Notes under the pieces: generated by a model
Databases searched by the model: none
Seen by the model: only the letters and a program-made list of their open reading frames with translations
Told to the model about the DNA's origin: nothing
Program-made: the position numbers and the translations under genes
In this document: piece after piece, positions 1 to 35,833 of the stretch
Layout of the letters: each line of letters opens with the position of its first letter
How positions within the stretch are numbered: the first letter of the stretch is position 1
From: a virus
Strand: one strand, 5' to 3'
Virus record (IMG/VR): IMGVR_UViG_3300033148_004889
Location: 1-35,833 of that record
DNA length: 35,833 nucleotides

Positions 1-2
1 TT

Positions 3-802
3 CCTGAGGACTTACAAGTCGGAGGTGGACTGATCCTATGGAACACGCCGATCGCTTCTCTGCCTAAGAATCTACAGATTGAGGGTTGGTTGGATCTGCG
101 GGATACGCAAATCAAGGAGCTTCCAAAAGGCCTACAGGTTGGGGGTTGGCTTGATCTGCGGGACACGCAAATCAAGGAGCTTCCAAAAGGCCTACAGGTC
201 GGGGGATGGCTAGATTTGCGTGGCACACAAATCAGGGAGCTGCCCAAGGACTTGCAGGTCGGGGGATGGCTAATCTTGCGGGACACGCCGATCACATCTC
301 TCCCCGATGGTTTACGGGTAAGAGGTTCTTTGGACTTGCGGGAAATGCAAATCAGGGAGCTGCCCAAGGACTTGCAGGTCGGGGGCAATTTAAATCTATG
401 TGGTACACAAATTACATCTCTTCCTGAGGGATTGCAGGTCGGGGGATGGTTAATCTTGTGGGACACGCCGATCACATCTCTCCCAGAGGGCCTACAGGTT
501 GGGGGTTGGCTTGATCTGCGGGATACGCAAATCAAGGAGCTTCCAAAAGGCCTACAGGTTGGGGGTTGGCTTGATCTGCGGGATACGCAAATCAAGGAGC
601 TTCCAAAGGGCCTACAGGTTGGGGGTTGGCTTGATCTGCGGGATACGCAAATCAAGGAGCTTCCAAAAGGCCTACAGGTCGGGGGTCCCTTGAATCTGTC
701 TGGTACGCAGATAAGGGAACTTCCAAAGGATCTGTATGTCGGGGGATGGCTAGATTTGCGTGGCACGCAAATCAGGGAGCTGCCCAAGGGCTTGCAGGTC
801 AG
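3..802 (+). repeat. 60-bp tandem repeats encoding the LRR solenoid
   Basis: The coding sequence is built of consecutive 60-bp units. Those at about 500-559, 560-619 and 620-679 differ by only one or two bases, as do the units near 100-219. Units in the middle (about 260-480) are more diverged. The unit is a multiple of three, so gain or loss keeps the frame. Confidence 0.9.
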
Positions 803-830
803 GGGCGAAATCTACGGCCTTCAAAAATGA
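3..830 (+). CDS. Leucine-rich-repeat protein, 5' end cut by window
   Basis: The frame is open from the first base of the window, so the start lies upstream. About thirteen 20-residue repeats are visible, each of the form LPxxLxVxGxLxLxxTxIxx, typically LPKGLQVGGWLDLRDTQIKE. This spacing of Leu, Ile and Val is that of a short LRR solenoid found in hypothetical phage proteins. Several units are almost identical in DNA, which points to recent tandem amplification. There is no membrane segment or enzymatic motif in the visible part. It is the first visible gene of a rightward operon and its stop overlaps the next ATG (ATGA). A protein-binding role is inferred from the fold only. Confidence 0.8.
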   Translation, partial: PEDLQVGGGLILWNTPIASLPKNLQIEGWLDLRDTQIKELPKGLQVGGWLDLRDTQIKELPKGLQVGGWLDLRGTQIRELPKDLQVGGWLILRDTPITSLPDGLRVRGSLDLREMQIRELPKDLQVGGNLNLCGTQITSLPEGLQVGGWLILWDTPITSLPEGLQVGGWLDLRDTQIKELPKGLQVGGWLDLRDTQIKELPKGLQVGGWLDLRDTQIKELPKGLQVGGPLNLSGTQIRELPKDLYVGGWLDLRGTQIRELPKGLQVRGEIYGLQK

Positions 831-1021
831 ACCAGCATACCACAGCCGCAGCGAATCAGAACCGCCTGCGCCGGGCGTGGCGAAAAAGGGCATTGCTGGC
901 CGAGGCGGAAAACGACAAACTCCGCATCAGGATCAAGCGGCTTGAGGCGCAACTTTACCAAGCTAGCCGTCTTGCCGATGAAAGCGCGGAGTTGCTACGG
1001 GAGATTCGGAGGGGTGGATGA
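827..1021 (+). CDS. Small coiled-coil protein of unknown function
   Basis: A 64-residue protein starts at the ATG that overlaps the stop of the LRR gene (ATGA). It ends in another ATGA overlap with the exonuclease gene, so the three are translationally coupled. It is rich in Arg, Lys, Glu and Leu. After residue 15 it forms a continuous amphipathic helix typical of a coiled coil, for example LLAEAENDKLRIRIKRLEAQL. No catalytic motif is visible. Its place directly before the exonuclease suggests an accessory of the recombination module, but that is only context. Confidence 0.65.
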   Translation: MNQHTTAAANQNRLRRAWRKRALLAEAENDKLRIRIKRLEAQLYQASRLADESAELLREIRRGG

Positions 1022-1944
1022 ACCGTAAGCAATGGCTCGAAACCAGAAGGAAGGGCATCGGCGGCTCGGATGTCGGTGCTATCCTCGGGGTGGACCCATG
1101 GAAAGATTCGTATGATGTTTGGCTGGATAAAATGGGGCTGTCAGACGATAGCCAAGTTGAAACAGCCGACATGAAACGAGGGAAAGTTTTGGAGGATATC
1201 GTTGCGAAAATATACAAAGAATTGACAGGAAGGCCAATGGCGGCGCCCTCTCAGTTAATGCGCCATCCCGAAAAAGCGCATTTTATCGCCAATCCAGACA
1301 GGATTATTTTTGACGACGATAAGAATGAAACGGGCGTCCTTGAAATCAAATGCCCGAGAGCCAGCACCTTCCGCAAAATCCAGCGCGAAGGGCTGCCGCA
1401 GAAATATGTCCTTCAGATTCAGCATTATCTTTATGTCCTTGATTTATCATGGGGATCATTCGCCATATTCAGCGCCGAATTGTGGGAGATGGAATACTGG
1501 GACATCGAGAGGGATGATGAACTAATCCAGCTCGTTGTTCCAAAGCTTGATGCGTTTTGGAATCTGGTGGAAACCGGCACGCCGCCGGATCGTGGGGAAA
1601 AGCATATCCAGGAAATCCCGCCTATCGACCCGAAAGAAAAAATCATTGACAAGCGCGGCTGTAAAGAATGGGATGAGGCTGTGGAGCGTTACCAGGAGGC
1701 CCGCCTCTTTCTGGAAGAGGCCAAGGAAGAAGAACGCGCCGCCAAAGCGCGCCTCTTGGAACTCATGGAAGGCGCTGACGCTGCGGAATGTGATAAATGC
1801 CGCGTGTACTTCCGCGAGCAGGCCGGACGCAAGACCATAGATAAAAAGGCCGCGCTGGCGGATGGCGTGGACCTATGCAAGTACGAGAAGCAGGGGAAGC
1901 CATTCAAAACTTTTAAGTTTTACTCCAAGGAGGAGGGAAAATGA
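1018..1944 (+). CDS. YqaJ-type phage exonuclease
   Basis: This 308-residue protein belongs to the YqaJ / lambda-exonuclease branch of the PD-(D/E)XK nucleases. These degrade one strand of linear duplex DNA to give tails for single-strand annealing. The N-terminal signature RRKGIGGSDVGAILG (residues 10-24) is diagnostic. The catalytic core is visible as E59, D94 in NPDRI and the E109-I-K111 triad in VLEIKCP, followed by Q133 and H136 in QIQHYLYVL. Residues 220-260 are a charged helical stretch. The gene overlaps its neighbours by 4 nt on both sides. Immediate linkage to recT supports a two-component Red-like recombination system. Confidence 0.93.
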   Translation: MNRKQWLETRRKGIGGSDVGAILGVDPWKDSYDVWLDKMGLSDDSQVETADMKRGKVLEDIVAKIYKELTGRPMAAPSQLMRHPEKAHFIANPDRIIFDDDKNETGVLEIKCPRASTFRKIQREGLPQKYVLQIQHYLYVLDLSWGSFAIFSAELWEMEYWDIERDDELIQLVVPKLDAFWNLVETGTPPDRGEKHIQEIPPIDPKEKIIDKRGCKEWDEAVERYQEARLFLEEAKEEERAAKARLLELMEGADAAECDKCRVYFREQAGRKTIDKKAALADGVDLCKYEKQGKPFKTFKFYSKEEGK

Positions 1945-2822
1945 CAACCGCAGTCGCAACCAGACAGAACACCGTAACCGCGGTGCAAAGCATGTTGATG
2001 AAGTACAAGGACGCCATTGCGGCCGCGCTCCCCAGGCACATGACGCCCGAGCGCATGATTCGCGTTGCCATAACCACCATCAAGCGGACGCCGGGACTCA
2101 TGAAGTGCGACCCCATGTCCCTGTGCGCGGCCATCGTGGAGAGTTCGCAACTTGGGCTGGAGATCGACGGCCGCGGGCTGGCATACCTCGTGCCCTACGG
2201 CACCACAGCGACGCTGATACCAGGTTACAAGGGTCTGATGGACCTCGCGTATCGTTCCGGCCGGGTGGAGTCGATCAGCGCAGAAATCGTCTATAAGGGT
2301 GACAAGTTCGAGTTTTCCATGGGAACCGAGCCCCGCCTTCACCACGTCCCCAACCTCGCGGCAAGGGGTGATGGGCCGGAAAAGGAGGCCGTCTATGCCG
2401 TGGCGAAGCTTAAAAACGCCGGCTATATTTTCTCCGTGCTTGCCCCATCTGACGTGGAGAAAATCAAGAAGTCCAGCGCTGCGGCCAAGGGGAAAAGCAG
2501 TCCTTGGCATACTCATGAAGAAGAAATGTGGAAAAAAACGGCCATCCGGCGGCTATGCAAGTACCTGCCGTTGTCGCCCGAAATGGCCCGTGCTGTTGTT
2601 ATCGACGAGGCCGCAGATGCCGGGCTGCCGCAAAATCTTGCGGTTGATATTTTCGATATCCCGGACACGAAAGAACTCACGGAAAACGAAACCGAAAAAC
2701 TGAAGGAGCATCTTGTTGATGAGTCCTACATAGGACCATGTCCTGATAACAAGCTCGCGCCGGAGGCATGCGAGAAGTGCAAATCCCGGGAGGGATGCCC
2801 GGCATGGGGGAAAGAGGCTTGA
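1941..2822 (+). CDS. recT: RecT family single-strand annealing protein
   Basis: This 293-residue protein begins by an ATGA overlap with the exonuclease gene. The RecT core is clear in residues about 20-220, including SLCAAIVESSQLGLEIDG, LVPYGTTATLIPGYKGLMDL and the HTHEEEMWKKTAIRRLCKYLP region. The family binds the tails left by the partner exonuclease and anneals homologous strands. Unusually, the last 32 residues hold four cysteines (C267, C277, C280, C286) in a C-x9-C-x2-C-x5-C pattern that looks metal-binding; this is not part of the standard RecT core that I know. The domain assignment is secure; the role of the Cys tail is not. Confidence 0.95.
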   Translation: MTTAVATRQNTVTAVQSMLMKYKDAIAAALPRHMTPERMIRVAITTIKRTPGLMKCDPMSLCAAIVESSQLGLEIDGRGLAYLVPYGTTATLIPGYKGLMDLAYRSGRVESISAEIVYKGDKFEFSMGTEPRLHHVPNLAARGDGPEKEAVYAVAKLKNAGYIFSVLAPSDVEKIKKSSAAAKGKSSPWHTHEEEMWKKTAIRRLCKYLPLSPEMARAVVIDEAADAGLPQNLAVDIFDIPDTKELTENETEKLKEHLVDESYIGPCPDNKLAPEACEKCKSREGCPAWGKEA

Positions 2823-2824
2823 AA

Positions 2825-2989
2825 ATGAGTCCGTGCATTTTATGCTCACGTATGTGGAAAATATGGGATGACCGTGGTAACACGCAATATCGATGCCATC
2901 GGTTGAATGGCGCTCCCATCGCCACCAAGGCAGATGAATTGCCGGCGAAATGTTTGCGGAAAGAAGGGCCTGAAGAATCTGCTTGCTAA
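2825..2989 (+). CDS. Small Cys-rich protein, possible zinc binder
   Basis: A 54-residue protein begins two bases after the recT stop. It carries a CxxC pair at residues 4-7 (PCILCSRMW), a single YRCHR cysteine at 24 and further cysteines at 43 and 54, arranged like a small zinc knuckle. I chose this start because it directly follows recT. Its Cys content, next to the Cys tail of RecT and the zinc-ribbon gene at 3533, hints at a set of small DNA- or protein-binding factors. No family recognised. Confidence 0.55.
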   Translation: MSPCILCSRMWKIWDDRGNTQYRCHRLNGAPIATKADELPAKCLRKEGPEESAC

Positions 2990-3095
2990 AATGCGTGCCC
3001 GCGCCGGAAATACTAACAACGAAGGGAAAGGCGAATTCGGTGCTGACTGGGAATCGCTCTCCGGCGCGGGCACCTTATTTCAAGGAGGGAAGGAA

Positions 3096-3215
3096 ATGAA
3101 TCCCACGGTTCAAAATATCATTCAAACCATCCAGGCGCCGGTACTGATCGTGCTCAACATCTGGATAGCTTGGCAATTGGTGATCCTAGTCCTGGATTTA
3201 TTGAATGAAGAGTGA
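3096..3215 (+). CDS. 39-residue single-span membrane peptide
   Basis: The ATG is preceded by a strong ribosome-binding site (AAGGAGGGAAGGAA, 3082-3095). That is why I prefer it over an in-frame ATG at 2991 with no such site. The peptide has a short polar N-terminus, one hydrophobic span (residues about 14-34, VLIVLNIWIAWQLVILVL) and an acidic end. No known family. It is one of three consecutive tiny membrane proteins at the end of this operon. Confidence 0.55.
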   Translation: MNPTVQNIIQTIQAPVLIVLNIWIAWQLVILVLDLLNEE

Positions 3216-3226
3216 AGAGGGACACC

Positions 3227-3337
3227 GTGCTTTCAATCATCATCACAACCACCATCGCGCTGGCATTTGGCTATCTGCTGGGCCGGTTCGTGGCGATTTG
3301 CAAGGATAGTGACGATAAATGGAAAAGCGAAATATGA
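3227..3337 (+). CDS. 36-residue membrane peptide, GTG start
   Basis: It starts at GTG with the purine-rich site GAAGAGGG upstream and ends by an ATGA overlap with the next gene. Residues 2-21 form one membrane span containing LAFGYLLGRF, followed by a charged tail. The span closely resembles the N-terminus of the leftward gene at 33510 (LAFGYLLGQF), so the two are probably paralogous. Function unknown. Confidence 0.5.
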   Translation: MLSIIITTTIALAFGYLLGRFVAICKDSDDKWKSEI

Positions 3338-3552
3338 CCATCATGGCCGCGATGATAATCGCAGCAGCACTATGGGGCGCGACTATCGGATGGTTGGTCG
3401 GCGTGGCATCAGACCAGCAGCTTAACCTAACCGCAGCCATTATATTTTGCGTCTCCGGAACTCTGCTGCTACGTATCGGTATATCTTCGGCGTGGAAAGC
3501 AAGTGGACTGACATCAAGAAAACGTGAGGCGAATGACAGTCATCAACCTTGA
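3334..3552 (+). CDS. Small membrane protein with two predicted spans
   Basis: The 72-residue product starting at 3334 (MTIMAAMIIAAALWGATIGW) has hydrophobic segments at about residues 4-24 and 32-50, then a basic tail. An in-frame ATG at 3319 would add five residues. I prefer 3334 because it overlaps the stop of the preceding peptide (ATGA). The 3' end overlaps the next gene by 20 nt. It could be an early membrane or host-modifying protein. No family recognised. Confidence 0.5.
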   Translation: MTIMAAMIIAAALWGATIGWLVGVASDQQLNLTAAIIFCVSGTLLLRIGISSAWKASGLTSRKREANDSHQP

Positions 3553-3820
3553 AGATTATCGAAGCAACCCGCATCTCGCAGGCCCGGCCAGGTGCATTGA
3601 GTGTGGGCACAAATGGATAGCTATTGCACCAATCGGTACAGTCTATGACCTGGAATGCCCCGAGTGCCACACCATGAAGGGCGTGTTCATCTGGCCTACG
3701 GGAGTTCGTGGCGAAGTGCGATTTGCCTGCAAGTGCGGAAATGACATTTTCTATGTACTGAATGATAGTGTGGTGCAATGTCTGCGATGTGCTGAAGTGC
3801 ATTGGATGGGAGGCGAATGA
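3533..3820 (+). CDS. Zinc-ribbon protein
   Basis: A 95-residue protein holds four cysteine pairs: C21/C24 (RCIECGHKW), C42/C45 (ECPECH), C66/C68 (ACKCGN) and C83/C86 (QCLRCAEVHW). They form two zinc ribbons in series. The opening MTVINLEDYRSNPHLAGPA is a pattern I associate with small phage zinc-ribbon proteins of unknown function. ATG 3533 is preferred over GTG 3524 because GAGGC stands just upstream. It is the last gene of the rightward operon, about 55 bp before the terminator at 3874-3920. Confidence 0.75.
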   Translation: MTVINLEDYRSNPHLAGPARCIECGHKWIAIAPIGTVYDLECPECHTMKGVFIWPTGVRGEVRFACKCGNDIFYVLNDSVVQCLRCAEVHWMGGE

Positions 3821-3873
3821 TGGAAATCTTGATGATGGCCGCTACTGGCTTTTAGCTAACGAGATTCATGACC

Positions 3874-3920
3874 CACAAAAAAGCCCCATCCCGCCCTGGC
3901 CCAGCGGGATGGGGTACTTC
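3874..3920 (-). terminator. Strand-switch terminator between converging operons
   Basis: An 11-bp perfect stem (CCCCATCCCGC at 3884-3894 with GCGGGATGGGG at 3904-3914) encloses a 9-nt loop. On the minus strand the stem is followed by CTTTTTT, a classic Rho-independent terminator for the long leftward late operon. On the plus strand the following run is a weaker TACTTCTTT, so it probably also ends the rightward operon. Confidence 0.9.
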
Positions 3921-3966
3921 TTTGGTGCCAATCAATGCTGGCACCGGCAGGTTGGCAGAGTCATAA

Positions 3967-4275
3967 TCATTCTACTATTGGAAGATACCCGTTGTCAACA
4001 AGAAAAGCAAAGATGCCTTGACTCATTGCACAAACTTGATCCTCCTCCATTTGTCCATGCCATACGCAGGAAATCGCATGGAGCAGTTCGTGGATGAAAA
4101 TCTCAATCACGCATGATTCCGGTCGTGTTCTCGCCGTCGGCGTTTTGTCTGCGATTCTTATCTCCAGGGTATTATTATCACATTGCCCTGCGTAGTCTGA
4201 CGTTTCGACATACTGATGAGGGTATGACACCTTGTATATGTGCCCTCCGATTTTGACAGAGCTCGGGATGTTCAT
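3967..4275 (-). CDS. Small zinc metalloprotease-like protein (HELLH)
   Basis: The 102-residue product contains an HExxH zinc-protease motif, HELLHAI at residues 62-68, with candidate third ligands E77 and E78. The N-terminal strands resemble the compact peptidase-like proteins common in phages near lysis or early genes. ATG 4275 is chosen. An in-frame GTG at 4317 would add an odd QRQRQRQR stretch and has no ribosome-binding site. It is the last gene of the leftward late operon, just before the terminator. Substrate unknown; proteolytic activity is inferred from the motif only. Confidence 0.7.
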   Translation of the reverse strand: MNIPSSVKIGGHIYKVSYPHQYVETSDYAGQCDNNTLEIRIADKTPTARTRPESCVIEIFIHELLHAISCVWHGQMEEDQVCAMSQGIFAFLVDNGYLPIVE

Positions 4276-4291
4276 CGCCCGCGCTTGCCCC

Positions 4292-4315
4292 CTTTGCCTT
4301 TGCCTTTGCCTTTGC
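4292..4315 (-). repeat. Four tandem copies of GCAAAG upstream of the metalloprotease start
   Basis: On the minus strand GCAAAG is repeated four times exactly and is followed by a G-rich AAAGGGGG. The repeats lie between the end of the Rz1-like gene and the chosen ATG at 4275, where they offer several purine-rich ribosome-binding-like sites. If translation starts at GTG 4317, they encode Gln-Arg repeats. Confidence 0.8.
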
Positions 4316-4320
4316 ACTTT

Positions 4321-4536
4321 TCACAGATCATAGCCATCCTCCAGTGCGTAGATGTATAAAAGAAGCTCCATGGCATCCATCCGGTCAAGACAGATGCCGC
4401 CGTCAATCGTTGGGGTTAGGCTTTCCAGAACCGGCCTCGGTGGTTTCGGTGGCATTGAACTCGCGCATCCATTCACCAGCAGGATCGTTGCGAGCGCGGC
4501 GATTACGAACATCACGGAGAAAACGTTTGATCGCAC
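4321..4536 (-). CDS. Rz1-like outer-membrane spanin lipoprotein
   Basis: The 71-residue product has a basic start, a hydrophobic signal and the lipobox LVNGC at residues 20-24, followed by the short proline-rich stretch MPPKPPRP. This is the usual build of o-spanins, lipoproteins of the inner leaflet of the outer membrane. They pair with an inner-membrane spanin to fuse both membranes at lysis. An excellent ribosome-binding site (AGGGAGGTA) precedes the ATG. It lies in the lysis cassette after the M23 endopeptidase and holin-like genes. The C-terminal 35 residues are not typical of Rz1, so another lipoprotein is possible. Confidence 0.7.
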   Translation of the reverse strand: MRSNVFSVMFVIAALATILLVNGCASSMPPKPPRPVLESLTPTIDGGICLDRMDAMELLLYIYALEDGYDL

Positions 4537-4654
4537 GCATTACCTCCCTGACGGCCACGATAGCTGCGGCCGCTCCCTGTGCAGTAAGTGCGGCCACGAC
4601 GCCCCCTATTTCGGCCCGGCGTTCTTGGCGTGTCCGAAATTCAATCCGAGCCAA
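4403..4654 (-). CDS. Candidate overlapping gene in lysis cassette (possible i-spanin)
   Basis: An open frame of 83 codons overlaps the end of the holin-like gene by 49 nt and covers two thirds of the Rz1-like gene in another frame. This is the nested layout known for Rz/Rz1 pairs. It would start at TTG, with AAAGGTGG about six bases upstream. The product has a weakly hydrophobic stretch (GVVAALTAQGAAAAIVAV) and then a very basic helix, without a clear coiled coil. Coding is uncertain: both overlapped genes have better starts. Confidence 0.3.
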   Translation of the reverse strand: MARIEFRTRQERRAEIGGVVAALTAQGAAAAIVAVREVMRAIKRFLRDVRNRRARNDPAGEWMREFNATETTEAGSGKPNPND

Positions 4655-4812
4655 TCCACCACCTTTTTGATTTTGGCGACCATGCTGTCATCGTCAGGAG
4701 TCGGAGTCAAGGCGGCAATCGCTGCCGCTGCGGCCACAATCAACGCAGCCACCTGGATCAAGTCCGGGACATGCGCGAGAATCCACTGGGCCGCCGTCTG
4801 CAAAGCATCCAT
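4606..4812 (-). CDS. Holin-like small membrane protein
   Basis: A 68-residue protein has one Ala-rich membrane span (residues about 18-35, LIQVAALIVAAAAAIAAL), then a polar linker with PTPDDD and an amphipathic helix KIKKVVDWLGLNFGHAKNA. The size, single span and charged tail fit small phage holin-type proteins. It sits next to the M23 endopeptidase, which has no signal peptide and would need a holin for release. The ribosome-binding site AAAGGAGATT is strong. Another membrane role in lysis is possible. Confidence 0.6.
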   Translation of the reverse strand: MDALQTAAQWILAHVPDLIQVAALIVAAAAAIAALTPTPDDDSMVAKIKKVVDWLGLNFGHAKNAGPK

Positions 4813-4813
4813 G

Positions 4814-5203
4814 TCAATCTCCTTTCAAGAGCAACTGCGGGTTGTATGAAATCACGCGCACATGCACGTGAGGGAGCATGCCGCCGCCATATTTGGCTGA
4901 GATATCTTGTGCCTTCCCAATCACTTCTCCTTGCTCTACCCACTTCTTGAAAAGACTCCGCAGGGGCCGGACATAGAAGATTTTCAGTACGCAATCATTG
5001 CCTTCGAGAACCAAACCGGTATATGGCCCGCCTGGATATGGGTTCGCAGGACCCATCACAACGCCGGCAATAGGGGCCACAATATCCTGCCCGGGCTCGC
5101 AGAGAAAATCCACGCCATCATGCCAGCGGTCTCCACGAGGGGCACGGTAGCAGCCGGACCCCATGCTATCATGGCGGATGCCATAACCTGTCGGAGAAAT
5201 CAT
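4814..5203 (-). CDS. M23-family endopeptidase (endolysin)
   Basis: The 129-residue protein has the LytM/M23 zinc site: H28 and D32 in WHDGVDF and the HxH pair H112/H114 in LPHVHVRV. The conserved IVAPIAGVVM strand lies between them. M23 enzymes cut peptide cross-bridges of peptidoglycan. There is no signal peptide, so export through a holin is expected. It overlaps the membrane coiled-coil gene upstream by 4 nt and ends one base before the holin-like start, making a compact lysis cassette. Confidence 0.88.
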   Translation of the reverse strand: MISPTGYGIRHDSMGSGCYRAPRGDRWHDGVDFLCEPGQDIVAPIAGVVMGPANPYPGGPYTGLVLEGNDCVLKIFYVRPLRSLFKKWVEQGEVIGKAQDISAKYGGGMLPHVHVRVISYNPQLLLKGD

Positions 5204-5502
5204 TTCTGCAGCCCCAGGCGAGCAAGGATTTTCGTCTGTCCCTCAAGGACGTTTTTCATATCGGCTTTCAATTCGCTTATATCCAGCCGCTGCTGTTCGA
5301 TTTTGAATTGCAGAAGATCAGACAAGCCTTTTCGGCGTTCCCTGCAAGATGTCTGTCTCACCGCTCCATGTTCAGGATTCATCAGCGTATCCACGGATTG
5401 CCTGGTTTCTCTGTGCATCCAGGCATATGCCCCTACAGCGCCAACGGCGCCGGAAGCTGCGGTAATCCCGGTAATGATGAGCCCGAAAAGATGGCCTTCC
5501 AT
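5200..5502 (-). CDS. Membrane-anchored coiled-coil lysis-cassette protein
   Basis: The 100-residue product has an N-terminal membrane span (residues about 5-28, GLIITGITAASGAVGAVGAYAW) and then a long charged helix (LLQFKIEQQRLDISELKADMKNVLEGQ) with heptad character. This build fits an inner-membrane spanin or a holin/antiholin of the XhlA type. It lies between the tailspike and the endolysin, with GGGAAA before the ATG. I cannot decide between i-spanin and holin. Confidence 0.6.
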   Translation of the reverse strand: MEGHLFGLIITGITAASGAVGAVGAYAWMHRETRQSVDTLMNPEHGAVRQTSCRERRKGLSDLLQFKIEQQRLDISELKADMKNVLEGQTKILARLGLQK

Positions 5503-5513
5503 GCTGTTTCCCT

Positions 5514-7790
5514 TTATGGCGCAAGAATTTCAGCCGATTCAAGTGCGGATATCACCTCGTTGAGCTTGGTCACAATTGCATTGATTTGAGTCGTGAGAGT
5601 GCCAAGGTCTGTGTTGAATTGACTTAAGTCAATAGAATCTGAACCTGAAGCAGCAGATATAGAGCTCACGCTTGAAGCGTCTGTTATCGCTGTCTGCTGT
5701 TTCACGGCTATGGTTACACCTCCAGCACCATCAGAAGATGCAGTAATGCCTGTGCCTCCATTAACATAGTCTGCAAAAATCCTCGGAACATATGCATTAC
5801 CTGACCTTGATGGCGTGAACAGCCAGATTCTATCCACCCGAATCTCGGAGCCGTTCGCGTTATCGAAAGTTATTTCAATCTGCTGAACATCTTCCCTCGC
5901 TCCGGCTTCCTCTTCTTCGGACCCGAAAGCAACTATATGAGCTCTTTCTGTGTTGCCGGAAGTGAAGTCAGAGATGGTCTTCAACGTTTTCCATGAAGCA
6001 CCATCATAGCACCGGATGGTTATATCATCAGGAACATATGAGGCAGACCTAAAATCAATGCCAAGGGTCGCCAAATTGATTGTATTCGCGGTGGTTATGG
6101 TCAACCAAACCGGCAAAGATGCCGCAGTCCAAGTAACATATCCTGCATTTGTCGGGTCAAAGATGTCTGTATAAGACCCGGAATCAGCAGGAGCACTCGC
6201 GCTCACAGAACCAAGATATGGCACATAGGCCAGGTAGTCATCCTGGTTGCCGCTATAGACTGCTTTATCATAACTTCTCGGCGGATTAGACGCATTGATA
6301 AGATTAGCTCCTCTTACCGTAGGTTCTCCACCAAGAATGCTGTTTCTTTGTCCATAGTCTTTATAGTAATCCATTGAGAAATCAGCAACAAAAAAGACAT
6401 TATTGTCTGCATCTTCCTCAAGAACTATTGAGTGGTCTCCATTAGCTTGCTGAAAATCAAAAAGCTTAGCTTGTACGATATTCCCATCAGCACCAGCAGC
6501 GAATTTAATGTTCGCTTCCGTCGCTGAAACAGTTTGGCAAACTAAATTCACAAAAATATTCCCAGCTGCACCAGTCCCGGCACCTCCGGTATAAGCAGAA
6601 GAAATAAGGTTATACTTGTTAGTCAAATAAACATTGCTGAACATATTGCCATTTACAAACGAATCCACAGATGGATCCAGATGAATACCATATTCAAAAT
6701 TTGAAACACTAACATCAGAAACCATCAACTGCGAAACAGGACCTGTTGAAGAATCACAATGGATTCCAGTGCCGGTATAATCGCTGGTGCTGTTCCGAAT
6801 CCTGACGCCCTGGATGCCCCAATGAATATCATTCCCAGGAGTGCCACCGACAATAGTGTATTCACCAGGGTCAATAATCCCTCGTCCGCGAATCATGCTC
6901 TTGCGGACAACCTTGAACATATCAACATCCGCCGTTGGAATAATCGAAGTTCCTTCAGGGATGTACAGGTCCACATTGGGCGCAAGAGTCACGGTCGAAT
7001 CGAGATAAACTATCCCACCCTGGGCAATAACTGTTCCCGAAGTCATTGAATTTATTGCCGCCTGGATAGCATCATCATCTGTACCCCACCAGTCAGCGTA
7101 ACATTCCGTCTGTTCTTCTTCCAGGGTAACGGTACCGCTCCCTGAAAAAATCTGATACTGCCCTGCCGAAACATGACTGGCGGTGAAGGTTATCCCCGAA
7201 TCAATAGACAAAACCGCCCCGCGCTCAAATTCAACAGTGATATTGGCGGGAACGGTTTCACTGGTGGACAAAGTGAACGTGGTAGTCGCCCCGCTATCGG
7301 TATGAGGAAATACGATAGTCGCCTGGTCAGAACCGATGGAATCAACGAGGTCCTTCAGACTCGAACCATTTCCGGCGGCCCCCTGGTCTGTTTCATCCGG
7401 GTCCACGTAATAGGTGTTATCAGTATCAATGAGATATTGATAAACGCCTTCGAGATTGTCTTGGGTGTAAATGATGGCGCCTGCTGCGTCCCTGATAACC
7501 GCCTTATACGTTCCAGAGACGTACAAGGTGGTGCTTGTGCCGCCATATTGCGGTTCGCCGCGGCTGTTCAGCGTAACAGAAGTGCCTACAGCCGTTGTCA
7601 GGTCCTTGTCCGCATATACGGTTTTCGGCGTGGACGTTCCGGCTTCGTAGAAATAGATTGTGCCGTTCGCCACCGGCGTGCCGTTGGAATCCAGCACTTG
7701 CCATATCGGGCTGATAACAAGCTCAGCGGCAATGGCGACAGAGACAACCGCGAAAACAGCGAACAAAGAAACAGCTATGCCCTTTTTCAT
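5514..7790 (-). CDS. Tailspike / tail fibre with beta-helix and signal peptide
   Basis: The 758-residue protein stands where P22 has gp9 and is the likely receptor-binding spike. Residues 1-21 form a Sec-like signal peptide (MKKGIAVSLFAVFAVVSVAIA), which is odd for a virion protein. Residues about 25-115 resemble a spike head-binding module (SPIWQVLDSNGTPVANGTIYFYEAG and the TLYVSGTYKAVIRDAAG strands). The middle, about 150-500, is rich in Gly, Asn, Val and Thr with pectate-lyase-like beta-helix character. The C-terminus ends in a helical stretch (LTTQINAIVTKLNEVISALESAE), possibly a trimeric coiled coil. The ribosome-binding site GGGAGGTAAT lies in the end of the preceding gene. A glycan-depolymerase activity is possible but no catalytic residues could be assigned. 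Confidence 0.75.
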   Translation of the reverse strand: MKKGIAVSLFAVFAVVSVAIAAELVISPIWQVLDSNGTPVANGTIYFYEAGTSTPKTVYADKDLTTAVGTSVTLNSRGEPQYGGTSTTLYVSGTYKAVIRDAAGAIIYTQDNLEGVYQYLIDTDNTYYVDPDETDQGAAGNGSSLKDLVDSIGSDQATIVFPHTDSGATTTFTLSTSETVPANITVEFERGAVLSIDSGITFTASHVSAGQYQIFSGSGTVTLEEEQTECYADWWGTDDDAIQAAINSMTSGTVIAQGGIVYLDSTVTLAPNVDLYIPEGTSIIPTADVDMFKVVRKSMIRGRGIIDPGEYTIVGGTPGNDIHWGIQGVRIRNSTSDYTGTGIHCDSSTGPVSQLMVSDVSVSNFEYGIHLDPSVDSFVNGNMFSNVYLTNKYNLISSAYTGGAGTGAAGNIFVNLVCQTVSATEANIKFAAGADGNIVQAKLFDFQQANGDHSIVLEEDADNNVFFVADFSMDYYKDYGQRNSILGGEPTVRGANLINASNPPRSYDKAVYSGNQDDYLAYVPYLGSVSASAPADSGSYTDIFDPTNAGYVTWTAASLPVWLTITTANTINLATLGIDFRSASYVPDDITIRCYDGASWKTLKTISDFTSGNTERAHIVAFGSEEEEAGAREDVQQIEITFDNANGSEIRVDRIWLFTPSRSGNAYVPRIFADYVNGGTGITASSDGAGGVTIAVKQQTAITDASSVSSISAASGSDSIDLSQFNTDLGTLTTQINAIVTKLNEVISALESAEILAP

Positions 7791-7791
7791 A

Positions 7792-10700
7792 TTACCTCCC
7801 GAATGCGGCCTCCAGTTTTTCTTTTCTGATCTGGAGACTTAACGTTTTTATCTCGGAAATCTTCTTGATTCCTTCCTCATGGCTTATTTCGTTGCGCCGC
7901 ATCTGGCGCTTGATGTCGGAAATCTCTTCCCCTGCTTTCCTGGCGACCTTGTTCATTTGCAATTTGTAGTATTTAAGCAAGGTTTCCTCATCAGCAGGAG
8001 ACAACTTGATGCCAAGCAATGCAGACATTATGGCGTCTGACAATTCATATGGCCTGCCTGCCCAATCCATGACCTTTTTTTCATCCGACAACGCATTTTG
8101 CAGGCCGACCTTGAGTTTTTCAAACCCATAACCACCAGGCGCCATCGGTGGCGCAATTTCCTTATAGGCGAAATCAATATACTTTTGCAAGACCTTGGCG
8201 AGCGCCTTGGTTTTGCTTTTGACCGTTTCGCTTTCCTGGAGATAAACAGTGGGCGCTATTTCCCGCCCGGTAAACGGGTCCCTGTTCATCACGAGAGCGG
8301 CCGGGACTCTCAAATATGGCGCGGATGGTACAAGCCCCTGCAACGCATCGCCATACAAAAAATAAGAAGCATCAAGATAGAGATTGTTGCCCCATTTGTC
8401 CTTAAACGGCATCAATATGTGTGCTCTCGGACCTATGACACCCAAACGGGTTTGCATCCACTTCGGTAAAAGCGCCCGTTCCCTTTTGGCCTCTTCTTCG
8501 CTGATGCCAAGCTTTTTCTTGGAATATTCTTCAACAGCCTGCATGGCCCCCAAGGACAAAGCGACCTTGAAGGGCTTTCGGAATGCCATTTCCGCAAGCA
8601 ACGGCTTGGATTTATACGCCCAGGTGATGAACGGATTCCACCACCGCTTGCTCCATTTTATTAACGGTGGAATATCGCTGTAATCAAACAGATATTTCTG
8701 CGCCTTCTTGCCGGCTTCCTCCACGCTAAGCCCGTCTTGGCGCGCCTTGATGAATACAGCGGTTTTGAAAAATTCTTCGTTTTTCTGGTAGACGTCTCCA
8801 GCGAATTCAAAGCCTTTGCGTATCCATGACCGCAATTGCTGCGGATTGCGAATCTCGTTCAATTCATCCCGCAATCGCCCGAGTTCCGCTTTGCGGAATG
8901 TGTTGTCATACAAGCCGAAATCCTTGGCTTCCCGGTAAAAAACATTGGCCTCCTTTTGGCGGATAGCATCAAACGCCTTGGCGTATACCGGCATGTCTGT
9001 AACCGGGTTCACGTCGCCATAAAATGCCAACCACAAATTCCCAACGAAGTTCCTTGCCTGTGTCGCGGGGTTCAGAACAACCTTTCCATATTTCCAAAGC
9101 CCCTGATATTTATCAAAAAGCTGGATAGCCGCGCTTCTCCATTCCTCGACCTCTCTCAAGTCATTCCAAATATCTTTGCGGACATATTTTCCATTAAGCG
9201 CGCCGAATCTCTTATCCTGAACAAGATGATAATTTTTCATCAATCCTTCGGGCTTGGTTTTCACCCAATTCGGGTTATTGGCAATCTCCTGGAATGTTTT
9301 CGCCTTGATGACATCTTGGAATTGGGTGGTCATTCCCTTGGCTACAGGATATGCTGCTTCATCAATGCGCCCCATAAGACGCTGAAGTTCTTCAGGGATG
9401 TCCTGTCGGCGGTGGGTATAGCCAAGATCGAGTTTTTCCCGAAATTCCCGGAGCGCCGCCTTGCTTTTCTTGCCAAGATATTCTTCGGCCGTAGCGATAA
9501 GGTCATCTAGGTATCTTGCAGCTTCCAATTCTTCCAATTGAGAGGCCGTTAAATCCGCTTGTCTTTCATCGGGAGCGGTGATTTTAGCCCGCTGTTTTTT
9601 AAGTTCCTTGACGAATTCTTCTAAATCCTTTCGCTTCTTCGGAGTCATGTTGTGGATATCATACATCCTTGGGATGTATTCTTTTGTGCTGCCGACATGG
9701 TAATAATCCTTGAGCCGTTGCTTGGCGAATATAGCCGCCTCGCCCTTGACGCGCTCAAGACGATTCATGATTTGTTCCTGTTGTTGCGGAGACGCCGTTT
9801 TGAGCTTGTCGGAAAGAATCGTAATCTGATCTGCGTAATCATCCATTCCGACGCGCCGCATTGTCTCAAGCGCTTCAGGCGTGTCTATCTTGGCGGCATT
9901 GTCGCCGATAAGCCGATAAGCGGCGCGCTGATTCCTGGTGAGCTTGTCAAACATGGAATATCTCGCAATGCCGAGTTCTTTTTGGATCTTCCGCGCCTCG
10001 GCAAACAGCTTATTGAATTTTTCCGCCTTTCGTTTCATCTCCGCGCTTGCGCCAGCGCTGCCTTGTATAATTTGCGTCATTCTGCGCTGCGCGGTAGCCG
10101 TTGGGGCAATCTCATTGATTTCATTAGCTATTTTAATCGCACGCTCATCTGCCCTATTAAGCGCGACCATAGTGCGCCGCATCAAGTCCTTAAACTTGGG
10201 ATCACTCTCAAAACCAAGACCATACGCCACCCTCGGCGCATGAATCTTTGTCTGCGTCTTGGCCCATTCCTTAAAGGAGTTCAAAAACGGCGTGGCAATT
10301 TTTTTGTCCCACTTTTTTTCTATATTATCAATGACTTTCAGGCTTTTTACCGCCGCCGCGGTGCCTCCGCCTATCACAAGGGCGGAAATAGCGGCGTTCT
10401 TGTAATCGAATTTCAGTTCACCTGTTTCTTCAAACGTATCCCAATCAATGCCGCCATAAAGCCCTGCCACCGGCGCGGTAACAGCCGCCCCTTGCGTCAT
10501 GGCCGTGGCGCGGGCGAGGGCGCGGCCGCTTTTTCCAAGGATTTTATACGCCATGGATGGATTTCTCGCGGCGCGATAGGTTGTCCAGGCCGCTTCCGCG
10601 AGTTCAGCATCCTGTAACTGTCTTGCCGCTACAGCCGCCTTTCTTGCGGCTTTTTGTATGGATTTGGCGCTGCCCCTTTGAGTAACCCTGGAAAGCCTCT

Positions 10701-11634
10701 CAGATGCGACCTCAAAGGCTGCCGCGGCTTCTTCCCTGGTTAATTTCTGAGCGGCTTCATCGGCCCTCGCCGCTTTCATCTGCTGGAAAATTTTCCTGGC
10801 GGTCCTTTTCGCCGGTGGTTCTATGAAATTGGCCTTAACCAACGCCTCATCGGCCTTATTCATTACCCTTCCTATTTGGGCTGCGATTTTTGTGTTACCA
10901 GCTTCTTCAGCAGTTTTTAACGCGATTTTCGTTGTGCCGAGCCAGGTGCCATACATGCCCTTACTAACCATTCGCTCAAAAGTGGCAGGCGATAAAACCG
11001 AAATACCAATGTTTAGCCCGAAGGCTGCGAGCGGATGTTCATCCGCAACAACATCGGCGGCCAACCCAGCGGCCATTTCCGTGGGGAGGGCAACAGCCGC
11101 AGTACCAAGACCATAGGCGACAGACTTAGCAACTCCTTTCCCGGCAGCTCTTGCGGCCAAGCTACCTACTGCGCCACTTGGGATAATAAAAAGAGGATCA
11201 AACCACGGATCTACAAGGGGTTTTTCTTTTGTTTCTACGGCAGGAAAAAGAGTTTCTTTTGGCGGAAACAGCGATGGCGGCATCTCGCCCTTGTCCAAAC
11301 CCCGAATAGCCGATGGTACTGGCGGGCCAACCGGTTCATGGCCGAAAGTAATCGTGGCGAAATCTTCAGGCATGAACTCCGGCCCCTCGGCGAATATCGG
11401 CTGCGCTTCAGCAGGCAGGTCTTCAATAGGCGGCGCAGGCGGACCCGCACTTACAGGAGGCGTTACTTCATCAAGAAATTCTTCGGCTGACTGTACCGCC
11501 GCGGGCTTTACCTCGTCGAGAAATTCTTCGGCCGAGAGTTGCTTTACCCTGGGCTTTGCTTCGGCGGGAAATTCCTCAGCCGAAGGTTCTATGCCGTCCA
11601 GAAACTGCTCTGCTGTCAATCTCGATTTCGGCAT
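7792..11634 (-). CDS. Large internal/ejection protein (gp16 position)
   Basis: At 1280 residues this is the largest protein, placed where P22 encodes the ejection protein gp16. Residues 1-130 are Pro-, Ala- and Glu-rich with the repeated motif SAEEFLDEV (about residues 6-15, 33-42, 48-57) and then AIRGLDKGEMPP at 109-120, which recurs in the portal. Residues about 150-215 hold hydrophobic Ala/Gly-rich segments that could enter a membrane. The rest is mostly helical and charged. This fits an internal virion protein that leaves with the DNA and crosses the envelope. I saw no certain lysozyme or transglycosylase motif. The start follows the preceding stop directly (TAAATG). Confidence 0.65.
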   Translation of the reverse strand: MPKSRLTAEQFLDGIEPSAEEFPAEAKPRVKQLSAEEFLDEVKPAAVQSAEEFLDEVTPPVSAGPPAPPIEDLPAEAQPIFAEGPEFMPEDFATITFGHEPVGPPVPSAIRGLDKGEMPPSLFPPKETLFPAVETKEKPLVDPWFDPLFIIPSGAVGSLAARAAGKGVAKSVAYGLGTAAVALPTEMAAGLAADVVADEHPLAAFGLNIGISVLSPATFERMVSKGMYGTWLGTTKIALKTAEEAGNTKIAAQIGRVMNKADEALVKANFIEPPAKRTARKIFQQMKAARADEAAQKLTREEAAAAFEVASERLSRVTQRGSAKSIQKAARKAAVAARQLQDAELAEAAWTTYRAARNPSMAYKILGKSGRALARATAMTQGAAVTAPVAGLYGGIDWDTFEETGELKFDYKNAAISALVIGGGTAAAVKSLKVIDNIEKKWDKKIATPFLNSFKEWAKTQTKIHAPRVAYGLGFESDPKFKDLMRRTMVALNRADERAIKIANEINEIAPTATAQRRMTQIIQGSAGASAEMKRKAEKFNKLFAEARKIQKELGIARYSMFDKLTRNQRAAYRLIGDNAAKIDTPEALETMRRVGMDDYADQITILSDKLKTASPQQQEQIMNRLERVKGEAAIFAKQRLKDYYHVGSTKEYIPRMYDIHNMTPKKRKDLEEFVKELKKQRAKITAPDERQADLTASQLEELEAARYLDDLIATAEEYLGKKSKAALREFREKLDLGYTHRRQDIPEELQRLMGRIDEAAYPVAKGMTTQFQDVIKAKTFQEIANNPNWVKTKPEGLMKNYHLVQDKRFGALNGKYVRKDIWNDLREVEEWRSAAIQLFDKYQGLWKYGKVVLNPATQARNFVGNLWLAFYGDVNPVTDMPVYAKAFDAIRQKEANVFYREAKDFGLYDNTFRKAELGRLRDELNEIRNPQQLRSWIRKGFEFAGDVYQKNEEFFKTAVFIKARQDGLSVEEAGKKAQKYLFDYSDIPPLIKWSKRWWNPFITWAYKSKPLLAEMAFRKPFKVALSLGAMQAVEEYSKKKLGISEEEAKRERALLPKWMQTRLGVIGPRAHILMPFKDKWGNNLYLDASYFLYGDALQGLVPSAPYLRVPAALVMNRDPFTGREIAPTVYLQESETVKSKTKALAKVLQKYIDFAYKEIAPPMAPGGYGFEKLKVGLQNALSDEKKVMDWAGRPYELSDAIMSALLGIKLSPADEETLLKYYKLQMNKVARKAGEEISDIKRQMRRNEISHEEGIKKISEIKTLSLQIRKEKLEAAFGR
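11276..11316 (-). repeat. Motif copy A shared with the portal gene
   Basis: This 41-bp stretch encodes AIRGLDKGEMPP (residues 109-120 of the ejection protein) with its flanks. It is identical to 23713-23753 at about 36 of 41 bases, including the first 22 in a row. See the portal gene. Confidence 0.9.
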
Positions 11635-12756
11635 TTATTGCATCTCAAAATTCCGCCTGAGAATTTCAACTGCCTCGGCCCGGCTAATTTCCTCGCGAAG
11701 CATGGCTTCTCTTACTTCCTCAGGGCTATTGAACGTTTTCGTTGGTTTTGGTCCGGCTTTTTGGGTTTCTGCCGGTTTTGTCCCGGTTACGTTGGGCCTT
11801 GCCGGTTTTGCCTTGGTTTTTTTGCGCCAAATTCCCGCCCGTTCAAGGATTTCCGGTATCCTGTCTTCAGGGAATCCTTTGGCTTTCAATGCGGCTTGCG
11901 CCTTGTTGTAATCCACAGGAACACGCGTCGCAAGATCGGATAAATAAGAAGTTGCTTTATTTATGTTGTCAAAAACCGCACCTTTTGAGTATTCAGGCAC
12001 AGCATCCAATCCGCGACCTTTCCGAATTTCAAAAAGCGCCTGAGTAATGGCGTCGGTAAGAGGCACCCCGGATAGAAAGAGCTCCCCGGCCAGCTGAACC
12101 GCCATGGCATATTCTTTAACATGTTCAGGTCTTATATTGCCAAACTCATCAGCCTGGAAAAATGGTTTCACTGCATCCGCAACACGTTTCAGATCGACCG
12201 CCGCGATTCCTCGACCGCCACCGGCGCCCTCGCCTTTCTTGCTGACGAGTTCAGAACTAACACCATGTTGAGCCAAAAGGGTAACAAACTTTTGTGGATC
12301 ATTAGCAAGCTGAGGGTTTTGCGCTAAAGCGGAAGTGACAGCCTTCACGCCTTCCGATGGCCCCTCAAATTTCAATCCATAAAGCGGCGATCCTTTTTTT
12401 GGCGTATATCTCATTCGTTGAGGCTCGCCTTCTTTAGCAGGCACAAAATCAAGCGTTCCAAATCCAAACCTGGAAAGCAATTGTTTCGCAGCCTTGGGAT
12501 CGCGTTCGGCCAAATCCACCGCCGTAGAAAAAACATCGAGCTTGAACTTTTGAACTTCAAGATCATCCTGCTCGGGTAAAGCCTCCATCTCCGGAAACCC
12601 ACCGCGCCGCAGCAGTTCATTCGCGGCTTTTGTCTGGCCGAGCTCCGCGTAAAGCATCGCGTTCTGAAGCTGCTGTTGCTTCTTAAGCCTTCTCTGTTCA
12701 AACGCTCTCGCAATTTCGTTTGAAAAATCCAGGTCCATTGGTGCGACGTATGGCAT
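11635..12756 (-). CDS. Putative ejection / internal virion protein (gp20 position)
   Basis: A 373-residue, mostly helical, hydrophilic protein lies between the gp7-like and gp16-like genes. ATG 12756 (MPYVAPMDLDFSNEIARAF) is chosen because AGGAGG lies 7 nt upstream of it; an ATG at 12762 would be one base from that site. The N-terminal 60 residues are Gln/Arg/Lys-rich (FEQRRLKKQQQLQNAML). The C-terminal 70 residues contain a Lys/Pro/Thr-rich linker, then a helical domain EEVREAMLREEISRAEAVEIL. No family recognised with certainty; the role is inferred from gene order. Confidence 0.5.
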   Translation of the reverse strand: MPYVAPMDLDFSNEIARAFEQRRLKKQQQLQNAMLYAELGQTKAANELLRRGGFPEMEALPEQDDLEVQKFKLDVFSTAVDLAERDPKAAKQLLSRFGFGTLDFVPAKEGEPQRMRYTPKKGSPLYGLKFEGPSEGVKAVTSALAQNPQLANDPQKFVTLLAQHGVSSELVSKKGEGAGGGRGIAAVDLKRVADAVKPFFQADEFGNIRPEHVKEYAMAVQLAGELFLSGVPLTDAITQALFEIRKGRGLDAVPEYSKGAVFDNINKATSYLSDLATRVPVDYNKAQAALKAKGFPEDRIPEILERAGIWRKKTKAKPARPNVTGTKPAETQKAGPKPTKTFNSPEEVREAMLREEISRAEAVEILRRNFEMQ

Positions 12757-12787
12757 GGTCATGCCTCCTATTTCTGTGCATCATTTG

Positions 12788-13567
12788 CTATAATACCGCT
12801 CCTGCAAGAGAGAAAATGTTTCTGTATATATCGGAAATAGGTTCTGTGATAGCCCTGGCCCTGCCGGCTATGCCTTCAGCCCTTGCAGCCCCGGCGGCCA
12901 TCAAAGCATTGGCTATTCCCTGGGAAGCAGTTTGGCCGAGCCGCCCCATTTGGGCGGCGGTTGTCTGTCCAATACCAGCGAGTGATTGATATGGAGCCAG
13001 CGCATTGTAATAATCCGCGGCCTGCAGGTTATAAATATCCATGGCGCGGCCGTAATCGCTGGCATATTTCGCCAGGGCGTTCCGATACGCCTCCTGTTCC
13101 CGGCCATAAGCTTGACCAAATTCACCGCTTGCGTAGTCCTGGGCATAACGTGTAAGCCCTTTCAATGTTGCTCCACTACCCAAAAGCCCGCTGCGGGCCA
13201 TGGCGCTCTTTACCGCGTCCATCCCCTCCTGAAGCCGGAATCTATATCCAGGGTCCAAGGCCATGCGTTCGGCGATTTCCTGCGGCGTGGGTGCTGTCGG
13301 CGCTTCGGGAAGAGTTGGAATACCAGGCCGTTCCCTGGCTATCAATTCTTCAAGCCGCCCAAGTGCACGCGCACCAGCTTCCCGCCATGGCCGTATATCG
13401 GCCCTGGCCTGCTGGAACATCTGCATCTGTATGTCGCCGGCCCTCTGTGCGGCACCGGCTTGAGCTTCAGCAGCTTTTTCGGCCGCTTCGGTAGATTTTT
13501 CCACGCCGTAAACCAATGGAGCTACAGGCGGGAATAAAGCAGCAGCAATTCCAGATGCCACGCCCAT
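12788..13567 (-). CDS. Phage DNA ejection/transfer protein (gp7-like)
   Basis: The 259-residue product has an Ala- and Gln-rich helical N-terminus (ADIRPWREAGARALGRLEEL). Next comes the conserved core DPGYRFRLQEGMDAVKSAMA, SGLLGSGATLKGLTRYAQDY and YQSLAGIGQTTAAQMG. I recognise this pattern from a widespread podophage virion protein annotated as DNA transfer or injection protein. In P22 the equivalent position holds gp7, which is ejected with the genome. The ribosome-binding site AAAGAGGTGTAGAT precedes the ATG. Confidence 0.75.
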   Translation of the reverse strand: MGVASGIAAALFPPVAPLVYGVEKSTEAAEKAAEAQAGAAQRAGDIQMQMFQQARADIRPWREAGARALGRLEELIARERPGIPTLPEAPTAPTPQEIAERMALDPGYRFRLQEGMDAVKSAMARSGLLGSGATLKGLTRYAQDYASGEFGQAYGREQEAYRNALAKYASDYGRAMDIYNLQAADYYNALAPYQSLAGIGQTTAAQMGRLGQTASQGIANALMAAGAARAEGIAGRARAITEPISDIYRNIFSLAGAVL

Positions 13568-13569
13568 AT

Positions 13570-14043
13570 CTACACCTCTTTCATGTAGTTGGTTTCCAGT
13601 TCCGAGAAACCGTTTTTCTTCAGCATTTCATCCACGTCGTTTTTGCCTTCATATTTGATAATCGGCGCTGAAATATGTGTCGCGCCGGACCTTTTCGCCC
13701 ATGCCACGAACAACTCAAAAAGTTTCTTGCCTATTCCCTTGCCATGATATTTTGGGTCAACGGTCCAAATCTGTTCATGCGCCACGAATTGACTGGCGTC
13801 CAGCATCCAAGGCCCGATAAATCCTATCATGAGCCCAACGGGCGCATCTTTATCTTTGGCGAGGAAAATACAATAGCTCGGATTTTCAGCTATCGCCGAG
13901 GTATAATTGACAGCGGATTCGATATCGAACCGAAACCCGAATCTGTCCATCTTGGCGTGCTTGAAAAACATATCGGCAAGCCGAACGACATTCTCCAGGT
14001 CGGAATAAGACATGTTCAGTTTCAATTGCTTGTATTCAATCAT
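13570..14043 (-). CDS. GNAT family N-acetyltransferase
   Basis: The 157-residue protein has the GNAT acetyl-CoA-binding motif A, IWTVDPKYHGKGIGKKLFEL, with the H-G-K-G-I-G loop, after strands PVGLMIGFIG. It ends with a KKNGFSELETNYMKEV segment typical of the last strands of the fold. GNAT genes occur inside tail or head modules of many phages, where a substrate is rarely known; modification of a virion or host protein is possible. It overlaps the upstream fibre gene by 4 nt, so it belongs to the late operon. Confidence 0.88.
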   Translation of the reverse strand: MIEYKQLKLNMSYSDLENVVRLADMFFKHAKMDRFGFRFDIESAVNYTSAIAENPSYCIFLAKDKDAPVGLMIGFIGPWMLDASQFVAHEQIWTVDPKYHGKGIGKKLFELFVAWAKRSGATHISAPIIKYEGKNDVDEMLKKNGFSELETNYMKEV

Positions 14044-15212
14044 TTCGTTCCCATCTGCTTGGAGCCCATAGTATTTACCTGATGATAAACTCCAACAGCC
14101 CCGAGAGCGGCATCATCAGTATAGGTATCATCAGCATCGCTAGAATCTCGAAAAATTCTGAAATTTATCTGCGTGCCGATGTCAAAATCAGTTCCAGGAA
14201 TAGGCGTTAAAAAAGTTTCCATTATCTGTTCCCAGGCTGTTCCTGTAGCGGCACTGACAACAGAAACAGTATCTGTTGCATAGACATAACCTGTGGTGCT
14301 GGCAAAGTATTCAATCTGCCACTTAACATTTCCAGCGGCGGCAGTTGTTGGATACCAATGAACATGTAAATAAATATCAGTACCTTCTTTGTAAGTGTGA
14401 TTCAAAGTCAAGGAACCATGCAGTTCGTTCGTGGCCCCACCGCCATCAAAGGCGTAAATCAGAATATCTGTTGCATCAAAATTTATCAAAGTCGGCTGAT
14501 TCGCTGCACCCTTAGCCAGAACATGACTGCCAAATTTGATGGAATCCCAAACAACAGTACCGCCGTTTAGGGATAAAGTTCCATCTGGGTCAATTTCGAC
14601 ATAATTAGTTGCATCCCCAAGCCTGATGAGGTCCGGCAAGGACAGAGTAACGGTCCCATCACCGTTATCGGTCACAGTAACTTTGTAGTTGGTTCCCTGA
14701 ACCCATGAGGCAAGATTCGCCACAGACACCAGCGCCTTATCGCCATCGGTCGCCAGAAGCCTGCTTGCAGTAGCGCCGGAAAGCGTCAACCCGGCAAAGG
14801 TGGGCGAATCAGTCGGATCAACGGATTGTCCGATGCTGACTGTCGCCGTGCCGTCTCCATCATCCGCCACGGTCACACCTGTCCCACCAGTCAGCCATGC
14901 CGCAAGACTGCCGACAGATTCAATCGCCTTGGCCGCGGTCGCAGCCAAAAGCCTCGATGCCGTCAACCCGGAAAGCGTCAACCCGGCAAAAGTCGGCGAA
15001 GAATCCGTGTCCACATCCTGGGGCAAGCTCAACGTAACGGCGCCGTTATCGCTAAGAGTGACTAAAATCTGTTTCGCCGTCCCGGAAATATCCTCCAGCT
15101 TCTTGTTGAGCGCTTCGGACAAAATCACGATAACTCTTGCCGTCTCGCGGCCCAGGACGTCCGCTACGCGCCTCAAAACCCCCTGGGGTATTTGGATGAG
15201 GGTGCTTCCCAT
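14040..15212 (-). CDS. Tail needle/fibre-like protein with repeats
   Basis: The 390-residue product begins with an amphipathic helix (about residues 8-45, QGVLRRVADVLGRETARVIV). Then follow two copies of a beta-rich repeat of about 60 residues containing SPTFAGLTLSG, ASRLLA and DDGDGTATVSI, with a partial third (TVTDNGDGTVTLSL). The C-terminal 160 residues look like a beta-sandwich with the LHVHWYPTTAAAGNVKWQIE strands. It lies right after the gp10-like plug, where P22 encodes the tail needle gp26. A needle, tail-tip or fibre role is therefore likely. The helix-then-beta layout suggests a trimer. Confidence 0.6.
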   Translation of the reverse strand: MGSTLIQIPQGVLRRVADVLGRETARVIVILSEALNKKLEDISGTAKQILVTLSDNGAVTLSLPQDVDTDSSPTFAGLTLSGLTASRLLAATAAKAIESVGSLAAWLTGGTGVTVADDGDGTATVSIGQSVDPTDSPTFAGLTLSGATASRLLATDGDKALVSVANLASWVQGTNYKVTVTDNGDGTVTLSLPDLIRLGDATNYVEIDPDGTLSLNGGTVVWDSIKFGSHVLAKGAANQPTLINFDATDILIYAFDGGGATNELHGSLTLNHTYKEGTDIYLHVHWYPTTAAAGNVKWQIEYFASTTGYVYATDTVSVVSAATGTAWEQIMETFLTPIPGTDFDIGTQINFRIFRDSSDADDTYTDDAALGAVGVYHQVNTMGSKQMGTK

Positions 15213-16613
15213 TTAATGCCTACAGACGTCATACCGCGCCCACAGAGGGTCAAAAAACGCCACCTCGACAGGGTCGCTCATCGAAAATCTTATCATCCAG
15301 GTTCTTCCAGCCCCGCATCTGTCCCAGTATACGCGGGCGTTGTATTGGCCGAGAACACCGAATTTCCCTTCCCGTTCATTCGACCAAGACCGCCCGCCGT
15401 CATTTGATTTCTGCATGTATACGACCGGATCGGAACCCTGCCCGGAAGCCAATCCGACGCCGGTTTTCATTTCAATTTCAACACGATTGACAATGATTCT
15501 CTCACGCCCTCCGATGACAATCGGGGCGGTCAATTGCCGGCGTATGATCTCGTTATTGTCGGTGTAAACATCATCCTCGACCTTATACAAACGGCCGTAA
15601 GTATGATCACCGGCTATGATTTGGCCGTCAAAAGTAACGATTGCGCCGGCCCTGTGCCTGTGAAGCTTGTTCCTCGTATTTCTCCATAACCATTTATGCC
15701 ATCGCCCGGTTGTGGCGTTGAAAACGAATGTAGTGTCGCCGGTAGGAAACGTTAGGACATAAAAAGCATTGCCGTTTTGTTTATACGCCATGCCGATAGC
15801 GTCAGAGGTGTCCTGGAGCTCGTTTATTTGCTGGGATAGAGCGGGCGGGCTGATAACCTGCGGGCTGTATTTGCTGATTACTTTTACCGTGTTGTCATTG
15901 GCGAGGTAATAAATAAGATTGTCTATAGTTGCTATAGAATCTTTCGATTTGATCCCGGAATCAATGACAGCGCCGCCGATTCTCGCAAAAGGGAAGTCCG
16001 CGAGCCCGCTGTTGTAATAAATTTCTATGGTGTCGCGGCCGAATAGAAACAATTCGCCCGCATCCGCATGTACGGCGACCAGGTCATCAGGATGCGCTTC
16101 AGCCGTGGCGAAATCCAAAGAATCCCACGAAGTCGGGTCATCCTGCCCGGAAACATAAAATTTTCCGGTATTTATATCGTTTATCACAAAATAGGAATCA
16201 ATGTACGTCACCGTTCCAGGCGTCACGCCGGCCGGCAAGCTCGCTAAGGAAAGAGTGGTCCCGGAAATGTAATATAACTTGGACCCATCGACAATCACAA
16301 TATAATTGGCGTTCTTTTCCATGCTGACATGGCCGGTTTTCGTGTCCAGGGTGCCCGTGATTTCGGTCGAAACGCCTGCGGTACTCAACCGGTAGACCTT
16401 TTTCCCCGAGACGACATACAAATATTCCGTGCCGGATATCGTGTTTGTCACCGCGCCGCGGATTCCTAAAGAACTATCCAGCTCCTTCCACAACGAAAGA
16501 CCGGGGGTGTGCCGCATGGCGTCGCGGCCCTCGAAATATTGCGGCTGGAAATATAAATTTATCGGGTAGTTATATTCCAGCGCGCCGCCTGATATGAGCG
16601 GAAAGTTCTTCAT
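15213..16613 (-). CDS. P22 gp10-like packaged-DNA stabilisation protein
   Basis: The 466-residue protein matches the pattern of the P22 gp10 family, the hexameric tail hub that closes the portal channel after packaging. Visible features are the N-terminal region (YNYPINLYFQPQYFEGRDAM, TPGLSLWKEL), a beta-propeller-like series of strands (LYVVSGKKVYRL, FLFGRDTIEIYYNSG, DNLIYYLANDNTVKV) and the C-terminal MQKSNDGGRSWSNEREGKFG segment. It overlaps the gp4-like gene by 4 nt and is followed without gap by the fibre gene, as expected for head-closure genes. Confidence 0.85.
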   Translation of the reverse strand: MKNFPLISGGALEYNYPINLYFQPQYFEGRDAMRHTPGLSLWKELDSSLGIRGAVTNTISGTEYLYVVSGKKVYRLSTAGVSTEITGTLDTKTGHVSMEKNANYIVIVDGSKLYYISGTTLSLASLPAGVTPGTVTYIDSYFVINDINTGKFYVSGQDDPTSWDSLDFATAEAHPDDLVAVHADAGELFLFGRDTIEIYYNSGLADFPFARIGGAVIDSGIKSKDSIATIDNLIYYLANDNTVKVISKYSPQVISPPALSQQINELQDTSDAIGMAYKQNGNAFYVLTFPTGDTTFVFNATTGRWHKWLWRNTRNKLHRHRAGAIVTFDGQIIAGDHTYGRLYKVEDDVYTDNNEIIRRQLTAPIVIGGRERIIVNRVEIEMKTGVGLASGQGSDPVVYMQKSNDGGRSWSNEREGKFGVLGQYNARVYWDRCGAGRTWMIRFSMSDPVEVAFFDPLWARYDVCRH

Positions 16614-17284
16614 GTGTTAAAGACAGGGAAGTCAAAGCCGACTTCGCTTACCCTCCTGGCCATGTTGTTGCGTTTGATCGCGTCAAGGTCGTCCGCGGCC
16701 CTGGCGAAGATGGACGCGGCCGGGGGAACTCCATAATCTTCCCCCAGCCGCGTCGCCAGGTTGTAGATAAGGGCCTCGTCCCAGCCTTCCGGAAGACTCA
16801 TATCCGTCCCGATATCGGCGACTGTGATATCAGCAAACGGCTTGATGGAATGCAGATTCAAAGTGTAGCCGGTATCAGGAACAGGCCAAAAAATGAGTAT
16901 CCCCAAAGGATTTTCAGGGATATACACCATGGCCGTCGGGATAGATTCCGTATCCTTGTCTTCAATCTCGCGGTAATCCCGCAGGGATATCAGATCCAAT
17001 GGATACGAAATCGTGCTGTCCGTCAGGTAGGCCCCTTCGATAGAGACAGGTCTTGTGGTGTCGAAATCGCCGGACGAACCGATAGTGTATTCGGCCGTTC
17101 CCGCTGTCAAAGAAAACGTCTCGCGGGTCGTGGCCAACGCGGCCAAATTATCCTGTTGCCACCGCTTGAGCATGGCGTTCAATGCCCTGAGCGCGTGGCT
17201 TACCTGGTCACCGGTTGCGCTTTCACCAACACCCAGCACACCGATTTTCATTAAGGCGCTTTCTATCAGTTCGTTCGGCGTCAT
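16610..17284 (-). CDS. P22 gp4-like head-completion / tail adaptor protein
   Basis: The 224-residue protein begins with a helix pair (TPNELIESALMKIGVLG, HALRALNAMLKRWQQDNLA) and continues with the FSLTAGTAEYTIGSSGDF strand region. This combination is typical of the gp4 tail-accessory factor family, which joins the portal ring to gp10. The C-terminus is helical (EALIYNLATRLGEDYG). It overlaps gp10 by ATGA, and gene order strongly supports the call. Confidence 0.85.
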   Translation of the reverse strand: MTPNELIESALMKIGVLGVGESATGDQVSHALRALNAMLKRWQQDNLAALATTRETFSLTAGTAEYTIGSSGDFDTTRPVSIEGAYLTDSTISYPLDLISLRDYREIEDKDTESIPTAMVYIPENPLGILIFWPVPDTGYTLNLHSIKPFADITVADIGTDMSLPEGWDEALIYNLATRLGEDYGVPPAASIFARAADDLDAIKRNNMARRVSEVGFDFPVFNT

Positions 17285-17287
17285 GTC

Positions 17288-17443
17288 CTACACCGTTTCC
17301 TTTTCTCTGGCCTTCTTCTCCTTCTTCAGCTCGGCCAGAACGCGCTTTTCTTCCTTCTCGTCATTGACCACGATAAACCTGGACGTGTCAGGCCAATCGG
17401 GATGAATGTGTTTGGGATATTCAGGCCGTTTGAGGGTGCCCAC
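17288..17443 (-). CDS. 51-residue charged protein, GTG start
   Basis: A 51-codon frame starts at GTG with a near-perfect ribosome-binding site (AAAGGAGGTAAAA). It ends three bases before the gp4-like start. The N-terminal half is Pro-, His- and Trp-containing (RPEYPKHIHPDWPDTSRF); the rest is a Lys/Glu helix (LKKEKKAREKE). Its position between a head fibre and the adaptor, and its strong translation signal, make it a real late gene. No family recognised. Confidence 0.75.
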   Translation of the reverse strand: MGTLKRPEYPKHIHPDWPDTSRFIVVNDEKEEKRVLAELKKEKKAREKETV

Positions 17444-17467
17444 TTTTACCTCCTTTCCGATGGTGGG

Positions 17468-17486
17468 ATGGGGCGAAATGCCCCAT
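17468..17486 (-). other. Intergenic hairpin without T-run
   Basis: ATGGGGC (17468-17474) pairs with GCCCCAT (17480-17486) around a 5-nt loop, between the large fibre gene and the 51-residue gene. No T-run follows, so it is more likely an mRNA processing or stability stem than a terminator. Confidence 0.5.
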
Positions 17487-17497
17487 TCCGTTACCTA

Positions 17498-19519
17498 TTA
17501 AGACCCATTGTCCGAGCTGGACAGCAGCAACCAGTTCGTCCCGCCGTTAATGAGCGTCACGGTATCGTTGACATTATCCATGGGAATGTCAGCCCCACAG
17601 ATAATGTTTCCGACTCCGTTCTTCACCACGACAGTCCGGCCGGTATCGTTCGGCTTCAGAACGAGGATATCGCCATCCGTACCGCCGTTGATGGTTTCCA
17701 GGTTATCGGTCGCGTCGTCGTTTTCGGTATCCACATTGTGGAAAGACTTCGTGACGGTAATGGCGCCGCCCGAAATGGTGACTTCGGTATCCGCCGTGGC
17801 GTTGAAAAACCCGCCGGCGTTGATAGACCCGGCAGTGGTTACTTCGCCGCCGGTATCGACCTTGAACATATCATCACCGTTTCCGGCAGAGCCGTCGCTG
17901 TTGTCTTCGCACAAGATGAAATTATCCTGCGCGTCTCCATCAGCTTCGCGGGCCAGCCGCAGCAAGTAGCTGGCGTTGCTCTGGCCGGTAGAATCATCAT
18001 AAACGGTGACAACGCCCGATCCGGTGGTATAGTCGGCAGCCGTCGAAACAACGCTGACTTCCTCGTCGTTCGCGTCAAGGTCGATGTCCACATCTTCATC
18101 CACGTTCAGGCCGCCGGTGATAGTGGCCGTGGTAGTCACGGCCAAACTATTGGCGGTCACAGTGGAAGAAAACGCGGCATCCGCGCCGGATAGGGTTCCG
18201 GAAACATCAAGCGTGGAATTCAGGTCAACCGCGCCGTCGAGCCGGGCGGCCCCATCCACCTCGAGCGTGCCCTCGATGAAGGCGTCATCGTCGCCAGGCG
18301 TAACATCGGGCGAGGACCCGGTTCCAATCCGCAGATAACCGTTATCCGCCTGGAACGCGATATCCGCGCCGGAAGTATAAAACGCCTGAATGGAAGACGA
18401 TCCGGTACCATCGGACACAACAACGCTTGTTCCGCGAAGAGTTCCGGCGGCGTCCGAATCATCATCCAAGTCCACCAACACGCCGGTAATGACCTCGCTG
18501 CCGGACCCGCCGGCGACCATCGTGGCCTTCACATTGACCGCATCGCCTCCATTGGTGATGGAATCGAAGTTCAGGTCAATGACGCCATCCGTGTTGGTAT
18601 TGTCCGTGGTGGCGGCGTCGATGGTGATTTCCTCGTCCGCGGCGAACGTCGCCGAAACATCTTCGGACAAGGCCACGGTCCCCGACAAAACGGTGGCGTT
18701 GGTCACGGTAAACGAGTCTACCGTAACCGCCCCGGCGACAGCCAGGGTGCCGCCGAAATCAACAGCGCCATCCACTTCGAGCAAGCCCTCGATATAGGCG
18801 TCCTCGCCGTCGATGGTCTGGCCGGGAGTGCCGTTGCCGACCTTGAGATTGCCGGTAAAAATGTGCAAACCATCAGCCGCAAGCGTGGTAAGCTGCAAAT
18901 ACCCGGAATCCGCTTTCTGCATGACCGCGGTTTCGTCGGTTTCATCCGTGAAAGTGATTTTCGGGCTTGCTCCACTTCCGTCGTCCAGCGTGATGTCGCC
19001 GGACAATGCCGCGCTTACCGCGGTAATCGCCCCGGAAGTCAAAGAAAACCCGGGAGCCGTGATGTCCGCGCCGCTGCCGTCATTGGTGATGGTCAGCACA
19101 TTTGGATTGTTGGACGAATCGTTCATGTCCAACAACAACGCGCCATTCCCGCTCGTGTCGGGCACCTCGATTTCCACAACGCCGTCACTGGCGTTGATTT
19201 TCCCACCGGCCCCGGCTCCACCCTGGTCATACGCTTCATCCAGGGTATTCCCTCCGGTACCGCCGGTAGTCAGGTTGGTTACCGTTCCGCCGTCGTCCTC
19301 GAAATAGAGGTCCGTGGTCCCGGCATTGTCCTTGACGAACAAGCGGCCCGTATCTTTGTCGGGGTCGCCGGGCGGATCGGAAATCTCGGGGAACTCGATG
19401 TAATTATCGTCTGTGAGGTTGATGTCGGAAAACCTGTCGCTGATCCCGGCGAAAACCATAGAAGGCAGCGCCAGGAGCGCAACGAAAAGCACAAGCTTGA
19501 AAAACCTGTTGCTTTTCAT
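17498..19519 (-). CDS. Large acidic beta-rich fibre with signal peptide
   Basis: This 673-residue, highly acidic protein directly follows the coat gene. Residues 1-24 form a clear Sec signal peptide (MKSNRFFKLVLFVALLALPS, then MVFA and the likely cut). Next comes a fibre-type module (TDDNYIEFPEISDPP, GRLFVKDNAGTTDLYFEDDG). Repeating beta units with GYLQL/GYLRI and DAYIEGLLEVDGA/DAFIEGTLEVDGA elements fill residues about 150-500. The C-terminus ends in short strands. This composition is typical of phage fibres or head decoration fibres; the signal peptide instead points to export or envelope assembly. The ribosome-binding site AAAGGAGGTTTAAT is strong. Confidence 0.6.
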   Translation of the reverse strand: MKSNRFFKLVLFVALLALPSMVFAGISDRFSDINLTDDNYIEFPEISDPPGDPDKDTGRLFVKDNAGTTDLYFEDDGGTVTNLTTGGTGGNTLDEAYDQGGAGAGGKINASDGVVEIEVPDTSGNGALLLDMNDSSNNPNVLTITNDGSGADITAPGFSLTSGAITAVSAALSGDITLDDGSGASPKITFTDETDETAVMQKADSGYLQLTTLAADGLHIFTGNLKVGNGTPGQTIDGEDAYIEGLLEVDGAVDFGGTLAVAGAVTVDSFTVTNATVLSGTVALSEDVSATFAADEEITIDAATTDNTNTDGVIDLNFDSITNGGDAVNVKATMVAGGSGSEVITGVLVDLDDDSDAAGTLRGTSVVVSDGTGSSSIQAFYTSGADIAFQADNGYLRIGTGSSPDVTPGDDDAFIEGTLEVDGAARLDGAVDLNSTLDVSGTLSGADAAFSSTVTANSLAVTTTATITGGLNVDEDVDIDLDANDEEVSVVSTAADYTTGSGVVTVYDDSTGQSNASYLLRLAREADGDAQDNFILCEDNSDGSAGNGDDMFKVDTGGEVTTAGSINAGGFFNATADTEVTISGGAITVTKSFHNVDTENDDATDNLETINGGTDGDILVLKPNDTGRTVVVKNGVGNIICGADIPMDNVNDTVTLINGGTNWLLLSSSDNGS

Positions 19520-19554
19520 ATTAAACCTCCTTTGGCTTTTGAGTCCTATGGTTT

Positions 19555-20805
19555 TTAACCGGCGATCCGACAGGCCATGAACGGATTCAGCACCTTGATG
19601 CCATACAGCACATCAAACCGGATTTTCTGGCTGAGAGTGTCGCCATGCTTGTACTGCGTCACCCGAATCGTGACCCCTTTGTAGGATTCAACGTGAGATT
19701 CGGCCTTGCTGTACGCCGGGCCGACCTCGATGGGCACCATGACCAGGGCGATCGCGTTTTTGTGAAACGCAAGCCCGACAGGCCCCGAAGCGCCGGGAGC
19801 GCCGGCGACGGTAACCGCAGCGTCGTTCGCCGGCAGCGCAGACACATTCTGGTAGGGCAGATACTTGGAGCTGGCATCCGGCCCGTAAATGGTCCACGGA
19901 GCATCGCCGGGGATGCAGGTAAAGGCCGCATCGCCATAGTTGCCGCCGCCGAGGTCGGTAAAAGTCACGTCCTCGGTAGCCACAAACTGGCGCAGCTGGC
20001 CGGTGGACACACCGGAACCGGGATTCACGGCATTCACATTGGCGATGGTGAAAATATCGCCAGCCTTGATAGTCAAGGCTTCGGTACCGCCATCCACGCC
20101 AATGGTGGAATCGCCGTCCGACACCGCGCCGTTGACCAGAATAGTGCCGCCCGCCCAGGTTCCCACGACATGCCGCGACAGGTTGTTGGATTCATAGGTA
20201 TCGAATCCGGCGACATTGCCGACCTGGGCCTTCTGCACGGCGCTCTTCACCAGGTCATCGCTGGCAAGCGCCTGGTACTGACCCTGAATCTTGGCCTTGG
20301 CCCTGGGGTCAATGACCAGGTTCCGGTTCGTGACGGGAACGGCGTGCTCGGAAAGCAGCGCCCACGCATCGAAATACGTCGAAAGCTTCGAGGGCGTAGT
20401 TCCGGGAGTGCCGACCTGGTTGGGGATATACTTGTAGTGTCCGAATATATCCCGGTCGAGATGTTCCGCAATGGCCTGCATGGCGGGTTTGATGTACCGC
20501 TCGCTCGCAGCCTCAAGGGTCAGCTCCCTGGCCCCGAGCTGGTAATCCACGCCGTACCCGTCGTTGATGGTTATGCTCACGTCTTCTTCACGCAGGTCGA
20601 CTGCGCTGAAGGTGAGACCGCTACGCACGCGGAAATAGACCGGAGCCTTCACGGAGATGGTTTCACCCGGCTTATAGCCGTTATAGGTTTTCTTGAAATC
20701 ACTCTCATGCGCGCGATGCACGAGCCGCAACGACACGCATTCATTGATCAGTTCCTTGATGGCCTCCTTGGCAATGATGCTAGGAGTGACAAACGTGTTC
20801 GCCAT
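19555..20805 (-). CDS. P22 gp5-like major capsid protein
   Basis: The 416-residue protein matches the P22 coat protein family (HK97 fold with inserted domain). Visible are the N-terminal MANTFVTPSIIAKEAIKELI, the strands FSAVDLREEDVSITINDGYG, the helix YIKPAMQAIAEHLDRDIFGH and the DTLSQKIRFDVLYGIKVLNP C-terminus typical of this coat family. A Gly/Asp/Thr-rich region (about 225-300) corresponds to the inserted domain. It follows the scaffold gene with GGAGGGAATAACAA before the ATG. It forms the T=7-type shell in relatives. Confidence 0.92.
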   Translation of the reverse strand: MANTFVTPSIIAKEAIKELINECVSLRLVHRAHESDFKKTYNGYKPGETISVKAPVYFRVRSGLTFSAVDLREEDVSITINDGYGVDYQLGARELTLEAASERYIKPAMQAIAEHLDRDIFGHYKYIPNQVGTPGTTPSKLSTYFDAWALLSEHAVPVTNRNLVIDPRAKAKIQGQYQALASDDLVKSAVQKAQVGNVAGFDTYESNNLSRHVVGTWAGGTILVNGAVSDGDSTIGVDGGTEALTIKAGDIFTIANVNAVNPGSGVSTGQLRQFVATEDVTFTDLGGGNYGDAAFTCIPGDAPWTIYGPDASSKYLPYQNVSALPANDAAVTVAGAPGASGPVGLAFHKNAIALVMVPIEVGPAYSKAESHVESYKGVTIRVTQYKHGDTLSQKIRFDVLYGIKVLNPFMACRIAG

Positions 20806-20827
20806 TTGTTATTCCCTCCAGGATTCA

Positions 20828-20848
20828 GCCCCCGGAATCACAGGGGGC
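20828..20848 (-). other. GC hairpin at the scaffold/coat junction
   Basis: GCCCCC (20828-20833) pairs with GGGGGC (20843-20848) around a 9-nt loop that includes the scaffold stop codon. No T-run follows on the minus strand. It may separate or protect the coat mRNA rather than end it. Confidence 0.55.
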
Positions 20849-21707
20849 CTCGTTTGCTCCGCTCCCGTTTCTCACTCCATGCTAAGTAAGATTCCATGTC
20901 GGCCGTTTCGGGATCGAATCCCTTCATGGTGTCGTTCCCTGCGGCCGATTTCACCGGATCAGGAGCGTTGGTTTTTGTCCGAGGGGGCGCTTTGAGCTTG
21001 TGGCTGATGTCGCTCAGCATGCGGGCGGCGGCAAAGGGATTGCGCTTCGCCATGGACGCCACGCGGTATCCTTCGTCTTCGTTTTTCGCGAGATAATGCA
21101 GAAGCCTGGCGGGATGGTCGAATTCTCCTTCCCGTACAACGGCGAGAAGTTCATCGGGAAGCGGCGCGGCGGGATTCTTCATGACCACCTCGTCAAAGTC
21201 ATGGATGGTGGCCGCGTCCTCCCAAACCTTTTCCAAAAACTTTTCATGCGCTTCCTGGCGCTTGCGCGCCTCGACCTGTTCCTGCTGTTCCCGCTGAAGC
21301 TTCTGAAAATACCGCTCGGCGTTATAGGCGCTTACCGCGTCGAAATACTCTTCCTCGCTGTCAAAATCCTCAAGTTTCGGCTTCTGCCGTGGAGGATCAT
21401 GGCTTTGCTGCCGCTGCTGCTGCGTTTCCTGGAGCTTGCGTTCCAGTTCGGCAGCCATCCGCTCAGCCTGCCCCATACGTTTGTAGATTTCCTTGAACCG
21501 CTTGATGGGGACCATCTGCTGCTTCTTTCCCTCCTCCTGCTTCTGGTCCTCTCCTTCCTGGTCAAGCGGTTCCTCCCCGGGTTCTTCGTTTCCCTCTTCC
21601 CCTTCAGCCGAAATGGCGTCCGGGTCTTCGGAAGGCGCCGAACCTTCCAGTTCGTCTTCCTGCGGCTGGTCTTGCAGTTCGATCCCTGTGCTCTTTTCCT
21701 CATCCAT
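20838..21707 (-). CDS. Capsid scaffolding protein (P22 gp8-like)
   Basis: The 289-residue protein has a very acidic N-terminus (residues 1-60, Glu/Asp/Gln/Pro-rich). Then come long charged helices (IKRFKEIYKRMGQAERMAAE, LQREQQEQVEARKRQEAHEK) and a more structured C-terminal half (FDHPARLLHYLAKNEDEGYR, NPFAAARMLSDISHKL). It ends in a basic tail, SEKRERSKRGPL. A basic C-terminus that binds coat is a feature of P22-type scaffolds. It lies just upstream of the coat gene, as expected. The ribosome-binding site AAAGGAGCGGGA precedes the ATG. Confidence 0.85.
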   Translation of the reverse strand: MDEEKSTGIELQDQPQEDELEGSAPSEDPDAISAEGEEGNEEPGEEPLDQEGEDQKQEEGKKQQMVPIKRFKEIYKRMGQAERMAAELERKLQETQQQRQQSHDPPRQKPKLEDFDSEEEYFDAVSAYNAERYFQKLQREQQEQVEARKRQEAHEKFLEKVWEDAATIHDFDEVVMKNPAAPLPDELLAVVREGEFDHPARLLHYLAKNEDEGYRVASMAKRNPFAAARMLSDISHKLKAPPRTKTNAPDPVKSAAGNDTMKGFDPETADMESYLAWSEKRERSKRGPL

Positions 21708-21734
21708 CTGTCCCGCTCCTTTCGGAGAAAACGC

Positions 21735-21777
21735 CTTGTGAACCCCACAAGTAGGGAAGCGGCCGGCAATACCGGCC
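21735..21777 (-). other. Two adjacent hairpins upstream of the scaffold gene
   Basis: CTTGTG (21735-21740) pairs with CACAAG (21746-21751), and GGCCGG (21761-21766) pairs with CCGGCC (21772-21777); each loop is 5 nt. They stand in tandem in the only real intergenic gap of the head module, about 30 nt before the scaffold ATG. On the minus strand a TTTT follows the promoter-proximal stems, so weak attenuation is possible. Confidence 0.5.
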
Positions 21778-21785
21778 AGTTAACA

Positions 21786-21869
21786 TCAAAGCACCATGAT
21801 GGTGAAACAGCTACCGGCCTTCCCGGTAGGAAAAAGCCCGTTTATAACCTTGTCCATGCCAACAACCAT
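21786..21869 (-). CDS. Candidate 27-residue peptide, TGATG-coupled
   Basis: The ATG shares its A with the preceding stop (TGATG), a typical coupling. The frame encodes MVVGMDKVINGLFPTGKAGS and seven more residues. There is no independent ribosome-binding site and no recognisable family. It may be a chance frame. Confidence 0.3.
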   Translation of the reverse strand: MVVGMDKVINGLFPTGKAGSCFTIMVL

Positions 21870-22081
21870 CAAGTCACCTTTTTCCAGCGCCCGGCCGCCA
21901 CCATGTGATCCAGCGTGTCTTGTGGACAACACACATGGATTTTGATTCCATCGTCCACGACATCCAACCGCCACCAGCCGGTATCCTCGCCAGCGAACAG
22001 GGGCGGGTCACCGTTCATTTCATTGGGCAGGTCCGGATTTCCGTCAGCCACAGTCCGCGCGATTACAGTAGCAGTGATCAT
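21869..22081 (-). CDS. Small head-module protein of unknown function
   Basis: A 70-residue protein begins by ATGA overlap with the preceding gene, with GGAGATACG before the ATG. The middle reads like a beta-barrel segment (GEDTGWWRLDVVDDGIKIHV) and two cysteines stand together at CCPQD. It lies between portal-side accessory genes and the scaffold. No family recognised. Confidence 0.65.
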   Translation of the reverse strand: MITATVIARTVADGNPDLPNEMNGDPPLFAGEDTGWWRLDVVDDGIKIHVCCPQDTLDHMVAAGRWKKVT

Positions 22082-23079
22082 CGTATCTCCAAGTCCGCAA
22101 ATTTCGAAAGCGAGTCCGTGGAAAAAAACCCGGCCCACTCGCCGGTGAGTCCTGATACGGTTTGGGCATCCCCCACCTGTTCCTCGTTATAAAACACCGC
22201 GTATGAATCCGCCCCAACGCGGCGGATTTCAATGGCCGCTCCGGGTACGTATGCCTTCACAACGCCGACAAGCGTCAAGAGATCCCCATTGAGCAATTGT
22301 CTGAAAACCACCGCGCCCTGCGGCCGGTCATACAAAGCCATCAGTCCGTTTTGCGGATTGGTGCGGTCGTCGAGATAGGCGACAACAGCAGCGAATCCTC
22401 CGCCGTATGAAGTCGCCACGGATTTGACGGAATACACGTTCTTGCGCTTGACCAGAGCGAAACAATCAGCGGTGGTGATTTGTTTCATGCTCAGGTCGTC
22501 GAACAGGCCGATATCGCCAGAATCATTCCCCACCAGCATGTACGGCCGCGCATATGTCGCCGAAGCGCTAGTAATCTTGAATACCGACACCTGTTCATAA
22601 TCCGAGCCGTCAGATATCCATGTTTCTCGCTGTGAAGTAACGCCGTCATACAGACCTAAACCGACGCGGTCCGCCCCGGTCGACTTTTTACACCAGCCGG
22701 TAAGCTGGATAATGGCCCCGCCGGTTATTCCGGCATCCGGATTCGGCCTGGCAGCGCTGTTATACTGTCCCCGCGTCACCTTGAACGCCGCCGCCCCGCT
22801 GTGCGCGTCCGCGTCGGTGGTGATATCCGCTCCAGCTCCAACGGCAATCCATGGGGATACGCCGGATTCGGCATCCGTGTTGGCGATAAGCTCCGAACCG
22901 AGGGAGGGGTTGGCATGGGCTTCACCGTCTGTGACAGTGAACCCATTGTGAATCAACCAGCTCGGCATGACTCCCATTTCGGAAAAATCCCAATACAATA
23001 CCGGCAAATAGCCGAAAGGCGGCAGATCGGCCCAGGGATACGCGTCAGCCCATGGTTGAGAACCGAATTTGTCTATCAT
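22078..23079 (-). CDS. Head/virion accessory protein with lectin-like domains
   Basis: The 333-residue protein has an N-terminal aromatic segment (QPWADAYPWADLPPFGYLPV). A carbohydrate-binding-module-like jelly roll follows (NPDAGITGGAIIQLTGWCKK, ETWISDGSDYEQVSVFKI). The C-terminal half resembles concanavalin A/laminin-G-type proteins (VYSVKSVATSYGGGFAAVVA, YAVFYNEEQVGDAQTVSG). This points to a virion surface protein that may bind glycans. It overlaps both neighbours by 4 nt. Function is inferred from fold-like patterns only. Confidence 0.6.
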   Translation of the reverse strand: MIDKFGSQPWADAYPWADLPPFGYLPVLYWDFSEMGVMPSWLIHNGFTVTDGEAHANPSLGSELIANTDAESGVSPWIAVGAGADITTDADAHSGAAAFKVTRGQYNSAARPNPDAGITGGAIIQLTGWCKKSTGADRVGLGLYDGVTSQRETWISDGSDYEQVSVFKITSASATYARPYMLVGNDSGDIGLFDDLSMKQITTADCFALVKRKNVYSVKSVATSYGGGFAAVVAYLDDRTNPQNGLMALYDRPQGAVVFRQLLNGDLLTLVGVVKAYVPGAAIEIRRVGADSYAVFYNEEQVGDAQTVSGLTGEWAGFFSTDSLSKFADLEIR

Positions 23080-23444
23080 TGCACGCCCAAATACGCGGTC
23101 ACCGTGGCGGCGTTGGACGCCCCGGTTTCCGTGACCTTGATTTTGATTTGCGAGGCAAGCGGCGGAGAAAAGGGATAAATATCCTTCCCGTCCGACCCTG
23201 GCCCGCTCGTTTTCGTGATTCCGGACGCAATCACGTCCAACGTGTCGGAAAACGTGATGAAATCGTCATCTCCGAAAGACAGCATGTATTCAAACTTCAC
23301 CGTGCCGTCTCCGGAAACAGCGGCTTTCAGGCTGAAATACCCCTGGATGTTCACCAAGGGAAACGCCTTGCTGATGAGGGAGCCGCCGGCGGCCACCTCT
23401 TCTCCGTTAAACACAAGAAATTCTTGGATTTTCGGATTTTCCAT
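23076..23444 (-). CDS. Small beta-sandwich virion protein
   Basis: A 122-residue protein made of short beta strands (SLISKAFPLVNIQGYFSLKA, DGTVKFEYMLSFGDDDF, IKIKVTETGASNAATVTAYL). I recall similar small proteins in phage structural modules, without an assigned role. It starts directly at the end of the portal gene and overlaps the next gene by 4 nt. A decoration or head-surface role is plausible. Confidence 0.65.
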   Translation of the reverse strand: MENPKIQEFLVFNGEEVAAGGSLISKAFPLVNIQGYFSLKAAVSGDGTVKFEYMLSFGDDDFITFSDTLDVIASGITKTSGPGSDGKDIYPFSPPLASQIKIKVTETGASNAATVTAYLGVQ

Positions 23445-25502
23445 TTAGCCCACCTTTTCCTTGCCTTGTTTTGCGAGAGTGGTTTCAACGATGGTCTTCA
23501 GTTCGTTCATATCCGCCCTGCTTTGTTCGGCCTGCGCTTTCGCCAAATCAAGCATGGCCTGGAACTGCGCCGCCATGCGTTCGGTCATCGCCTCAAATTC
23601 CTTGCGCTGTTGCTCGCGTTCCCTGTGCGCCATGTTGTATTGAAGCTTCGCCTCTTCAAGCTGCTGCTTGCGCTCCTTGAGAACAATTTCAGGGTCGGGC
23701 GGAGGCGGAGGCGGCGGCATCTCGCCCTTGTCCAGACCACGAATAGCCGGAGGCACAAGCTTTTTCAGCCGTTCGTAAAGCTCATCAGCGCCTGGCATGT
23801 CGATGCTCTTGGCGATCAGGTCGGGAATAACCTGGCCCACGCCCGGAACGTCACGCGCAAGTTCGAGAAGCATCATCAACCTGTCATGGCGCTGGGTTTC
23901 CGAAGTCGGCCCGATAGAAATCCTGACGTCATATTTGCCGACCGAAAGATCGTTAATATAATCGCCAATTTGCGTTACCTGCGATGGTTCGAGGCCGGCA
24001 AGCCGCTGGTCCGTCCAGATATTTGATCCAGGTAAAGCATTGATCGGGATGTTTCTTTCCTTTCCGTCATTGCCACGTACCCGGATAATCCTTTCGGTGT
24101 CGTAGACATGAGGAATCAGGTCAACCAGGATTTTGCCGGAATACGTCATCGCCAGAATGAAATTCGACATAAATTCGGCCGTACCGAGGTTGCCCTGTTT
24201 CTGCCTGGCGATAATCGCCCTTCCCGATTTTTCCGCGCCGGCGTCGCCCAATGACGCATGATAAATCCCCATGGTGGTCATCAGGTCATGCTCGAGCCGG
24301 GCGAGCTCGTTCATCATGCCGGTAGACATCTGCGGCGGGGGCTCGCGTCTGGGCACAAGCCCGCTCGGGTCAGGATTGTAAACCAGATAAGGGAAGTTAT
24401 TGGTGGCGATGCCGTCCCAAAGGTCTTCATATCCCTCGACCATTTTCTGTGTGACGATATACGGCGCTTTCGGCTGCAACGCCACCTGTTCGGCGATGGA
24501 AGACGACCAATAGTTGTACATCCGCATGGCGTCCTTGCTGGGCCGGACCATGCCGCGGTAAACATATCTGCCGTCTATGTTCACGCGCTTGCCGAACGCC
24601 ATGACAATGGGAATATATTTGCCCGGCCACTTGACGGGACCTTCCAGAACGCGGTCCGCCGTCATTTTCATCCAGTAAACGGTATGCGTTTTGATGGTTT
24701 TTTCTTCTTCGATTCTGTCTGTGAGCTCATTTAAACCATTTTCATCCACAGACATCACCACTTCCTGGTCATTTACCATCCTCCTGACAAGAAAAACCTG
24801 CTTTTCTTCCTCTTTCTTGAACCAGTATTCGGCAATTCTGACGGATTCATCCGGGTTTCGCCAATAAGTAAAGTCCTCATTCTCGGTTTCCCACCCGCTG
24901 AAATCTATTTCTTCGCCATATTTTTCCCTGAATTCCTTTGCTTTAATCGTTTCGGTTACAAAAATATACTTTGCGTCGCTGATATCCAACTTTTTCGCCA
25001 TTGGATCAACGAAAACAGAGAAAACATTCGGAATCGGTTCTATGCACAAGTCTTTCGAGAACCAATCATCAACGGCTTCTTTTGTGTTTATCCTCCATGC
25101 GCCCCTGCCGCAGTACAAAACATGCGTATAGGCGTTCTCATAGATGGCCTTCGCGGCGCTGTCATACTCGATATGCCGGATAAGACCGCCCAAAATCTCC
25201 GCCACAATCGGGTCGGCGTTGGAATCGACAGGCAAAACGCGGATTTTGGGTTCCGACTGCACAAAATCACCCTTCACCACGTCGATTTTTTCCGGAATCT
25301 TGTTGATGGTCAGGCACGGCCGCGGGGCCTTGGACTGCTCGCGCTGCGACCTGATTTCCTCCGGCCACTGCGCGCCGTCGTAATCCGTGCCGAAAAACAG
25401 GTCATCACGCGCCTTTTCGCGCTCATCACGGTCAAAATCATATGCCGCGGCGAATCGCTTGCGCGCGATTTCGAGCAGTTCTTCCTGGGTCTTATCAGCC
25501 AT
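23445..25502 (-). CDS. P22 gp1-like portal protein
   Basis: The 685-residue protein fits the P22-type portal family in length and motifs: GADYDGAQWP-like N-terminus (FFGTDYDGAQWPEEIRSQRE), PRPCLTINKIPEKIDVVKGD, and the stem/crown region YRGMVRPSKDAMRMYNYWSS with EQVALQPKAPYIV. Twelve copies form the DNA channel and terminase docking ring in relatives. The C-terminal 100 residues are unusual: AIRGLDKGEMPP at 586-597, then a poly-proline run (PPPPPPPDPE) and a long Glu/Gln/Lys coiled coil. P22 portal also ends in a helical barrel. The motif is shared with the large ejection protein. Confidence 0.9.
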   Translation of the reverse strand: MADKTQEELLEIARKRFAAAYDFDRDEREKARDDLFFGTDYDGAQWPEEIRSQREQSKAPRPCLTINKIPEKIDVVKGDFVQSEPKIRVLPVDSNADPIVAEILGGLIRHIEYDSAAKAIYENAYTHVLYCGRGAWRINTKEAVDDWFSKDLCIEPIPNVFSVFVDPMAKKLDISDAKYIFVTETIKAKEFREKYGEEIDFSGWETENEDFTYWRNPDESVRIAEYWFKKEEEKQVFLVRRMVNDQEVVMSVDENGLNELTDRIEEEKTIKTHTVYWMKMTADRVLEGPVKWPGKYIPIVMAFGKRVNIDGRYVYRGMVRPSKDAMRMYNYWSSSIAEQVALQPKAPYIVTQKMVEGYEDLWDGIATNNFPYLVYNPDPSGLVPRREPPPQMSTGMMNELARLEHDLMTTMGIYHASLGDAGAEKSGRAIIARQKQGNLGTAEFMSNFILAMTYSGKILVDLIPHVYDTERIIRVRGNDGKERNIPINALPGSNIWTDQRLAGLEPSQVTQIGDYINDLSVGKYDVRISIGPTSETQRHDRLMMLLELARDVPGVGQVIPDLIAKSIDMPGADELYERLKKLVPPAIRGLDKGEMPPPPPPPDPEIVLKERKQQLEEAKLQYNMAHREREQQRKEFEAMTERMAAQFQAMLDLAKAQAEQSRADMNELKTIVETTLAKQGKEKVG
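23713..23753 (-). repeat. Motif copy B shared with the large ejection protein gene
   Basis: This stretch encodes PAIRGLDKGEMPP of the portal. It matches 11276-11316 at about 36 of 41 bases, with the first 22 identical, and is followed by the CCG-rich run encoding poly-proline. Confidence 0.9.
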
Positions 25503-27047
25503 TTAAGAAGCCATCCAAAGGTTGTGATTTCCGCCGATATGCGCCACCCGACCAAGACTGATGGTCCCGCCGGCGCCGCTCCTGGGCCGCTTCGGCCTGT
25601 TCACGAGGTCAACGGCATGGGCCAGGGTCCGCAACGCATCCGCGCCGTGAGACGCCCAGTTATGCACCGGCCGCCTCTTGAAACAGCCGTTCTTTGAATC
25701 CCATTCCTTGCGATAATTGCGAAGCGCCTGGAGGCCCTTATGGCATCGCCTCTCGTCGAACCTGAACATATGGAACTTCGCCCGGACCTCACCGATATCC
25801 TGGGCGATATCCTCACACCGGGGAATCCGAGCGCACGCTCAAGGTCGTTTTTCCCGGTAATCCGGTCACGTTTCTTGATATCATGGGGCGGATAATGCCC
25901 GCCGATCCGATATCCCCGGCTCTCGATCTCGCTGGCGATATACGCCAAATCGCCCTCGTTGTCCTCGAAATAGTCGATAATATCAATCCACGGCCCGTTT
26001 ACCTGGAAAAACCAAATGGCCGTGGTGTCGTGGCTGCCTACGCCGAGGTCCCACGCCGTATGCACCTGCGCCTCGCTTATCGGCAGTTCGCCGATACGAC
26101 CCTCCTTCTCCGCCTTGGCAAGCTGCTTGCTGTAATACGCCCCGATCAGCGCTTCCTCGAACGCCTCTTCCGGCGTTGAAGGAAACTCGCGCTTCATGTC
26201 ATCCTGCTGCGTCTCATACTTCTTTGCGTACCACGCCTTTTGGCCGCCGGTCAGCTCAACCCCCTGAGCCCTGAACCATTCATTCTGACTCAGTTCGTCA
26301 AAATATTCCTCGATCTCCGGCGGGATAAACACCCCCTCCGGCGGCATGGAGTACCCCTCACACAGCCACCAGGGATAAAAATGGAAGCCGTCTGCCGCTG
26401 TTCTGGTTGCTCATCCCGGACTGGCAAAGCTGATAAAAATGCCCGTCGCGCCCCTCGGCCGTGGACTCGATGATAATCTTCTGCCCGCGATGCACCGTGT
26501 TCAGCGCACCGGTACGAACCTCCCGCGCCTTCTCAGGATACTTGGCGCAAATTTTCCCATATTCGGAAATATGCAGCCGCTGTATCGTGCCGGACCGGAA
26601 ACTCATCCCAACACGAATATGGGACCCGTTCTTGAACGAAAGCTCATACCGGGAATTGTTCTCCGCAGGATTCATGTCCTTCACCCACTGCGGCAAATGA
26701 TCATACGCAAACTTCACCTTGTCATTGAAAATCCTGCCGACATCCTCCTTGGTGTGAGCAATGTGCGCCACCCGTAAATTCGGCGTGAACAACGCATCAT
26801 CCAAAAAATCAATGCAAATGTCCGTGGTGAAGCCATGCTGCCGCGCCTTCAGCACCAAATCAAAACCATGACGATTCCGATTGAAATCACGCTGCACAAA
26901 ATTCCGCCGAAAAGGAATACACTCGCCGTCACTGTTTAATATCTTGTAAATCGTGTTGATTCGATATTCACGATCCGAAAGAATCTTCCGGCGCTCCGCT
27001 TCCTCCAATAACTCAAGCACCCTCTCCCGATCATCAATGTCAGGCAT
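25503..27047 (-). pseudogene. terL: Large terminase subunit, split by two compensating frameshifts
   Basis: The reading frame is in three parts. From 27047 (MPDIDDRERVLELLEEAERR) to about 26390 it carries the packaging ATPase: KARQHGFTT (Walker A-like), HISEYGKIC (Walker B) and IIIESTAEG (coupling motif). At about 26385-26393 the sense moves one base forward, giving HFYPWWLCEGYSMPPEG and the nuclease segment AWDLGVGSHDTTAIWFFQ. At about 25818-25823, in a CCGGGG run, it moves back to the first frame (CEDIAQDIGEVRAKF to NLWMAS), which holds the last acidic motif SHGADALRT. Joined, it gives about 514 residues, a normal TerL length. The middle part has its own ATG (26347) and GAGGGG site but would lack the last nuclease residue. 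Sequencing error or true inactivation are both possible. Confidence 0.85.
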
Positions 27048-27582
27048 TGCCGCCTCCCTCCTTGTCCGCCTCGGGAAGAGCACCCACAACCTCGACCACC
27101 GAAACGACATCACGCAAATCAACAACACCGGAAAGCCGCGACAACCGTTCCTTCAACTCCAAGGCTAACGCCTCGTCCGTCAGCTCCTTCACACTGTCCG
27201 GCTTCCGCTGCTCCGAAACCGACGTATATCCATAATCACGCATCAGCCGCAATTTCGATACCTCAGGACGATACAACCCCAAACTCGCTCCGCGAATCAA
27301 ATCATTCTCAATCTCGTTCCTCGCCCATTCAACTACCTCCAAATACTTCGGGCCTCGCTTCGCGTAATTCAATAACGTCGCATACGACGAAAACCCGATA
27401 TGATCCGCCAGCCCCGCCAACGTCGGAACAATCGGAACCCATTCCTCACGCTCAACCCCATCATCCCCAACACCGCAAGGACGCATCTCCCCTCGACGAC
27501 AATGCTCAAAATAATCCTTCACCGCTAACTCAAAATCCTCCGGCGCCGGATAATAGGGATAAAGCCGAATAGACCAACCCAT
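27040..27582 (-). CDS. terS: Small terminase subunit (DNA-packaging recognition)
   Basis: The 180-residue protein precedes and overlaps terL by 8 nt. It has an N-terminal helical DNA-binding-like region (PTLAGLADHIGFSSYATLLN) and a long central helix pair (KYLEVVEWARNEIENDLIRG, YRPEVSKLRLMRDYGYTS), typical of TerS ring-forming proteins, then an acidic C-terminal tail that would contact TerL. ATG 27582 is supported by GGAG 8 nt upstream and by the promoter at 27618-27645. An earlier in-frame ATG at 27645 would lie inside that promoter. Confidence 0.8.
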   Translation of the reverse strand: MGWSIRLYPYYPAPEDFELAVKDYFEHCRRGEMRPCGVGDDGVEREEWVPIVPTLAGLADHIGFSSYATLLNYAKRGPKYLEVVEWARNEIENDLIRGASLGLYRPEVSKLRLMRDYGYTSVSEQRKPDSVKELTDEALALELKERLSRLSGVVDLRDVVSVVEVVGALPEADKEGGGNA

Positions 27583-27617
27583 CGCATACTCCAGATAAAA
27601 GTCCACTACTAAACACC

Positions 27618-27645
27618 ACCATACCAGCCTAATCAACTTTGTCAA
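27618..27645 (-). promoter_or_regulatory. Promoter of the leftward late operon
   Basis: On the minus strand a perfect -35 box TTGACA (27645-27640) is followed after 16 bp by TATGGT (27623-27618). Transcription would start near 27611, about 30 nt upstream of the terS ATG. All genes from terS to the metalloprotease are co-oriented with tiny gaps, so this could drive the whole late operon, or its basal level if an antiterminator is needed. Confidence 0.65.
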
Positions 27646-27704
27646 TAAAAATCATTCACAAAACCGATACACGGCGGAGGGACATGATAATATCCCGACC
27701 GGCG

Positions 27705-27757
27705 CATGGGACCCAAAGAACCCCTCCCCCCGGGGTCCCCTCTCCTCATGGGACCCC
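27705..27757. repeat. Inverted repeat and paired CATGGGACCC boxes upstream of terS
   Basis: GGGGTCCC (27732-27739) is an exact inverted partner of GGGACCCC (27750-27757), with 10 nt between. CATGGGACCC occurs at about 27705 and again at about 27748 on the same strand. The block lies about 60-110 bp behind the late promoter and could be a regulator or packaging-protein site. Confidence 0.5.
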
Positions 27758-27839
27758 TGTGGTTAAGTTATTGAAATCATTGGCAATACTTCCCTAGAGC
27801 AAAGCCGGCGCAGCCGCCCCGGCCCTGGATGGAGAACGT

Positions 27840-28150
27840 ACCGATAACATACAATATGTAAACTTTTTTGGATTTGCTGGAATATCAATAAGTTAAATTA
27901 TATGTAATTATATGACGGCCGGGCAGGGCCCGCCCGAAGGGGTCGGGCTGAACGTGCGGGCGGAGATAAAAGCTATTAATCCAATTAAATCTATCTATAG
28001 AATTTATAGGCTTCACTGATGGTAATAGTGTTAGAATATAGTTAATAGGACTGAACTTAAAATAACACTAGAATATAATATATTAAATATAATATAGTTA
28101 GACATGGTTATGATGTTAGACTTGGTAATATATCATATAGCTATATTGCT
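27840..28150. other. AT-rich tract with short repeats
   Basis: Apart from a GC-rich island at about 27916-27965, this tract is strongly A+T-rich. It contains direct repeats TAGAATATA (28032-28040, 28069-28077) and GTTAGAC (about 28097 and 28115), plus stretches such as AATATATTAAATATAATATA. It could ease DNA melting or serve as an UP/binding region. Confidence 0.5.
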
Positions 28151-28179
28151 GGGGCTGGTGGTGGGGTGGTGCTGGTTGC

Positions 28180-28201
28180 GGGTTTGCGGGGTTGGGTGGG
28201 G
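28180..28201 (+). other. G-quadruplex-type motif
   Basis: Four G-runs follow each other with short loops: GGG (28180-28182), GGGG (28188-28191), GGG (28194-28196), GGGG (28198-28201). This meets the usual G3+N1-7 pattern and lies in a longer G/T-rich, C-poor stretch (28151-28235) directly after the AT-rich tract. Confidence 0.6.
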
Positions 28202-28254
28202 TTTGGTAGTGCTGGGCGTTATCACCTCGGCCTGCCTGGTTGCTCGGCGGCGGC

Positions 28255-28384
28255 CGCATTCGGGTGCTGCTGGAGGGTGAGACCGTCTGGCTGACGCAAC
28301 ACCTTATTGCAGAGCTCTACCAGACCACGATGGCGAATTGTCCGAGGAGGCAACTTGTAAGGAATACTTACAAGTTCAAATCAA
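28255..28384 (+). pseudogene. Decayed fragment of a RhuM-family gene
   Basis: From 28255 the plus strand encodes RIRVLLEGETVWLTQHLIAE and then LYQTT, the opening of the RhuM/Fic-associated virulence protein family. From 28335, in another frame, it encodes ELSEEATCKEYLQVQI, which in the family follows about 15 residues later. The segment between (normally the QNVSLHIKNIFEEG-like part) is missing, so an internal deletion of roughly 40-45 bp has shifted the frame. Nothing of the remaining protein is visible after about 28384. It is a relic of a formerly larger gene. Confidence 0.75.
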
Positions 28385-28533
28385 TAAATGTCCATACGGA
28401 TTCATTGGGTTATATTTTTTGGTGTTTTTGGGGCGGATCGTGGGGGTTTGGGCCTGGCCCGGAGCGTTGCCTGGTCATGCATAGCCTTGTTATTCCTGCG
28501 TTTTGGCGTGTTTGTGGGCCGTGTGAAAAAAAA

Positions 28534-28586
28534 TAATCGGGTGGGTTAATTTTTTCCTTGACACGGGTTTTTTGAGGGTGTATCTT
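28534..28586 (+). promoter_or_regulatory. Rightward early promoter P1
   Basis: A perfect -35 TTGACA (28558-28563) and -10 TATCTT (28581-28586) are 17 bp apart. Upstream is GGTTAATTTTTT, like an UP element, and a dyad TAATC-N5-GGTTA (28534-28548). The whole 53-bp block aligns without gaps with P2 at 35002-35054. It drives the small early genes from 28639. Confidence 0.75.
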
Positions 28587-28638
28587 GCGTGTCAAATAAT
28601 AACGGCCCATCGCGGGCCACAGCGAAAGGGGAGGGAAA

Positions 28639-28821
28639 ATGAAAAGCGAAAAAACCACGGCCACCAGGCATGGCACCATGGCGGAAATCAAGCATCAGCA
28701 TTACCTGAACAACATTGCGGGATATCTTCGGAACAACAGGGCCGAAGAGTGCCTGCGGGCAGCCATCGAGCATGCCCGGCAGGCATATTTACTCGGCGAG
28801 GGTTCCTGCCCCCGCCAATAA
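28639..28821 (+). CDS. Small early protein of unknown function
   Basis: A 60-residue protein is the first gene behind promoter P1, with an excellent ribosome-binding site (AAAGGGGAGGGAAA). The N-terminus is basic and His-rich; the rest forms helices (LNNIAGYLRNNRAEECLRAA, IEHARQAYLLG). No family recognised. A host-takeover or regulatory role is usual for such first early genes but unproven. Its TAA opens the first copy of the 83-nt intergenic element. Confidence 0.7.
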   Translation: MKSEKTTATRHGTMAEIKHQHYLNNIAGYLRNNRAEECLRAAIEHARQAYLLGEGSCPRQ

Positions 28822-28901
28822 GCCGAAACCGGGGCTTGCCCCGGTCGTCCTGGGGTGGTGCCCAGGGCCTGATGATGGCAGCCAACGAAAGGAGCAGGAA
28901 A
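28819..28901 (+). ncRNA. Intergenic two-hairpin RNA element, copy 1
   Basis: The 83-nt spacer begins with the stop codon TAA and ends at the next ATG. Hairpin 1 is ACCGGGG (28828-28834) with CCCCGGT (28839-28845), loop CTTG. Hairpin 2 is CCTGGG (28849-28854) with CCCAGG (28861-28866), loop GTGGTG. The box CTGATGATGGCAGCCA (28869-28884) follows, then the ribosome-binding site. It aligns base for base with 29175-29257, and the stems show compensatory changes. It probably acts in the mRNA as a cis-element. Confidence 0.75.
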
Positions 28902-29177
28902 ATGAGCGAGGCGAAAAAAATCATGGCGGCAGACATCGAGGAATTGGCGGAATGCGGCTACATGGATCCGGTGCTGGTTCGGTGGGAGGATGACGGCGAG
29001 TTAGAGATCGTGGCGGGGCCGAACCTGAACGACGTCTCATGGAGTGACTACGGGCGTGACCACCAGGTGGTGATTCGCCTGGCGGACATCCTGCAGGGCG
29101 CGGCGGGCGACAGCATCAAAGACGAGCAGGACGTGGCGAAAAACGCCCAGGCCATCGCGGATATGTTAATAATCTAA
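28902..29177 (+). CDS. Small acidic early protein
   Basis: A 91-residue acidic protein starts at 28902, with AAAGGAGCAGGAAA before the ATG. It shows a helix-rich N-terminus (AKKIMAADIEELAECGYMDP), short strands (PVLVRWEDDGELEIVAGPNL, HQVVIRLADIL) and an Ala-rich C-terminal helix. No family recognised. It stands between two copies of the intergenic element, which makes it look like an exchangeable cassette. Confidence 0.75.
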   Translation: MSEAKKIMAADIEELAECGYMDPVLVRWEDDGELEIVAGPNLNDVSWSDYGRDHQVVIRLADILQGAAGDSIKDEQDVAKNAQAIADMLII

Positions 29178-29257
29178 GCCGAAACCGGGCTCCAGCCCGG
29201 TCCGGGCAGGGTGGTTCCTGCTCGCTGATGATGGCAGCCACAGCAAGGGGAGGGATC
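29175..29257 (+). ncRNA. Intergenic two-hairpin RNA element, copy 2
   Basis: This spacer has the same 83-nt length and layout as copy 1. Hairpin 1 is ACCGGGC (29184-29190) with GCCCGGT (29195-29201), loop TCCA. Hairpin 2 is GGGCAGG (29204-29210) with CCTGCTC (29217-29223), loop GTGGTT. The box CTGATGATGGCAGCCA is at 29225-29240. Stem 2 differs from copy 1 at most positions but still pairs. Confidence 0.75.
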
Positions 29258-29383
29258 ATGAAAGAAAAAACCAACCAGACCAACATGGATGCCGTCCGGG
29301 CGTCGCTGGCCCGGACCAAAGAGCGGTTGGCCGCAATTTCTCAGACCAATCATGACAATCATACGGAAGGGAGCGGGAAATGA
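29258..29383 (+). CDS. 41-residue early protein
   Basis: A 41-codon frame has a strong ribosome-binding site (AAGGGGAGGGATC) delivered by the second intergenic element. It is hydrophilic and helical (MDAVRASLARTKERLAAISQ), with His and Asn near the end. It ends by ATGA overlap with the next micro-gene. No family recognised. Confidence 0.6.
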   Translation: MKEKTNQTNMDAVRASLARTKERLAAISQTNHDNHTEGSGK

Positions 29384-29448
29384 ACGAGAAATACGAAAAC
29401 ATCGTTGACGCTTTTACCGCCGCGATCAATGCCAGCGAAGACGACTGA
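29380..29448 (+). CDS. 22-residue micro-protein
   Basis: The ATG overlaps the preceding stop (ATGA) and has GGAAGGGAGCGGGAA upstream, as strong as its neighbours. The frame encodes MNEKYENIVDAFTAAINASE and two more Asp residues, an acidic helix. It is very short but the translation signals are convincing. Confidence 0.5.
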   Translation: MNEKYENIVDAFTAAINASEDD

Positions 29449-29497
29449 TACCTAGTAGTTCCAGGCCGAGCTAAAACCGGTAACAGGAGAGAAAACC

Positions 29498-29743
29498 ATG
29501 AAACACGCTGACGCATTACGGCACGCAAAACGCAACGGACGATGGGTGGTGGTGCAGGATGGTTACAACGGAGCGACAAGGAAAATGGGGGTTGTCATCG
29601 ACGGATGCCGCCAAGTCTGGCTAGTGGACGCAACGTGTTGTTGCCGGGCCGGAGTCCTGGCCCAAAGCCTGCCCGAAGCTATGGTCTGTCTGGACCAACT
29701 ATCAAACGTCCTGCAAACCGGCACTGACACGGTGCGGGAATGA
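29498..29743 (+). CDS. Small early protein with Cys triplet
   Basis: An 81-residue protein with the ribosome-binding site ACAGGAGAGAAAACC. The first half is a small beta-type domain (GRWVVVQDGYNGATRKMGVV), followed by the unusual DATCCCRAGV cysteine triplet and a helix (LPEAMVCLDQLSNVL). No family recognised. Confidence 0.65.
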   Translation: MKHADALRHAKRNGRWVVVQDGYNGATRKMGVVIDGCRQVWLVDATCCCRAGVLAQSLPEAMVCLDQLSNVLQTGTDTVRE

Positions 29744-29760
29744 AAGGAAAGGGGAAAACC

Positions 29761-29928
29761 ATGGATAGAGTACAGACCATAGCTATGCAGGCCGTTTACA
29801 AGTCCAAACCCAAGAAAGAAGAAGCTTTTGAGCTTATCAAGGTTCTGGCCACCATGTGTGAGTTCGACAAAGAAATCTTTGAAATCTTCGTAAGCCTGTA
29901 TGCCTACTTTTTACCGGCTTCGAAATGA
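29761..29928 (+). CDS. Small early protein, helical
   Basis: The 55-residue product from 29761 has AAAGGGGAAAACC before its ATG. An in-frame ATG at 29740 overlapping the preceding stop is a weaker choice. The protein is helical (EEAFELIKVLATMCEFDKEI) and ends in a hydrophobic stretch, FEIFVSLYAYFLPASK. The next frame overlaps its 3' end by 29 nt. Confidence 0.55.
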   Translation: MDRVQTIAMQAVYKSKPKKEEAFELIKVLATMCEFDKEIFEIFVSLYAYFLPASK

Positions 29929-30391
29929 ACCAAAAATCTTTCTAAAATATGGATATTCCAACGGCAAAACTTTTTTTGCCACTGATCGTCACAGAATTCA
30001 TCGTTGCCCAACTAGCTTGCAAAAGGGTTACTACGACAAAGCTCTGACGTTTCTTGGGGAAGTGCCGCCAGACGATCCTACCATACAACGCCATACAGAT
30101 TCCATAATTGAACAATGGGAAGAGGCAACCAAGCATAGCCTTCGCCTGATATTTTCTGGACGGGTTGATTTTCGGGAATGGACCCCTACAGGGCTTAAAA
30201 ACGGGCCGGAATGCCGGAGGATGCCATGGGGAAAAGTTAGTTTTCAGCTTGGGTATCTGAAAGATGCCTTTTCCATGCGCGGCCCTGAAAACGTGGAGGT
30301 TAGAACTAACGGACAGGTCCTCGTTTTTAACTTTGAAGACGGTCGACAGGTCGCCATAATGGCGCATATCGTAGACGAAGACGAGGAATAA
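29900..30391 (+). CDS. Hypothetical early protein, possibly frameshifted
   Basis: The frame gives 163 residues. The part from about residue 43 (KGYYDKALTFLGEVPPDDPT, QLGYLKDAFSMRG, VLVFNFEDGRQVAIMAHIVD) looks like a genuine soluble protein with beta strands at the end. The first 42 residues look unnatural and there is no ribosome-binding site. In the other frame, from ATG 29949, a natural-looking stretch (MDIPTAKLFLPLIVTEFIVA, QLACK) runs up to the AAAAGGG at about 30018. One extra A there would join it to the long part. The 5' end is therefore uncertain. No family recognised. Confidence 0.45.
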   Translation: MPTFYRLRNEPKIFLKYGYSNGKTFFATDRHRIHRCPTSLQKGYYDKALTFLGEVPPDDPTIQRHTDSIIEQWEEATKHSLRLIFSGRVDFREWTPTGLKNGPECRRMPWGKVSFQLGYLKDAFSMRGPENVEVRTNGQVLVFNFEDGRQVAIMAHIVDEDEE

Positions 30392-30412
30392 AGCATGGTG
30401 CGGGAATGCGCT

Positions 30413-30706
30413 TCAAGATTCCCGGCGGCGCGGAGTTTTGATTCTCGCATCATTCCTGAGTTCATGATTGATGAATTTGTCCTCAGGAGAATTGAGGCAG
30501 ATTGCGCGAACCATTTCAAGCCAGAATGGATACCGGTGCCATTCCTGCGAATGCCGGATGCGCCGGATCGCAACGGGCCATGGTATTTGCCATGCGCCCT
30601 TTATTTTCTTCGCGCCCGCGAGCTTGCCTGTGCTACATGCCCAGCGTACAGCCTGGGGGGAGATGCCAGCGCGTTTGGCAAGCTCCCTTGTGGTCATGTA
30701 TCGCAT
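30413..30706 (-). CDS. Excisionase/MerR-like helix-turn-helix protein
   Basis: The 97-residue protein opens with a winged HTH of the HTH_17/excisionase type: MTTRELAKRAGISPQAVRWA, CSTGKLAGAKKIKGAWQIPW (residues about 4-45). Such proteins bind DNA as recombination directionality factors or small regulators. The C-terminal half is unremarkable and basic. ATG 30706 is chosen because AAGGAGGGAAA lies directly before it. It is the last gene of the leftward replication operon and converges with the rightward early genes; only about 20 bp lie between the stops, with no terminator visible. Confidence 0.75.
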   Translation of the reverse strand: MRYMTTRELAKRAGISPQAVRWACSTGKLAGAKKIKGAWQIPWPVAIRRIRHSQEWHRYPFWLEMVRAICLNSPEDKFINHELRNDARIKTPRRRES

Positions 30707-30718
30707 TTTCCCTCCTTA

Positions 30719-31327
30719 TCAGATTTGACAAGGTGCGGGAGTGCCGCATGAAATGGTGCGGGAATCGACCGAAAACACTTCTACCCTGGTCCGCGGATTT
30801 TTTGGGTCATGATGCAACCGCGATCCATCCCATGAAACAATTTGCCCATCGTTTTCCCAGCAAATCCCTTCAAGGCAATCCCCTATGGATTCCAGAGCCC
30901 CAGACAGGTCCGGCCGGCGGCCCCTGTAATAAATCGTGGCCAAGACGTGGACGGGTTCAGCAACTGGTTTGAGCCCGACAAGCGCGGATGCGGCCGCCCT
31001 TTCCCATCTCTGGTATGCTTCCGACGGAAGCACTTTCGGGAACCTGCCGCGTCAAATGATCCGTTTCGAGTTTTTCTTGCTTCGGATCGTGCCGGGGATG
31101 ACGATATCAAAAACCTTTTTCTGGTCCGCGGGAATGGGTTTCCCGGCTAAACTATCAAGCCATTCCAAGCCTTTGAAAAATACTTCGTCATAGCGCGGCT
31201 TTTTGGGGATAATTCGCTTTGATTCTTGTTGCGTAATATCCTCCCTATATTGGCGCTTGAGTTCACGTAGTGCTTCTTTTTTCTTCTTTTTCTGACGCTC
31301 TGTCTGTTTATCAAAATGGAGGGTCAT
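30719..31327 (-). pseudogene. rusA: RusA-type Holliday-junction resolvase interrupted by TGA
   Basis: Two parts of one frame are separated by a single TGA at 31054-31052. The first part ends VFDIVIPGTIRSKKNSKRII, the conserved RusA start. After the stop the same frame continues RGRFPKVLPSEAYQRWERAA and VLATIYYRGRRPDLSGALES, then ICWENDGQIVSWDG. The metal-binding Asp positions are RRPD and END; the Asp that in E. coli RusA follows two residues after the first is Ser here, as in some phage variants. About 70 basic, helical residues precede the fold. ATG 31327 follows AAGGAGGTGGAA. CGA-to-TGA mutation would explain the stop. Function would be junction or branch resolution in replication. Confidence 0.85.
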
Positions 31328-31688
31328 TTCCACCTCCTTCTTCTTTCTCGTTATCAGGGTTATCAGGCAGGTTGATTTTGCCTCCGCTCAAAAACTCGAT
31401 GCTTGATGCTATTATCTCGACTCTTTTTCGGTTTTTGCCATCCTCGGTTTTCCAGGTATTTGAATGCAATTTTCCCTCAACACACACCTCCTGCCCCTTA
31501 ATCAAATGCGTCGCGGCGGCTTCGGCCAATTTGCCGAATACGACAACCCTATGCCATTCTGTTTTTTTGTCCCAGGCTTTGCTCGGGTCCCGCGTCGCAA
31601 GGGAAAGCGTGGTTATCGCTAATCCTTTTCCGGTATACGCCAATTCGGGGTCGGCGCCAAGCCTGCCGACGAGAAAAACTTTGTTCAT
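31311..31688 (-). CDS. ssb: Single-stranded DNA-binding protein
   Basis: The 125-residue protein has the SSB OB-fold pattern: MNKVFLVGRLGADPELAYTG, ITTLSLATRD, DKKTEWHRVVVFGKLAEAAA, KGQEVCVEGKLHSNTWKTED. It ends in an acidic/Gly tail with the terminal DPPF that docks partner proteins in bacterial SSB. It coats single-stranded DNA during phage replication. The ribosome-binding site CCCGGAGGAATAGAAA is good. It overlaps rusA by 17 nt and belongs to the leftward replication operon. Confidence 0.95.
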   Translation of the reverse strand: MNKVFLVGRLGADPELAYTGKGLAITTLSLATRDPSKAWDKKTEWHRVVVFGKLAEAAATHLIKGQEVCVEGKLHSNTWKTEDGKNRKRVEIIASSIEFLSGGKINLPDNPDNEKEEGGGNDPPF

Positions 31689-31691
31689 TTT

Positions 31692-32282
31692 CTATTCCTC
31701 CGGGAGCAGAAGCGCCCTCGCGGCGTCAAGAAGTTTCGGTTGCGTAACCTCGCTGTAGCTGTCCCACAGGCTGCGAAACCGCGGGTATCCATAGCGGAAC
31801 AATTCATTGTTATCAAAAGACCGCAAAACGGACAACCCGCCCATTGCGCGCACGGCGCTTTTTGCAGCCTGCGTATATTTTTCCCCGAGTTCGATAGGGT
31901 ATCCATTTTCGCAGTAAGGACAATTCAAGGTTTCTGTATAGTCTTTTGGGTACGGCTCGCCCTTCCATTCCCTGATATATCCTCGCCCTTCGCAATGCCG
32001 GCATTTGGATTTCATATCATCCAGCAAGGCAAGCCACTCGTTATCTCTAAGATTATTCTTGCTCCCGAGAGCGGCTTCCAGGATTTCGGCAGGGCGCGGG
32101 AAGGTAGGATAGGTTCGCGTTCTGGCGAGGACATTAGATGCCCGCCGCAGGTCTTCTGCGCTTAGGCAGTCAAGGGCCCTGCGGTATGCTTCGATGGCGT
32201 CGGCGTCCGGCGCGTGGGCCGGGAAAATTTTGGCCAAATTGAACAGTTCAATGGCAAACGCTTCATCCTTGTCCATTGTCAT
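31692..32282 (-). CDS. Putative helicase loader with DnaJ-type zinc finger
   Basis: The 196-residue protein overlaps the initiator gene by 20 nt and precedes ssb. Residues about 10-75 (FNLAKIFPAHAPDADAIEAY, LDCLSAEDLRRASNVLARTR, FPRPAEILEA) resemble the helical N-terminus of phage helicase-loader or loader-inhibitor proteins. Residues about 94-127 hold a two-part zinc motif like DnaJ, CRHCEGRGYI and CPYCENGY. The C-terminus is helical (YPRFRSLWDSYSEVTQ). Position between an O-like initiator and SSB supports a P-like loading role. No ATPase motif is visible. Biochemical role inferred. Confidence 0.55.
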   Translation of the reverse strand: MTMDKDEAFAIELFNLAKIFPAHAPDADAIEAYRRALDCLSAEDLRRASNVLARTRTYPTFPRPAEILEAALGSKNNLRDNEWLALLDDMKSKCRHCEGRGYIREWKGEPYPKDYTETLNCPYCENGYPIELGEKYTQAAKSAVRAMGGLSVLRSFDNNELFRYGYPRFRSLWDSYSEVTQPKLLDAARALLLPEE

Positions 32283-33105
32283 ACCGCCCTTCTTTTTTGC
32301 GTTTCAGCCATTCAAGAACATTTGCCTGGGCGTCATTCAGGTTTAGTTTCCCATTCGTGTTTTTGTGGTAGTTTCCGTTGAGGATTTTAGCCATGTTCGA
32401 TGGCCGGATAACCCATTCCAGGGTGGCGCAAAATTCGTTCTTCTGGCCCATGAGAAACGGACTTTGGCGGATAAAGGTGAAGTATTCGCGCCACCATTCG
32501 AGGTTTTGGCGGATAGGGTTTTCCGTCCACCGGGAGCGAAGCATTTTTTTGAACTGTTCGGGGAACTCCCTGGTTTGGGGCAATTCCGGCATGGTTTCAT
32601 TCCAGAGAGATATGATTTTTTGATGAGGACATGATGGGATTTTCGGATTTATGCGCCTAGATATATCCTCTTCGCTAGAAGAGGATATATATATATTCTT
32701 ATATTCTTTATCTAGAGGTAGGGCGGATTCTGCTGTCTTGTTTGCTGTCTTGTTTGGTGTATTGTTTGCTGTATCGTCTTGTTGGTACTTCTCATAATTT
32801 ATGATGTGAATTAAGGAGGTTACATTGTTTTTTTGGTGTGCGATTTGCTGTCTCATTTCCCACGCACTAAGTGTGCGCCTCACGCGGTCCCTGCTCCAGC
32901 CCCATTTTTTGGCGAGTTCAACCTCGCTCATGGCCGCGCATCCCCTTGGAATCTTTACCGTTATTCCACGAACAACTCTTTCTGTGTCGCACCATGCGGC
33001 CATTAATAGCAGGTCCACCCACGCCCTGGCGCGGTCAAATGGCCTCCGCTGCCAGTCCGGCGTGTCTGCTATCGCCCGATAGAGTTTTATCCAGCCGTCA
33101 GCCAT
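32263..33105 (-). CDS. O-like replication initiation protein
   Basis: The 280-residue protein has a winged-helix N-terminal domain of the phage replisome-organiser type (GWIKLYRAIADTPDWQRRPF, MSEVELAKKWGWSRDRVRRT, SLIHIINYEKYQ). A Thr/Asn/Lys repeat linker follows (about 109-125), then a C-terminal domain with the pattern WWREYFTFIRQSPFLMG and LEWVIRPSNMAKILNGNY that I recognise from O- and DnaD-like initiators. It would bind the phage origin and recruit the loader and helicase. The linker region carries the iterons and hairpin described as origin. Its ATG has only a weak ribosome-binding site and follows the upstream TAA by 9 nt, which suggests coupling. Confidence 0.8.
   Translation of the reverse strand: MADGWIKLYRAIADTPDWQRRPFDRARAWVDLLLMAAWCDTERVVRGITVKIPRGCAAMSEVELAKKWGWSRDRVRRTLSAWEMRQQIAHQKNNVTSLIHIINYEKYQQDDTANNTPNKTANKTAESALPLDKEYKNIYISSSSEEDISRRINPKIPSCPHQKIISLWNETMPELPQTREFPEQFKKMLRSRWTENPIRQNLEWWREYFTFIRQSPFLMGQKNEFCATLEWVIRPSNMAKILNGNYHKNTNGKLNLNDAQANVLEWLKRKKEGRYDNGQG
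32661..32778. other. Candidate replication origin inside the initiator gene
   Basis: Four tandem 12-bp iterons stand at 32731-32778: TGCTGTCTTGTT twice, TGGTGTATTGTT, TGCTGTATCGTC. About 40 bp away is a perfect 13-bp stem, ATATATCCTCTTC (32661-32673) and GAAGAGGATATAT (32678-32690), with a 4-nt loop, next to an AT-rich stretch to 32711. Iterons plus an AT-rich region inside the initiator gene is the layout of lambda ori within O. Confidence 0.65.
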
Positions 33106-33114
33106 GAGAAGGTC

Positions 33115-33258
33115 TTAGCTTAGCCTGTAATGTCGAAGTATTCTCTCACCTATCCACCGCATGACCGGCTCTCCAGTTACCATGTCGCCAGGAAATCCTC
33201 CGACCACCGTCCAGCCCTCTATTATCTCATCGGTCGGTATTTCTGTTCCATCAGGCAT
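33115..33258 (-). CDS. Candidate 47-residue protein, or C-terminal part of the upstream gene
   Basis: After the TAG at 33273-33271 the same frame continues as natural-looking protein: SKWEMPDGTEIPTDEIIEGW, TVVGGFPGDMVTGEPVMRWI, GERILRHYRLS, ending in TAA at 33117-33115. An ATG at 33258 could start it alone but its ribosome-binding site is weak (GTGGGAA). The other option is that the TAG is a mutated TGG and both parts are one protein. The TAA lies 9 nt before the initiator ATG, which itself lacks a good site, so translation up to here is likely. Confidence 0.4.
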   Translation of the reverse strand: MPDGTEIPTDEIIEGWTVVGGFPGDMVTGEPVMRWIGERILRHYRLS

Positions 33259-33270
33259 TTCCCACTTACT

Positions 33271-33510
33271 CTACTTCACGACAACGGGAAGTCCATTGGG
33301 ATGAAATTTATGCTCGAAAACGGCCAGAATCCAGGTGCCGTCTTTGGGCGGTGGGTTTTCCGAGGGCATTTCCCACGGCTCGGCGGCGGTGTTTTCGAGG
33401 ATTTCCGCTTTGGTGCTCATGATAACCTCCCATAGATTGTAGCTTGCGAACTGGCCCAACAGGTAACCGAAGGCCAGGAAAACAGATGCCGTGATGGCGA
33501 AAGAAACCAT
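33271..33510 (-). CDS. Membrane protein with internal second start
   Basis: The 79-residue product from ATG 33510 (site GAGGGAGGGAAT) has one membrane span (MVSFAITASVFLAFGYLLGQ) related to the peptide at 3227. It continues in frame to an internal ATG at 33420 that has its own strong site, GGGAGGTTATC. The 49-residue short form starts MSTKAEILENTAAEPWEMPS and contains PPPKDGTWILAVFEHKF, a pattern resembling small phage DUF551-type proteins. Two products, one membrane-bound and one soluble, are thus possible. The frame ends at TAG 33273-33271, perhaps prematurely. Confidence 0.6.
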   Translation of the reverse strand: MVSFAITASVFLAFGYLLGQFASYNLWEVIMSTKAEILENTAAEPWEMPSENPPPKDGTWILAVFEHKFHPNGLPVVVK

Positions 33511-33523
33511 ATTCCCTCCCTCT

Positions 33524-34468
33524 TTACCCCATCCATTGCGCGGCAAAAAGCGGTCCGCCGGACCCCTTCATCAAGGCGGGCTCAATGCGCTCCTTAGCCA
33601 GCTCCACGTACTCCGGATTCAGCTCGACCCCTATGAACCGCCGGCCAAGCTCTACCGCCACCGCACCGCTGGTCCCGCTTCCGCAAAACGGGTCCAGCAC
33701 CACACCGCCCTCCGGGCACCCGGCCAGGATGCAAGGCTCTATCAGCTTGGGCGGGAAGGTAGCGAAGTGCGCCTTTGGGTATGGATACGTGGGCACCGTC
33801 CAAACGCTACGCTTGTTCCGCGTCCTGTTTAAATGTGGATGGTCTCCCACCGAAGCTTTTTCCCTGATCGCCTCGTGGTCGAAATAGTATTGCGGGGACC
33901 TGGAAAGCAGGAACAGGTACTCATGCGCCTTAGTGCACCGGTCCCGAACGGATTCAGGCAGGGGGTTGGGCTTGTGCCAGATGATATCCTGCCGCAGAAA
34001 CCACCCAGCATCCTGAATGGCAAACGCCACCCGCCAGGGAATACCCATTAGTTCCTTGGGTTTTAGGCCGGGAAAAACCCGCCGCGTCAGCGTGGTGGCC
34101 GCGCGGCAGGGCCGATCATATCCCGGGTCGTCCATGGTTTGGCCATAGAGACGGCCAATGCCGTTCGGGGATCCGTTTAGGCGGCTGTTATAGGAATCTC
34201 CTATGTTCAGCCACAGTGTGCCATCTATCCGCAGCACCCGGCGCACCTCGGCGAACACTTCCACCATGCGCGCCACGTAGGCCTCGGGCGTATCCTCCAG
34301 CCCGTATTGCCCCGGGTGTCCGTAATCCCGCAGACCGTAATAAGGGGGCGATGTTATGCAACAGTGCGCGCTCCCCGTCTCCAGCCCCCGCAACACCTCC
34401 AGGGCGTCTCCGGTGATTACGGTTGCGGATCCTTTGGTCCAGATATTCATATTCTCGCTCCCAGGCAT
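33524..34468 (-). CDS. DNA N4-cytosine/N6-adenine methyltransferase
   Basis: The 314-residue enzyme has catalytic motif IV, TSPPYYGLRDYG (residues about 39-50), before the SAM-binding motif I, VVLDPFCGSGTSG (about 265-277). This is the order of the beta class of N4/N6 amino-methyltransferases. Also visible are GTLWLNIGDSYNSR, DIIWHKPNPLPESVRDR and IGVELNPEYVELA. It would methylate an exocyclic amine in a specific DNA site, probably to guard phage DNA from restriction or to regulate it. No cognate nuclease is nearby. ATG 34468 is supported by AGGAGGCGCATATC. It is the second gene of the leftward operon. Confidence 0.93.
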   Translation of the reverse strand: MPGSENMNIWTKGSATVITGDALEVLRGLETGSAHCCITSPPYYGLRDYGHPGQYGLEDTPEAYVARMVEVFAEVRRVLRIDGTLWLNIGDSYNSRLNGSPNGIGRLYGQTMDDPGYDRPCRAATTLTRRVFPGLKPKELMGIPWRVAFAIQDAGWFLRQDIIWHKPNPLPESVRDRCTKAHEYLFLLSRSPQYYFDHEAIREKASVGDHPHLNRTRNKRSVWTVPTYPYPKAHFATFPPKLIEPCILAGCPEGGVVLDPFCGSGTSGAVAVELGRRFIGVELNPEYVELAKERIEPALMKGSGGPLFAAQWMG

Positions 34469-34614
34469 GATATGCGCCTCCTGCTGTTTTTTTGGTCGCG
34501 TTCAAGAAGTGAACAAATTGTTTTGCGTGGGTCGGCATGTGCGCGTTGGTCAAGGGGGGGGGAAGGTAGGATGCCGATTTTTTCGCTCCAGCCACAGAGC
34601 GCCCACGCAAAAAG

Positions 34615-34836
34615 CTAGTCCATGTAGTTTTCCGGGAACAGAAGCTCTTCGATTGTGACCATAATACCACGTTTGGCGAACTCCTGAACCATTTTGGCGG
34701 CCAGTTTCGGCCCCGGGGTCTTAACGCCCTTCCTCCAACAGAGGTTGTTGAGATGTTGGGTGGTGATCCCGAGGGCTTCCGCGAACTCCCGCCGCTTAAT
34801 CCGGTTTTTCTTGAGATGTCGCGCTATCGGTTTCAT
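34615..34836 (-). CDS. Cro/CI-like repressor, single HTH domain
   Basis: The 73-residue protein is one helix-turn-helix domain: IKRREFAEALGITTQHLNNL and CWRKGVKTPG, then a helix LAAKMVQEFAKRGIMVTIEE. There is no peptidase or dimerisation domain. It is the first gene of the leftward replication operon and stands back-to-back with the rightward operon at 35110, like cro or cI at a phage switch. It has no ribosome-binding site, and the predicted transcript begins at or next to its ATG. It probably binds operators in 34837-35060. Confidence 0.8.
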   Translation of the reverse strand: MKPIARHLKKNRIKRREFAEALGITTQHLNNLCWRKGVKTPGPKLAAKMVQEFAKRGIMVTIEELLFPENYMD

Positions 34837-34842
34837 GCGGGC

Positions 34843-34871
34843 ATGCTACCCAGAAAGGGTATCGGTGTCAA
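34843..34871 (-). promoter_or_regulatory. Leftward promoter of the replication operon
   Basis: On the minus strand TTGACA (34871-34866) and TAGCAT (34848-34843) are 17 bp apart. The expected start of transcription is at about 34836, the first base of the repressor ATG, giving a leaderless mRNA. The rest of the divergent region up to 35109 holds no gene. Confidence 0.65.
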
Positions 34872-35001
34872 GAGGAAATCCCAAAAAAATTTGAGCCCCC
34901 CGGAAAAAAATTTCATAACCCGCCGCCGGAAAAACATGCCGTCCGGGCGGACAAACCACCTATGCTGCCGGAATTATTAAGATAACGCGCCGCCTTCATG
35001 G

Positions 35002-35054
35002 TAACCACCCCGGTTAATTTTTTTCTTGACTTCGCTATTTTGGCTGTGTATCAT
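35002..35054 (+). promoter_or_regulatory. Rightward promoter P2
   Basis: TTGACT (35026-35031) and TATCAT (35049-35054) are 17 bp apart, preceded by GGTTAATTTTTTT. The dyad TAACC-N5-GGTTA (35002-35016) overlaps the upstream element. The block aligns without gaps with P1 at 28534-28586. It would drive the 35110 gene and the methylase after it. Confidence 0.75.
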
Positions 35055-35109
35055 CGGTGGCAATCGTGCGTGGAACCAAAAAGACAACCGAAAGGGGGAA
35101 GTCAAAGCC

Positions 35110-35550
35110 ATGACCTATCATCCGAATCAGCCCGTTGAACTTGCCGAAAATGGCAAATTCTCGGGCAAAATGGGCTATGTCGAATACTGTAGCGCGGACG
35201 GGAAATACGTTTTTGCTCGCGCAAGTGGCGATGTCATTGTGGCACGGTATCGTGTTGCTGATGTCCGCCCCTGGATCATCCCGAAACTGGAGCCCTACGC
35301 TCCGGTTTTACTCGAAGAACCGGAGCATGAACTCATTTTGACGTACCAGGGCGAGGATTATTACATCACGCCTGATCTGGACGTCGATATCCCCGTTATT
35401 TCCAGCGCCTGGGTTCCTATTTTCATCTGGAGCCAAGAATTCCTCGGGTATGCCAGGCTTTCACAAGACACGCTCCAGGAGCTTGCCGAGGCAAATCACC
35501 AGGAATTGCTAGAATATCTCAATGAACAGAGGGTAGAAAATGACAGATAG
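35110..35550 (+). CDS. Early protein of unknown function
   Basis: A 146-residue protein, first gene behind P2, starts at ATG 35110 with AAAGGGGGAAG about 10 nt upstream. An in-frame ATG at 35026 overlaps the promoter and is rejected. The N-terminal 55 residues look like a small beta-barrel (KFSGKMGYVEYCSADGKYVF, VIVARYRVADV). A Pro/Glu linker and a mixed C-terminal half follow (LTYQGEDYYITPDLDVDIPV, LSQDTLQELAEANHQELLEY). No family recognised. It overlaps the methylase start by 11 nt. Confidence 0.65.
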   Translation: MTYHPNQPVELAENGKFSGKMGYVEYCSADGKYVFARASGDVIVARYRVADVRPWIIPKLEPYAPVLLEEPEHELILTYQGEDYYITPDLDVDIPVISSAWVPIFIWSQEFLGYARLSQDTLQELAEANHQELLEYLNEQRVENDR

Positions 35551-35833
35551 ATTGCGTGCACCTATTCAATGGTATGGTGGGAAGGGGAATATGCGTGCGA
35601 AACTTCGGCCATTGATTCCGTACACAAAGATATACTGCGAACCGTTCGGCGGTGCAGCGTCCATGCTTTGGGACCGAAGGCCATCACCAGTTGAAATATA
35701 TAATGACATACATGGAGATCTTGTCAATTTATTTCGGGTACTCCAGGACCCGGAGAAGTACAAGGAACTGGAACACCGGCTTTTGCACACACTTTATTCC
35801 AGGGCGGAATTTGTCCGCGCTATTGAGATGCTT
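35540..35833 (+). CDS. Dam-type (D12 class) adenine methylase, 3' end cut by window
   Basis: The 98 visible codons start MTDRLRAPIQWYGGKGNMRA, with the D12-class N-terminal WYGGK motif, followed by YCEPFGGAASMLWDRR (motif I) and EIYNDIHGDLVNLFRVL (the conserved ND pair). This is the family of Dam and phage N6-adenine methylases. The catalytic DPPY motif lies beyond the window. The ATG is preceded by AGAGGGTAGAAA. A full member has about 260-290 residues, so at least 0.5 kb is missing. Confidence 0.92.
   Translation, partial: MTDRLRAPIQWYGGKGNMRAKLRPLIPYTKIYCEPFGGAASMLWDRRPSPVEIYNDIHGDLVNLFRVLQDPEKYKELEHRLLHTLYSRAEFVRAIEML

Follow-up and report, generated by a model that had tools for sequence, protein, structure and literature searches.

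Two spacers in a phage early operon match the type II hammerhead family and very probably encode ribozymes that cut its message between small genes

Results

Layout of the locus

The window, by which we mean the whole 35,833-nucleotide stretch of viral DNA analysed here (IMG/VR record IMGVR_UViG_3300033148_004889), carries on its + strand a predicted promoter, a small early gene, a first hammerhead-like spacer, a second gene, a second such spacer, a third gene and then more small genes, with the structural genes lying on the other strand (a P22-type portal, head and scaffold, DNA ejection and terminase small subunit). The features of the early region are as follows.

28558..28586, + strand: sigma-70-like promoter TTGACA-17-TATCTT, predicted (consensus scan, 10/12 matches), upstream of the early operon
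28639..28821, + strand: small early gene 1, 60 aa (ORF list); its TAA abuts ribozyme copy 1
28821..28887, + strand: type II hammerhead copy 1 (RF02276)
28822..28827, + strand: copy 1 stem II 5' arm GCC and core GAA (G12 A13 A14) (sequence, RF02276 alignment)
28828..28845, + strand: copy 1 stem III hairpin ACCGGGG-CUUG-CCCCGGU, A15.1-U16.1 pair first (RF02276 match, fold)
28846..28847, + strand: copy 1 predicted cleavage, C17 (28846) / G28847, site GUC (homology)
28847..28868, + strand: copy 1 stem I hairpin GUCCUGGG-GUGGUG-CCCAGGGC, with loop UGGU as pseudoknot partner (alignment, fold)
28869..28884, + strand: copy 1 CUGAUGA core, stem II 3' arm GGC and tail GCCA (pseudoknot with loop I)
28902..29177, + strand: small early gene 2, 91 aa, an orphan and the sole gene between the ribozymes (ORF list)
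29177..29243, + strand: type II hammerhead copy 2 (RF02276)
29178..29201, + strand: copy 2 stem II 5' arm GCC, core GAA and stem III hairpin ACCGGGC-UCCA-GCCCGGU (stem III, 29184-29201)
29202..29203, + strand: copy 2 predicted cleavage, C17 (29202) / C29203, site GUC (homology)
29203..29224, + strand: copy 2 stem I hairpin CGGGCAGG-GUGGUU-CCUGCUCG (alignment, fold)
29225..29240, + strand: copy 2 CUGAUGA core, stem II 3' arm and pseudoknot tail GCCA
29258..29383, + strand: small early gene 3, 41 aa (reading frame)

None of the six small early proteins, those of genes 1 and 2 included, has a significant match in Pfam or PHROGs. The nearest deposited relatives of the portal are those of Vibrio and Shewanella phages, at about 35% identity; no near relatives were found in IMG/VR with gene 2, a gene for an 81-aa protein or the portal as queries, nor did a megablast of positions 28000-30000 against deposited phages return a relative. 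With no near relatives in which evolution at the same site could be followed, we used wider sets of sites instead. Elsewhere in the window, at 90-830, this phage record encodes a leucine-rich-repeat protein with near-identical repeats (DLRDTQIKELPKGLQVGGW).

The two spacers, at 28819-28901 and 29175-29257, are 83 nt each and align without gaps (84% mean column identity), both opening with the TAA of the preceding gene (ORFs 28639-28821 and 28902-29177) and both followed directly by the next ATG (28902 and 29258); here the alignment and the ORF list bear out what a sequence-only reading of this DNA had described. That reading had also drawn attention to two hairpins. In the first, ACCGGGG/CCCCGGU in copy 1 becomes ACCGGGC/GCCCGGU in copy 2, the innermost pair being swapped from G-C to C-G, just as claimed. 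The second had been described as compensated at four of six pairs, and whilst the compensation stands, the stem size does not, only the inner six pairs having been counted: it is an 8-bp stem, GUCCUGGG/CCCAGGGC in copy 1 and CGGGCAGG/CCUGCUCG in copy 2, in which six of the eight pairs differ between the copies and all eight still pair, with one G-U in each. Its loops (GTGGTG in copy 1, GTGGTT in copy 2) are as stated, as is the box identical in both copies, which is 16 nt long (CTGATGATGGCAGCCA).

Genes 1, 2 and 3 have in common a ribosome-site leader of 23 nt that finishes at the start codon (28620-28642, 28883-28905 and 29239-29261), and gene 1 has it without a ribozyme. By eye, a hairpin GGCCC/GGGCC (at about 28605-28620) precedes the gene 1 leader, similar to that expected for genes 2 and 3; given the common leader, genes 2 and 3 would, after cleavage, each start with a short hairpin followed by that leader. 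In the downstream product of ribozyme 2 (29203-29275), a refolding hairpin is predicted that would cover both the ribosome site of gene 3 and its start codon, but since no hairpin of that kind appears in the prediction for copy 1, it is probably not functional.

Identity of the spacers

A scan of the whole window against all 4227 Rfam families returned only two matches over cut-off, and these are the two spacers: 28821-28887 and 29177-29243 match RF02276 (Hammerhead_II) along the full model (1-66) on the + strand, scoring 60.9 and 56.2 bits against a curated cut-off of 37 bits, with E = 2.2e-10 and 3.7e-9 in that scan and 5.2e-14 and 8.6e-13 when the RF02276 model was used alone, well past anything that chance would give. 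No third copy of RF02276 rises over the cut-off in the whole record, and no other Rfam family reaches its cut-off in the window, the Clostridiales-2, SorX and snoRNA matches lying far below theirs. Hammerheads of types I and III (RF00163 and RF00008) gave nothing over cut-off in the window or in 10 ribozyme-bearing phages, although the negative is weaker for RF00008, whose controls were silent too. One type I match, at 2710-2747 (23.5 bits, cut-off 34), lies inside the RecT gene with no GAAA core visible, and was taken as chance.

In the RF02276 alignment stem III corresponds to hairpin 1, stem I to hairpin 2 and the core segment C3-A9 to CTGATGA; stem II is made by the GCC after the stop codon pairing with the GGC after the core, and in both copies the tail GCCA has the potential to form a pseudoknot with UGGU of loop I. 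With hairpin 2 and its flanks mapped in this way, the identical box CTGATGATGGCAGCCA resolves into three parts: the CUGAUGA core, a strand of stem II and the tail of the pseudoknot. The core is intact in both copies (CUGAUGA; GAAA with A15.1-U16.1; a GUC site, of the NUH type), and the topology is that of type II, with stems I and III closed by loops and stem II open (hairpin order); by homology to the hammerhead core, cuts are predicted directly after C28846 and C29202. All three stems are present in the predicted minimum-energy fold of copy 1, the predicted fold of the 83-nt copy 2 prefers another structure, and the free-energy z-scores (-0.6 to -1.8) are unremarkable, so that the evidence is carried by covariation and the sequence boxes, and not by fold stability.

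Taking these features together, both spacers very probably encode type II hammerhead ribozymes that cut the early mRNA between genes. The converse, an uncut structured leader or protein-binding site that is hammerhead-like by descent only, strikes us as extremely unlikely: cleavage of the two copies does rest on homology, but all core residues are kept in both, natural relatives with the same core cleave fast (PMC3088659) and a pseudoknot hammerhead whose structure is known is very fast (PMC11300833).

Covariation and setting across related sites

To avoid circularity, sites were chosen by sequence alone, as CTGATGATGGCAGCC with GCCGAAA no more than 85 nt upstream, which gave 71 distinct sites in the loci collected; for the stem I test, stem III alone fixed the cleavage site. 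Pairing in stem I is present at 70 of the 71 sites, whereas swapping of 3' arms (500 trials) gave 31 on average and 45 at most, and at the majority of the variable positions of stems I and III four to six standard pair types occur. Between loop I and the tail, 73 representatives make on average 3.25 Watson-Crick pairs versus 2.89 with swapped tails, a mean that 0 of 1000 swaps reached, and a structure-based finder gave 334 matches in these loci, against none once the sequences (about 2 Mb) had been reversed. The covariation is real, and it stands with family membership, the intact core, the pairing and the position between genes as a direct result of the computation.

The search for further copies that the sequence-only reading had suggested clearly returned many, with their pairing preserved, rather than none or copies with arms changed without compensation. 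The claim of selection on RNA structure is thus upheld, by the Rfam match together with the covariation in stem I and between loop I and tail. Half of a further claim, that of a new cis-acting mRNA element for early genes, survives: a cis-acting early-gene element it is, but not a new one, being RF02276, of which tandem copies were published in 2011.

The same reading had offered a cassette boundary, with the start-associated sequences of cluster K mycobacteriophages as the model; this finds no support as the main function, the arms varying with compensation and only the catalytic core being conserved. That the spacers act chiefly as DNA cassette boundaries, sites of recombination at which small genes move as units, with catalysis incidental, could draw on the wide variation of the cargo between ribozymes and on the 23-nt leader shared by genes 1-3; yet compensated arms in 70 of 71 sites would be unexpected under selection for DNA identity, and conservation is highest in the catalytic core; we regard this explanation as highly improbable.

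In 197 of 257 non-redundant matches, the stop of a long frame lies just upstream and a ribosome site and start just downstream, a setting found in 124 of 1460 random placements. Grouped by sequence, the longest frames lying between one ribozyme and the next make up 39 families; the cargo genes are therefore not conserved, and the benefit is not tied to any known protein. The exact box occurs in at least 119 IMG/VR stretches, with GCCGAAA upstream of it in 83 of 129 cases there. An exact-box scan of bacterial genomes also gave at least 119 matches, and with GCCGAAA within 85 nt upstream in only five among the matches listed, most bacterial occurrences of the 16-mer look like chance.

Of the four-base stem III loops amongst the representatives, 27 of 43 belong to the GNRA, UNCG or CUUG types, whilst 0 of 13 four-base stem I loops are GNRA or UNCG. 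These loop types agree with a stem III that is free and stable and with a stem I loop under constraint, without thereby proving a role in decay; the stable stem III tetraloops may only help folding.

The stop codon in the representatives often lies 0-8 nt before the two-pair stem II, with gaps of up to 55 nt occurring, and in both copies here the TAA directly abuts the stem II arm. Such an arrangement could point to a switch, in which a ribosome stopped at the UAA covers stem II and the GAAA core, making cleavage dependent on the translation of gene 1. We consider this unlikely: compact phage genomes also predict short gaps, the longer gaps do exist, and no ligand domain or conserved regulated gene was seen. 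It is, however, compatible with cleavage into single-gene mRNAs, and the two can hold together; that terminating ribosomes delay cutting, by way of a stop codon beside stem II, is speculative.

Multiple hammerheads in other phages

Whole records carry between 1 and 12 type II hammerheads as judged by the RF02276 model. R4-like Streptomyces phages (Arequatrovirus and relatives; R4, Janus, Alvy, Paedore, Sentinel) have 9-12 per genome of about 50 kb: nine in Streptomyces phage R4 (NC_019414.1), 11 in Janus and 9, 11, 11 and 10 in four records similar in size and arrangement, with 12 in another contig. The ribozymes of R4-like phages sit in one end region, on one strand, with none elsewhere in the genome, and in R4 this region is an operon of small early genes, where they fall in gaps of the annotation or overlap annotated genes. 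Three of the latter, gp60.1, gp67.1 and gp75.1 (about 27-33 aa), span ribozymes (locus 11763-11846, 14126-14218 and 17074-17175) and are probably mis-called. Dense R4-like arrays find no mention in the titles and abstracts from a literature search in which few subscription journals were covered, and an earlier description is possible.

Beyond these, a 94.8-kb IMG/VR contig holds seven type II hammerheads (locus 5213-9594), spaced 520-930 nt apart with unrelated cargo proteins between them, and a 191-kb contig holds two. In the Mu-like Rhodobacter phage RcapMu a hammerhead-like match was seen between the HU gene and the next gene (locus 1501-1538).

Discussion

We propose a model in which polymerase from the early promoter would copy gene 1, ribozyme 1, gene 2, ribozyme 2 and the small genes that follow, and in which each ribozyme, once complete, would pair its loop I with the GCCA tail, whereupon the core would cut after C28846 or C29202. 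The products would be three: a message for gene 1, one of 356 nt for gene 2 and, downstream, one beginning with gene 3. At each cut the message upstream would be left with the stem III hairpin and a 2',3'-cyclic phosphate at its end, and the downstream message would begin with a 5'-OH and then the stem I hairpin; it is the type II layout, with stems I and III as closed hairpins, that would place a hairpin at both of the new ends. Both end types are expected to slow the usual RNA-decay enzymes, and the outcome would be separate, stable single-gene early mRNAs.

Cleavage of both copies, the stability of the ends and the effect on expression are what we infer from the sequence evidence set out above, and co-transcriptional cleavage of the early operon into single-gene mRNAs is the likeliest role. 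Taken as a step alone, protection of the message ends by the hairpins is something we put forward only tentatively. It is also conceivable, if doubtful, that phage type II hammerheads form a general RNA end-making system that draws many stable single-gene mRNAs from each early transcript, with up to a dozen ribozymes per operon as in R4-like Streptomyces phages, and with cutting possibly gated by ribosomes that terminate at the neighbouring stop codon. Tandem prophage hammerheads are known to cleave in vitro during transcription, with the Agrobacterium set also cutting in E. coli cells (PMC3088659), and on the proposal of Perreault et al. 2011 such cutting would shorten long phage transcripts to mRNAs of operon or gene length (PMC3088659). 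By homology this would hold for the two copies here as well.

The excised 356-nt gene 2 RNA might instead be closed into a circle, by the ribozyme or by an RtcB-type ligase, and persist as a long-lived circular message or RNA. Two same-orientation ribozymes do flank one gene, the predicted ends (5'-OH and 2',3'-cyclic phosphate) are of the right kind, and hammerheads are used so by retrozymes and viroid-like RNAs. Spliced or circular products of tandem phage hammerheads have been looked for, however, and none were found (PMC3088659); the 9-12 copies per operon in R4-like phages fit serial cutting better, and no ligase gene was found among the window proteins scanned. Set beside retrozymes and other circular RNA replicons, with their circular RNA product and retroelement features, the two copies lie among phage protein genes. 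Circularisation seems to us very unlikely, and we retain cleavage into single-gene mRNAs as the preferred reading.

Both the ribozyme class and its tandem setting around small phage genes are already known (RF02276; PMC3088659). Tandem hammerheads flanking small phage genes were published by Perreault et al. 2011 (PMC3088659), and a 2017 review (PMC6155905) describes hammerheads flanking small non-conserved ORFs, linked to phages, and calls their prokaryotic and phage role open. The window provides a clean two-ribozyme example in phage early genes, and cultured Streptomyces phages (R4, Janus, Alvy and kin), with their 9-12 early-operon ribozymes, make the role testable in a laboratory strain; moreover, some annotated tiny proteins of R4 (gp60.1, gp67.1 and gp75.1) coincide with ribozymes.

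Comparison with known systems

At their start codons, cluster K mycobacteriophages carry start-associated sequences, short conserved DNA boxes which, like the spacers, are repeated elements before small phage genes. Compared by description, they differ in that we have here structured RNAs with varying arms and a catalytic core; in place of a conserved, low-variation DNA box at the start codon, the spacers have arms that differ in a compensated way, and their conservation tracks the core of the ribozyme.

In PDB 8YDC (PMC11300833), too, a pseudoknot rather than loop-loop contacts holds the hammerhead core, but this is a designed construct of two strands whose pseudoknot takes the place of helix II, whereas a short stem II remains here. 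The R4-like Streptomyces phages have the same ribozyme class in the gaps of a small-early-gene operon, differing in copy number (9-12 versus 2 here) and in being unrelated phages. The tandem prophage hammerheads (e.g. Agrobacterium ardA; PMC3088659 Figure 3) also place two same-orientation ribozymes around one small gene, although the flanked gene here encodes a 91-aa orphan, in a phage with a P22-type portal. With RF02276 itself (PMC3088659) the spacers share the order of parts (stem II arm, GAAA, stem III, GUC, stem I, CUGAUGA, stem II arm, tail), the short stem II, the loop I/tail pseudoknot and the intact core; they differ in a U after CUGAUGA and before stem II (in the Rfam alignment, a two-base insertion, UG), which is common among relatives, and nothing structural sets them apart beyond the ordinary variation of the family.
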